Shown: piece by piece, positions 1 to 41,141 of the stretch
Layout of the letters: every line of letters begins with the position of its first letter
How positions within the stretch are numbered: the first letter of the stretch is position 1
IMG/VR virus record: IMGVR_UViG_3300017963_000430
Span: 1-41,141 of that record
DNA from: a virus
DNA length: 41,141 nt
Reading direction: 5' to 3' (one strand)
The notes under the pieces: generated by a model
Seen by the model: the letters and a program-made list of their open reading frames with translations, nothing else
What the model was told of the DNA's origin: nothing
The model's database searches: none
Made by a program: the position numbers and the translations under genes

Positions 1-51
1 CCTCCCGTGTGGGTCGCCAGAAAGTACCTATTGTTGATCCGCGAGTGAAGG

Positions 52-588
52 TCATCTGTAAGCCTCTTGCGAGTAATGCTTTGCGTTCTGGTTGCAGATT
101 TCGCCAGGAGCAGCCTGGCCGGGCAGTGACAACTGACCTGGAACGTACGGCAGCCCGATGCGTGGTAGCCACTTCTCCAGGAACGGCTCCGACAGTCCTT
201 CATAGGTGATGATTTCGACGTCGACCTTGTTAGCCAGTGCCTCGACGATGTTGCGAGAGATGGCCACGAGGCGGTGATGGTAGGCACCTTCGAAGTCGTG
301 CTGATGGCCGCGAGCCACCATCGAGGCAGAATTGGCGATCGGCTCGCGAACCAGAACGATCACAACGATTCGCTCGTATCCAAGGCTGCGAAAGGCACGT
401 ATCCAACCACTCAGGCCACCGTGCTTGATGATGACGAGCGGTCGGTTCGGTGGCGGCAGTCGGCCCGCGGTCTTCGGCTGTCTTGTGCTGCCTTCACCGT
501 CGCACCCGGAGCGCACCAGGACGGATGCCAACAGGCGGTTTCCGCTGGAGGTGACCCCGGCGACGATGTACGCATTAGCGGGGGTCAT
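52..588 (-). CDS. Sulfotransferase-like P-loop protein
   Basis: This 178-residue protein is probably a small PAPS-dependent sulfotransferase or a related P-loop enzyme. Near the N-terminus a hydrophobic strand leads into VAGVTSSGNRL, which resembles the 5'-phosphosulfate loop. Further on, a strand followed by VREPIANSASM resembles the 3'-phosphate-binding segment with conserved Arg and Ser. ATG 588 is preferred over an upstream GTG/TTG-type start because AAAGG lies about nine bases before it. It overlaps the end of the GT9-FkbM gene by 14 bases, so it is the last member of a coupled glycan-modifying operon. The substrate is unknown; a sugar on the virion or on the host surface is an inference. 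An inactive P-loop fold cannot be excluded. Confidence 0.62.
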   Translation of the reverse strand: MTPANAYIVAGVTSSGNRLLASVLVRSGCDGEGSTRQPKTAGRLPPPNRPLVIIKHGGLSGWIRAFRSLGYERIVVIVLVREPIANSASMVARGHQHDFEGAYHHRLVAISRNIVEALANKVDVEIITYEGLSEPFLEKWLPRIGLPYVPGQLSLPGQAAPGEICNQNAKHYSQEAYR

Positions 589-2164
589 TCCAGCAACCTT
601 TCCATTTCGGGTTACGTAGGTGGAAGGTGCCAAGGTCACCCGCCCGGATTTCGCTGTAGTCCCAATCGCGGAATCGTGCGTTGCGCAGGACGTGCCAGCG
701 CCGGTACCCGTGGAACTCGCCGACGATTAGGCCGATGCGGTCGGTTTGCGGCGAATTGCCAAGAATCGAGAATTCGCTGCCTTCGCAATCCAGCTTCAGA
801 ATGTCGATCGCGTCAACATTCAGTCGACCCATAATGTCCTCGAGCGTCACAGTCCGCAGCGGTCGAGAGTCGCGACGATACGAGTGTTGCCCATCAAGCC
901 GCTCGTCGCTTCGTTTGGTGACGATCGAGCCGCCAGTTGATTCGGTGCCGGCAAACACAGCGTTCCACAAGGCGATGTCATCTTCGTATGTGCACGCTGC
1001 GTGCATGAAGTCCACGTCATCGCCTACGTTTCGTTGCAAAACAGGGATGTTCTCGGAGCACGCCTCGATGCAGATGAACTTGGCTTGCGGGTTGATCTCC
1101 TGATAGAGCTTGGTGAACGAGCCAATATGGGCACCGACGTCAACGACTACTTGCGGCCCGCTACGGTGATGCTCACCGAAAATGCGCATGCGATACGTAT
1201 CCTCGTAGTACACGTCTCGCACGATGACCAGGTCCTGCTCGGCAAATTGACGCCGTACAGCGAAAGGACCGTGCTCGAGATAGAGACCTTCGTCAAGAAG
1301 CTCACTCATTGCGCCCTCGATCGCCTCTGCCAGGCAGTGATAAGGAGAGTGCCGATAGAGTCGGCGAAACGCGGCCAATCCTACGGCCTGGTCGCCGCGG
1401 ATCAGTGATGCGTGGTCGTGAGGTACCAAGTGCAACGTCGCCGGCGAGACGTCCGCAAAATGTATCGGATGATGATGTGTCCAAACGCCGATTGTTGGCG
1501 TGTCTGTGGCCATCGCACAATGGAGAGGGCCGCTGTCGATCGCCACGACAACGGTAGCCGCCTGGCACAGCGCAACAAGTGTTTCGCCGTCGCCTGTATC
1601 CGGCCGGCCCCAGAGGGCGTTGCCTCGCCCGGGATTCTCATACGTTGCGCAGAGCGGGCTGCGACGATCCCAGTCGAGCAGCACTGGGGTCAAACCTCGC
1701 CGCCGCATTGCCTCGAGCGCCCATCGAGCGGTTGGCTCATCGAGGTCCTTGTGCTCTGACGACGTGTTGCCTTGATAGTGAAGCAATCCGATCGGGCCCA
1801 GACCATTGACGTAAGATGAAACGCGGTCCGCTGCGGCTTGCCCAGTGTTGACCGAATAGGTCAACGGTTCTGGCGGTAGACCGAAAACCTCATCCAAACA
1901 CAGGCTTACTTTCGTTGAGGGACACTCGTGGTACGTGCGATGACTTTCCCACCAGTCCAGGTTGTAGATGTGGTCGTAGTCTTCCTTGACGACGTCGACC
2001 AATTCCAGCGATCGACGGCACAAGCCACGGTAGAGCGAGTGCTTGCCCGGCAAGGCCGCGACGTCGATCGACCATTCAGGACGATAGTGACGGAGCATCT
2101 GCAGAACGGCCGTCAGTTGAACAGCATCACCAAGGCCGTGCCGGAATTTGATCAATACGTTCAC
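575..2164 (-). CDS. Bifunctional GT9 glycosyltransferase / FkbM methyltransferase
   Basis: This 529-residue protein has two clear domains. Residues 1-290 look like glycosyltransferase family 9 (heptosyltransferase type): an N-terminal IKFRHGLGDAVQLT segment and the donor-site-like IDSGPLH at 209-215. Residues 335-510 look like an FkbM-family SAM methyltransferase: VVVDVGAHIGS at 339-349 is the SAM-binding loop and LKLDCEGSE near 457 is the FkbM signature. Known members transfer sugars and O-methylate sugar hydroxyls. The start overlaps the stop of the preceding GT9 gene in an ATGA junction, so translation is probably coupled. It presumably acts in the host cytoplasm on a phage-specified acceptor. 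Fusion of the two activities in a phage protein is unusual. Confidence 0.85.
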   Translation of the reverse strand: MNVLIKFRHGLGDAVQLTAVLQMLRHYRPEWSIDVAALPGKHSLYRGLCRRSLELVDVVKEDYDHIYNLDWWESHRTYHECPSTKVSLCLDEVFGLPPEPLTYSVNTGQAAADRVSSYVNGLGPIGLLHYQGNTSSEHKDLDEPTARWALEAMRRRGLTPVLLDWDRRSPLCATYENPGRGNALWGRPDTGDGETLVALCQAATVVVAIDSGPLHCAMATDTPTIGVWTHHHPIHFADVSPATLHLVPHDHASLIRGDQAVGLAAFRRLYRHSPYHCLAEAIEGAMSELLDEGLYLEHGPFAVRRQFAEQDLVIVRDVYYEDTYRMRIFGEHHRSGPQVVVDVGAHIGSFTKLYQEINPQAKFICIEACSENIPVLQRNVGDDVDFMHAACTYEDDIALWNAVFAGTESTGGSIVTKRSDERLDGQHSYRRDSRPLRTVTLEDIMGRLNVDAIDILKLDCEGSEFSILGNSPQTDRIGLIVGEFHGYRRWHVLRNARFRDWDYSEIRAGDLGTFHLRNPKWKGCWNDPR

Positions 2165-3336
2165 GCTGCCAATCGCTCCACAAGTTGTATTACGTCATCG
2201 GGCTTGATCATCGCCATGCATGCCGGTACCGGCCGACGCAACCCCAGCACGGGGCGTTTACATAGTCGATCGTTCTTGTCGTCGCCATCATCTAGAGGAA
2301 CCACGCGTGATTCCCAACACGCCTGGCGTTTGCAGCACTCGAGCGCCCCCATAGTGTGGAGCGTGTACTGCAACGGATAGCTCGTCCACGTGACGGGTTC
2401 ACGACCGCCAAGCAGGCAGATGTAAGGTTTTTCCCACGCTGCACACAAATGCTGCAGGTACGTTACAGGCCCGAGCCCGCCCTGGCAGTGCCACGCCAGG
2501 CGGATTAATTGCCTGTGGTCCGTCTTTCCGACCAGGTCAACGACACCGTCAAGCCGCGGGTGGTCATCCGTTTCGGCTCCGACCTGGACCCATTGGATAT
2601 GGCCGAGCGTGCGATCGACGACGGCCTGGAAGTACTCGACAGGCCACGCCTTCGTGGTGTAGTCCTTTTTGACGCCGGCGTTGACGATCCAGAACGGCAC
2701 ATCCTGGCCGATTGTTTCATGCACCTGGTTCTTCCACGACTTTTCATCGTCGCTCAAATACAGGCAAGGGCGATTGACGGTCAGGGTCAGAGGCCGGCCG
2801 ATCTCCTGGGCAAGGTGGCTCGTGAATCCGCCCAAGAAAGGGACGTGCGCTTGGTTGCATTGGTGGATCGTCGGATAGTGCATCTCGACCGGGAGTCCGT
2901 CCGGATCGTCGCAGTCGACGGGCGTGATATGTGGATTGTGTTTCCAGATGTCGAGGGCCGGCGTCCGCACGTCCGTCACGTACTCGCCGGGATACGTCGC
3001 GTGCAACGATTCGACGGCTGCCGTCAACGTGAGCACGTCGCCAGGGCAAAGCCGCGTGATCAGTACCAACTTCTTCGCGTCGGGATTCGTTTCGCGTTGT
3101 GCATCCGGTGACAACACGTCGCGATACAGGCGAGCCGTGGCAAACAGTTGGTCATTTGGTGCACCGTTGGCTCTCATCGTGGCCAGGGCCCTGGAGACCG
3201 TCAGGCGATTGACGTCCTGCGGAGGATCCAGCGTACGGCAGCGTGCGCAGTCCTCATCGGTGGTTCCAACCGGTCGCTCCGCGATCCCGATGGAAACCAT
3301 GCAAGCGTCGTTTTTTCGGTGTCGGCAATTCATCAT
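2161..3336 (-). CDS. Glycosyltransferase family 9-like protein
   Basis: This 391-residue protein resembles ADP-heptose:LPS heptosyltransferases (GT9). After about 85 residues of Cys-containing leader comes LVLITRLCPGDVLTLTAA, the typical GT9 first strand and glycine loop. Further on are WIVNAGVKKDYTTKAWP and QVGAETDDHPR, which match the acceptor/donor region, and LGPVTYLQHLCAAW replaces the usual D-S/G-P-x-H signature. The C-terminus has a Cys cluster (CCKRQACWE) that may bind metal. The start lies in an ATGA overlap with the Ser/Pro-rich gene, so the sugar enzyme is translated together with a likely virion protein. Acceptor and donor are unknown. Confidence 0.8.
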   Translation of the reverse strand: MMNCRHRKNDACMVSIGIAERPVGTTDEDCARCRTLDPPQDVNRLTVSRALATMRANGAPNDQLFATARLYRDVLSPDAQRETNPDAKKLVLITRLCPGDVLTLTAAVESLHATYPGEYVTDVRTPALDIWKHNPHITPVDCDDPDGLPVEMHYPTIHQCNQAHVPFLGGFTSHLAQEIGRPLTLTVNRPCLYLSDDEKSWKNQVHETIGQDVPFWIVNAGVKKDYTTKAWPVEYFQAVVDRTLGHIQWVQVGAETDDHPRLDGVVDLVGKTDHRQLIRLAWHCQGGLGPVTYLQHLCAAWEKPYICLLGGREPVTWTSYPLQYTLHTMGALECCKRQACWESRVVPLDDGDDKNDRLCKRPVLGLRRPVPACMAMIKPDDVIQLVERLAA

Positions 3337-4271
3337 TCTGGAGGCGGAGCGTAAAGACAGCAGGTCACGACATAATCACCAGGTTGGTACGAGCCCGGAT
3401 TCGGTTGACTGCAACCACCGATGTCACAGCCTTCGACGGCGTACAGGCAGTCGTCGCTGACCAGGTCCCAGCCGCTTTCCGTTTTGAGATACAGGCACGT
3501 TCCACAAGGGTCTTCGCCGCAGTTTTCCGAACTCGCCACGGACGACGGCGCGGATGGTGAAGACGATGGCGAACTGCTGGGCGGCGAGCTGCTCGGTGAA
3601 GACGATGGCGAACTGGGCGGCGAGCTGCTCGGTGAAGACGGGGAGGAACTGCTGGGCGGCGAGCTGCTCGGTGAAGACGGGGAGGAACTGCTGGGCGACG
3701 AGCTGCTCGGTGAAGACGACGGGTTCAATCGGCAGCCGCAGAAGATACTCAATTGCACATAGGCCTCTTTGACACCCAAGCCATCCTCTTTCCACAGTAC
3801 TTGTGCTCTTCCCCCTTCGACCAACGTCAGCTTGGTGTTGTCCCCGGGGATCGCAGCCACGCAGGTGTAGCACTGGTTTTCTTCAGTGACCTCCACCAGG
3901 ACGGGAGTTGCCCCGGAAACGACGGCTGGGCCGGTCTTGCTTTCATCCAGCGGGATTTGCGACACCGCCCATCTATGAATGTCGACGCTTGTGGGAGTAC
4001 GCCCCACAAGAGCGACTTTCTGGCGAAAATGGTTGGCGTTTTCGTCGGGGCGAATCAACGCATCCGAAAACCCAAATACGGTAAACCGATCACATGGGCT
4101 ACCGGTCGCGTTCTTGATTTGGCAAACGCCCGGATTCAGCTCATCCTCGAGCGGCCCGTGGTTGCGCCCCTCACGATTCGCGGCCACCCAATTCGCAGCG
4201 TCGCGTTTCATGTTTTCCGCGCGAGCGGACAGCTTGATGCGTTGACTTGGTTGTACGTGTTCGAGCGGCAT
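3333..4271 (-). CDS. Virion-associated protein with Ser/Pro-rich linker and Cys-rich C-terminus
   Basis: I do not recognise a named family. The 312-residue protein has three parts. Residues 1-180 form a folded N-terminal domain with several Cys (CYTC, CGC). Residues 185-247 are almost entirely Ser and Pro, encoded by 36-39 bp tandem repeats. Residues 250-305 are Cys-rich (CGEDPCGTC, CDIGGC, VVTCC) and probably disulfide- or metal-stabilised. It follows the distal tail genes and is coupled to GT9 genes, so a tail-tip or fibre protein with an extended linker is likely. The linker is an obvious candidate for O-glycosylation by the neighbours, but that is inference. Confidence 0.7.
   Translation of the reverse strand: MPLEHVQPSQRIKLSARAENMKRDAANWVAANREGRNHGPLEDELNPGVCQIKNATGSPCDRFTVFGFSDALIRPDENANHFRQKVALVGRTPTSVDIHRWAVSQIPLDESKTGPAVVSGATPVLVEVTEENQCYTCVAAIPGDNTKLTLVEGGRAQVLWKEDGLGVKEAYVQLSIFCGCRLNPSSSPSSSSPSSSSPSSPSSSPPSSSSPSSPSSSPPSSPSSSPSSSPPSSSPSSSPSAPSSVASSENCGEDPCGTCLYLKTESGWDLVSDDCLYAVEGCDIGGCSQPNPGSYQPGDYVVTCCLYAPPPE
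3559..3711 (-). repeat. Four tandem 36-39 bp repeats coding the Ser/Pro linker
   Basis: Four head-to-tail units lie at 3559-3597, 3598-3633, 3634-3672 and 3673-3711. Three are 39 bp and one lacks a codon triplet (36 bp), so the frame is always kept. Units 3 and 4 are nearly identical. The pattern fits recent slippage or unequal crossover that changes linker length by whole repeats. Confidence 0.9.
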
Positions 4272-4283
4272 CCGTGCCCTCTT

Positions 4284-5132
4284 TCAAGTGCCGATCGCCA
4301 GCGCCGACAGATCCTCAGATTGGTAGACCCGTTCGACGTAGACCTTCTTCGGGACGGATGCAATACGTTTTTCCGATCCCGTGTCCACCTCTGTTGATTC
4401 GAACCAAACCCACAGGTATTCATGGCCTTTTTTGTCGATCCCGGTGATGTCGCCGATGGTCTGGCTCGTCAAATTCGGCATCCGGACGAAAGAGTAATCG
4501 ATCGTGGGATCAGCCTTGATCCCCATGGATCCCGTCGCTCCCATGAACAAAACCTCGCCTGCAGGACGGCCCCAAAAAGTGGCGTCGTTTGTAGTACCGG
4601 TCAGCATCTCGATCGTGCGAATGTATGCTTCGCTCACGGTGGCTAGCGGTTGCGTGTAGCTGACCGTCCAGCGCATCGCCGGCACCACAATATCTACGCC
4701 CTCGACGTCGCCACTCTTGGTGTCTCCAATCGTCTGCTTGTTGTCGGGCGTCGCCGAGCCGGACGAGTTGTACATCGCGATCGTCTCGAGCGACGATGTG
4801 ATCCGGACCTGGCCGCCGGTGGTGTCAAAGCTTATGCGATAGTCACCAGTGTCCGGTGGCTTTTGATCGTCGTATTTCTTCGGCTCCACGTAATTGAGCG
4901 AAAACCTGTAATGCTCCGTCCCCAACCGTTCCCAGTCGATGGCTCCGCGCACGAGCGTTCCGCCCCAGACGGGATCGGTGATCGTGACCGGTGCTTCAGC
5001 GGACAATGCCGCGATGAGCGTCGCCAGGTCATCGGATTCTTTCAGCCAATACTCGTATTCGATTTCAGAGGCGGAATCGAAGGCGGAGCGACCTCGGCGG
5101 GATCCTGGCTGTTCAGTGACTAAGACGGGCAC
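4284..5132 (-). CDS. Distal tail/baseplate-type structural protein, unknown family
   Basis: I do not recognise the family of this 282-residue protein. It lies downstream of the tape measure, where siphophages encode distal tail and baseplate components. The sequence is rich in beta-type segments and aromatic residues, with no signal peptide or membrane helix. It starts at GTG 5132, which overlaps the TAG of the preceding gene by one base. It is read before the Ser/Pro-rich protein, 12 bases away. A role as distal tail protein or fibre-attachment protein is inferred from position only. Confidence 0.7.
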   Translation of the reverse strand: MPVLVTEQPGSRRGRSAFDSASEIEYEYWLKESDDLATLIAALSAEAPVTITDPVWGGTLVRGAIDWERLGTEHYRFSLNYVEPKKYDDQKPPDTGDYRISFDTTGGQVRITSSLETIAMYNSSGSATPDNKQTIGDTKSGDVEGVDIVVPAMRWTVSYTQPLATVSEAYIRTIEMLTGTTNDATFWGRPAGEVLFMGATGSMGIKADPTIDYSFVRMPNLTSQTIGDITGIDKKGHEYLWVWFESTEVDTGSEKRIASVPKKVYVERVYQSEDLSALAIGT

Positions 5133-5458
5133 TATGCGATCTCCTTGGCATCAATGGCGATCGTACGCGCTCTGGCATCGGCTAACTGCTGATGACGCGC
5201 AGCCTCACATATGAAATCGGCGATGGCTCGCCGCATGCGCAAGAGTTCGTCCGCTGTTGGAGCGTCCGTTCGCTTGTTCCGTTTCTTCCACACTTTCGTC
5301 GCGATCGCAGCCATCTCCACGATTTCACTGGCAGTGCGGTCGGCGGCGTATTCGATTGCCTCATCGGTTTCGTCGTGCCCGGCGGAGACGGGCACGCGAG
5401 ACTGGAGGATCTTGTTGGCAAACTCGGCCGCGACGTATTCGTGATCACTTTTTGGCAT
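5132..5458 (-). CDS. Small alpha-helical phage protein, unknown
   Basis: This 108-residue, mostly alpha-helical, charged protein has no recognised domain. The ATG at 5458 lies four bases beyond the stop of the following small membrane protein in genomic order, and its TAG overlaps the GTG of the next structural gene. That tight packing in the tail operon supports a real gene. It could be a tail assembly factor or a small virion protein. Confidence 0.65.
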   Translation of the reverse strand: MPKSDHEYVAAEFANKILQSRVPVSAGHDETDEAIEYAADRTASEIVEMAAIATKVWKKRNKRTDAPTADELLRMRRAIADFICEAARHQQLADARARTIAIDAKEIA

Positions 5459-5461
5459 TGG

Positions 5462-5650
5462 TCACTTCCTGGCTACTTTGTCGATCGGTCCCACACCGGC
5501 AGCTGCCACTAGCTGATCCACCTTGGACTGCACGGAGTCCAGTTTCGCCTCGAGTCGCGTGAACCGGTCATCGACCTTGTTGGCCGTCCACGTCAGAAAG
5601 GCCAGCAAAACCGCAGCGACGGCGACCATTTGGCTCGATACTCGTCGCAT
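5462..5650 (-). CDS. Small single-pass membrane protein with coiled coil
   Basis: This 62-residue protein has a membrane helix at residues 7-20 (MVAVAAVLLAFLTW) and then a short coiled coil (FTRLEAKLDSVQSKVDQL). A GGGGGA ribosome site six bases before ATG 5650 lies in the end of the tape-measure gene. The layout resembles small phage membrane proteins of lysis or superinfection type, but such proteins are too generic to name. It is translated between the tape measure and distal tail genes. Confidence 0.6.
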   Translation of the reverse strand: MRRVSSQMVAVAAVLLAFLTWTANKVDDRFTRLEAKLDSVQSKVDQLVAAAGVGPIDKVARK

Positions 5651-5651
5651 G

Positions 5652-8276
5652 TCACATCCCCCAGCTGAAGCTTGACGAATTGAGCTTTTCCACGCCCCTG
5701 TTGATTTGCTTTAGCTCGGCCAGTTGTTTCTTATTGAGGTCCTGCCCCTGAAACTGGGCGCCGAGTCGGTATCCGCTAAACGTGCCGGTGTTGCGACTCG
5801 CAACGTCCCCAGCTCCGTCTTTTCGATCTTTCCATCGGTCGCCTTCTTTCTTTGCCCTCTCGGAGGCCGCGGCCGCTTCCGCAATGGCCGCTGCGAGTTC
5901 AGCTCGAGTGACCTCCAGTCGGCTCCGGCCCTCACTCAAGCCGCGTTTGTCCGCAGCCTCTTGGACGGACTGCTGAAGTCGCTCACGAGCGAGCTGCGCC
6001 TCCTTCTTAGATGCTTCCGCCGCCAAGTTCGCGGCCAGCTGGGCATTGCTGGCCATATCCAGCATGTTGCCGGCGAACGCTTCTTGGGCCGCACGCGTGC
6101 TTTCATGCACCAGTCGCTTTGCCTGCTCGGTGGCCGACTCGATGGGCCCTCCTATGGATTCCAGTTCACTGCGATTTCTTGCGATCGCTTTGGTATATCG
6201 CTCGATCTCGCCCTGATCGCCGGCGAGCTCTGCCGCTGCGAGCCGCCCCTGTAACTCCCCGTGTTGCGTTTCAAGGCTTCGCCGGCGAGCTTGTCTACCT
6301 TCACGCTCCAGCTTTTCGTTTCTGGCATCTTCGGCACGCATGTCGACGCCAAGCACCTTGCGGGCCACGCTTCCCACGATGCCTTCCTCTGACGCCAGGT
6401 CGAGTATGCCCTGGGCGATGCGATCTTGCGTATCGGTCCACAACCGCTGAACGGCGATTGCAGCGCCTGCGAATGCTTCGATCATTGCCGACGTGAAGTC
6501 ACCCCAGATCTTCTGCAGTGCAGCCACGCCGGTTTGCCAGGCGGCTTTGATGCCGTTCATGATGATTTCGCCGGCGGCTCCCCAATCGCCGGTGCTTACG
6601 GCGTCAACAACTCCCTGAAAGGTCTCGCCGAAAATCCCGCCGAGGTCCTGCAGCGGCTCACCCAAAGCGGCCGCAAGGTATTGCCCGAGTGCTCCCACCG
6701 AGTCCCGGATCGAACCCAGGGGCCCCGCGATAACGTCCGCCAACCGCGACCAGACGCCGGAGATCCACGACCAGACACCAGCCGCCCGGTCTTGGATGAA
6801 CCCCCACGCTTGACCGGCAGCAGCCGTCAGCCGGCCCCACTGCGACACAATGAGTGGACCGCCCAACACGCCGGCGAGGAACTGCCCGATCACGCCGACC
6901 GTGTTTTTGACGGCCGCCATGACCTTCGCAATTACACCGGGCAGTTTTGACCAGACGCCGGAGATCCACGTCCACACGCCGGCAGCCTGCTTCTTGATCG
7001 CTCCCCACACTTCGCCCACGGCCCCGGTCAACCTGCCCCATTGGCTCCGAATGCGTTCGTACGCCTGCAATACGATCACCTGAACGCCGGACCAGGCAAT
7101 GCGGGCGGCTAGCTTCAAATCGCCGACCCGCAGCGCGTCGACAATTCCCCCAAAAACCTGCTTGGCCGTGCCCAACGCCTCCATCGCAATGCCGGCCACA
7201 ACGTTCCAAGCCTTCCCGAGTGCACCCACCGCTTGCTGGCCGGCCTCCGTCCACTGCGTCCATAGGTAGATGCCGCCGGCGATCGCCGCGACGACGACAC
7301 CCACGGGTGACACGATCGCACCCAGTACGGACCCAACCACACCCACGGCGGCTGATAACACGCCAAGCACGGGGCTCAAGGCGCCAACGGCAATGGAAGC
7401 CACCTTCAATGCACCAGCCCACCCCAACACCGCGACGCCTGCGCCCCCAAGCACCGCCGCCGCTTTGGCAGCCAACATAACGAGCCCACGATTCTCCCTA
7501 ATGAAGTGACTGACGCGACCAGCAGCATTGCCAAACGCCTTTGCCAGGCCTGACAGACTCGGAGCCAATGCCCCTCCCACCTGCAACCACGCGCCGTGCA
7601 GTGACCGCTTGAGCTCATTCATGCTGTCGGTGAGTTGGGCTGCCGCGGCCGCGTCCTCACCAGTCAACGTGAGCCCCAACTCTCGGGCTCGTTTTCGCAG
7701 GGCCTCGATGCCGACCGAGCCTTCATTGAGCAGCGGCATCAGTTGCCGAGCGTTGTCACCAAAAACTTCAAAGGCAAGTTGTGCGCGTCGGGCGTCATTT
7801 GGTACGCGGCCGAGGGCGTCAGTGAGGGTCAAAAACTGCTGTTCCGCGTCCATGTTCGATAGTTCGCTCGCCGACAAACCCAACTCTTTGAGCGCCCGGA
7901 CCGCCGGCCCGGTTTCGGTCGTAGCGTTACCGATCCGCCGCGTCATGCGAAACATGGCGTTGCCCAGCTGCGTCAAGTCGGTGCCGCTCTGTTCGGCGGC
8001 GAAGCCCATCTCAGACAAAGCCTCGACAGATACGCCCGTCCGCTTGCTCATCTTGTCCAAGGCGTCGCCGGTTTTGGCGAATTCGTTGGCAGCTCCCAGT
8101 AGAGGTGCAAGGAGCGTCGCCGAAGCTAAGACCATGCCGGATCCGGCGGTAGCCGCAGCCCGGGCAGCGGTGCGGAGGCGCATCTGCATTCGATCCAGGC
8201 CCGCATTCAGTTTGCGGTCTTTGAGATACACCTCGACGGCCGCCTTACCGGCCCGGATCTCACGCGATCCTGACAC
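5652..8276 (-). CDS. Tail tape measure protein
   Basis: At 874 residues this is the longest gene in the window. The N-terminal 200 residues match tape-measure proteins (KTGDALDKMSKRTGVSVEALSEMGF followed by the QLGNAMFRM region). The middle, residues 260-340, is a run of hydrophobic helices, and the C-terminal third is charged coiled coil. In this family the helical rod sets tail length. Residues 411-475 and 478-542 are a tandem duplication. The start is GTG 8276 just after the TAG of the gp10-like gene. Position after the tail chaperone genes confirms the role. Confidence 0.93.
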   Translation of the reverse strand: MSGSREIRAGKAAVEVYLKDRKLNAGLDRMQMRLRTAARAAATAGSGMVLASATLLAPLLGAANEFAKTGDALDKMSKRTGVSVEALSEMGFAAEQSGTDLTQLGNAMFRMTRRIGNATTETGPAVRALKELGLSASELSNMDAEQQFLTLTDALGRVPNDARRAQLAFEVFGDNARQLMPLLNEGSVGIEALRKRARELGLTLTGEDAAAAAQLTDSMNELKRSLHGAWLQVGGALAPSLSGLAKAFGNAAGRVSHFIRENRGLVMLAAKAAAVLGGAGVAVLGWAGALKVASIAVGALSPVLGVLSAAVGVVGSVLGAIVSPVGVVVAAIAGGIYLWTQWTEAGQQAVGALGKAWNVVAGIAMEALGTAKQVFGGIVDALRVGDLKLAARIAWSGVQVIVLQAYERIRSQWGRLTGAVGEVWGAIKKQAAGVWTWISGVWSKLPGVIAKVMAAVKNTVGVIGQFLAGVLGGPLIVSQWGRLTAAAGQAWGFIQDRAAGVWSWISGVWSRLADVIAGPLGSIRDSVGALGQYLAAALGEPLQDLGGIFGETFQGVVDAVSTGDWGAAGEIIMNGIKAAWQTGVAALQKIWGDFTSAMIEAFAGAAIAVQRLWTDTQDRIAQGILDLASEEGIVGSVARKVLGVDMRAEDARNEKLEREGRQARRRSLETQHGELQGRLAAAELAGDQGEIERYTKAIARNRSELESIGGPIESATEQAKRLVHESTRAAQEAFAGNMLDMASNAQLAANLAAEASKKEAQLARERLQQSVQEAADKRGLSEGRSRLEVTRAELAAAIAEAAAASERAKKEGDRWKDRKDGAGDVASRNTGTFSGYRLGAQFQGQDLNKKQLAELKQINRGVEKLNSSSFSWGM
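6651..7046 (-). repeat. Tandem duplication inside the tape measure gene
   Basis: Two copies of about 195 bp lie at 6852-7046 and 6651-6845, 201 bp apart. Both encode SQWGRLT, then AAGVW-W-ISGVWS, then a G-Q-LA-LG-PL ending. The copies have diverged at many positions, so the duplication is not fresh. The 67-residue period would lengthen the tail rod by one unit. Confidence 0.85.
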
Positions 8277-8890
8277 TATGCCGCCCTTTCAAACACACCG
8301 GGAAATTTTGGATCGGTTACTTCCGCCTGCAGCGCCGGCCACATGAACGGCCTGGCTGCGATTTTGATTCGTCTTTTACGCTTCTTCCGTTTCGACTTGC
8401 GAAACCTTCGCGCCCCAACGACCACCCACTGGCCGTCTCGTTGCGTCTCAAGCAGTGTGGCCGTACCGCCTTCCTCTAACGTCTGGGGGACGTTGTTGCT
8501 CGCTTTTGCCCCGTTCAATTTCACCGGTCCAGCAACGACGCTTTTTCTGTTGGCCTCATAGATGTAGAGGATGTTTCGAATTGAAAGGCGTTCAGACGCG
8601 CGCTGGTGGGAGAGCGGCGGCTGACCTGGCTGTGATGTTCGCCCGCGTCGTTCGCGAATCGTGGCGCGTGCTCGCGCTCGTTTCTTCCGGTCACTCGATC
8701 GAGCACGCTCAAACTGCTTCTTGGTTGGTGCGACAATCTTGATCGATCGCCGGGCACGTTGCCGGAGGTTTCGCCCGATAAGGCTGAGCGATTTGCGGGC
8801 GACCGTGTCCACATGCCGCTGCACGGCTGGCCGATCAAAGAACAGATCGGTCATTCTGTAATCAAGCCCGAATCCTGCGACGCTTGGCAT
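8276..8890 (-). CDS. HK97 gp10-like tail/minor structural protein
   Basis: This 204-residue basic protein contains an Arg/Lys-rich helix (residues 45-80) and an IAARPFMWPALQAE segment. The ARPFM-P-AL pattern is seen in HK97 gp10-like and virion-morphogenesis proteins that join head and tail. The ATG at 8890 has AGAGGA upstream and overlaps the end of the preceding small tail gene. A second in-frame ATG at residue 12 is possible. Its position directly before the tape measure is slightly later than usual for gp10-like proteins, so the name is tentative. Confidence 0.6.
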   Translation of the reverse strand: MPSVAGFGLDYRMTDLFFDRPAVQRHVDTVARKSLSLIGRNLRQRARRSIKIVAPTKKQFERARSSDRKKRARARATIRERRGRTSQPGQPPLSHQRASERLSIRNILYIYEANRKSVVAGPVKLNGAKASNNVPQTLEEGGTATLLETQRDGQWVVVGARRFRKSKRKKRKRRIKIAARPFMWPALQAEVTDPKFPGVFERAA

Positions 8891-9114
8891 TGGTCAGGGT
8901 CCTCTGGCAGCGAGGCGGCGATCGATCGGTGCAGGGCGCCGCTAGTCTGTTCGCGCTGGCCACGTCGCCGAATTGGGTTTCGTTGGGCCGGGGTTACGCA
9001 GTCAAACTCCCGTGTGCATTGTGCATTGTGGATTTCCGCGAGAATGAAGCTTGTTCTGTCCCATTCGTCTTCCCGGCGTGCCTCAGCCATCCGTGCCAGA
9101 GACCGCATTGTCAC
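8851..9114 (-). CDS. Small tail-assembly-associated protein
   Basis: The 87-residue protein contains LARMAEARREDEWDRTS followed by a short helix and CTREFDCVTPAQRNP. This pattern is familiar from short phage proteins encoded between the tail chaperone and tape measure (a gpT-like position). It starts at GTG 9114 in a GTGA overlap with the stop of the chaperone-like gene. It is in the -1 frame relative to that gene, but I see no slippery heptamer in the overlap, so separate coupled translation is the simpler reading. Confidence 0.6.
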   Translation of the reverse strand: MTMRSLARMAEARREDEWDRTSFILAEIHNAQCTREFDCVTPAQRNPIRRRGQREQTSGALHRSIAASLPEDPDQCQASQDSGLITE

Positions 9115-9620
9115 TCCGGGCTGGTCGGCAATGACTCCTGCGATGCCAGCGAGTCGGTCGATGGAGTCCCAGAGATCAGTTTCTCCATCAATGTCTCCGT
9201 CCGATCGAATTGCTGATCCAGCCGATTCAGATACGCCGCCTGGATCTTGTCCCTCGGCATCTTCTCCATCATCTTCCTCGAGCGGTCCAAGATCCTCCTC
9301 AGGGTCGTCGCCATCCGGCTCCGCCCCAGACTCGGGAAAAAATCCGCGAGGGCCCTCAGGAGATCTTCGGCCAGTGGATCCGGGTCGATGCCCATTGCCC
9401 GACCGAACTCATCGTCAGTCAGGCCACGCGATTCAGCCTGATCGAAGCAACAGGCGTACAGGCTGTCGATCAGCTTGATTGGATCGGCGACGTCGGACAG
9501 CAGTTGCTCGATCTCGATCGTCAACAAATCGACGCCGGCGATCGAGCGCACCCGCTTCAACGTGGGCACGTCGATTTCATAGACCCACACGCGGCCCTCT
9601 GTATCCTTGAAACTTGGCAT
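9111..9620 (-). CDS. Tail assembly chaperone-like protein
   Basis: This 169-residue, mainly helical, acidic protein sits between the tail tube genes and the tape measure, where lambda gpG-type chaperones lie. It opens with a short beta segment (FKDTEGRVWVYEIDVPTLKR) typical of these proteins in related prophages. ATG 9620 is chosen over the upstream TTG because GGAGG lies 11 bases before it. The expected role is to bind the tape measure during tail assembly. Assignment rests on position and general character. Confidence 0.65.
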   Translation of the reverse strand: MPSFKDTEGRVWVYEIDVPTLKRVRSIAGVDLLTIEIEQLLSDVADPIKLIDSLYACCFDQAESRGLTDDEFGRAMGIDPDPLAEDLLRALADFFPSLGRSRMATTLRRILDRSRKMMEKMPRDKIQAAYLNRLDQQFDRTETLMEKLISGTPSTDSLASQESLPTSPE

Positions 9621-9659
9621 CGTCCCTGACGCCTCCAAAACTGCTCGGCCGGCCAGCAA

Positions 9660-9905
9660 CTACTTACACAGGTCAAGTAGTTCGCCAACCTTGATGGCGA
9701 CGCAAACGTTTTCTCCGACCACGTCGGATCGCCCGAGAGCCCGGAGTTGCTTCGCGGGCAAATACACGACCCGTTGCGGGTTCATTCCTTCGACGGACTC
9801 GATCTTTGTCCGCTTCAGTTGTGCCAATTGGTCGGCCTGGCCGACAGGCTTCGCCATGTTTGCCGGCGGGTTGGCCGGCTTTGCTTGGTCTGGTTTGTCG
9901 GACAT
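9660..9905 (-). CDS. Small phage protein of the tail module, unknown
   Basis: The 81-residue protein begins at ATG 9905 (MSDKPDQAKPANPP); longer upstream frames look like noise. A Pro/Ala/Lys-rich N-terminus leads into a compact region with VVYLPAKQLRALGRSDVVG. It lies between the tail tube gene and the chaperone. No family is recognised. Confidence 0.6.
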   Translation of the reverse strand: MSDKPDQAKPANPPANMAKPVGQADQLAQLKRTKIESVEGMNPQRVVYLPAKQLRALGRSDVVGENVCVAIKVGELLDLCK

Positions 9906-9954
9906 CAAGAGTACTCCGTGATTAAACTGGGTATTGGTCCAGGAGGCGCGACGA

Positions 9955-10413
9955 TCACACCGCGACGTACTTGACCGGCTCTCGCAGCGTGCCGCTGTCG
10001 TCATACAGGCACGATCGCACGGAAACCGTAATCTCCATGATGTCGCCCAAGTTGCGACGTTGCGGCATGGCGGTGACCTTCATCGGCGCTCGCCACCCCT
10101 CGGCGTCTGTGGTGGTGCTCGCGTCGTCAAGGAAAAGCATGAATACCACGCTATTGGCGAGGAACGCCGTCACGAACTTCGTGTACACCGCATCGTCGGA
10201 GGCCGGGTGTTTCTTGTAGCGGTAGGTAATCTCGCCTTGCAGCCGTTTCATCGTCTGCTCGGTGTCCTCCCACTCGCTCTCCCGGGACCCGCCTTGTGCC
10301 GTATCAGATTCCGGCGTAACCGTCTCGTCGATGATTTTCGCGACTTCCGCCCATGTCGGCGTGGTCCAATTGTCGGCGCTGTCGTAGTAAGTTTTACAGT
10401 CGCGTGCGCGCAT
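9955..10413 (-). CDS. Major tail tube protein-like
   Basis: This 152-residue, beta-rich protein has the features of siphophage tail tube proteins: an N-terminal CKTYYDSADNWTTPTWAEV segment, a central loop, and a C-terminal ITVSVRSCLYDD strand. GGAGG eight bases before ATG 10413 supports the start. It lies after the tail terminator-like gene and before the chaperone, the canonical place. It would polymerise into the tail tube around the tape measure. Confidence 0.7.
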   Translation of the reverse strand: MRARDCKTYYDSADNWTTPTWAEVAKIIDETVTPESDTAQGGSRESEWEDTEQTMKRLQGEITYRYKKHPASDDAVYTKFVTAFLANSVVFMLFLDDASTTTDAEGWRAPMKVTAMPQRRNLGDIMEITVSVRSCLYDDSGTLREPVKYVAV

Positions 10414-10449
10414 CGTATGAGCCTCCGTGCTCTGGGGCAGCGCCCCCGG

Positions 10450-10890
10450 TTATTCTTCAAGTAGTTCGTATCGCACTGTCATCGCCGATAGAAAGACCCT
10501 CTTATCGTCCAGCAACTTGGGATCGTACAGCACTCCGCGTGGGAACTCGGGCCCCTCCAGCCAGGTCGTTGACGCCGGTGTCGCCTCACGCAGAAAACCG
10601 CCTTCGTCGCACGCCTCAATTAGCGTTTCGACGTTGTCCGTCAATGAATCCACTGCGTCGTTGTCGGCCGGGTCGACCTGCTGGGCGACTGTGATACTTA
10701 GATCAAATACGCGATCGCCTCCGCTACGTGCGCCGTCGTCCAACGTGTCAAGTTTCGGAATGACGCTCGTTTGCCGGTCAGCCAGGTCTTTGACGGTGTG
10801 GTATGGCAAATAGCGCCGAGCAGCTTCGCTGAAGCCGTTGGCCTGCAGAAGCGTGACGACCGCGTCGGCGACATCGGCGACTTTTGCCAT
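10450..10890 (-). CDS. Tail terminator/tail completion-like protein
   Basis: This 146-residue protein starts with a helix (VADVADAVVTLLQAN) and contains alternating strands with SITVAQQVDPADNDAVDSL and ends in FLSAMTVRYELLEE. Short proteins with this N-terminal helix and a terminal strand in this position are usually tail terminators (gpU-like). It precedes the tail tube gene by 36 bases. Family assignment is by layout and overall pattern. Confidence 0.6.
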   Translation of the reverse strand: MAKVADVADAVVTLLQANGFSEAARRYLPYHTVKDLADRQTSVIPKLDTLDDGARSGGDRVFDLSITVAQQVDPADNDAVDSLTDNVETLIEACDEGGFLREATPASTTWLEGPEFPRGVLYDPKLLDDKRVFLSAMTVRYELLEE

Positions 10891-10892
10891 TG

Positions 10893-11288
10893 CTACGTCT
10901 CACTGCACAGCTTGGTATGAACCCGCAACCACCCTCGACCGCGGTCCATGAATCGCCACGGCCGAAGCCCGGGAGGGGCCATCACGTCGTAACGCCGCAC
11001 CGTACCGCCTGCATCGGTGTGCTCTACGTAGTCTCCACGCTCTGGCGTGGCTGGTGACAGGTCCTCAATCTGCGAGGCCGGAATCAGCCAGTCCACTCCG
11101 TTCCACTCGACAACAGAGTCGTCTTCCAGCTCGGACTCCCACACCGACTCCGCCTGGATCGGCTTCTCCAACGTGATGGGATCCGCGCCATCCCGGTTGT
11201 ACGTCACGGTCTCCGTCGACGGCTTGCCAGCCAGCAAGGCCGTCGTTCGAAGCGCGTGATCGCACATATTGTCTATCGCGGAACCCAT
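10893..11288 (-). CDS. Head-tail joining (head completion) protein-like
   Basis: This 131-residue protein is chosen from ATG 11288, which has AAGGA seven bases upstream; a TTG two codons earlier is less likely. It has VEWNGVDWLIPASQIEDL and a C-terminal PPGLRPWRFMDRGRGWLRVHTKL segment. The second pattern is common in short phage head-closure proteins. It lies between the capsid genes and tail terminator, which fits a head-tail connector. Confidence 0.6.
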   Translation of the reverse strand: MGSAIDNMCDHALRTTALLAGKPSTETVTYNRDGADPITLEKPIQAESVWESELEDDSVVEWNGVDWLIPASQIEDLSPATPERGDYVEHTDAGGTVRRYDVMAPPGLRPWRFMDRGRGWLRVHTKLCSET

Positions 11289-11298
11289 CGCCAAATCC

Positions 11299-11865
11299 TT
11301 ACGCGTGCGGAACGACCAAGTCTACGGTCATCGACTTGTCCGAAGCGTCGCCGGCGCCGCTGTTGGTCGCCTTCAGCCGTACGTACCGGCTCACGTGTGC
11401 CGGCAGCCGGACGCCCACGGTCTGGGCTGCGGCCCCGGCCCCACCTGCACCGGTCTGCACGATGACGTCTCTTAGCAGCAGTGCCTCTGTGCTGAAGTCG
11501 CTCGCTGTGTCGTGGTAGACGTCGTATTTCATGGTTTCGGTGTCAGGCAAATCAGCCGTCACCAGCGCCGGAGCCGCGACCCTCAGTTCAAATTGTGCGA
11601 CGGTGTTTGCCTGTGCGGACACCTCTAGGTCAATGCCGTCCGTGACAACCGTCGCGGCGCCGTTTGGCAAGGCTTTGGTGACCTGCAGCGAATAGTCCGC
11701 TAGGCCACGCGCCATTCCTACCAACGGCAACAAGAACAGACTGGTCAGGGCCGAGCCGATCGGCTTGGCGAGCGCACCCAATCCGACAATCGGAATCGCA
11801 GCAAGAGGAACGACGGCGATGACAAGCAATGCGATCAGCAGCCACGTTTTGCTTTTTGGAATCAT
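11299..11865 (-). CDS. Capsid-adjacent protein with hydrophobic N-terminus and beta domain
   Basis: The 188-residue protein has a very hydrophobic first 50 residues (two segments, WLLIALLVIAVVPLAAIPIV and the ALTSLFLLPLVG stretch). These are followed by a beta-rich, glycine-containing domain with ADYSLQVTKALPNGAATVV and YVRLKATNSG. GGAGG nine bases before ATG 11865 fixes this start, so the hydrophobic part is translated. The gene directly follows the major capsid protein, where decoration proteins usually lie. A membrane-targeted or capsid-decorating role are both possible; no family is recognised. Confidence 0.65.
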   Translation of the reverse strand: MIPKSKTWLLIALLVIAVVPLAAIPIVGLGALAKPIGSALTSLFLLPLVGMARGLADYSLQVTKALPNGAATVVTDGIDLEVSAQANTVAQFELRVAAPALVTADLPDTETMKYDVYHDTASDFSTEALLLRDVIVQTGAGGAGAAAQTVGVRLPAHVSRYVRLKATNSGAGDASDKSMTVDLVVPHA

Positions 11866-11931
11866 TTGATGAGCCCTCCTTGGCTCGTGGTTGTCGTGTT
11901 CGTGTTCGGAACGCAACCTTTACGTTGTCGG

Positions 11932-12891
11932 TTACGACAGCGCTTCGGTGTCGAGAATCGAATCAGTCGGCGCGATCGGCACACCGAACGCCTCTTGAGG
12001 AATTGGCGCGGGCGTTCCCGTCGCATTTGTGGCCGTACGACTGGCCTGAAGCTGGAAGAGCGATCGGCGACTCATGAACATGACGTCGGGAACCACGCCA
12101 CTGTCGAATTTCGACAGCGCGGACGCAATTAAAGCGTCCGTCAATCCTTTCCCGGAATCTTCAGTGATGTCGCGGATCCGGACCAAGTAACGATTGCTTG
12201 AGACCTGCACGCCCGGGTACGCGTAGAGTTCCTGATGATAGCCGGTGTAGTTGTTGCCATCCGTGTCGGTCAGATCGCGCAAGTCGACGTCGCTCGCCTC
12301 GAACTTTCCGTTTTGCCCGTACACCCACTGTACGGCGCGCGGACCCCACTTGACGAACCACACCGATGAGCCCGTGTCCGCGGTTGTGCCGCCGGCGTCG
12401 ACGACTTTATTCGTCGAATCATACGCGTCGACTAAGCCAGGGTGCCCTTTCGAGTCGCCCGTACCTCGGCCATAGAACAGTTGTTTCCCGACCGTTTGCC
12501 ACGCCGCTTCGGTATGAGCCTCAGCTTCGTCGGCCATGAGTGCCTGCCACCCGTCCTCACTTCGATCGGCGACGGCTTTGTCGACTCCCCATCTGGGGTT
12601 CATGATATACGTCTCGACGGTTCGCTCTTCATATCTCGACTTCGTGCGAGCCGTGCCCTGGTTGCCGTCACGGAAGGACACGCTTGGTAGTGCCGTTCGC
12701 ACCAGTGTCTTATACGAGGTGCCGATGATCGTGCGCGCGGCACCAACGCCAGCGAGTTGCCGCACTTCGCCACCGGGTAGAACAATTCGACCCGAGATCT
12801 CGGGGTGGGCCTTGGTCGTTTCATCGACCAAACCTACTTCCATGTCGCGCCCATTGCGCTTCACAATGTCCAGCAGGGTTATCAGTGACAT
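11932..12891 (-). CDS. Major capsid protein (gp7-like family)
   Basis: This 319-residue protein matches gp7-type HK97-fold capsid proteins. Signature segments are LFYGRGTGDSKGHPGL, SVWFVKWGPRAVQWVYGQ and PDVMFMSRRSLFQLQASR. It has no long N-terminal delta domain, which agrees with a separate scaffold in the preceding gene. AAGGAAG seven bases before ATG 12891 gives a good ribosome site. It forms the icosahedral shell together with the products of the flanking protease/scaffold and decoration-like genes. Confidence 0.85.
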   Translation of the reverse strand: MSLITLLDIVKRNGRDMEVGLVDETTKAHPEISGRIVLPGGEVRQLAGVGAARTIIGTSYKTLVRTALPSVSFRDGNQGTARTKSRYEERTVETYIMNPRWGVDKAVADRSEDGWQALMADEAEAHTEAAWQTVGKQLFYGRGTGDSKGHPGLVDAYDSTNKVVDAGGTTADTGSSVWFVKWGPRAVQWVYGQNGKFEASDVDLRDLTDTDGNNYTGYHQELYAYPGVQVSSNRYLVRIRDITEDSGKGLTDALIASALSKFDSGVVPDVMFMSRRSLFQLQASRTATNATGTPAPIPQEAFGVPIAPTDSILDTEALS

Positions 12892-12967
12892 AATTTGACT
12901 TCCTTGTCAGTGTGAGATTTTTTGGTCGCGTGCTGCTGGGCGTGGCGTCACACGTTGTGTCCGCGGC

Positions 12968-12995
12968 GCGGTTAGCTTTCTGCGGTTAGCTTTCT
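12968..12995. repeat. Perfect 14-bp tandem duplication at the protease/scaffold stop
   Basis: GCGGTTAGCTTTCT occurs twice head to tail at 12968-12981 and 12982-12995. The upstream copy (in reading direction) contains the end and TAA stop of the protease/scaffold gene. The second copy lies in the short leader of the capsid gene. It looks like a small slippage duplication without an obvious function. Confidence 0.85.
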
Positions 12996-13465
12996 CCTCG
13001 CAGCTTCATCCCGGAAGCAAACTTCGCCATTCCAGTAGAGAGCCGGCCGTTGAACTGGCTGGCAGCTTCGCCGCCATCGCCGTCCTTTTCCTTGGCTTCA
13101 CCGCTCGTAAAGCTCACGGGATCTTTCTCGCCTTCTTTTCCGATTTGCTCGAGGCGAGTGGTCAACTCCGTGACCTTTTCTTTGAGCTTGGTGACTTCCT
13201 CGTTGGAGGAAGACTGAGCAGCTTCGATTTGTTGCTGGAACTCGGCCATACGCTCGCGGTAGCACTCCTCAAGAGGTTTGCCGGCAAAGTACCACTCGGA
13301 GCCTTTTTCGGATCCAAATTCGTCGACGTACTTCTTCAGTTCGTCGCGAATGGCATCGCGATGGGCACCGTCATTCTGGGGATCGGTTTCACGACTCATT
13401 TCCCCGGCAACCTCGTTTTCTGCCGGCGTGTCGGTCGTCTTCTCCGGCGAGTTATCCTTCGACAT
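12986..13465 (-). CDS. Nested scaffold protein from an internal start
   Basis: Within the protease gene, an in-frame ATG at 13465 is preceded by GGAGG with six bases of spacing. Translation here would give a 159-residue acidic protein with a long coiled coil and no protease domain. Lambda makes its Nu3 scaffold from the end of gene C in the same way. I infer that the full-length protein is incorporated in few copies and the short form in many. The ribosome site is seen; expression is inferred. Confidence 0.65.
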   Translation of the reverse strand: MSKDNSPEKTTDTPAENEVAGEMSRETDPQNDGAHRDAIRDELKKYVDEFGSEKGSEWYFAGKPLEECYRERMAEFQQQIEAAQSSSNEEVTKLKEKVTELTTRLEQIGKEGEKDPVSFTSGEAKEKDGDGGEAASQFNGRLSTGMAKFASGMKLRGES

Positions 13466-14065
13466 GTCACCCTCCATGGTGAAAACAGAAATATCGACCT
13501 CGCCGGTGGCGCGGCCTGAAAACTCACTTGACGTATTCGGATCCGTACCGTACGGGCAAATCGCGATTCCGCGCAGCGTCCATTCCCTGAGAATCGTGAC
13601 AGGGCCGGTAACTGTGCGTCCGTTTACTTCCGCGGTGACTCCGTCGGCTAGTTCTTCAATTCGCAGTTTGTCGTGAGGATCGAACTTAATTGACGCTTCC
13701 CAGGGAACTCCGGCCAAACCTTTTTGCAGCACTTCGTTTGCACGATCGTCATCGCGCAATGAGATCAGTTCACCCTCAACCGCCAACTCACCGTTGGATA
13801 CATCGAACCTGTCGGCGTAGCCGAGCACTTCGTCTTGCCAGTGGTTGTAGTCGAGCGTACAGCGGTCCTTGTAAAGCCTCATGCCGGAAAAATCATGGAC
13901 GACACGTCCCCACCACCAATGGTCAATCGGTTCGCCGCTGCGGGCTACGAGCTTGATGTGTCCCCGTCTGGGATCTTCGCTTTCGGCGAATTCCCAAGCA
14001 CCGATGGGAGTGGAAAGGGCGTTGCTCGGAACCTTTCGCGGTTTGGGCTCAGTCGCTGTCTTCAT
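12986..14065 (-). CDS. Prohead protease fused to scaffold domain
   Basis: This 359-residue protein starts at ATG 14065 with AGGGA eight bases upstream. It overlaps the end of the portal gene by 17 bases. Residues 25-195 form a phage head-maturation protease: the His lies in TLDYNHWQDEVLGY and the Ser in WEASIKFDP, as in U35/S78-type prohead proteases. The rest is acidic with a C-terminal coiled coil (EEVTKLKEKVTELTTRLEQI), typical of a scaffold. A strong internal start at 13465 allows separate scaffold synthesis. The protease would trim scaffold and capsid components. Confidence 0.82.
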   Translation of the reverse strand: MKTATEPKPRKVPSNALSTPIGAWEFAESEDPRRGHIKLVARSGEPIDHWWWGRVVHDFSGMRLYKDRCTLDYNHWQDEVLGYADRFDVSNGELAVEGELISLRDDDRANEVLQKGLAGVPWEASIKFDPHDKLRIEELADGVTAEVNGRTVTGPVTILREWTLRGIAICPYGTDPNTSSEFSGRATGEVDISVFTMEGDMSKDNSPEKTTDTPAENEVAGEMSRETDPQNDGAHRDAIRDELKKYVDEFGSEKGSEWYFAGKPLEECYRERMAEFQQQIEAAQSSSNEEVTKLKEKVTELTTRLEQIGKEGEKDPVSFTSGEAKEKDGDGGEAASQFNGRLSTGMAKFASGMKLRGES

Positions 14066-15563
14066 CCTTGCTTCCCTTGGTTTCGTCAGGACCTGGCTGA
14101 CCAGGTGTATCCGGGCCTGGATCAAAGCTCAGCTTGACACCATTGTCCTGGGCGTACTTCGCAGCTTTGGCAATTTGGTCGATGTTCTCGTACCAGTCGC
14201 CCTGGTCATTTTCCTGGCAGACCTTCTGCGGAGAGCTAAGGCCAGCGCCGATTGCCAACAAGTTGCCCTTGATTTCTTCCGACGGCTTCCACCAGGGCAT
14301 CTTACGAGGAGTCCACTCCCAGGGCTCGTCATCAACCGTGAGGCGTCGTCCGTCGATGCGTGGCAATTTGATTTCGCCGGCCGCGATGAGTTGCCGATAT
14401 TTCCAGCGAGTCCACTTGGTCAGCAAAGAGTGGTTGTCTGCTCGCTTGTCCTCACAAGCGCGGTCGTACAACAACCATGCACCTCTCGATCCGAAAAAAT
14501 TTGAGAAGTCCTCCCTCAGGAAAGAATACGGCAAATCGAGGGATCGCAAACAGAGGATTAGCACGGCCTCGTTGAACGCCTGAAACTGGCTCGACGGATT
14601 ATTGCTGTTGAGAAACTTGGCATCGTCGCCCGGATCCATGTCGAGCACGACGGGCCCAGCACCGAAATCAATCGTGTACTTGCTCTTGTCTTCGTTGCCG
14701 TCCTCGTCGTCACCGCCGCTTATCTCACCAGCGGCATCATCACCCTCTCTGGTGAACACCAACGCGAACAGCTGTTCAATTTTGCTGCGCAGCAAGGCCA
14801 GACTATAGTTTTCGTATACGTCGCGGAGACTAGCGTAAGCCGAACTGAGCGGCGACACTCCGCGTACCTGGTCGATGCGGTCGAAGTACCCATGGTGAAT
14901 CGCGTGGTACCACGGGATGTTGCGTTCGTGAACGAACGTCTGACCACCGCGGACTCGTCGGTGTACAGCATATTCCATCGGTCGACCATAGTCGTTTACG
15001 TGGACGCCGTGATACCAATCGCTTCTATCGTCCGCTTGTTCGTACGTGCTGTGCCCGCCCGGATTGCGAATCCTGTCCCCTTCGATCCCTTGAATGTGCC
15101 CACTTGCAAGTTTCACCCACAACACGTCACCGTCGACCGTGCGCAACAGTTCGGAGAGTCGCAAGTACTTTTGCAGGCTAAACCGGCGCTGAACATCAAA
15201 ACGATCGGCGCGACTGTGTTTCGCGATAACCCTTTCGATGTGACGATCGAGATCGGCTTCCCCGGTCCGTGACTGGTAACGATAACTCGAGACGTACGTC
15301 GCGTGCTGACGCAACATCCAAGCTACGATCGAGAAGTTGCGCCGGAGGTCTCGAGTCGCCGACAGCAGCTTGACTCGCTCGCTGTGCTGCAGCTCCAGGT
15401 CCTCGGAACGCAAGATCCCGGACGCAGGCTTACGACGCTTCTTGGATTCGTCCGTTACCGCGTCATAGCTGAACTCGTACGGTCGAACGCCGGCGGCGGA
15501 AACGTCGACGGTGAGCGTATCGGTGCTATGCATCAATGCGGTCATAAGGATTAAAGCAACCAT
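14049..15563 (-). CDS. Portal protein, lambda gpB family
   Basis: The 504-residue protein matches lambda-type portals. LRRNFSIVAWMLRQHATYVSSYRY near the N-terminus, a DGDVLWVKL region, and FQAFNEAVLILCLRSLDLPYSFLREDFSNFFGSR are characteristic segments. The start at 15563 overlaps the gpW stop in TGATG, so translation is coupled. It forms the dodecameric DNA channel at one capsid vertex and docks the terminase. The order terminase, gpW, portal, protease/scaffold is that of lambda. Confidence 0.9.
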   Translation of the reverse strand: MVALILMTALMHSTDTLTVDVSAAGVRPYEFSYDAVTDESKKRRKPASGILRSEDLELQHSERVKLLSATRDLRRNFSIVAWMLRQHATYVSSYRYQSRTGEADLDRHIERVIAKHSRADRFDVQRRFSLQKYLRLSELLRTVDGDVLWVKLASGHIQGIEGDRIRNPGGHSTYEQADDRSDWYHGVHVNDYGRPMEYAVHRRVRGGQTFVHERNIPWYHAIHHGYFDRIDQVRGVSPLSSAYASLRDVYENYSLALLRSKIEQLFALVFTREGDDAAGEISGGDDEDGNEDKSKYTIDFGAGPVVLDMDPGDDAKFLNSNNPSSQFQAFNEAVLILCLRSLDLPYSFLREDFSNFFGSRGAWLLYDRACEDKRADNHSLLTKWTRWKYRQLIAAGEIKLPRIDGRRLTVDDEPWEWTPRKMPWWKPSEEIKGNLLAIGAGLSSPQKVCQENDQGDWYENIDQIAKAAKYAQDNGVKLSFDPGPDTPGQPGPDETKGSKDEDSD

Positions 15564-15760
15564 CAGAATCCCGACAAATCAACGCTGGCCGCAACGGGGC
15601 GGCGACCACGCTGCGTGTCATCCTCGGCTCGCAATCTTCGCAACTGTTTTTCGAGAGCCACGCGATCAATAGTGGTCGTCACACCGTCGACGGTCACGGA
15701 CTTCACGCCGGACCGCAAGAGTTCTTCGATGCGTTCGATTTCGGCGGTGTTGTTAGCCAT
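15563..15760 (-). CDS. gpW-like head-tail joining protein
   Basis: This 65-residue protein is the size of lambda gpW. It contains IERIEELLRSGVKSVTVDG and then VALEKQLRRLRAE, a helix-hairpin-helix layout usual for gpW-like connectors between terminase and portal. GAGGAAACGAG just before ATG 15760 is a good ribosome site. It ends in a TGATG junction with the portal. In lambda, gpW stabilises the packaged head before tail joining. Confidence 0.75.
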   Translation of the reverse strand: MANNTAEIERIEELLRSGVKSVTVDGVTTTIDRVALEKQLRRLRAEDDTQRGRRPVAASVDLSGF

Positions 15761-15924
15761 CTCGTTTCCTCGAAAACTCTACAGCCCACAGAAGCGAGCT
15801 GTAGAGTTCCACGCCCAGCACTATCGCCAGCAGCAAGGCGAGAGAGTATTCGTTGCATCGCGTCCGTTACCAGTTCGAAACGGAGGGAATTCGAAATGGA
15901 AATCGGGATTACCGATTTCTTTTC

Positions 15925-16188
15925 CTAACTCCTGTTCTCATGGCTGATTTCGACGTAATACCGCTCGCATGACTTGCAACGGCATCGACGCCAAACGATG
16001 TGCGTACGCTCGTGGCCGGCCGGTGAGAGGCCAGCGTGGGCTTGCTCGTTGATGATGCGGATCCGCTCTTTGTCTGTCGATTGACATGAGGGGCAAGCTG
16101 CGTGGATCGTTTCAACAACGGCCGGCGGATCGTTCGGGCGACCTGGTGGCCTTCCTGCTTTCGATTTTCGAGTGCTCTTTTTGGCCAT
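15925..16188 (-). CDS. Small zinc-ribbon protein
   Basis: This 87-residue protein carries CPSCQS and then CRCKSCERYY about 38 residues later, a classical zinc ribbon. The basic N-terminus (KKSTRKSKAGRPPGRP) resembles an AT-hook-like DNA-binding tail. It lies between terminase and gpW, so it may assist packaging, or act as a regulator of late genes. AAAGGA upstream of ATG 16188 supports the start. The 164 bases between its end and gpW contain no further gene that I can see. Confidence 0.7.
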   Translation of the reverse strand: MAKKSTRKSKAGRPPGRPNDPPAVVETIHAACPSCQSTDKERIRIINEQAHAGLSPAGHERTHIVWRRCRCKSCERYYVEISHENRS

Positions 16189-16206
16189 CCTTGGCGTTCC
16201 TTTCTG

Positions 16207-18318
16207 TTACTCGATGTACCACACGCGTTTCTTTTTCGGCCGGCGTTTCTGGCCATCCACCACAGCGTTCTCGGCAATCACCAGCTTGCCGCCGAGGATC
16301 GACTCTGCTGTGCAGCATCCGCTAACACAATCCAGCCAATGGTTGTCACGACCAGGAATGAGTGACCAGGTCGTCATTTCACCGTACGGGCCGCTTACTT
16401 TCGTCCCCACCTCCGCGGTGAGATGTTCGGCAATTAGACGGTGTCTCGACGGCGGCGCCTCGTACAACGTCAAGCTGCCCGGATCTCCCGCCGGCGTGGC
16501 AAGTCGGCGGTGTAGAAAGCTCTTTCGACGGCCGGCATCTTGCAGCACGTGACGGATTCCTCGGCCTCTGGCTGGTGGCGGTATATGCCACTCGTCGCCA
16601 ATTCTGCCTTTCGTAGTCTTGCGGTCCCACCTGCTGATCGGTTTCTTGGCAGGACCGAAGGGCACGCCATGGCTGGGCATCACGCGTAGGCCATGCTTCC
16701 GCTTCGCAGTGCGACACACCTCATACACGGTGTCCGTCTGCTCGCCCCACTGAGCGTCGATCATGCCCAGTTCGTAATGGACTTCCGCTCCGTCAGTACG
16801 CTGCCACTCTCGAGCAGCCAGATCGCCTAGGCACGCGTGCAGGGCTTGAGTGATCTTGCCTTCGACACTGCCGGCCGTGATCTCTTTAGCTTTGAATATG
16901 GTCTGCCTGGCGTGCCCCATGTCGAAGTAGTTGGCCTTTTGCTCCGGCCATGTTCCGTAATCCACGATGTAGCCCGTGAAGCTCGGCTCCCACGCACACA
17001 CCACCCAATACAGGACTTGCTTGTGAACGTCGATAAAGAACGTCAGCCGTTCGACGGCCGGCGGCATCTCCCGTCGCGCGTATCCGGATACCTTGGCTGA
17101 GATTTCGGCCGCGGTGAGCATTTCGACGGTATCGGCCTGGTCCTCTTCCGGCTCGTTCTGCATTTCCGAAAAGAAGCTGGTGCGGTCGCGGTAATAGAGC
17201 CGCATTGCGTGCTCAAGCGCGGACAGTTCACCTTTTGCGAAGCGGTACTTCCACGCCACCTTAGCCCCGCGATCCATCGCCTTTCGGTTTCGTCGGTAGA
17301 ACGTGGTCGCTTTGGAGCCGTCGCCGCCGGCCGACAAGTCGTCACGGTAGATTTCAGCGTATTTGTCCCACAGATCCATGCGGCTCGGCCACTTGTAAAG
17401 CAGCTTTTTCCGGATGCCGTGCCACGCAGGGTGGCGTTCACGGTCGAGCATCTGATCGGCCATATCCCCTGGCCGAATCACAGTGCACGCCAACAGCGCA
17501 GCAATGGCTTCGTCCGGACCTGGCAAATGCAGGATGCCGGCCGCAATCGCACTCTCGCGTTCTTCCGATTGCAGCACGCTTTTGGACGTGCGATCCGTCT
17601 GTGGGTCGTCAATCAACGCCACTGTTGGCCGTGCAACCGTCCCGTCGGCACGTGCGAAGTTGAGACCTCTTACGGCCTCGAGCACGCCGGCGGATTCGCA
17701 GATTGCCCCGCTGCACGCGCTGCCGGCGATCGTTGGCAGCACCAGGCGTTGCTTTGACCAGGGCGATTCCGAGCCGCCAGGCCAACAGGGGTCGCCATCG
17801 AGATGCAGACCCCTGCACCGGTTGACGATACCGGCCATGCGCCGGATCGGGTGGCACACCTCCGGATAGTCCGCAGCGAGCAAATCGTTGGTGAGCAGTT
17901 CCGTCTTGAGGCTCCCAGTGCGTTTCGGCGCATGCGAGCCAGTCGCCGTGAGAAGCACTGCGTATTGATGCGCGCCGGTCATCACGCCCCAAAGCACGCC
18001 GATCTCCAACCGGGTAGTCTTGCCGTCCCCTCGAGGAGCGGCGATCGCCTGCAGGCCGCCCCCGAGAATCACTCGCTCGATCGCGGAGAGCTGCTCGATG
18101 TGATCGGTCGACCAGGGCAGCGGGAAACGTCCTTTGAAATAGACGTCGCACCATTTACGCAGTGATTTCTCTGCGTTCGTGCGTCGCCGGCGATTGGCGC
18201 ATTTCGGCAGCGGTCCGACGTTTTGGCTGCGGCGAGTTTGCTCCGCCTGGCGTTGCGTCTCGCGATCTTTGCGCCGCCGGTAGGCGTCACCGTCACCAGA
18301 GTCCCCTTTGCGCGGCAT
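16207..18318 (-). CDS. Terminase large subunit, lambda gpA-like
   Basis: This 703-residue enzyme packages DNA. Walker A is APRGDGKTT near residue 100 and Walker B is VALIDDPQT. The C-terminal half carries the nuclease region with TFFIDVHKQ, GMIDAQWG and ends with GRDNHWLDCVSGCC, as in gpA-type terminases. ATG 18318 has GAGG seven bases upstream; a longer in-frame extension to 18435 looks non-coding and overlaps the holin-like gene. No separate small subunit is recognisable nearby. The enzyme acts with the portal at 14049-15563. Confidence 0.9.
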   Translation of the reverse strand: MPRKGDSGDGDAYRRRKDRETQRQAEQTRRSQNVGPLPKCANRRRRTNAEKSLRKWCDVYFKGRFPLPWSTDHIEQLSAIERVILGGGLQAIAAPRGDGKTTRLEIGVLWGVMTGAHQYAVLLTATGSHAPKRTGSLKTELLTNDLLAADYPEVCHPIRRMAGIVNRCRGLHLDGDPCWPGGSESPWSKQRLVLPTIAGSACSGAICESAGVLEAVRGLNFARADGTVARPTVALIDDPQTDRTSKSVLQSEERESAIAAGILHLPGPDEAIAALLACTVIRPGDMADQMLDRERHPAWHGIRKKLLYKWPSRMDLWDKYAEIYRDDLSAGGDGSKATTFYRRNRKAMDRGAKVAWKYRFAKGELSALEHAMRLYYRDRTSFFSEMQNEPEEDQADTVEMLTAAEISAKVSGYARREMPPAVERLTFFIDVHKQVLYWVVCAWEPSFTGYIVDYGTWPEQKANYFDMGHARQTIFKAKEITAGSVEGKITQALHACLGDLAAREWQRTDGAEVHYELGMIDAQWGEQTDTVYEVCRTAKRKHGLRVMPSHGVPFGPAKKPISRWDRKTTKGRIGDEWHIPPPARGRGIRHVLQDAGRRKSFLHRRLATPAGDPGSLTLYEAPPSRHRLIAEHLTAEVGTKVSGPYGEMTTWSLIPGRDNHWLDCVSGCCTAESILGGKLVIAENAVVDGQKRRPKKKRVWYIE

Positions 18319-18337
18319 GCACAAACCTCGCTTGGGG

Positions 18338-18637
18338 TTACATGGACCGACGCATTTCGGTCGGTTCATCATCTGGGGTGCACGGTTTGAAGTCCGAATA
18401 CGGATCCGGGACGTTGACGAACGCACGGCCGGCACGAATCCCTGTCGGTGGCATCGACCGATGCGACTTCGTCAGCACCCGGGCTCCCGTGTAACCCAAC
18501 GCCGCCAAAACGGTGGCGACGATGCCTAACACCTTCGCGACCGTCGTGCTGATGACAAGGTCGCTCGAGAGCACGGCCGCCACAATGATGGCCAACAGCG
18601 ACAGCCAAAACTCGGTGGTTTTGTACCCTGGCTTCAT
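18338..18637 (-). CDS. Holin-like membrane protein
   Basis: This 99-residue protein starts KPGYKTTEFWLSLLAIIVAA, a start common in phage holin-like proteins, and has two membrane helices (about residues 9-26 and 32-50). The C-terminal half is hydrophilic. It lies directly before the terminase and overlaps the previous gene by four bases (ATGA). Holins permeabilise the inner membrane at lysis. No endolysin with a recognisable catalytic domain lies beside it. Confidence 0.65.
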   Translation of the reverse strand: MKPGYKTTEFWLSLLAIIVAAVLSSDLVISTTVAKVLGIVATVLAALGYTGARVLTKSHRSMPPTGIRAGRAFVNVPDPYSDFKPCTPDDEPTEMRRSM

Positions 18638-19116
18638 TCGTCTTCTTCCTCCACATACTCAGCCACGACGTCAGTGGACACCCCAAATCCTGGCGTGTAT
18701 TCGATGATGGTATCTGTATCTGGTGTGCTAGGTGCTGGCGTGCCGAGCACATACGCGCCCAGCCCCGTGCCACCAGCCGCAAGCAACGCGGTCGCGAGGT
18801 ACGGTGCTATCTTCGACGCAAGTGATGGCCCTGACGTCGCGACATCAGCAGGTGCTGACGACTGCCAGTGATTGTGGATCTCGTTGCCAATAGCCACGCC
18901 CATGTCGTCATTCCCCGGCAGTCCCTCTGTGTCTTCCATCTCGCCGGTCATGGTGTTTCGTGCGACGACTTCCACGATCCTGTTCTGACGTTGAATCTTG
19001 TCCAACATCAGAGCTTCGTGCCCCAGCCTGATGTTCGCCCAGTTCTTTGTGAACTTATCCCACTCTGCTGCTTGTACCGTCGGGCCCGGAATCGTCGAGG
19101 AAGGCGCGTCGCTCAT
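18634..19116 (-). CDS. Membrane-anchored phage protein, unknown
   Basis: This 160-residue protein begins at ATG 19116 with AAAGGA upstream. The N-terminal half is soluble with an EALMLDKIQRQNRIVEVVARN helix. A Gly-rich membrane helix (APYLATALLAAGGTGLGAYVLG) follows near residue 105, then an acidic tail ending EEEDE. It is coupled to the holin-like gene. It may belong to the lysis cassette, for example as a holin partner, but no family is recognised. Confidence 0.6.
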   Translation of the reverse strand: MSDAPSSTIPGPTVQAAEWDKFTKNWANIRLGHEALMLDKIQRQNRIVEVVARNTMTGEMEDTEGLPGNDDMGVAIGNEIHNHWQSSAPADVATSGPSLASKIAPYLATALLAAGGTGLGAYVLGTPAPSTPDTDTIIEYTPGFGVSTDVVAEYVEEEDE

Positions 19117-19219
19117 GATCGAGATTCCTTTCCAGCCAGTCTTGGAGCTCACCGGCGTACCACGCTTTGTCAATCTCGGCCGACTGCTCAACAAGTTTTC
19201 TAAGCGGGTCGTCGGACAT
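19055..19219 (-). CDS. Short acidic helical protein, unknown
   Basis: The 54-residue frame starts at ATG 19219 (MSDDPLRKLVEQ) and overlaps both neighbours. It has an amphipathic helix with WYAGELQDWLERNLDHERR. The ribosome site is weak, so translation would depend on the upstream coiled-coil gene, which stops inside it. Function is unknown. Confidence 0.5.
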   Translation of the reverse strand: MSDDPLRKLVEQSAEIDKAWYAGELQDWLERNLDHERRAFLDDSGPDGTSSRVG

Positions 19220-19445
19220 TGGGCTGCTCGAATACTTGGACGCGTGCCCGCAAATCGGCGACTTGTTGCTGATATTGTGCAGCGATTTGTCGACCTGCAT
19301 CAGCGTTGCGTTGCGCCTCTGCGCGGTAGTGCTCTTTGGCCGCGAGCGCCTCCGCGAGTTGCGACCGTAGGTCGTCTAACTCGCGTCGGCGATATTCCTC
19401 GAGCTGTTCTCGCAACCGGGCGTTTTCCGCTGCGAGGTCGCTCAC
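19200..19445 (-). CDS. Small coiled-coil protein
   Basis: The 81-residue product is almost entirely one long coiled coil (AENARLREQLEEY through AQYQQQVADLRARV). It starts at GTG 19445, which overlaps the TAG of the previous gene by one base. Short coiled-coil proteins in lysis regions can be spanin-like or scaffold-like, but there is no signal peptide or membrane helix here. Confidence 0.6.
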   Translation of the reverse strand: MSDLAAENARLREQLEEYRRRELDDLRSQLAEALAAKEHYRAEAQRNADAGRQIAAQYQQQVADLRARVQVFEQPNVRRPA

Positions 19446-19738
19446 TACGTGGTAGCCCCGCCCGGAATGCCAGCTTGGCCGCTGGCGCTCGTCACCTCAC
19501 GCACCCCGAGGGACTCCACGAGCGACACCATCTTGCGGTCTTGCTCGTACGACAGGTCAAGGATCTTGCCGAACTGGACAAAGTGCTCGTGAGCTTGAGC
19601 ACCCGCACCAGCCAATCGGCCAAGGTTTTGTTCGTGCAATTCACCGGGAACTGGCATCGTCATGTCTCCGTTATCGGTTTCAGCATCAAACTCGACGACG
19701 TTGTCGAGTACATTGTCTATTGGATCAGGGGTTGGCAT
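19445..19738 (-). CDS. Small phage protein, unknown
   Basis: This 97-residue protein has an acidic N-terminus and a helical centre (LGRLAGAGAQAHEHFVQFGKILDLSYEQ region). The ATG at 19738 lies inside the end of the collagen-like gene, so it is translated in tight series with it. No domain is recognised. Confidence 0.6.
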   Translation of the reverse strand: MPTPDPIDNVLDNVVEFDAETDNGDMTMPVPGELHEQNLGRLAGAGAQAHEHFVQFGKILDLSYEQDRKMVSLVESLGVREVTSASGQAGIPGGATT

Positions 19739-20234
19739 TCTTCAGCACAGCCTCCAGTCGCAGTGGCATCGTCTGCCCGAGCCGCACGCCCCCTGGAATT
19801 TCGTCGATTGTCTGCCCACGTTTGTCAATCCACTGGGGATAGATCGGAGGCAATCGTCGAGCAAAAGCCAACACCTCCGCATCAGTTAGGTCGTCGATGT
19901 TGAACTGATCAACTTGGATTCGTTCAAACACGATCGACGCGATGGCTCGCAGCTGCGCCTCAGTGACGTTCGCACTCTCACCAGGTGGCCCCTGCTCGCC
20001 CGGTGGCCCGGGCGCGCCTGCCGGGCCACGCTCTCCAGCAGGTCCAGGCGTCTTCTCGAGCCGCGCGAGATCGGCCCTGATTTCTTTGTCGAGATCCTCA
20101 ATTCGCTTGCGTAGCTCAGCGAATCTCTCATCGCACGGTCGAACCGGCAAATCCGGCTTCTGTATTGGTGAAGCTCCTCGCGTAATCGGGGGCACAACCT
20201 GCCGTCTGCCTGGATCTGGATTAGGTGGCGGCAC
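19725..20234 (-). CDS. Collagen-like triple-helix protein with coiled coil
   Basis: This 169-residue protein has a coiled coil (CDERFAELRKRIEDLDKEI), then eight uninterrupted G-X-Y triplets near residues 62-85 (GPAGERGPAGAPGPPGEQ and on), then a compact C-terminal domain. The pattern predicts a trimer. Collagen-like segments are frequent in phage fibres. The GTG start at 20234 lies 24 bases past the stop of the protease gene and in the same reading frame. A short repeated motif GRQVVPP spans the start. It may be a virion fibre or a partner of the protease. Confidence 0.7.
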   Translation of the reverse strand: MPPPNPDPGRRQVVPPITRGASPIQKPDLPVRPCDERFAELRKRIEDLDKEIRADLARLEKTPGPAGERGPAGAPGPPGEQGPPGESANVTEAQLRAIASIVFERIQVDQFNIDDLTDAEVLAFARRLPPIYPQWIDKRGQTIDEIPGGVRLGQTMPLRLEAVLKNANP

Positions 20235-20258
20235 GACCTGCCGGCCTGGCGTGGCTAG

Positions 20259-20996
20259 TCACGAACCACCAGGTAGATACCGCTGCGCCCGCATCGCGTC
20301 GGCACCCTGCACGACCACATGCGGAGCGATGGCGCGGAGTAGGTTGCGGATCGGCGTACACGGAGGAACTCCTGCATGCGTGCGTCGACCATAGCCGTCG
20401 CCGGCGTAATGCGACATCACACCGACAACGTGCCCTTGATAGATCACAGGACCACCCGAATCGCCTGATTCGCAGATCGGATCCAGGAGCATGTTGTGAG
20501 GTCGATGTGATGCGTAGCCACGGACGGGAGACGACCAGTGAATGAGCCTGATTTCGGAAACGGGTCCCGATTGCCCACCATAGCCGAACACGTCCACGCG
20601 CTCACTCGCCTCCGGAGCGGTTTCGGCAACTGGGATCGGCTGCACATTTGCCGGCGCCTGGATGCGAAACACGGACGTGTCGTATGCCTCACCGGTTCCA
20701 ATCACCGGCCCGCTGGCCGAGTACCCATTGCGAAACGTCGCCGTCGCTGTCCGGTATGGTAGCGTGACGTGGCGCGCCGTGAGGACGTAGCCATTCCCGG
20801 CGTCGTCTATGGCAATCAGTGTGCCCGTCCCTCCCTGGTCACCAGCCGTGACGCGGACGATCGCCGGCGTTAGCGGCATCCAGTCCTCTCCGTGCGCGTG
20901 TGGGCACCCCACGAGAAGCACACCGATCGCCAACAGAAAAAGCAGAATCGCGAGCGCGTCAAACATGAATCCCGCGACTGGATCGCGTTTTGCCAT
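20259..20996 (-). CDS. Trypsin-like serine protease lipoprotein
   Basis: This 245-residue protein has the trypsin/HtrA-type triad: His76 in LTARHV, Asp106 in AYDTSVF and Ser180 in ESGDSGGPV. A hydrophobic stretch at residues 12-30 ends in LVGC, a good lipobox with Cys31, so the mature enzyme should be a membrane-anchored lipoprotein outside the cytoplasm. ATG 20996 has AAAGGA upstream. It precedes the collagen-like gene and the holin-like gene, so it could act in cell-envelope breakdown or virion-protein processing. No PDZ domain is present. Confidence 0.85.
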   Translation of the reverse strand: MAKRDPVAGFMFDALAILLFLLAIGVLLVGCPHAHGEDWMPLTPAIVRVTAGDQGGTGTLIAIDDAGNGYVLTARHVTLPYRTATATFRNGYSASGPVIGTGEAYDTSVFRIQAPANVQPIPVAETAPEASERVDVFGYGGQSGPVSEIRLIHWSSPVRGYASHRPHNMLLDPICESGDSGGPVIYQGHVVGVMSHYAGDGYGRRTHAGVPPCTPIRNLLRAIAPHVVVQGADAMRAQRYLPGGS

Positions 20997-21147
20997 GGCT
21001 TGGTGGTTCCTTTCTTTGGAGTGCGAGCAATTCGTTCTGCGACAGCTCAATCCCGTAACGGCGCAACACGAGCGGCAATATCACACTCACGTGCTCGGCA
21101 CGGCCGACGCGTCGATCGAGCTGTCGTATTTTGCGTGCAGCGTCCAT
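20959..21147 (-). CDS. Possible small helical protein, unknown
   Basis: This 62-residue frame fills the gap between Gam and the protease. Its product has a plausible helical core (RKIRQLDRRVGRAEHVS and YGIELSQNELLALQRK). The ribosome site before ATG 21147 is poor and the frame overlaps the protease start by 38 bases. It may be real but is the weakest gene of this block. Confidence 0.45.
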   Translation of the reverse strand: MDAARKIRQLDRRVGRAEHVSVILPLVLRRYGIELSQNELLALQRKEPPSHGKTRSSRGIHV

Positions 21148-21186
21148 GCTGCGAGGACATTTTCAGCGGTTGAACGGTTCAGCTGG

Positions 21187-21810
21187 TCACTTCTGCCCCT
21201 CCCGAACAAACTCCGCCGGCTCAACAGTCACGTACTCTTCGCCACAATTGAACTGGTGGCCGATGGCTTCGAGATCGGCATCGGTGACCTGCTTCAGCTT
21301 GCGGGCTTTCGTGGCGGCTGTCGTGTTGATCGATACGGCGACCGAAATCGCCCCGAAGTAGTCGATCTTATCGACCAGTTTTTGCAGGCCGACGATCAAC
21401 TCCTCGCCAGCATCGACACGAACGCCACACGGCAGCGGGAGTTCGCCGGCAAGCGTTTTGGCGTCTTTTGCCTCGACCCCATCCTGCCGTGTCACGCTGT
21501 CCTTGCCGTCGCGCCAGCGGAACTTGCCGTTGCGCAGCTCGACGGACTTCTTGCGGCCGGTCAACAACGTGTCGCGGTGTTTATCCGCCCACTTCAGGAG
21601 ATTTTCCTCGAGCTGCTTTTGGCGCTCGGCGTGAGGCCTGATGTTCTCGGCAAACCGCTCGTTGATTGTTGCGATTTCAGCCTCGGCCTCAGCTTTGAGA
21701 GTGGCTTGAGCGTAGACGAGCCAGCTCAGCTCACGCAACGCTTGCTCGGCTGTGTCGATCGAGTCGACCTCCTGCTCGACGGGTGGAGGAGATGCGAGCA
21801 AACCAGCCAT
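21187..21810 (-). CDS. gam: Mu Gam-like host-nuclease inhibitor
   Basis: This 207-residue protein has the Gam layout. A long helical hairpin (ATLKAEAEAEIATINERF, then ENIRPHAERQKQLEENLLKWADKHRD) is followed by KSVELRNGKFRWR and a C-terminal alpha/beta domain. Mu Gam binds double-strand DNA ends and protects them from exonucleases. AAGGA seven bases before ATG 21810 sets the start; the frame extends 62 codons upstream but those overlap a promoter and hairpin. It is the first gene after that promoter. No recombinase partner is visible. Confidence 0.8.
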   Translation of the reverse strand: MAGLLASPPPVEQEVDSIDTAEQALRELSWLVYAQATLKAEAEAEIATINERFAENIRPHAERQKQLEENLLKWADKHRDTLLTGRKKSVELRNGKFRWRDGKDSVTRQDGVEAKDAKTLAGELPLPCGVRVDAGEELIVGLQKLVDKIDYFGAISVAVSINTTAATKARKLKQVTDADLEAIGHQFNCGEEYVTVEPAEFVREGQK

Positions 21811-21928
21811 CGTGGCATCCTTGCCATGAAAGGATGCCGGCCGGCGCATCCCTGCGCCTGAGCTGCGGGTCCCTGCAGCAGCCGGCAAAACGTGAGAACG
21901 TTGGGCCGAAAGGCAGTGATCCGCATCG

Positions 21929-21963
21929 AAAAGAGGGCAGCTCCAATCGACACGGAGCTGCCC
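21929..21963 (-). terminator. Hairpin and U-tract just after the gam promoter
   Basis: GGGCAGCTCC and GGAGCTGCCC form a perfect 10-bp stem with a 9-base loop. On the minus strand the stem is followed by TCTTTT. It could end the early transcript, and could also stop transcripts from the promoter at 21975 after about 40 bases unless an antiterminator acts. Confidence 0.65.
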
Positions 21964-21974
21964 TTCTTGAGTGC

Positions 21975-22003
21975 ACAATACAGAGGGTGTGGACAATCGT
22001 CAA
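21975..22003 (-). promoter_or_regulatory. Sigma-70-type promoter upstream of gam
   Basis: On the minus strand TTGACG (21998-22003) and TATTGT (21975-21980) are separated by exactly 17 bases. Transcription would start near 21968 and run toward gam and the late genes. The hairpin listed next begins a few bases downstream. Confidence 0.55.
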
Positions 22004-22040
22004 CAGAAATCGGGTTAACCGCTAGCAGTGGGCATGCCGG

Positions 22041-22259
22041 TTACCCCGTCCGATCGTAACTCGTTGGCCCGCTTCGGATTCGCTTGGACAACTCGGCCAC
22101 GTCGCGCCAATTGAAAGACAAGTCGGGATTGGCGGCCCAACGCCCCAACGTTCGGAGAGCTTCCTTTCGGTACCGCTCGGTGTACAGGACGACGTATTGC
22201 TCGTCATTGCGAGCGAGCGCGACCACGAGAATCTCGTCGGAAGTGGATCGAGTATCCAT
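22041..22259 (-). CDS. Small phage protein, unknown
   Basis: This 72-residue protein reads DEILVVALARNDEQYVVLY, then ALRTLGRWAANPDLSFNW and a basic end. The strand-turn-strand start followed by a helix looks like a real small fold. The ribosome site before ATG 22259 is weak. It is the last gene of the early block before the gam promoter. Confidence 0.6.
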   Translation of the reverse strand: MDTRSTSDEILVVALARNDEQYVVLYTERYRKEALRTLGRWAANPDLSFNWRDVAELSKRIRSGPTSYDRTG

Positions 22260-22307
22260 GGCGGGATACTACACGCCGGAGAGGAGAAGGATCCAGGTCG
22301 GTCCCCA

Positions 22308-22514
22308 CTAACCGCCCTGAATGACCTGGACGTGAGTGATCGCCTCCTGAACCGCGGCCTGGTGGGCCTCGCCCCTGGGATCGGTCCGGAACAATTTGCA
22401 GATGCGGTCCCGCAGCGGGCGCGGGACTCGGCTCCAATGGTAGCCGCACATGACGTGCTGCCGGCGACGAAGATTCTGACAGCCCTCGACGGGGCAGGGG
22501 AGTTTGGGCGCCAC
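22308..22514 (-). CDS. Small zinc-binding phage protein
   Basis: This 68-residue protein begins PCPVEGCQNLRRRQHVMCGYHW, a C-x4-C...C-x2-H pattern that should bind zinc, followed by VPRPLRDRICKLFR and a helix. Short proteins with this layout occur in many phages, without assigned function. The start is GTG 22514 with an excellent GGAGG six bases upstream. Confidence 0.7.
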   Translation of the reverse strand: MAPKLPCPVEGCQNLRRRQHVMCGYHWSRVPRPLRDRICKLFRTDPRGEAHQAAVQEAITHVQVIQGG

Positions 22515-22589
22515 AACGTACCTCCTTGTTCAGCACGGGGCAACCGACCCAGACGAGAGGCCGGTTGCCACTTCTCGGTTGTTGACTTG

Positions 22590-22799
22590 TTAACGGTACG
22601 GCCACCACGGGTCTGACAACCGCGATAGGTCGGCCTCAGAAAAATCGATGCCCTTGTGGCACGTGGATGGCTCGAGATCAAACCGCACCAGATCAACGCC
22701 GTTCAATATCTCGACGACGAAGCCACTGGGATGAATCTGCAACTCGCAGCTGCACTCATGCCACTCGTCCGGGTGTTCTTGACAGTTCTTGCAGGTCAT
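22590..22799 (-). CDS. Small Cys/His-rich phage protein
   Basis: The 69-residue product starts MTCKNCQEHPDEWHECSCEL, a possible zinc knuckle with C-x2-C and H/C ligands. The remainder contains beta strands (GFVVEILNGVDLVRF) and ends DPWWPYR. GAGGA lies 11 bases before ATG 22799. Function is unknown. Confidence 0.6.
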   Translation of the reverse strand: MTCKNCQEHPDEWHECSCELQIHPSGFVVEILNGVDLVRFDLEPSTCHKGIDFSEADLSRLSDPWWPYR

Positions 22800-22814
22800 C
22801 GGTCTATCTGTCCT

Positions 22815-23069
22815 CTACTCGGCTCTTTTCAGCCGACGGAGCTTTCCAAGCGTTCCTAACGGGTCGTCCCATTCCTTGCCCGTTAGCAGGTAGGCCGATT
22901 GCTCGAGGGCTCGCTTGGCCAACTCGGCATACGGCAGGAAGACGGCCTTCCGCTTGCTCTTGCGGGCCATCCGGATCTCTACGCCCGCTTTCGTAAGAGT
23001 GACGACAAAGTCGCCCTTGCCGTCGAAGTGGATTTTCCGTGAGACCGGCTTGTTCAATTCAGTGGCCAT
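22815..23069 (-). CDS. Small basic phage protein, unknown
   Basis: This 84-residue protein starts at ATG 23069 with GGGAG eight bases upstream; longer upstream codons belong to another small frame. It has two strands (IHFDGKGDFVVTLTKAGVEIRM), a basic stretch (RKSKRKAVFLPYAEL) and helices. The shape suggests nucleic-acid contact, but no family is recognised. Confidence 0.65.
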   Translation of the reverse strand: MATELNKPVSRKIHFDGKGDFVVTLTKAGVEIRMARKSKRKAVFLPYAELAKRALEQSAYLLTGKEWDDPLGTLGKLRRLKRAE

Positions 23070-23103
23070 GGTTCTGCTCCCTTTCGGAGTGCGACACCGA
23101 TGA

Positions 23104-23223
23104 TCATCTCGCCCAAGTAATTCGGCGATCCAACCCAACGAACGCGATCGTCTCGCCGCACACTTCAATCCATCCAGCCCAGCCAACATCGTCCGGGCGC
23201 TCGTATTTCACAAATCGCCACAT
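23104..23223 (-). CDS. Possible 39-residue Trp-rich peptide
   Basis: An ATG at 23223 with GGAG nine bases upstream opens a 39-residue frame with four Trp (MWRFVKYERPDDVGWAGW...). It ends at TGA 23104-23106. Codon use and the ribosome site look like the neighbouring genes. It is short, so confidence is limited. Confidence 0.5.
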   Translation of the reverse strand: MWRFVKYERPDDVGWAGWIEVCGETIAFVGLDRRITWAR

Positions 23224-23313
23224 CTCGGTTTCTCCGTCCGATGCTACGGATGCCGCTGGTTCCGCATTCTGTTTTCCTGCTCGAAGAATCGCCGCATCAC
23301 GGCTCCGAGACTC

Positions 23314-23412
23314 TCAAAGCAATTCTGGCACGGGCGGCGGTGGGTGCTTGTCCATCACCACTACAGACACGGACCGGGCATCTCGTGCCCCGCAATGATC
23401 GCAAATCTTCAT
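23314..23412 (-). CDS. Possible 32-residue peptide with Cys pair
   Basis: The frame from ATG 23412 to 23314 encodes 32 residues beginning MKICDHCGARDARS. It looks like half of a zinc finger with a Pro-rich tail. AAAGGA lies upstream at somewhat long spacing. Listed because the region would otherwise be empty and the C-x2-C start is suggestive. Confidence 0.4.
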   Translation of the reverse strand: MKICDHCGARDARSVSVVVMDKHPPPPVPELL

Positions 23413-23449
23413 TTATTCAGACCTGTTCCTTTCGGACTGTGCGTCCGGT

Positions 23450-23551
23450 CTAGCCATCCTCCGCCGTTGGCGGCTCGTTGCGTGCGATTGCTGCGTTGGC
23501 CCAAAACACCGCCTCTTCAATCTTGGTCAACGCCAGGTGTCGGTTAGGCAA
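23450..23551 (-). CDS. Short Acb2/DUF7681-like helix peptide
   Basis: The frame after the ASCH-like gene encodes a 33-residue peptide from TTG 23551 with NRHLALTKIEEAVFWANAAI. This closely resembles the C-terminal helix (ALTKLEEA-WAN-AIAR) of small phage proteins of the DUF7681/Acb2 type. Acb2 is a cyclic-nucleotide sponge that blocks CBASS. The N-terminal part of that family is missing, so this is a truncated form, a remnant, or the C-terminus of a readthrough product. It is in the same frame as the ASCH-like gene, separated by TGA and two codons. Confidence 0.5.
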   Translation of the reverse strand: MPNRHLALTKIEEAVFWANAAIARNEPPTAEDG

Positions 23552-23557
23552 ACCGGG

Positions 23558-24004
23558 TCAGTCGTGACACGGGCAATGGTCTGGGCACGTGAACAGCAAC
23601 GGCCCGTCAGAGCCAAATCCGTTGTACAATCCGCCGCGTTCACAGCACGTGCATTCGTACTTGAATTCGATTCTGTTGACTTGGACCGTCGATCTCACTG
23701 TCATGTGGTCGCAAAACATCTCAACGAACTCGGGCCCCGTGAGATCGGGGAACCCTTCACGGGCGGCTTCTTCGTCGCCCCACTCACGATGCGTGATCAT
23801 CCGCCGCAGTGATTGCGGCGATGCGTTCACGACTTCGATAATGCGGATGCGTTCGATCGATTCGCCCTTCCGCAATCCTTGGCCCTTCACGACTGCGCAC
23901 AGATCTTCTCCTCGTTTCAGATCCCACCAACCAAGGCGCCTCGTAACGGTTTTGGTCCCGGCCCGGATCTGGTCCTGAGTCAGAAAGAATGAGATGTTTC
24001 TCAC
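23558..24004 (-). CDS. ASCH-domain-like phage protein
   Basis: This 148-residue protein starts ISFFLTQDQIRAGTKTVTRR, then GEDLCAVVKGQGLRKGE, as in ASCH-like proteins of phages. ASCH folds resemble PUA domains and bind RNA or nucleotides. The C-terminus has CTCCERGG and CPDHCPCH, a likely zinc site that is not part of the usual domain. The GTG start at 24004 has GAGG five bases upstream. Confidence 0.7.
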   Translation of the reverse strand: MRNISFFLTQDQIRAGTKTVTRRLGWWDLKRGEDLCAVVKGQGLRKGESIERIRIIEVVNASPQSLRRMITHREWGDEEAAREGFPDLTGPEFVEMFCDHMTVRSTVQVNRIEFKYECTCCERGGLYNGFGSDGPLLFTCPDHCPCHD

Positions 24005-24036
24005 GGAAACCTCACGAATCGGTTGTGCGAACCGGG

Positions 24037-24315
24037 TCAGTCCTTCTTCGTACAGAAAAGTGCGTGTTCGATTGCGCTTGCCAAATCTCGGTACGTTGAG
24101 ACCAGGTCAGCACGTTCGGTAGAGTTCGCTGCCACGCGTAACCCGACAACCACGGTGCGAACATCCACATTGAGCAACGACTGCACCTGCTTGATGCGCC
24201 GTCTTAGCTCATGCCATTCTTTCGTACACAGATACGTGTTGTGCCCCCTTTCGAGCGACTCTAGCAGCTGGTCGACCGTCCAAAGCCGCCGATCTTTTGG
24301 CAGCATGCTCTTCAT
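24037..24315 (-). CDS. Small phage protein, unknown
   Basis: The 92-residue protein is helical and charged (LWTVDQLLESLERG, TKEWHELRRRIKQVQSLL, TYRDLASAIEHALF). GGAGG five bases before ATG 24315 supports the start. It lies between the Dam-like and ASCH-like genes. No domain is recognised. Confidence 0.65.
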   Translation of the reverse strand: MKSMLPKDRRLWTVDQLLESLERGHNTYLCTKEWHELRRRIKQVQSLLNVDVRTVVVGLRVAANSTERADLVSTYRDLASAIEHALFCTKKD

Positions 24316-24348
24316 CTTGGCCTCCGTGTCGGATGCGTGAACCGATTC

Positions 24349-25263
24349 CTACTTGCTGGCCACCATCGCCGTTGCCGGCGATCCGGACCCCATCGCCGCG
24401 GACGACGATCGTCGACGGCCACCTGCAGCCCCGCCAGGAGTGGCGGTGCAAGATCTCAACTCTGAATCCACCAATGCCAGCAACATTGCCCGTCGCTCGG
24501 CTGCCGGCATCGCTCGATACCGCGATACCCAGCGGCGAATCTTCCGGCTGACACGCTCCCGCTCCCGGAAGTTGTTTCCCAACGCCGAGTACTCCATCGC
24601 CAAGGCTGACGGCACGGTACCGGGGTGGTAATTCGTCCACAGTACCTCCGTCGCCAATGTTCCGCCGCGGGTCACAACCTCTCGCTCAAAGCGATGCCAA
24701 GCGTTCAAGGCCAGATCATAGAGCCGTGACTGGTAGCCACTGATTACGACTCTGCAGCGGCATTTGCGGGCCGCGTACAGAAGACGACCGTGATCCGCGT
24801 TCGACAGTTCCCGCACGTACACCTGTTTCTTCGCGCGGGTTTCAAGCATGTAAGGCGGGTCCAAGTAAACGAGCACGTCGGGGCCGGCCCACTGGGCAGC
24901 CAACTCGAGCCAGCGGATCCCATCGCCACAGTGGACGATCGCGCCCGGGCAGCCCCGGACTTTCCACCAGCGGACCACGCGGGGGTCCGCATCAACGAGA
25001 TACGAACGCAACGCCGGTGGTTTGTGCCGATAGATCGCACCTTTACCGACAAATGGCTCAGCGTAGAAGACGTGCGTGGGCAGCTTGCCGAGGATCCACT
25101 GATACGTTCCGTCACACCCTTTGCCGCCCGGGTACCGGTTGTCGTCAGAGATCCTCGATCGGCCATCGGCAGACACGGCGAGGTCGCCGGCACCAACGGT
25201 ACCCCTGGCGATGCCCGCCATCGTCGCGTCTGTCGAGTGGTGATGACCTGGTCCCATCGTCAT
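24349..25263 (-). CDS. D12-class DNA adenine N6-methyltransferase (Dam-like)
   Basis: This 304-residue enzyme has NRYPGGKG near the N-terminus (SAM loop of D12 enzymes), the catalytic DPPY in VLVYLDPPYML, and the AEPFVGKGAI segment. It should methylate adenine in GATC or another short site. The start at 25263 lies in an ATGA overlap with the HNH gene, so both are made together. The C-terminus is low-complexity (Ala/Gly/Ser) and may be disordered. Possible roles are protection of phage DNA from host restriction or control of replication. Confidence 0.85.
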   Translation of the reverse strand: MTMGPGHHHSTDATMAGIARGTVGAGDLAVSADGRSRISDDNRYPGGKGCDGTYQWILGKLPTHVFYAEPFVGKGAIYRHKPPALRSYLVDADPRVVRWWKVRGCPGAIVHCGDGIRWLELAAQWAGPDVLVYLDPPYMLETRAKKQVYVRELSNADHGRLLYAARKCRCRVVISGYQSRLYDLALNAWHRFEREVVTRGGTLATEVLWTNYHPGTVPSALAMEYSALGNNFRERERVSRKIRRWVSRYRAMPAAERRAMLLALVDSELRSCTATPGGAAGGRRRSSSAAMGSGSPATAMVASK

Positions 25264-25976
25264 TCCTGTCGTTCCCGGCCGCCGAGGCCTCCATCGTCGT
25301 GGTTGTCGATTGTGGATCCGCGATCGTCCATCGTCGCGACCAACGAGGCTCGAGACTTGCAGCAGGGCGAATTCCCCTCTTTTCGATATCCGCGGTAGGC
25401 ATCGCTTTGGGCCAAACTGCGTCCGCGCACGGCGACAACCGAAAGGCCAGTGTCCTCTGGGACTACACCGTTTTTCGGTACTTGCACGCCGAAGTTGAGG
25501 AAGAGCAGGCGCCGACTTTTGAAAGGCGTGTTGAACACAATTCGCCGATCGTGGTCGACTGGATACCAGTAGTGAGGCAGGAACCGATAGTGGCGAAGGA
25601 GAGCGCCTCGCTCGCGATTGTGCTGGGCAGTTGCTTCGCGCCGCTTCTGGCCGCGGCGGTTGTCCTCGCTCATCGCCGGATCTAGGGCGTGGCAGTGCTT
25701 GATGAATTCTCCGGACGTCATCAGCCCATAGTTGGCCGGGTTGTCATTCATCGTGTTGCCGTCCAGGTGCACCACTCGATACCCGTCTGGGACCGTCCCG
25801 TGCATCTGTTCCCAGGTGAACTTCGCAAGCGGAATCCACCGCCCGCTCTTGGGGCCGCCGTTTCGCACCTTGATAAACCGAACCTCGACGTGTTTTCGCC
25901 CTTGCCAACGCCGCCGTGTGCGAATCGCGTGAATGTCACACCAGGCCGGCTTGTCTCTCATCTTCAACCTTGCCAT
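25260..25976 (-). CDS. HNH endonuclease
   Basis: This 238-residue protein carries a phage-type HNH-3 motif: WIPLAKFTWEQMHG, then VPDGYRVVHLDGNTMNDNPAN and LMTSGEF. The His-Asn-Asn arrangement should coordinate a metal. GAGG six bases before ATG 25976 sets the start. The remaining 150 residues have no domain I recognise and end in an acidic/Gly-rich stretch. It may be a homing-type nuclease or may nick at the origin or packaging site; coupling with a methylase may limit cutting of methylated phage DNA. Confidence 0.8.
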   Translation of the reverse strand: MARLKMRDKPAWCDIHAIRTRRRWQGRKHVEVRFIKVRNGGPKSGRWIPLAKFTWEQMHGTVPDGYRVVHLDGNTMNDNPANYGLMTSGEFIKHCHALDPAMSEDNRRGQKRREATAQHNRERGALLRHYRFLPHYWYPVDHDRRIVFNTPFKSRRLLFLNFGVQVPKNGVVPEDTGLSVVAVRGRSLAQSDAYRGYRKEGNSPCCKSRASLVATMDDRGSTIDNHDDGGLGGRERQE

Positions 25977-26007
25977 GCCATGCCTCACCTATCGGTCCGC
26001 CCGTCCT

Positions 26008-26136
26008 CTAACGAAACAACGAAAAAACTCTGTATGCCAAGCCCCAACCGATTGCAGCCAATACGGGCACCACGATCATCAGAAAAACGGCGATGACCAT
26101 TACCCCGCAACAGAACCTGGGGTCTTCTTGTTTCAT
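26008..26136 (-). CDS. Small single-pass membrane protein
   Basis: The 42-residue product has one membrane helix (VMVIAVFLMIVVPVLAAIGWGL) after MKQEDPRFCC. AGGGA nine bases before ATG 26136 supports translation. Small phage membrane peptides of this kind serve in exclusion or lysis timing, but nothing specific can be said. Confidence 0.55.
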   Translation of the reverse strand: MKQEDPRFCCGVMVIAVFLMIVVPVLAAIGWGLAYRVFSLFR

Positions 26137-26167
26137 GAACTCATCCCTTCCGGTCCACGAGACCGAA

Positions 26168-26593
26168 CTACGTAATCGGATGAAACTTGCGGCAGTGCGC
26201 GCAGTACTTCTGCAACACGTCGTCCGGGTGCCAACTGACCATGCCGCACACCAGGCATTTGATGCCTTCCTGGCCGGTGGTTGGATCCTTGCCGATTGCA
26301 TGCGTCGGCTCCGGAGGCAGTTGCTCGAGGCCATCGGCGTCGTGGTAAATGACCTGGTCACCAGACAACTCCACGACTTCGCGAATTTCGGCCTGGTCCG
26401 ACTCGATGCACGTATCGCACACCACCGCTATCGCGCAAGGACCGTCGCCCGTGATGAAATTTTGCGACGATGGGTATTCCCACGTCGGCCGGCGTCGAAG
26501 CGTCACCAGGTTGCAGTGCGCGCTGCCGGCCATGGATTGGCCGCACGCTCCGCAACGAGCTTGTTTGAGCCGTTCTGTTGATCCCACGCTCAT
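26168..26593 (-). CDS. Multi-zinc-ribbon phage protein
   Basis: This 141-residue protein starts at ATG 26593 with GGAGG five bases upstream. It holds CGACG, a CDTCIE pair, and a C-terminal ribbon with CLVCGMVSWHPDDVLQKYC and CAHCRKFH. Two zinc sites are likely. It probably binds nucleic acid or protein in the early phase; the family is unknown. Confidence 0.65.
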   Translation of the reverse strand: MSVGSTERLKQARCGACGQSMAGSAHCNLVTLRRRPTWEYPSSQNFITGDGPCAIAVVCDTCIESDQAEIREVVELSGDQVIYHDADGLEQLPPEPTHAIGKDPTTGQEGIKCLVCGMVSWHPDDVLQKYCAHCRKFHPIT

Positions 26594-26621
26594 ACTTTCC
26601 TCCCCGGTCGGCGCGACCGGT

Positions 26622-26825
26622 CTACCTGCAATCTTGCCAGTGTTCCAATTGGTAAACGCGGTACTGCTCGCCGATCCGCATGGCAAAACGACCGTCGTTT
26701 TCCAATACGCGACGCGTACGCTTCGGGCACCGCCGAATCTTCTTTGCGATCGCACCGCACGTGCACCACGACCACGTGGGCAGGAGTACTTTGACGATTT
26801 CGTCTGCGAGTTGGGCGTCAGTCAT
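26622..26825 (-). CDS. Possible winged-helix protein
   Basis: This 67-residue protein starts at ATG 26825 with AAGGA eight bases upstream. The sequence TDAQLADEIVKVLLP, CGAIAKKIRRCPKRTRRVLEN and GRFAMRIGEQYRVYQL fits helix, recognition helix and wing. It may be a small regulator of early genes. The fold is a guess from the pattern. Confidence 0.55.
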   Translation of the reverse strand: MTDAQLADEIVKVLLPTWSWCTCGAIAKKIRRCPKRTRRVLENDGRFAMRIGEQYRVYQLEHWQDCR

Positions 26826-26829
26826 TCGA

Positions 26830-27120
26830 CTAGTCCTTTTCAAAGTCGAATTGCAGCTGATCGTTCCGTGAGCGCCGAGCCCGGACCGGATCCAGTTGAC
26901 GAGCGGGCGTCTTGAGGGTCGTGACGGGCTCAATCAGAACGTCGTCCGCATCGTCGGGGTGAGGCTTGATCCGGATCTGAATCTTGACCTCCCGCGGCTT
27001 CCCGTACGCTGGCCGTCGACGGCAATCGCTGACTGCAACCTTCATTTGCTCCTCAAAATCGTTGCGAAGCTCGGCACTGAGCAAATGGAGCGTCTCGAGC
27101 TTCAAAGCCGCTGTCTGCAT
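26830..27120 (-). CDS. Small phage protein, unknown
   Basis: The 96-residue product from ATG 27120 has GGAGG eight bases upstream. A helix (LKLETLHLLSAELRNDFEEQMK) is followed by strands (REVKIQIRIKPHPDDADDVL) and a basic tail ending QLQFDFEKD. This last motif resembles a QLxLF-like clamp-binding peptide, but that is only suggestive. Confidence 0.6.
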   Translation of the reverse strand: MQTAALKLETLHLLSAELRNDFEEQMKVAVSDCRRRPAYGKPREVKIQIRIKPHPDDADDVLIEPVTTLKTPARQLDPVRARRSRNDQLQFDFEKD

Positions 27121-27173
27121 AAAACCGCCCTCCTGTGAATAAAACAGGCCATTCCGTGAATAATCCCGGCCGG

Positions 27174-27491
27174 TCAGGTCGACCGGGCAGCTTGGTTGTC
27201 GAACGCGTCCAGCAAGTCTCTTCCGCGGCTTATCTCCCCATCGGCGAGCGCTTGCTCTGCAAGCTCGTACCGCGTCGCCGCCAGGCATGGCTTGTACGGT
27301 TCGTAGAGTCCCGTTTGCGCTTCAGCGATCACCTCCAAATTCCAGACTTGGCCGATCGGGTCGGTTACGATCTTCTCGATCGGAGCACACGCCGCACAGA
27401 GATCTTCCTCGAGCCAACAACACGAAACGCCGTGCACGTAGCACGGATCTTGTTCGGTGCAGTGGCACACGCTGCATTGCCTCACTTCCAC
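27174..27491 (-). CDS. Cys-rich phage protein, likely zinc-binding
   Basis: The best start is GTG 27491 after AAAGGAGG, giving 105 residues. The N-terminus is CSVCHCTEQDPCYVHGVSCC and then CAACAP, enough Cys for two metal ions. The rest is helical (YELAEQALADGEISRGRDLLDAF). The dense Cys arrangement recurs in small proteins of phages from several phyla. Function is unknown. Confidence 0.65.
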   Translation of the reverse strand: MEVRQCSVCHCTEQDPCYVHGVSCCWLEEDLCAACAPIEKIVTDPIGQVWNLEVIAEAQTGLYEPYKPCLAATRYELAEQALADGEISRGRDLLDAFDNQAARST

Positions 27492-27495
27492 CGTC

Positions 27496-27786
27496 TCACC
27501 CTCCTTTCGAGTCAATATCGAGATCAAGCTTCAACCGCACACTCACCGGAAGCTCTTCAATCTCACCTTTGAGCCACTTGACACCCTCTTCGAACAAGTT
27601 GACTCCCTCCTGGTGAACAAGCGTCACATCGACGCCAAGCCCGTCTTTTACGTCGGCGATCAAGTCATACAGTGCCGATCCGACGGCTGCCGCTTGAGCC
27701 TCGGCCGTGTCGATCGCCTGATTTGCGTTTCCCATCGTCCGATGAGCGTGACTCTCCAGCCGATTGAGTCGCCTGCGAAGCCCCAC
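27496..27786 (-). CDS. Small acidic phage protein, unknown
   Basis: This 96-residue protein begins at GTG 27786 with AAGGAG nine bases upstream. It has an N-terminal basic helix (LRRRLNRLESHAHR), a central Ala-rich helix and a C-terminal strand (ELPVSVRLKLDLDID). It ends four bases before the next gene. No family is recognised. Confidence 0.6.
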   Translation of the reverse strand: MGLRRRLNRLESHAHRTMGNANQAIDTAEAQAAAVGSALYDLIADVKDGLGVDVTLVHQEGVNLFEEGVKWLKGEIEELPVSVRLKLDLDIDSKGG

Positions 27787-27815
27787 AGTCTCACACTCCT
27801 TTCCGCAGAGGTTAG

Positions 27816-28211
27816 CTAGACCGACTCCGGATCGTCACTCCAGTCGAAGACCGACTCCGGACCCCAGTCAACGCAATCGCCGAGACAGCCCACCTCGTCG
27901 CAGTTCTCGCAGCGATACTGCTCTGGCCGGCCAAGCAAATCCTCATCGACAAAATACCTGGCGATTCCGCCGTACCCGTTCTCTGGTGCTGCGGCGATCG
28001 CCGTCGTCAAGCGAATGGCTTCGTCGCGGTCCTCGAGGCCGAGCCGAATCCCATCCGCAACGTTTGGAAAGACGAACATCATCCGACGTCCGTCGTCGAG
28101 CTCGCCAGCTGCAAACCCAATCCAACGATCTGCATTTTGGGCAACGCAAAACTGGTAGCCGTGATCGTTCTCGGCCACCACGAGCGTGTTCGTCAGTTCA
28201 AGATCCACCAC
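27816..28211 (-). CDS. Small acidic phage protein with Cys cluster
   Basis: This 131-residue protein has a beta-rich N-terminal half (GYQFCVAQNADRWIGFAAGEL) and a C-terminal RCENCDEVGCLGDC cluster that may bind zinc. It starts at GTG 28211 with a weak ribosome site. The very acidic C-terminus (DWSDDPESV) suggests nucleic-acid mimicry or binding of a basic partner; neither is shown. Confidence 0.6.
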   Translation of the reverse strand: MVDLELTNTLVVAENDHGYQFCVAQNADRWIGFAAGELDDGRRMMFVFPNVADGIRLGLEDRDEAIRLTTAIAAAPENGYGGIARYFVDEDLLGRPEQYRCENCDEVGCLGDCVDWGPESVFDWSDDPESV

Positions 28212-28226
28212 GGTTCACCAAATCGG

Positions 28227-28484
28227 TTAACTGGACCTCTCGGCCGCGATTTCCTCAAAACGCTTCAGTAGCTCGCGACCAGGTTGCAGGCCTTGCTCCG
28301 GATCCTTGATCCCAAGACCATTACCTAGAAACGTGCACCCAATCATCACGAGTGCTTTCCCGGCTTCGATGCACAGTTCGTCACGGGTTTCTCCCGTGAG
28401 TCTGTGGCGTTCGTCCACATACCGCCTCGTCTCGGCCTCAACCGATGTGCTGACGTGGCTGAATGTGTCTTGCATGTTCACCAT
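28227..28484 (-). CDS. Small helical phage protein, unknown
   Basis: The 85-residue protein from ATG 28484 has GAGGAG six bases upstream. It is helical and contains EAETRRYVDERHRL and GLQPGRELLKRFEEIAAE. No domain is recognised. Confidence 0.6.
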   Translation of the reverse strand: MVNMQDTFSHVSTSVEAETRRYVDERHRLTGETRDELCIEAGKALVMIGCTFLGNGLGIKDPEQGLQPGRELLKRFEEIAAERSS

Positions 28485-28516
28485 GAGCTTCTCCTCATCG
28501 GTGTAACTGACCGGCG

Positions 28517-28927
28517 TTATGCGAGCACGACCTCTTTCGACTTGTTTTTCGCCAGCTTTGCGGATCGTGCAACGACCTGGCCAATCGCGACGTACGTGAC
28601 CTCTAACTCGGCAGCCAACACCTTGGGGCGTTTGGCGCCGCCTTTCTTGACTGCCGCCAAAATCCGTTTTTCTAGGTCTCCGTCGACGTTTCGGGTCTTA
28701 ACCGGGTTGAATCTTGCCGCGACGACCTGACGCAGTTTTTTCAAGGCCGCGAGGCTCTTGGCGACTTCGTCGATGTGCCGATCTATCCGTGCCAGGTCCT
28801 CCGCCCTGGCGCCGATCAGATACGAGGCGACATCGTCGATCCCGATGCGACCGTTTGAGTTTTGCGGTGGCGAGCCGTTGCGTCCCGGCGTATCTACCGC
28901 CGCGCTGTTTTGAGTGAGCCGTGTCAT
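28517..28927 (-). CDS. Putative DNA-binding protein with C-terminal helix-turn-helix
   Basis: This 136-residue protein starts at ATG 28927, five bases after GAGGA. A disordered N-terminus is followed by a coiled coil (ARIDRHIDEVAKSLAALKKL) and a C-terminal segment, LEKRILAAVKKGG to VLAAELEVTYVAIGQVV, that resembles a winged helix-turn-helix. A dimeric DNA-binding protein near the replication gene would make sense. Not recognised as a named family. Confidence 0.6.
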   Translation of the reverse strand: MTRLTQNSAAVDTPGRNGSPPQNSNGRIGIDDVASYLIGARAEDLARIDRHIDEVAKSLAALKKLRQVVAARFNPVKTRNVDGDLEKRILAAVKKGGAKRPKVLAAELEVTYVAIGQVVARSAKLAKNKSKEVVLA

Positions 28928-29010
28928 TTCATCCTCCTCAGCGATTAACCGATCAAAAAAACGCCCCGCGGAGCGATCGGCCGACCGTCGACCGACGTCC
29001 GTTCGTTGGT

Positions 29011-29466
29011 TCAAAACAGGTCCTTCTCTCCGCGGGACGATCGTTCGTAAGCTTCTAAAAAGCGGTCAACGACCTTCTCCGCAGCGAGAGCGTTGCGGAA
29101 ATAGGCGCGATTCTTCGTTTTGAAATAACGCTTCTGATGGCCGCGCATCTCTTGGACCTTGGTGAGAAACTCATCCAAGGTGAAGTCGCAATCTACGGTT
29201 GGCACAATGGCCTGAACGACAACGCGACTCCAATTGTTGTCGAAGTCGTGGCAGGTCCAGCCATCGCAAAGCTGTGACTCTCGCATCGCGTTTCTCACTC
29301 GCATTCCGTCGCGAAAATGAACAGGGTGCGGCGGATCGCCTGGAAGCACGACATTGAGATGACCATACTCACGGAGTATGCCGAGAAAGTAGTCTCGGCC
29401 ACGCGGACCAAGGTAGACGCGAACATATTCAACCAGGCCGGCGGGTATGGAACGGCACTTGTTCAT
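29011..29466 (-). CDS. Phage protein next to replication gene, unknown
   Basis: This 151-residue protein starts at ATG 29466 with AAAGGAG upstream and overlaps the replication-gene stop in ATGA. It has YVRVYLGPRGRDYFLGILREYGH and a C-terminal helical region with KTKNRAYFRNALAAEKVVDRFLE. Coupling to the initiator-like gene suggests a role in replication, possibly as a helicase loader or accessory factor, though no ATPase motif is present. Confidence 0.6.
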   Translation of the reverse strand: MNKCRSIPAGLVEYVRVYLGPRGRDYFLGILREYGHLNVVLPGDPPHPVHFRDGMRVRNAMRESQLCDGWTCHDFDNNWSRVVVQAIVPTVDCDFTLDEFLTKVQEMRGHQKRYFKTKNRAYFRNALAAEKVVDRFLEAYERSSRGEKDLF

Positions 29467-30278
29467 ACGGCGCTCCTTTCGTATCGCAGCGCGGACCGCA
29501 AAAACTCAGCGGCCCAGTCCCAATGCTCCTGGTTTACTCGGCTGAACTCATACGCCTTGATCCCGGCGTACAACACAGCTGCCGGCCGATGGATTCCCTG
29601 CGAATTTGCCGCATGATGGGCAAGTGCCAAAAACTTTCGCTTATCCTCATGGGAATTCGTCAGCCATCCTTGCAAGACTGCGTCGTTAAAGGCCGATCGC
29701 AACCGCGGCAAGTTCCACTCTCGCAGATCATGGTCCGTCAGATCCCGCAAGGTCGTCCGCGACTGGTCAGCGCCACCACGTGAAGAACACGGTTCACGGT
29801 TTACACGGGATATATGTTCTTGTTCTTCACGGCACGGGCGCTCTGACCGGCGCTGACCAGCGCTGACCAGCGCTGACCGGTTTGCCAACTGGTCAGCAGG
29901 CGGAGGCCTCGAAAACAGCCCCAACTCGTCGATCGGATCGTCGGCGATCGGGGCGAGGGCGTTTACGCGATCGACCGACAGGAAATAGGTCCGCTGTTGT
30001 CCGAATGCGACGATCTCCATCACACCGAGGCGCTGCAAATGTGCAGCAGCGGCGACAAATGTGTTTGGAGCGCAACCCATGTCCCTGCCTGCTTTTCGCT
30101 TTGAGACGCTCAATTCGTAGCACTGATGACCCGCAATCTCTCGTGGCCGGCCATTTTGGGTCATGTACACGATCAACTCGACGGACCAGTCCGGCAGTCC
30201 GAAGGGATCCAGCGCCGTTCGAAGCGCCTTTTCACGCCGTTCTCCGATCTCAAAATCCAAGGCCTGCTGCAAATCCAT
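29463..30278 (-). CDS. Replication initiator-like winged-helix protein
   Basis: This 271-residue protein is the best candidate initiator. The N-terminal 100 residues look like a winged helix (WSVELIVYMTQNGRP, DMGCAPNTFVAAAAHLQRLGVMEIV, TYFLSVDRV). The C-terminal part is helical. Residues 133-146 are encoded by tandem decamer repeats, and a second repeat cluster lies 20-60 bases upstream of the start. Lambda O is also an initiator whose gene contains its iterons. GAGGA lies nine bases before ATG 30278. No helicase or polymerase gene is visible, so the host machinery would be recruited. Confidence 0.6.
   Translation of the reverse strand: MDLQQALDFEIGERREKALRTALDPFGLPDWSVELIVYMTQNGRPREIAGHQCYELSVSKRKAGRDMGCAPNTFVAAAAHLQRLGVMEIVAFGQQRTYFLSVDRVNALAPIADDPIDELGLFSRPPPADQLANRSALVSAGQRRSERPCREEQEHISRVNREPCSSRGGADQSRTTLRDLTDHDLREWNLPRLRSAFNDAVLQGWLTNSHEDKRKFLALAHHAANSQGIHRPAAVLYAGIKAYEFSRVNQEHWDWAAEFLRSALRYERSAV
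29841..29898. repeat. Iteron cluster inside the replication gene
   Basis: Four tandem decamers at 29841-29880 follow the consensus CGCTGACCAG on the plus strand (first and last with one to two changes). An inverted copy CTGGTCAGCA lies at 29889-29898, and another single copy CTGGTCAGCG at 29763-29772. The 10-bp period puts all copies on one DNA face. They are candidate binding sites for the encoding protein. Confidence 0.8.
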
Positions 30279-30297
30279 TCGCCAGATTTCCTCAAAA

Positions 30298-30337
30298 CTG
30301 GTCAGCGCTGGTCAGCGCTGGTCAGCGCTGGTCAAAC
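30298..30337. repeat. Iteron cluster upstream of the replication gene
   Basis: Three perfect CTGGTCAGCG decamers in tandem (30298-30327) are followed by a partial fourth (CTGGTCAAAC, 30328-30337). The orientation is opposite to the internal cluster. It covers the stop of the RHH gene and the leader of the replication gene, so it can act as an autoregulatory operator, as an origin, or as both. Confidence 0.85.
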
Positions 30338-30541
30338 TGTCCATTTGACGACATCGCCTTGGTTTACCTCAGCCAGCAAATGCTGATTCTCCTCGACGAG
30401 ACGCTCAAGCGTGGTAACGCACAGTTCGTTCATCGACGCCCGCTTTTGCCACGCGACGTGCTTCAATGCCTGGTGCAATCGGGCAGTCATACGCAAGGTA
30501 ATTACAGCTATTGGTTTTTCCTTTGTCGTTCCATCCATCAT
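30332..30541 (-). CDS. Ribbon-helix-helix DNA-binding protein
   Basis: This 69-residue protein has a strand (IAVITLRMT) followed by LHQALKHVAWQKRASMNEL and LERLVEE, the Arc/HicB-type ribbon-helix-helix layout. It should bind DNA as a dimer. GAGGAG six bases before ATG 30541 is a strong ribosome site. Its stop codon lies within the iteron cluster that precedes the replication gene, so it may bind there and control replication. No toxin partner is adjacent. Confidence 0.75.
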   Translation of the reverse strand: MMDGTTKEKPIAVITLRMTARLHQALKHVAWQKRASMNELCVTTLERLVEENQHLLAEVNQGDVVKWTV

Positions 30542-30581
30542 CGGTTTCTCCTCACCGACCTGGTTCCTGTTGTCGTTCCGT

Positions 30582-30782
30582 CTATCCCGACGCTGCAAAC
30601 ATCGCAGCCACTCGCTTGGATCTGCTGTAGGCGAGGTCGAACCGCTCCAAACCGCGCATGACGTCCCTCGCCTCAGCGCGGGTATCGTATGGCCCGTAAC
30701 TCGTGTGCTCTTCGCCGTCGACCAGATACGGCTCTACGTCGACGACAAACCACTTCTTCTTTTTCCCTCTGACAACTTTCAT
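30582..30782 (-). CDS. Small basic phage protein, unknown
   Basis: The 66-residue protein begins KVVRGKKKKWFVVDVEPYL and has YGPYDTRAEARDVMRGLERF, a strand-strand-helix order. Short proteins of this type (a basic strand pair and an AEA-helix) are frequent beside phage replication genes and may bind nucleic acid. GAGG lies nine bases before ATG 30782. Confidence 0.6.
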   Translation of the reverse strand: MKVVRGKKKKWFVVDVEPYLVDGEEHTSYGPYDTRAEARDVMRGLERFDLAYSRSKRVAAMFAASG

Positions 30783-30793
30783 GCCTCATCGCC

Positions 30794-31120
30794 TCAGTTT
30801 GAACAAATGGCGTGCCGTAGCTTGTCGAGATCGCACTTGTGCCAGCCAGACCCAAGCAGACCCCGCTGCTTTTGGTGCGGAGCGACAAAAACGGCGGCTT
30901 GCCCGAGGCTCTGCTTTCTCAGCTTTCGAGCGACCGCGAGGGAGTTAGCAAGCGAGCCAGGCGGTGATTGGCTGCCGCAGCAAACACACTGAACGGCAAA
31001 CAGTCTGCGCCGCGCCGACTGGCTTTCCTTTCGGGGCGCCGACACGATCGCCTTCTTGAGGATTGCGATTGCCTTAGCGATGAATCCGCCCTTAACCCGC
31101 TTTGGCGTGCTCCGCTGCAT
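30794..31120 (-). CDS. Small basic phage protein, unknown
   Basis: This 108-residue, strongly basic protein starts at ATG 31120 after GAGGGAG, within the end of the CsrA-like gene. It contains KGGFIAKAIAILKKAIVSA, a CVCCGSQ Cys cluster and many Arg/Lys residues. It may bind RNA or DNA. The overlap means it is translated in series with csrA and the CsrA-like gene. Confidence 0.55.
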   Translation of the reverse strand: MQRSTPKRVKGGFIAKAIAILKKAIVSAPRKESQSARRRLFAVQCVCCGSQSPPGSLANSLAVARKLRKQSLGQAAVFVAPHQKQRGLLGSGWHKCDLDKLRHAICSN

Positions 31121-31235
31121 TTGCGTCTCCCTCAATCAGTTCAGTTCGCATGATGCGAACCGATGGCTCCGCGGTGAATCGGAGGCGGGCTTTGCCGCCC
31201 CGGACCTCGGTCAACGTGACCGGAATGTGACTCAC
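31092..31235 (-). CDS. CsrA-like protein lacking the first beta strand
   Basis: A 47-residue frame from GTG 31235 overlaps the csrA stop as GTGA. Its core IPVTLTEVRGGKARLRFTAE aligns without gaps to csrA residues 18-38 (VVTVIDIRGDKVRLGIKAP). It then keeps the V-x-I-x-R-x-E-L pattern, including the Arg equivalent to CsrA Arg44. The MLVLSRK first strand with RNA-binding Leu4 is absent. It therefore looks like a derived paralogue, made in coupled translation with csrA. It might pair with CsrA and alter RNA binding; that role is inferred. Confidence 0.7.
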   Translation of the reverse strand: MSHIPVTLTEVRGGKARLRFTAEPSVRIMRTELIEGDANAAEHAKAG

Positions 31236-31441
31236 GCCGCTTGCTCCGGATCCGGCCGCGACTCAAGATGCGTCCGCCCCTCCTCAGCAAGCTTCTCTGC
31301 GACCTCCATGCGGTGAACGGGAACTTTGGGAGGGGCTTTGATTCCCAACCGGACCTTGTCACCGCGAATGTCGATGACCGTGACCACGATTTCCTCGTCG
31401 ATAACGATCTGCTCGTTCTTTTTCCTGCTCAACACCAACAT
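31232..31441 (-). CDS. csrA: Carbon storage regulator CsrA, phage-borne
   Basis: The 69-residue protein is a full CsrA: MLVLSRKKNEQIVID, VTVIDIRGDKVRLGIKAP and VPVHRMEV are all present, including Leu4 and the Arg of VHR. CsrA dimers bind GGA loops in mRNA leaders and usually block ribosome access. AAAAGGAG precedes ATG 31441. It follows the initiator tRNA by 39 bases and is the first protein gene of the early operon. It may redirect host translation during infection. Confidence 0.93.
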   Translation of the reverse strand: MLVLSRKKNEQIVIDEEIVVTVIDIRGDKVRLGIKAPPKVPVHRMEVAEKLAEEGRTHLESRPDPEQAA

Positions 31442-31480
31442 GGGATCTCCTTTTCAAAACTTGACGTCCGTGAAAACAAA

Positions 31481-31553
31481 TTGCGGCGGCGGGACTCGAA
31501 CCCGCAACCTCCGGGTTATGAGCCCGGCGAGCTGCCAATTGCTCCACGCCGCG
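31481..31553 (-). tRNA. Initiator tRNA-fMet (CAU)
   Basis: The 73-base gene folds as a full cloverleaf. The acceptor stem has C1 opposite A72, six GC pairs follow, the D stem has A11-U24, and the anticodon stem carries three GC pairs (GGG/CCC) beside CUCAUAA. These are the hallmarks of bacterial initiator tRNA, not of elongator Met or Ile2. The 3' CCA is not encoded (the next bases are TTTG). It lies between the terminator of a recombinase gene and csrA. Confidence 0.93.
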
Positions 31554-31630
31554 TGGTCGTCAGCAAACTTCGCGCTGCGTCGGAGCACCTCCTTTCCGTG
31601 AGGAAAACCGCACAAACGACTGCTTCAACG

Positions 31631-31673
31631 AAAAAAGCCGGCGCATGGGAGGGGCAGAAACCCATGCGCCGGC
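31631..31673 (-). terminator. Intrinsic terminator after the first recombinase
   Basis: GCCGGCGCATGGG and CCCATGCGCCGGC form a perfect 13-bp stem around an 11-base loop (31637-31673). On the minus strand the stem is followed by six T (31636-31631). It lies just beyond the stop of the recombinase gene and separates it from the tRNA and csrA. Confidence 0.9.
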
Positions 31674-31676
31674 AAA

Positions 31677-31692
31677 CGGAGTTGCAACTCCG
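31677..31692. other. Perfect 16-bp palindrome next to the recombinase stop
   Basis: CGGAGTTGCAACTCCG reads the same on both strands and lies one base from the TAA of the recombinase gene and four bases from the terminator. It could be a recombinase or regulator binding site, or extend the terminator structure. Confidence 0.7.
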
Positions 31693-31693
31693 A

Positions 31694-32623
31694 TTAGGCC
31701 AATTTGTCGAAAAGCGTCAGCTGCGAAACGGCGTGCTGCAGCAGTTCGAGATCCTGATACAGCTTGGTCGTTTCGTAACTGCTGTGACCGGCCGCCAATT
31801 GTCCTGCTGCCGGCGAGATCGCCGACAAGGCGGTCAACGTCGAGCGACGCATTCCGTGAAACCCAAAATGAGGCACGCCGGCCAGGTCCTGTAGCCGGTG
31901 TGCCTCGTGATAGATGGTGGTTTTGCTGTGAGGCTTCGGAAAGAACGGGAACAATCTTTCGCGATCGCCGCGGATTGCCACCAACATTCGCATCGCGAAC
32001 GGGTGCAGCGGGTGCGGTTCCTCGGTCTTGCTTTTTCGGCAAATACCGGCTGGTAGAACCAATAGCTGCTCGTCGAAGTGCACGGCCGACATCGGAGTCT
32101 CCACGAGTTGGCCGATCCGCAACGAAGTGCTCGCAATTGTCGCCAGCAGTGCTCGCCAAAGCGCTGAGGCTGTGAGTCCGCTCACGGCAGGTAGCACGGC
32201 GTGTTCGCACGCGTGGAAAAACTTCACGATATGCACCTCCGGGACCATGCGCTTGAACTGCCTTACGCGTTTCGGTGGTCTCGTGTACGGCACATAGGCG
32301 AGCAGCCCCAAAGCTGTACGCAGTTGCCGAGGGCCAGAGGGCCCCGCCTGGTCGAGAATCCACTGCAGGTGGCTGAGATACTTCACGACTGTGTTGACGT
32401 GCAGGGGTTTCCCCCGCCATTCCTGCTTCACCAGTCCCGCCTTGAACTCGGACATCGTCACAGAACTGATGTCCTCGAGAGGCGGATCTTCCGTGATCCG
32501 CTCCCAATAGTGAATCGCTCGCCGATAACCATCGACGTTGACGCTGTCCGGGTCTTCGATTCGATGTGGAAGAAAATGCTGCTCGAACAACTCTCGAACC
32601 CGCGATCGCTTGGTAAGAACCAT
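31694..32623 (-). CDS. Tyrosine recombinase (first)
   Basis: This 309-residue enzyme has an N-terminal SAM-like core-binding domain and a complete catalytic set: Arg169 in TSLRIGQL, Lys197/199 in CRKSKT, His256 and Arg259 in FHGMRR, His280 in AAGHSS and the nucleophile Tyr289 in TKLYQD. GGGAG seven bases before ATG 32623 supports the start. It has its own upstream promoter candidate and a terminator, so it is a monocistronic unit. It could resolve genome dimers, or integrate at a site such as the tRNA-fMet gene next to it. Confidence 0.88.
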   Translation of the reverse strand: MVLTKRSRVRELFEQHFLPHRIEDPDSVNVDGYRRAIHYWERITEDPPLEDISSVTMSEFKAGLVKQEWRGKPLHVNTVVKYLSHLQWILDQAGPSGPRQLRTALGLLAYVPYTRPPKRVRQFKRMVPEVHIVKFFHACEHAVLPAVSGLTASALWRALLATIASTSLRIGQLVETPMSAVHFDEQLLVLPAGICRKSKTEEPHPLHPFAMRMLVAIRGDRERLFPFFPKPHSKTTIYHEAHRLQDLAGVPHFGFHGMRRSTLTALSAISPAAGQLAAGHSSYETTKLYQDLELLQHAVSQLTLFDKLA

Positions 32624-32927
32624 GCGTCAATCTCCCGCGGCCCCGGCTTAACCTCGGTTTCCATCCGGGCCAGCGTCGCGATCGATCGTCCTTGCCCCAC
32701 GGCGACCCTGCCGCAAACGGCCGTCTGCTGCCACGGTGGCTACGAACTACCCGACGACCAAGGTGGGCTAGCGTAATTGCCGTCCGTGCGAAAGAAACCA
32801 TTTTTCGCGTCCGTTCAATCAGCGCAGCACGCAACGCGGGCTGGATCGCATTGCGTGGGCGCAGGGCGCCAGGAAAACTCGGTTGTCCCGCGGCCGCCGC
32901 CAGACAGCAAACGGCCGCAATCGGTAA

Positions 32928-32941
32928 TTTGACCCGTCAAA
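32928..32941. promoter_or_regulatory. Operator-like palindrome
   Basis: TTTGAC and GTCAAA are perfect inverted halves separated by CC. It lies about 150 bases downstream of the promoter candidate and 300 bases upstream of the first recombinase. It is a plausible repressor site. Confidence 0.45.
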
Positions 32942-33086
32942 CAGTGGAGCGACGGACCGACTGGTGGCCTCGGGAGCCGAGTATTGGCTTGTGTAAAAGA
33001 GGCTGGGCTGATCTTACCCGCGTCGGAGAGTCGCTGTCTGGTAACAGCGGCCAGTTCCAGCCGGCCGCTACGTTGCTTCAGGCGAC

Positions 33087-33116
33087 AATATGGCGCGCGG
33101 GCGGATCCGTTGTCAA
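33087..33116 (-). promoter_or_regulatory. Promoter candidate for the first recombinase
   Basis: On the minus strand a perfect TTGACA (33111-33116) and CATATT (33087-33092) are 18 bases apart. The -10 matches four of six positions. Transcription would read toward the recombinase at 32623. Confidence 0.5.
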
Positions 33117-33135
33117 GCGGATCTGAGAAAAGAAG

Positions 33136-33528
33136 TTAGCGACGATGCTGATCGATGAGTGACTTGATCTTTCCGGGTGAGGGCACGCCAGTTACCGAAA
33201 TCTCCACACCGCCCTGTCCGGCGCTGGATATTCCGATCCCCCCAACGCCGAAGATTCGCTGCAGGAACGACTGCGAAAGTTGCACGTTACGGACGTCGCG
33301 ATGCCACACTTCATTCGTGGATTTGGACAAGATGCCCTCCCGCAGCGTGACTCGTTCGTCTGACACGGTAAGGGTCGTGGCTTTGCATCTCAACCACCAG
33401 ACGAACAGGATTGGAATTCCGACTAAAAACAAACAGGCCGCGAGGGCAAAAAGAAACTCGACGGGACGGTTGCGAAACATGGATGGATTCGCTGAGTAAA
33501 GAATCGTTTCTTGCTTCGTCTGGTTCAT
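33136..33528 (-). CDS. PH-domain-like (bPH2/DUF304) membrane protein
   Basis: The 130-residue protein has two adjacent membrane segments (VEFLFALAACLFLVGIPILF and on), then a beta-rich domain with TTLTVSDERVTLREGILSKS and NEVWHRDVRNVQLSQSF. This is the bacterial PH-2 (DUF304) arrangement. ATG 33528 has AAAGGG upstream; longer frames look spurious. Such proteins are normally cellular membrane proteins. In a phage island it may be cargo, for example a superinfection or envelope function. Confidence 0.75.
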   Translation of the reverse strand: MNQTKQETILYSANPSMFRNRPVEFLFALAACLFLVGIPILFVWWLRCKATTLTVSDERVTLREGILSKSTNEVWHRDVRNVQLSQSFLQRIFGVGGIGISSAGQGGVEISVTGVPSPGKIKSLIDQHRR

Positions 33529-33667
33529 GTCTTCTGCCCTTTCACTGAATGCTGACCGAGTTCCGGAAGCCATTGTGACCCGCGAGCGGGCAAGAATCCA
33601 GTTTCCACGAGAAAAGGCCTTGCGTCGGGGCGGCGGCCGCGGATATAGAAGCCGGTGGAGGCTCACC

Positions 33668-33934
33668 ATGTTACGCAAGCTCGCCGGCTGGTTCCGTGAT
33701 GAATGGCATGCAAATGACTTACCAGAACCTCAATGGCGGGCACACACCATCACGCTTCTCATGGTGCAGGTTGTGGCCCTTTGGATCACGGTTTTCGCCC
33801 TTACCCTAAGGCTAGTAATAGAGATGCGCAAGCCGCCGAAGCCGCCACAACAGCAGCGATCGCTCCAACCCACAACGCCAAACGATCCCAGCGTTGTTTT
33901 CTCCGAGCAAGCTCGCCACGGTATTCGGCGATGA
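33668..33934 (+). CDS. Small plus-strand membrane protein
   Basis: The 88-residue frame from ATG 33668 has GGAGG six bases upstream. It contains an amphipathic start (LRKLAGWFRDEWHAND), one membrane helix (ITLLMVQVVALWITVFALTLRL) and a Pro/Gln-rich tail. It is divergent from the PH-domain gene, with a weak promoter-like TTGCGT and TATAGA 18 bases apart upstream. It overlaps a minus-strand gene by 134 bases. Confidence 0.55.
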   Translation: MLRKLAGWFRDEWHANDLPEPQWRAHTITLLMVQVVALWITVFALTLRLVIEMRKPPKPPQQQRSLQPTTPNDPSVVFSEQARHGIRR

Positions 33935-34073
33935 TTTGCCCCGCTTGGTGCAGTTGACCTGGATTCGATCCGGACATTGCACACAAGTCGGCAACCCTTT
34001 CTGCCAATTCGCTCGTCGCCAGGTGACGATGCCTGCCGCTTGTGATGTCTCTGTGGTGCTCTTCGATTTTCAT
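33801..34073 (-). CDS. Small minus-strand protein with C-terminal membrane helix
   Basis: This 90-residue product is helical with a SELAERVADLCAMSGSNPGQL region, an IIAEYRGELARRKQRWDR helix and a C-terminal membrane helix (WVGAIAAVVAASAACASLL). The pattern is convincing for a tail-anchored protein, but the ribosome site is weak. It lies just past the terminator at 34098 and overlaps the plus-strand membrane gene tail to tail. Confidence 0.55.
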   Translation of the reverse strand: MKIEEHHRDITSGRHRHLATSELAERVADLCAMSGSNPGQLHQAGQIIAEYRGELARRKQRWDRLALWVGAIAAVVAASAACASLLLALG

Positions 34074-34097
34074 CCAAGTGGCCCCAAAAGAAATAAA

Positions 34098-34123
34098 CCC
34101 CCTCCGGGCGAACCCGGAGGGGG
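34098..34123 (-). terminator. Strong terminator with UUCG loop
   Basis: CCCCCTCCGGG and CCCGGAGGGGG form a perfect 11-bp stem. On the minus strand the loop is TTCG, an extra-stable tetraloop, and the stem is followed by TTTATTTCTTTT. It should end leftward transcripts from the tail-fibre/integrase operon. On the plus strand there is no T-tract. Confidence 0.88.
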
Positions 34124-34460
34124 GATTGTCGTTCGGCCGGGTTGAAGCAACGTTTCAGACAGCGAGTGTCAAAAGACGTTCCCGGCCGATCGATTTCTCA
34201 CTTTCAAGAGTACAGGAGTGTCAGTCCTGTACAGTGACCTTTCGTTGATAATTACCGACTTACGTCAACTTCGTCTGTACTGGATTCGAGCTCCTGTCCA
34301 GCGTCAAAAGCGGCCGCTCCCTCGGTCACGTAAACCTTCAAACCCAAGCCGATCCTCAACTTTTCTCGCCATCATCACTCTCCCTGATGCCTATTGGCAC
34401 AGAACAAAAGCGTCGGTACAAAGCGAAGAGATGTTCGCTCCCTTAACGAGGTGCACGGTG
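34124..34460. other. Intergenic region upstream of the plus-strand membrane protein
   Basis: Apart from the inverted repeat at 34210-34232 I see no gene here that I can support. Frames open through the region on the plus strand, but their products look like noise up to ATG 34461. The region probably holds the control sequences of the plus-strand gene. Confidence 0.5.
34210..34232. promoter_or_regulatory. Perfect 8-bp inverted repeat, operator-like
   Basis: GTACAGGA and TCCTGTAC are perfect inverted halves separated by seven bases. A GATAAT hexamer follows about 14 bases downstream on the plus strand and may be a -10 element. The size suits a dimeric repressor that controls the plus-strand membrane gene. 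Confidence 0.6.
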
Positions 34461-35048
34461 ATGAACCACTACAAGTTTCTGAACAATCCTTTCCAATTCG
34501 CCTGCACCCTCCTGTTCGAACTGGATTACTCGCGTGATTCGAGTTACGAAAAAGAAAGTACCGAGGCGGATGGGTTCGACCAATCGTCCGATCTGACCGA
34601 GGATACGAACGCCCTCCTCCTTGAACATGCACGTATGAAGTACGAGGAAAAACGAGACAGCGTAAATCGGCTCGACGCAAAACGAGACAGCTTTATGAAA
34701 TTTGCATGCGGCATGCTCGCATTCCTCGCTGCCGCATCACGTGCATTCAACATCGCTATTGACGCCCCAATGAAAGTCGCGTTTGTTTTTTTCTTGGTCG
34801 GCGTCACAGTGCTACTGCTGTCCAGAAGATCTGTCTCCGTCCCGTCTATGCTCGGAATCCAGCACCTTCGTGATGGCATCGGGAAAGTGCCGAATCCTCG
34901 TGACTGGATGGCAGCGTCTCTGCATAAATCGTGCGAAGGGCTCCGAGTCATAGAACTCATCATCAGCGCTCACATCAATTTCGCGCTCGTGTGGATTCTC
35001 CTTGGCCTGATCAGCTTGATTCCGGTCGTTTTTGCGGTCACCTGTTAG
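34461..35048 (+). CDS. Plus-strand multi-pass membrane protein, possible effector
   Basis: The 195-residue protein starts at ATG 34461 with GAGG nine bases upstream. A charged helix (ARMKYEEKRDSVNRLDAKRD) leads into two membrane segments (MKFACGMLAFLAA and KVAFVFFLVGVTVLLLS), with two more at the C-terminus (INFALVWILLGLISLIPVVF). The LDAKRDSF-K-F-G-LAFLAA pattern resembles the entry helix of SLATT/Pycsar-type membrane effectors. That is only a resemblance. It is in the opposite direction to the phage operons, behind an operator-like repeat, which fits a gene expressed in the prophage. Confidence 0.65.
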   Translation: MNHYKFLNNPFQFACTLLFELDYSRDSSYEKESTEADGFDQSSDLTEDTNALLLEHARMKYEEKRDSVNRLDAKRDSFMKFACGMLAFLAAASRAFNIAIDAPMKVAFVFFLVGVTVLLLSRRSVSVPSMLGIQHLRDGIGKVPNPRDWMAASLHKSCEGLRVIELIISAHINFALVWILLGLISLIPVVFAVTC

Positions 35049-35151
35049 ATTGCGTCTCCGGCCGCGGCTTCGGGTCGGTGAGTTGGTCTTTGTCAGGATC
35101 CGGAGGGGGCGGCGGGGGCGGTTTCTGGGGCGTCGGCTCTTCATCAGCCAT
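35038..35151 (-). CDS. Tiny proline-rich protein 1
   Basis: The 37-residue frame from ATG 35151 has a GAGGAG/GAGG-rich leader and encodes MADEEPTP, then seven consecutive Pro, then DPDKDQLTDPKPR. It overlaps the end of the plus-strand membrane gene by 11 bases, tail to tail. It is clearly related in layout to the next tiny gene. Function is unknown. Confidence 0.5.
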   Translation of the reverse strand: MADEEPTPQKPPPPPPPDPDKDQLTDPKPRPETQSNR

Positions 35152-35163
35152 TTGCCTCACTCC

Positions 35164-35262
35164 TCATTTTGTCTCTGGTGGCTCGCCGTCTCGCCGATCC
35201 CAGTCTGGAGGCGGTGGGGGTGGCGGATCAGGTGGAGCCGGTTTGTCGTCCGTGTCGCACAT
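35164..35262 (-). CDS. Tiny proline-rich protein 2
   Basis: The 32-residue frame from ATG 35262 encodes MCDTDDKPAPPD, then seven Pro, then DWDRRDGEPPETK. It lies just upstream of the first tiny gene, with a similar acidic start, a seven-Pro run followed by Asp, and a charged tail. The ribosome site is weak. Confidence 0.45.
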   Translation of the reverse strand: MCDTDDKPAPPDPPPPPPPDWDRRDGEPPETK

Positions 35263-35301
35263 TCTCTAAACCACTACTACCAAAGGGAAATCGCACAAAA
35301 G

Positions 35302-35353
<52 letters not shown>

Positions 35354-35383
35354 CGGCCAGAAAATCCTTGAAATCAAGGGTTT

Positions 35384-35422
35384 TTCCGGGTCATTCCGGG
35401 TCGGAATTCCGGGTTTGTCCGG
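35384..35422. repeat. Arm-type direct repeats beside the att core
   Basis: TTCCGGGT occurs at 35384-35391, 35394-35401 and 35407-35414, followed by a partial TCCGG at 35418-35422. The spacing is 10 and 13 bases. Short direct repeats about 30 bases from the core are what integrases bind with their N-terminal domain. Confidence 0.7.
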
Positions 35423-35461
35423 CTTGACAAGAGCTGGATGCGCAATCCAGTGTCGTGAGGT

Positions 35462-35638
35462 TCAAATAGAAATGAACCTCGCGTCTTCACATGGGTCGAT
35501 GTCCAGGCAAATCGGTCCTTCAGAAAAGTCGATCGTGATGGCGTTTTCTTCCCGAGGGCTGGCAAAAAGAGCGAGTGGCTTACTGATGATCGCCACAAGC
35601 ATGCCCGTGAGGGCGCCAACAAACCGACGTCGATCCAT
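35462..35638 (-). CDS. Small exported protein with Tat-type signal
   Basis: The 58-residue product begins MDRRRFVGALTGMLVAIIS, a twin-arginine-like signal, and the mature part is about 30 residues (ENAITIDFSEGPICLDIDP). AAAGGA lies ten bases before ATG 35638, overlapping the end of the integrase. Tat export suggests a cofactor-bearing or folded partner, odd for so small a protein. Lysogenic conversion is possible. Confidence 0.6.
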   Translation of the reverse strand: MDRRRFVGALTGMLVAIISKPLALFASPREENAITIDFSEGPICLDIDPCEDARFISI

Positions 35639-35640
35639 GA

Positions 35641-36771
35641 TCAAGGTCCTTTCGCGAGGATCTTATCGAAGGCATTTGGCATGGGCAACGTGCGGAGCGC
35701 CTCGACCACAGCGATCTCGCTGTTGTCGTAATGGTCCGCCGAGATCCGGCTGAGGCCGCCGTCGACGGCCGCGGCCGACAGCGTCGAGTCCGCAAGCAGC
35801 TTGGTCGTAAGATCTCGATCCGCGTGGCCTGTGATCAAAGGAGCGATCCCAGGTCGATGGCGATTCAACCAGGTCGTGGCCGTCTTCCTGAAATGACGAA
35901 GCTGGTACCGGGGCTGCTCGCCTGTGAGGATATTCCGTTTCGGAATGACCTCGGCCACCTCACACAGACGAGACCATTCGCGGTAGAGCTTCTCGGAGGA
36001 CAGCGGCCAATTGAATAGCGGTACCTCCGGATCGGGCGATTCCGGGCGAATCGATTGCACGTGGGCGTGAACCACGTGGTTCATCGGCAAGATCAGCGGT
36101 TGCGGTTTTCGCCGGCGTTGCTTCTGTGGAACGTACCAGAACCAGCCCCACTCGTTTTCCGCGTGGCCGTCCTGTGCCGGCGTTTCGGCTTCCCAGGCGA
36201 TTTGGCGCCAGGGCAGGGCAGAATGGTCCGTCTCGTAACGCACTAATTCCTGCGTCCGAAAGCCGTAGTGGAAGAAAAGCACGATCGCGGCCCGCCATCC
36301 TTCCGCTGTCGAGTAGGGCAGGGGGGCGCCGGCCTGGTCTCGGTCCGGCCAGGTCAATTGGCCGCAAGACTCGTACAGCCGATCGAGCTGCTCGTAGGTC
36401 AGGTAGTACTTGTCGGCGACGGTCTTTGCCGGCAGCCGGTCGACGGCGGGGGCGCGGATGATGATCTCCTGACGCTCACACCAAGCGAGGATGGCCCGGA
36501 TCGAGCGCAGATGCTTGTTGACGTTCAATGGGACATTGCGGCCCCGGAGCGTTTCTGCGAGCCAATCCCGCCATTCCTCGAGGTGCCTGCGCTTGACCTG
36601 GTCGACGGTCGGTGCCGGTCCCCCGGACCGATTCGACCAGTACTCATCCCACCGGCGAAGATGCGTTGCGTAGTCCTGTCGCGTGCTTCGCCGCACGTTC
36701 TGCTTCTCGAGTTCTGGAAGCTTTCCCTTTTCGTAGGCTTCGCGTAGAGTCCATTCCGCTTTGCCTGACAT
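35641..36771 (-). CDS. Tyrosine integrase (second), next to attP
   Basis: This 376-residue enzyme has a core-binding domain and a catalytic domain: Arg172 in YGFRTQEL, Arg292 in YQLRHFRK, His316 in ITGHAD and Tyr348 in ADHYDN. The usual first His of the H-x-x-R motif is Tyr289, a tolerated but uncommon change. ATG 36771 overlaps the stop of the tail gene as TGATG, so translation is coupled to a structural gene. Its position 240 bases from the tRNA fragment makes it the likely integrase for that site. Confidence 0.88.
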   Translation of the reverse strand: MSGKAEWTLREAYEKGKLPELEKQNVRRSTRQDYATHLRRWDEYWSNRSGGPAPTVDQVKRRHLEEWRDWLAETLRGRNVPLNVNKHLRSIRAILAWCERQEIIIRAPAVDRLPAKTVADKYYLTYEQLDRLYESCGQLTWPDRDQAGAPLPYSTAEGWRAAIVLFFHYGFRTQELVRYETDHSALPWRQIAWEAETPAQDGHAENEWGWFWYVPQKQRRRKPQPLILPMNHVVHAHVQSIRPESPDPEVPLFNWPLSSEKLYREWSRLCEVAEVIPKRNILTGEQPRYQLRHFRKTATTWLNRHRPGIAPLITGHADRDLTTKLLADSTLSAAAVDGGLSRISADHYDNSEIAVVEALRTLPMPNAFDKILAKGP

Positions 36772-37544
36772 CACGCATCCGTCTCTTGCACGATCGCCTC
36801 AGTCACAGAGGCGCTGCCCTCGGAAAGCGTGCGTGGGCCGTCGCCTGTGGGGTACAACTTGACGCCCCAATACATTTCCTTCCGCACCTGCATCGCCAGC
36901 GACGCATCCGCCTTGATGACGATTTGAATGTCTCCAGCCGATTCATCGGTCACCGTCAGAGACGCGTCCGTGGCAGTTTCTGCGGATGCGCCGGCTAGAT
37001 ACACCAACCCATCCTCCTCGGAGACGAAAATCTCCGCGGCGGTATCAGGGTTTGCCCGATTGCGTTTGATCGCAAACTTCACGTCGTCGCGGCCGGCCAA
37101 CGACCCCAGACCAGTGATATTGATCGTGACCTTATCGCCGCTGTAGATCACGATCGCGGATCCACTGATGGCGGCAACGACTTCGGCCGCCTGCTGGGTC
37201 AGTGTCCGGCTGGAAGCGATCCACGTGCTATCAATAGGTATCGGGGCAGACAAAACGACCCCACCCGACACGCTGCCGCCGATCGCAACACGGTTCGCGC
37301 CCGCTGCACACGCAGCATCGGGCAGATCGAGCCGATACCAACCGTCACTGATCTCCTTGACGCCCCCGTCCGAGTGGTCATCCGTGAGCGCCGACAAGTC
37401 GCTCAGGCTAATGGGAACCTTGGCACCATCCCGGCGATACCACAGCGTGAAATCCGCGGCTACCTTTCCCGTGAGGGCGGCACCTGCGGACGTCATTGCC
37501 CGAATATCGATCGAGACGTCGGTTGTTCCTGGTGAGACGACCAT
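36771..37544 (-). CDS. Tail/fibre-type structural protein
   Basis: This 257-residue beta-rich protein has repeated Ig-like strand patterns: DVSIDIRAMTSAGAALTGK, GGVKEISDGWYRLDLPDAAC and DKVTINITGLGSL. Such domains are common in phage tail and fibre proteins. There is no signal peptide. It precedes and is coupled to the integrase. The exact role is unknown. Confidence 0.65.
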   Translation of the reverse strand: MVVSPGTTDVSIDIRAMTSAGAALTGKVAADFTLWYRRDGAKVPISLSDLSALTDDHSDGGVKEISDGWYRLDLPDAACAAGANRVAIGGSVSGGVVLSAPIPIDSTWIASSRTLTQQAAEVVAAISGSAIVIYSGDKVTINITGLGSLAGRDDVKFAIKRNRANPDTAAEIFVSEEDGLVYLAGASAETATDASLTVTDESAGDIQIVIKADASLAMQVRKEMYWGVKLYPTGDGPRTLSEGSASVTEAIVQETDA

Positions 37545-37555
37545 GATGTCCCTGC

Positions 37556-37960
37556 TTACAGCTTGTCGTTGGTAATCGGCTCTCGGTCCGCGCAGAGTTC
37601 ACGACCGAACCAGAGCAGGTGGAATGCTGCGTTACGCAGTTCCTTCTGGATCGTCGCATTGATCTTGTCGAAGACCGCCCCCATGACGTCGAGTTCCTGA
37701 GACCAAGGCACGAAATCCCAGATGCGTTTGATTTCTGCATCTTCCAGGGGAACGATCACGACTCTGCCGGAAGGGTGAGGAGCACCAGGATTCGTGGAAT
37801 CCGGCGTCTCACGGAACACCTCCAGCATCTTCGCCAGTTGGAGCATGTAGTCCTTGACCTGGGGAGTTGCTGAATTCGCCAATGACTTGTACGCCTCCAG
37901 CCGTTCGTTACTGAGTGGGGGTGCAAACGACCCACCAATGTGTTTTTGTTTCACGGGCAT
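37556..37960 (-). CDS. Small tail-module protein, unknown
   Basis: This 134-residue helical protein starts at ATG 37960 (MPVKQKHIGGSFAPP) and contains PQVKDYMLQLAKMLEVF and KRIWDFVPWSQELDVMG. It resembles small proteins that accompany fibre genes in similar prophages. No catalytic motif is visible. Confidence 0.6.
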   Translation of the reverse strand: MPVKQKHIGGSFAPPLSNERLEAYKSLANSATPQVKDYMLQLAKMLEVFRETPDSTNPGAPHPSGRVVIVPLEDAEIKRIWDFVPWSQELDVMGAVFDKINATIQKELRNAAFHLLWFGRELCADREPITNDKL

Positions 37961-37987
37961 TGTTTTCTTCTCTCTGATGAGCGGTTC

Positions 37988-38467
37988 TCACTGAATCGGT
38001 ACGGTCAACGTGAAGCTGGAGATCGCGATCGTGCCTCCAGCGACAATCGTCTTGTTGTCGAATTCCATGTCGGGCGTGTCGGCCGCTTCCCCGGCAGTGC
38101 CTTGCCAGTCGGCAGCGGTATCCCCAGCCGCGCCTTGATAGACGCGGAAGTGGCCAGCGTCGCCGCTGTTGTCGGCGTTGGTGTCACTGGTGATCGAATT
38201 CGCCGTCGCTACGCCAGACGCGGCAGCCCCGAAGGCTGGGTTCCCGAAGATGCAGGTGCCAAGTAATGTGCCCGAGGACGCATCGCTAACATTGGAAGGC
38301 GGCGCGCCGGTCCGGATCTGAATGGTACCCGGTGGCGTTCCACCATCCACCCGGTCTACCAGAGCGTCGCAAGAAGCATTGCGGGCGGCGGTTGAAATCT
38401 TGAAATTACTGGCCATGCCGAACAGCAGAAGCCCCAGGGAAGCGATCAGAAACTCCAAAAGCGTCAT
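37988..38467 (-). CDS. Structural-type protein with hydrophobic N-terminus
   Basis: The 159-residue protein is read from ATG 38467 because AGGAG lies eight bases upstream. This includes a hydrophobic stretch (LLEFLIASLGLLLFGMA) before the structural part, which starts at an internal ATG 38416. The rest is Gly/Ala/Thr-rich and beta-type (TIQIRTGAPPSNV, GTIAISSFTLTVPIQ). The hydrophobic start could target the membrane, or be cut. Confidence 0.6.
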   Translation of the reverse strand: MTLLEFLIASLGLLLFGMASNFKISTAARNASCDALVDRVDGGTPPGTIQIRTGAPPSNVSDASSGTLLGTCIFGNPAFGAAASGVATANSITSDTNADNSGDAGHFRVYQGAAGDTAADWQGTAGEAADTPDMEFDNKTIVAGGTIAISSFTLTVPIQ

Positions 38468-38470
38468 GTC

Positions 38471-40057
38471 TCAAACTCCTAGCATGAGTGTTTGTTGAAC
38501 GATTATTGGGAGCGAGGTCCCCTCTGGGGCGACGAAGGTCGCGGTTGCATCCGCCGTTACCCCGCCAACCTCTGCTGAGATGGTCGCTGATCGGATGACT
38601 GTTGCGAACAACGCAGACGCTTGCCCTGTGGCCGCTCCGATCTCTATCACGGCGGAGGCAGTGTAGATGGGAGCGGTGAAGGTAGCCGTTGAATCGCTGA
38701 TGGTTGCTCCGACGGTTATCGCTGCTGATGCCGCATAGACCGGTGCTGTGAAGGTAGCACTCGCTGCCGACTCTACTCCCCCAGTGATCGGCGATGCGGT
38801 CGCTGAGAAAACCTCGGCAGCGAAGAGGGCCGTGGCATCTGCGGAAATGCCCCCGATCGTAACTCCGACGGTCGCCGAGTAGATGGGAGCCGTAAACGTC
38901 GCAGATACAGCTGCCTCAACTCCACCAGAGACGATTGCGACCGACGCCGTGTAGGCGGGAACGGTGAACGTGGCCGAGACTGCTGGACTCACCCCTCCCA
39001 CATCCGCAGAGACAGTTGCCGTGTAGACTGGAGCCGTGAACGTGGCCGTTGCAGAGACCTCTACCCCTCCGGCCGCTGGTGCTGCGCTTGCGGTGAAGGT
39101 TGGTTCGGTGGTTGTCCCAGAGGCTGACGCTTGCGTGCCGCCGATGCTACATGCTGCCGAGCCGGAATACGTGGGAGGCGTAAAGGTGGCGGTGGCGTTT
39201 GGACTGACGCCCCCGGTCGTGGCCGCGACTGTCGCTGTTCGTACTGATGGCGCCGCGCCGCTAGTCATCACCGGAATGGTCGGTCGCTGGTACAGATCGC
39301 GACCGTTGAGGTAGATGTCGCGGATTTCACCAGCAGTTAGCGCTCGGTCATACGCAGACGCATCAGCGAGCCAGCCGTTCCAATTGGCTGAGCCATACCG
39401 AGCACCGCGGCGATAGTATGCACCCAACGTGATAATGCCGTCCGACCCCAGCGCGGACGCAAAACTACACGCACCGGACGATTGATAATCTGAGATTCCG
39501 TCAATGTACAATTCACGGTCAGTTGCGGTACGGAAGACCATGGACAGCAAGTGCCAGCCAGCACGCGAATAAGCAGTCGTCCCATAATACGAATCGTTGG
39601 CACCAGTCGTGGCCCAGTAAACCCAATACCCGATGCGTAATACAGTCGACGAGAACGGACGGACGAACAGTCTGGTCTCATCTCGTGTGCTTTGGTCCGA
39701 ATTGAAATTGAGCACCTCCCAATATACGGTGTCTGTTGTGCTCTCATCCAGAAACTTAAACCACACTTGGAGCGTGAATGGATACCCGGTAATTTTTGTG
39801 AACGGCGATACCAGCACATCATCAGAGTTGGTCTCGTCGAACCATCCTGCCCGTGATCCATCATGTGGGCCAGGCCCATATCGCGTGGTGCTTGAACCGT
39901 TCCAGGTGCCGTGGTTGCGAAACGCGGACAGATCGTAAGCGTCCTCGCCGTGTCCTTCATTCAGCGGCCACGATCCTACCAGACCAAGATCGCGAGAATG
40001 CTGAGGGCCAGCATTCCCTACCGATAGATCAACAGGTAGTGAATCGATCAGGAACAT
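38471..40057 (-). CDS. LamG-domain fibre protein with tandem beta repeats
   Basis: This 528-residue protein starts at ATG 40057, two bases after the previous stop. Residues 25-250 form a LamG/concanavalin-type domain (LVGSWPLNEGHGEDAYDLS, FTLQVWFKFL, RAGWHLLSMVF, ELYIDGI, WNGWLADASAYDRALT). Such domains bind glycans. Residues 275-515 are about a dozen diverged repeats of ATFTAP-Y-A-x5-GGV-type. A receptor-binding or surface-adhesion role on the tail is likely. It is the largest gene in this block. Confidence 0.75.
   Translation of the reverse strand: MFLIDSLPVDLSVGNAGPQHSRDLGLVGSWPLNEGHGEDAYDLSAFRNHGTWNGSSTTRYGPGPHDGSRAGWFDETNSDDVLVSPFTKITGYPFTLQVWFKFLDESTTDTVYWEVLNFNSDQSTRDETRLFVRPFSSTVLRIGYWVYWATTGANDSYYGTTAYSRAGWHLLSMVFRTATDRELYIDGISDYQSSGACSFASALGSDGIITLGAYYRRGARYGSANWNGWLADASAYDRALTAGEIRDIYLNGRDLYQRPTIPVMTSGAAPSVRTATVAATTGGVSPNATATFTPPTYSGSAACSIGGTQASASGTTTEPTFTASAAPAAGGVEVSATATFTAPVYTATVSADVGGVSPAVSATFTVPAYTASVAIVSGGVEAAVSATFTAPIYSATVGVTIGGISADATALFAAEVFSATASPITGGVESAASATFTAPVYAASAAITVGATISDSTATFTAPIYTASAVIEIGAATGQASALFATVIRSATISAEVGGVTADATATFVAPEGTSLPIIVQQTLMLGV
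38540..39240 (-). repeat. Degenerate tandem repeats in the LamG protein gene
   Basis: About twelve in-frame units of roughly 20 codons repeat the pattern ATFTAP-x-Y-x-A followed by a GG-V turn. DNA identity between neighbours is partial, with recurring stretches such as GGAGCGGTGAAGGTAGC-like sequence on the plus strand. Copy-number change by recombination is likely. Confidence 0.75.
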
Positions 40058-40058
40058 G

Positions 40059-40457
40059 CTACGTCCATGACAAAGCCGTGTTTGTTTTTGTGATTCCACC
40101 CGAGCCGTCTGGTTTAATCTCAGACACTTCACCACTCACGGTAATGGCTCGACCACTGCTACCGTTTTCGCAGTAGATTTTGAAATCAGAAAACGCGGGA
40201 TCGATGGGAATGACATCAGAAACAGCAGGGTCTTCATCATTCGTGTCAAGAGTCGCTCTCGGAACAGCATGAGCAACCGTGGTATACAGTGTCCCGTCGT
40301 ACGAGCCTTGCACGTATACTGTCACGATATCCCCCGAAGCCGGAGTTCCGTCATTATCGGCCTTGATCATTGCCGAGACTTTGACAGCTTCGGCATCCAC
40401 GCCGAAATTATCAGACGTGGCGTTTCCCGATGCTGAAATAGATTTGCTTGCAGCCAT
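40059..40457 (-). CDS. Small beta-rich structural protein
   Basis: This 132-residue protein begins MAASKSISASGNATSD and has strands like EAVKVSAMIKADNDG, DIVTVYVQGSYDGTLYTTV and RAITVSGEVSEI. It looks like a small tail or decoration component. AAGG with short spacing precedes ATG 40457. It lies just upstream of the LamG gene. Confidence 0.6.
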   Translation of the reverse strand: MAASKSISASGNATSDNFGVDAEAVKVSAMIKADNDGTPASGDIVTVYVQGSYDGTLYTTVAHAVPRATLDTNDEDPAVSDVIPIDPAFSDFKIYCENGSSGRAITVSGEVSEIKPDGSGGITKTNTALSWT

Positions 40458-40469
40458 AACGCACCTTTT

Positions 40470-41045
40470 TTACGGAGCAGTAGCGGCGAGAGCGTGGTCG
40501 ACGTTCGCAATCGATGGCGTGCCTTTAACAACTGCGATAGCTGCATTACTCGGCGTGCTTCCATTGCCACCGCCCGGACCGATTGCTGCTACACCAAATA
40601 TCGTTTCAAATTCGTTCGCGAATCGCGTTGCATCTGCGATGATCGCCGCACGGGTGAGTGGCATCTGTGCGTCGAAAATCAAAATCAATCCATTTCGCGT
40701 GTTGACCTTTTCTGGATTAAATGTTCCGTTGGCCATCATCAAATCGAATCCCCACCGCTGGAGTTCATCCATTCCATCTACTGGATCGAGAACTTCCGAC
40801 CACACAATAGACTCCCGAACGTCGTCAGTGGATACCGAATCGAGAAACACGTACAGCGACGAATCGTCCGAATACCACTGTTGAATCGTTGTCACGTCAC
40901 CGGCGGCCACTGCGTCGATTACATTTTGGTCACTGTTCGCCCTGATGTGGTTGCCAAACGTAACGAGTTGATCTTGGGTGAGTTCAACCGCGAACGATTG
41001 GATCGAAAGCAACACTACCACTGCAAATGCGAAAACGGTTTTCAT
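40470..41045 (-). CDS. Signal-peptide protein of the tail-fibre module
   Basis: The 191-residue protein starts at ATG 41045 with GAGGAG eight bases upstream; an earlier in-frame start is not supported. It has a clear Sec signal (TVFAFAVVVLLSIQSFA), then LTQDQLVTFGNHIRANSDQNV and a long helical region with WGFDLMMANGTFNPEKVNTR. The mature part resembles short phage proteins that often accompany tail genes. A secretion signal on such a protein is unusual. The C-terminus is Gly/Ser/Ala-rich. Confidence 0.65.
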   Translation of the reverse strand: MKTVFAFAVVVLLSIQSFAVELTQDQLVTFGNHIRANSDQNVIDAVAAGDVTTIQQWYSDDSSLYVFLDSVSTDDVRESIVWSEVLDPVDGMDELQRWGFDLMMANGTFNPEKVNTRNGLILIFDAQMPLTRAAIIADATRFANEFETIFGVAAIGPGGGNGSTPSNAAIAVVKGTPSIANVDHALAATAP

Positions 41046-41141
41046 TTCATTTTCTCCTCTGTTAGTAGTCCGAGTTCTAAAAAGGCTTGTAACTATCTCG
41101 GTTCGAGACAGCAAACAAGCAAGTCAGTCAAGAATTGCGCG

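Follow-up and report, generated by a model that had tools for sequence, protein, structure and literature searches.

Gene layout of the locus

The window, meaning the whole stretch of DNA analysed here, comprises positions 1-41,141 of IMG/VR record IMGVR_UViG_3300017963_000430, a linear contig of 41,141 bases in which no terminal repeats closing the contig were found. It contains terminase, portal, head protease, and capsid calls. On its minus strand, downstream of tape-measure-like and Dit-like genes, lies a series of overlapping genes, with every open reading frame located where an earlier, sequence-only reading had placed it. The features are listed below; labels beginning with L denote loci compared with the window.

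5652-8276, minus strand: putative tape-measure-like protein, 874 residues, assigned by size, position, and tblastn similarity to the same-position gene in L002 and L009
4284-5132, minus strand: Dit-like tail protein, the conserved gene preceding the Ser/Pro gene; "Dit-like" by position, not structure
3333-4271, minus strand: Ser/Pro-linker virion fiber protein, 312 residues, proposed acceptor
3720-4271, minus strand: its N-terminal virion base domain, residues 1-184, from an AlphaFold2 model, Foldseek, and synteny
3531-3722, minus strand: its Ser/Pro linker, residues 184-247 (43 Ser, 18 Pro, 2 Ala, 1 Val, no Thr)
3556-3719, no strand assigned: 39-bp in-frame tandem repeat, 4.3 copies, coding most of the linker
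3336-3530, minus strand: its C-terminal Cys-rich knob, residues 248-312; similar Cys-rich ends occur in L009, L014, L044, and L016
2161-3336, minus strand: GT9 glycosyltransferase with an N-terminal Cys module, proposed priming enzyme; family alignments and PF01075, 28.5 bits (Pfam cut-off 22)
2218-2337, minus strand: invariant cysteines C334, C335, C340, C359, and C373 of this GT9, proposed TibC-like metal finger
575-2164, minus strand: GT9-FkbM fusion, 529 residues; PF01075, 31.4 bits (Pfam cut-off 22), PF05050, 45.2 bits (Pfam cut-off 22.7), and TIGR01444, 63 bits (cut-off 37.7)
52-588, minus strand: sulfotransferase-like small protein, 178 residues, function putative
1-55, minus strand: start of a fifth open reading frame (ATG at 55, ATGA overlap with the 52-588 gene), cut by the contig end

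The tape-measure-like product would serve as the upstream anchor of the late tail region. The Dit-like protein is 48%, 33%, and 32% identical to the same-position proteins of L016, L002, and L003, respectively.

The genes are tightly packed. The ATGA overlap reported at 3333-3336 is present, while the one reported at 2161-2164 reads GTGA, because the second GT9 gene begins with GTG. A reported 14-base overlap falls at 575-588 if the sulfotransferase-like gene starts at ATG 588, which is most likely its start, since the L006 homologue aligns from there. The series continues past position 52, where the frame opening at ATG 55 runs off the contig. Gene starts also overlap in relatives, by 4 nt in L009, 4 nt in L193, and 16 nt in L016. 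Two GT9 enzymes and an FkbM methylase had been listed one by one; their family assignments pass the Pfam cut-offs, but the second GT9 and FkbM form one fused protein, leaving three downstream enzymes rather than four.

The Ser/Pro protein has a predicted virion base domain

The Ser/Pro stretch, put at 63 residues by the sequence-only reading, is real, although the exact run is 61 residues (184-244) including one Ala. An in-frame 39-bp tandem repeat encodes most of the linker, so the stretch is no accident. Thr is nearly absent from the linkers of this and related Ser-rich proteins.

We modelled the N-terminal domain with AlphaFold2 from a 43-sequence alignment (pLDDT 86.9). Its best Foldseek matches in the PDB were the phi29 gp8.5 head-fiber base and capsid or decoration chains of T1, FCWL1, Pam3, Sf11, and HFTV1, and the top 16 were all phage or archaeal-virus capsid, decoration, or head-fiber chains (probability 0.97-1.0), with E-values of 3e-3 or weaker and modest TM-scores of about 0.4-0.55. 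In BFVD, the domain matched fiber-like entries with E-values down to 3.9e-5. In most of about 110 loci, the gene immediately following the Dit-like one matched a profile of the domain. The Ser linker is optional: most of the base-domain homologues in those loci do without it. From the predicted fold, the 3333-4271 product is likely a virion surface fiber or decoration protein; we leave the two undivided because the fold scores are moderate. It resembles phi29 gp8.5 and related capsid decorations (PDB 6qyy, 9kzj, 8hdt) in the predicted fold of its N-domain, with modest TM-scores, and differs in that its gene follows a Dit-like gene and that a Ser/Pro linker and a Cys-rich knob are added.

The downstream enzymes

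The five cysteines of the first GT9 lie near its C-terminus and are invariant in 11 aligned GT9 sequences. TibC, a protein heptosyltransferase, carries an iron finger in its C-lobe formed by Cys 339, 342, 358, and 370, and heptosylates Ser, not Thr, of its adhesin substrate (PMC4358343). The invariant cysteines resemble the TibC finger in place and are unlike it in spacing. The best PDB profile match of the GT9 was WaaF (1psw), a weak one at E=0.004, and no TibC chain appeared among its matches up to E=10; we therefore speak of likeness to TibC, not membership. The alignment also reads the canonical GT9 Asp before GP as replaced by Gly in this protein, which counts against the proposed role. 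Known bacterial GT9 enzymes use mainly ADP-heptose.

Residues 1-40 of the GT9 form a separate Cys-rich module, with the pattern C-x7-C-x17-C-x2-C in the window. On comparison of L009, L014, L016, and L044, this module is fused to GT9 in some phages and is a separate open reading frame in L014.

By its domain matches, the second enzyme is a second glycosyltransferase joined to an O-methyltransferase, and methylation of a glycan is suggested because FkbM is fused to GT9. The identity of the 52-588 product is less clear. A sulfotransferase signature had been claimed for it, and searches did not support the claim: Pfam, PHROGs, NCBIfam, and PDB sequence searches gave no sulfotransferase family match (PF13469, PF17784, or PF00685), and the protein shows a P-loop-like SSGNR motif and REP, with nothing further. 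Comparison with the neighbors' sulfotransferases by hhalign aligned 23 columns of the P-loop-like motif at a probability of 0.7%, which gives no support, and a single-sequence structure model was unusable (pLDDT 46). Homologues are 71% identical in L006 and 33% identical in L224, where the gene lies between a GT gene and FkbM. Relatives do hold real sulfotransferases at the same place, namely a true PF17784 protein in L014 and GT25-sulfotransferase fusions in two others. Sulfation by the 52-588 product may occur, as the weakest step of the scheme proposed below.

Related loci in phages and Planctomycetota

The Dit-like gene has at least 200 relatives in IMG/VR, of which the best 80 were kept, and is found in 42/392 Planctomycetota genomes; this distribution points to Planctomycetota as the most likely host phylum. 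When the GT9, Ser/Pro, and 52-588 proteins were each searched against the phage collection, none had a match. Relatives were instead found by peptide patterns, of which automatic ones gave few and hand-made motif patterns more.

The sequence-only reading had proposed looking for the same gene order in other prophages, and similar orders do occur. L016 comes closest, with tape measure, Dit-like gene, small open reading frame, Ser/Pro protein, GT9 with the Cys-rich N-module, and methyltransferase. The order is seen again, with Ser-rich proteins, in L009, L014, and L044; L002 and L003 encode a second Ser/Pro protein of 862 residues plus GT and methyltransferase genes. L006, from a Gemmatales assembly, holds FkbM, a Mannosyl_trans3 GT, the 52-588 homologue, an HldE-type adenylyltransferase (E 3.6e-47) whose start shares an ATGA with the stop of the sulfotransferase-like gene, and then a heptose-7-P-kinase-like stretch (E 4.9e-30) whose kinase-like part is split over two reading frames. 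A full host HldE is encoded elsewhere in the same genome, and, as judged from gene content, the hosts make ADP-heptose themselves.

Several further arrangements were observed in these loci. A second cluster in the Gemmatales genome (L224:496-2888) has the order Mannosyl_trans3-type GT, 52-588 homologue, FkbM. The GT25-sulfotransferase fusions follow Ser-rich virion proteins in two different phages (L193:7534-8856 and L116:12730-15069). A Maf/MptE-like protein, below the Pfam cut-off, recurs beside Ser-rich proteins (L180:6082-7152, L177:5964-7016, L182, L184, and L181) and recalls flagellin glycosyltransferases. A Hint/intein-like domain apparently lies between Ser-rich stretches in L180:7080-8516 and L116:10823-12154.

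Glyco-enzymes are linked to Ser-rich proteins

We examined the association from both sides. From the enzyme side, every one of the 8 distinct phage loci that show this GT9 in sufficient context (the window, L002/L003, L006, L009, L013/L008, L014, L016, and L044) also encodes a Ser-rich virion protein. Among chromosomal relatives of the GT9, 5/6 planctomycete loci had a Ser-rich neighbor; the five, from four Planctomycetota genomes, have it within about 6 kb of the GT9, compared to 0/16 random windows from three of those genomes (p=4.9e-5). Three of the five neighbors are Rhs-like with Ser linkers, one is a Ser/Pro protein, and one is almost pure poly-Ser. The sixth locus, L039, showed no Ser-rich neighbor on its 9-kb contig.

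A poly-Ser protein on planctomycete contig L037 (L037:6680-7363) has a Ser/Gly run of more than 100 residues and a Tat-like N-terminus; the contig also encodes a GT9, a PqqD/SPASM-like radical-SAM protein, and an Rhs-like protein.

For the tail side, loci were picked by the Dit-like gene alone, blind to GTs. Glyco-enzyme genes (GT9, GT25-sulfotransferase, GT4, GT2, GT32, and Maf/MptE-like) occurred in 9/9 Ser-rich loci, two of which (L180 and L184) are counted for Maf/MptE-like proteins that score under the Pfam cut-off, and in 2/27 Ser-poor loci, a count based on 25 of the 29 Pfam families in the Ser-poor set (Fisher p=6e-7, or 1.4e-4 if clear GTs alone are counted; both tests ignore relatedness). 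In L180, L182, and L184, the Ser-rich protein is separate from the base-domain protein. A tree-based paired test yielded one pair on supported branches, too few independent pairs, and the Ser-rich label changes 7 times on the best tree, with 3 changes forced. Inheritance of a single ancestral cassette would hardly account for the variety of enzymes between loci (GT9, GT25-sulfotransferase, GT4, GT2, and GT32).

This variation can also be taken to mean that the genes are ordinary cargo (morons), with products acting on small molecules or DNA and sharing no common substrate. Stray FkbM and GT genes are common in phages, and our single-protein search of the phage collection with the fusion returned FkbM-domain matches alone, including in unrelated phages. 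We find this account barely plausible: GT, methyl-, and sulfotransferases stand repeatedly beside Ser-rich virion proteins, with fusions between them.

The linkage is not universal. Wherever a phage locus with this GT9 had sufficient flanking sequence, a Ser-rich partner was there. A different GT, Mannosyl_trans3, is found near the same tail genes without one, and the generalization that a Ser-rich partner accompanies all GTs near these tails was rejected. The chromosomal GT9 of L039, on its short contig, also has no Ser-rich neighbor.

A proposed virion-glycosylation cassette

We consider it likely that the locus, part of the late operon of a Planctomycetota phage or prophage, is a virion-glycosylation cassette in which the GT9 would glycosylate Ser of the fiber linker and the fusion and perhaps the 52-588 product would decorate the glycan. 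The central proposal of the sequence-only reading, that the phage has its own system for glycosylating a Ser-rich virion protein, gains independent support from the predicted fold, synteny, gene fusions, and the association found blind to GTs. Because the pairing recurs in related phages and bacterial chromosomes, the fiber is a likely target of the enzymes. The 3333-4271 product would carry a Ser/Pro stalk on its conserved virion base domain and end in a Cys-rich knob. Translationally coupled to it, the GT9 (2161-3336) would put the first sugar on linker Ser, most likely heptose from ADP-heptose, as with TibC-type protein heptosyltransferases; the Thr-poor linkers fit such an enzyme, since TibC modifies Ser, not Thr. 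The GT9-FkbM fusion would then extend and O-methylate the glycan, and the 52-588 product may attach one more group, sulfate for instance. The outcome would be a glycan-coated stalk, either protected or used in attachment.

Alternatively, the enzymes could glycosylate another virion protein, such as the capsid, the Dit-like protein, or the tail tube, with the Ser/Pro protein a flexible, unmodified stalk adjoining them by chance. In L013 and L008, the GT9 is flanked by head protease and capsid genes, and some phages lacking Ser-rich proteins have Mannosyl_trans3 GTs after their tail genes, which leaves room for other virion proteins as targets; mycobacteriophage glycosylation has likewise been reported on capsid and tail proteins (PMC11256854, PMC11652166). 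Ser-rich proteins nevertheless track GT genes across loci even outside phages, where capsid is absent, and the Ser/Pro protein of L013 is fused to a transferase-type domain (Stealth_CR2-like, E 7.8e-8, below the cut-off). Overall, we judge a different virion target rather unlikely.

An integrase-like gene at 35641-36774 of the window suggests a temperate phage, and GT9 enzymes classically build LPS core. Both would suit a cassette that alters the polysaccharide on the host surface, by LPS or O-antigen conversion, in the course of lysogeny or infection. We regard that as very unlikely, given that the genes sit within a late tail operon and overlap a virion fiber gene, that Ser-rich linkage occurs in both phage and chromosomal settings, and that no Gtr-type flippase is seen among the cassette genes of this cut contig.

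A wider extension of the fiber-glycosylation reading is possible, and we offer it tentatively. The locus could represent a modular "glyco-fiber" kit of Planctomycetota phages, in which a conserved virion base protein repeatedly gains a Ser-rich stalk and interchangeable GT, methyltransferase, and sulfotransferase genes. The GT9 would then represent a distinct family of protein-Ser glycosyltransferases that also accompanies the Ser-rich Rhs-type and poly-Ser proteins of planctomycetes.

Comparison with known glycosylation systems

The proposed cassette is a variant of phage virion glycosylation, a known phenomenon. In mycobacteriophages Che8 and Rita, phage GTs put O-glycans on virion proteins (Freeman et al. 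2023, as described in PMC11256854 and PMC11652166). The proposed cassette is alike in that phage-encoded GTs would decorate a virion protein with O-glycans. Whereas capsid and tail proteins are modified there and the GT genes are described near the genome 3' end (Maravista), here a Ser/Pro-linker fiber gene overlaps a GT9 gene, followed by GT9-FkbM and sulfotransferase-like genes, in Planctomycetota phages.

A second parallel is TibC/AAH, where the acceptor gene adjoins the enzyme gene; a candidate Ser-rich acceptor is adjacent or close to GT9 in the 8 distinct phage and 5 chromosomal loci, L039 being the exception. These bacterial autotransporter heptosyltransferases (BAHT) are related to heptosyltransferases, modify Ser in an adhesin at the cell surface, and have a Cys finger in the C-lobe (PMC4358343). 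They differ from the window's GT9 in Cys spacing and in giving no detectable sequence match in the PDB search, and their acceptor is a beta-helix autotransporter rather than the low-complexity virion linker proposed here.

The glycosylation clusters for Ser-rich repeat proteins (SRRP) of Gram-positive bacteria similarly encode a Ser-rich surface stalk beside dedicated GTs (GtfA/GtfB). Here the enzymes are GT9 and FkbM, not GtfA/B, no accessory Sec was seen, and the setting is the virion, not the cell wall.

Our literature search, with bioRxiv and most subscription papers outside it, found no report of this pairing in phages. If the proposal is true, phages infecting a phylum that has received little study have protein O-glycosylation of their own for a defined fiber, including methylation and perhaps sulfation. 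With a candidate acceptor and its enzymes named in one operon, it is testable by co-expressing two genes, and it would point to an uncharacterized GT9 subfamily for Ser-rich proteins in planctomycete cells.

Other features of the record

The same record encodes a trypsin-like protease at 20259-21050 and a Laminin_G_3 lectin-type protein at 38471-40135. It also holds two 10-bp tandem arrays of about 3.6 copies each, at 29843-29878 and 30298-30334, which are mutual reverse complements. The latter array lies just upstream of an open reading frame at 29463-30278, and the arrays are possible iterons or operators.
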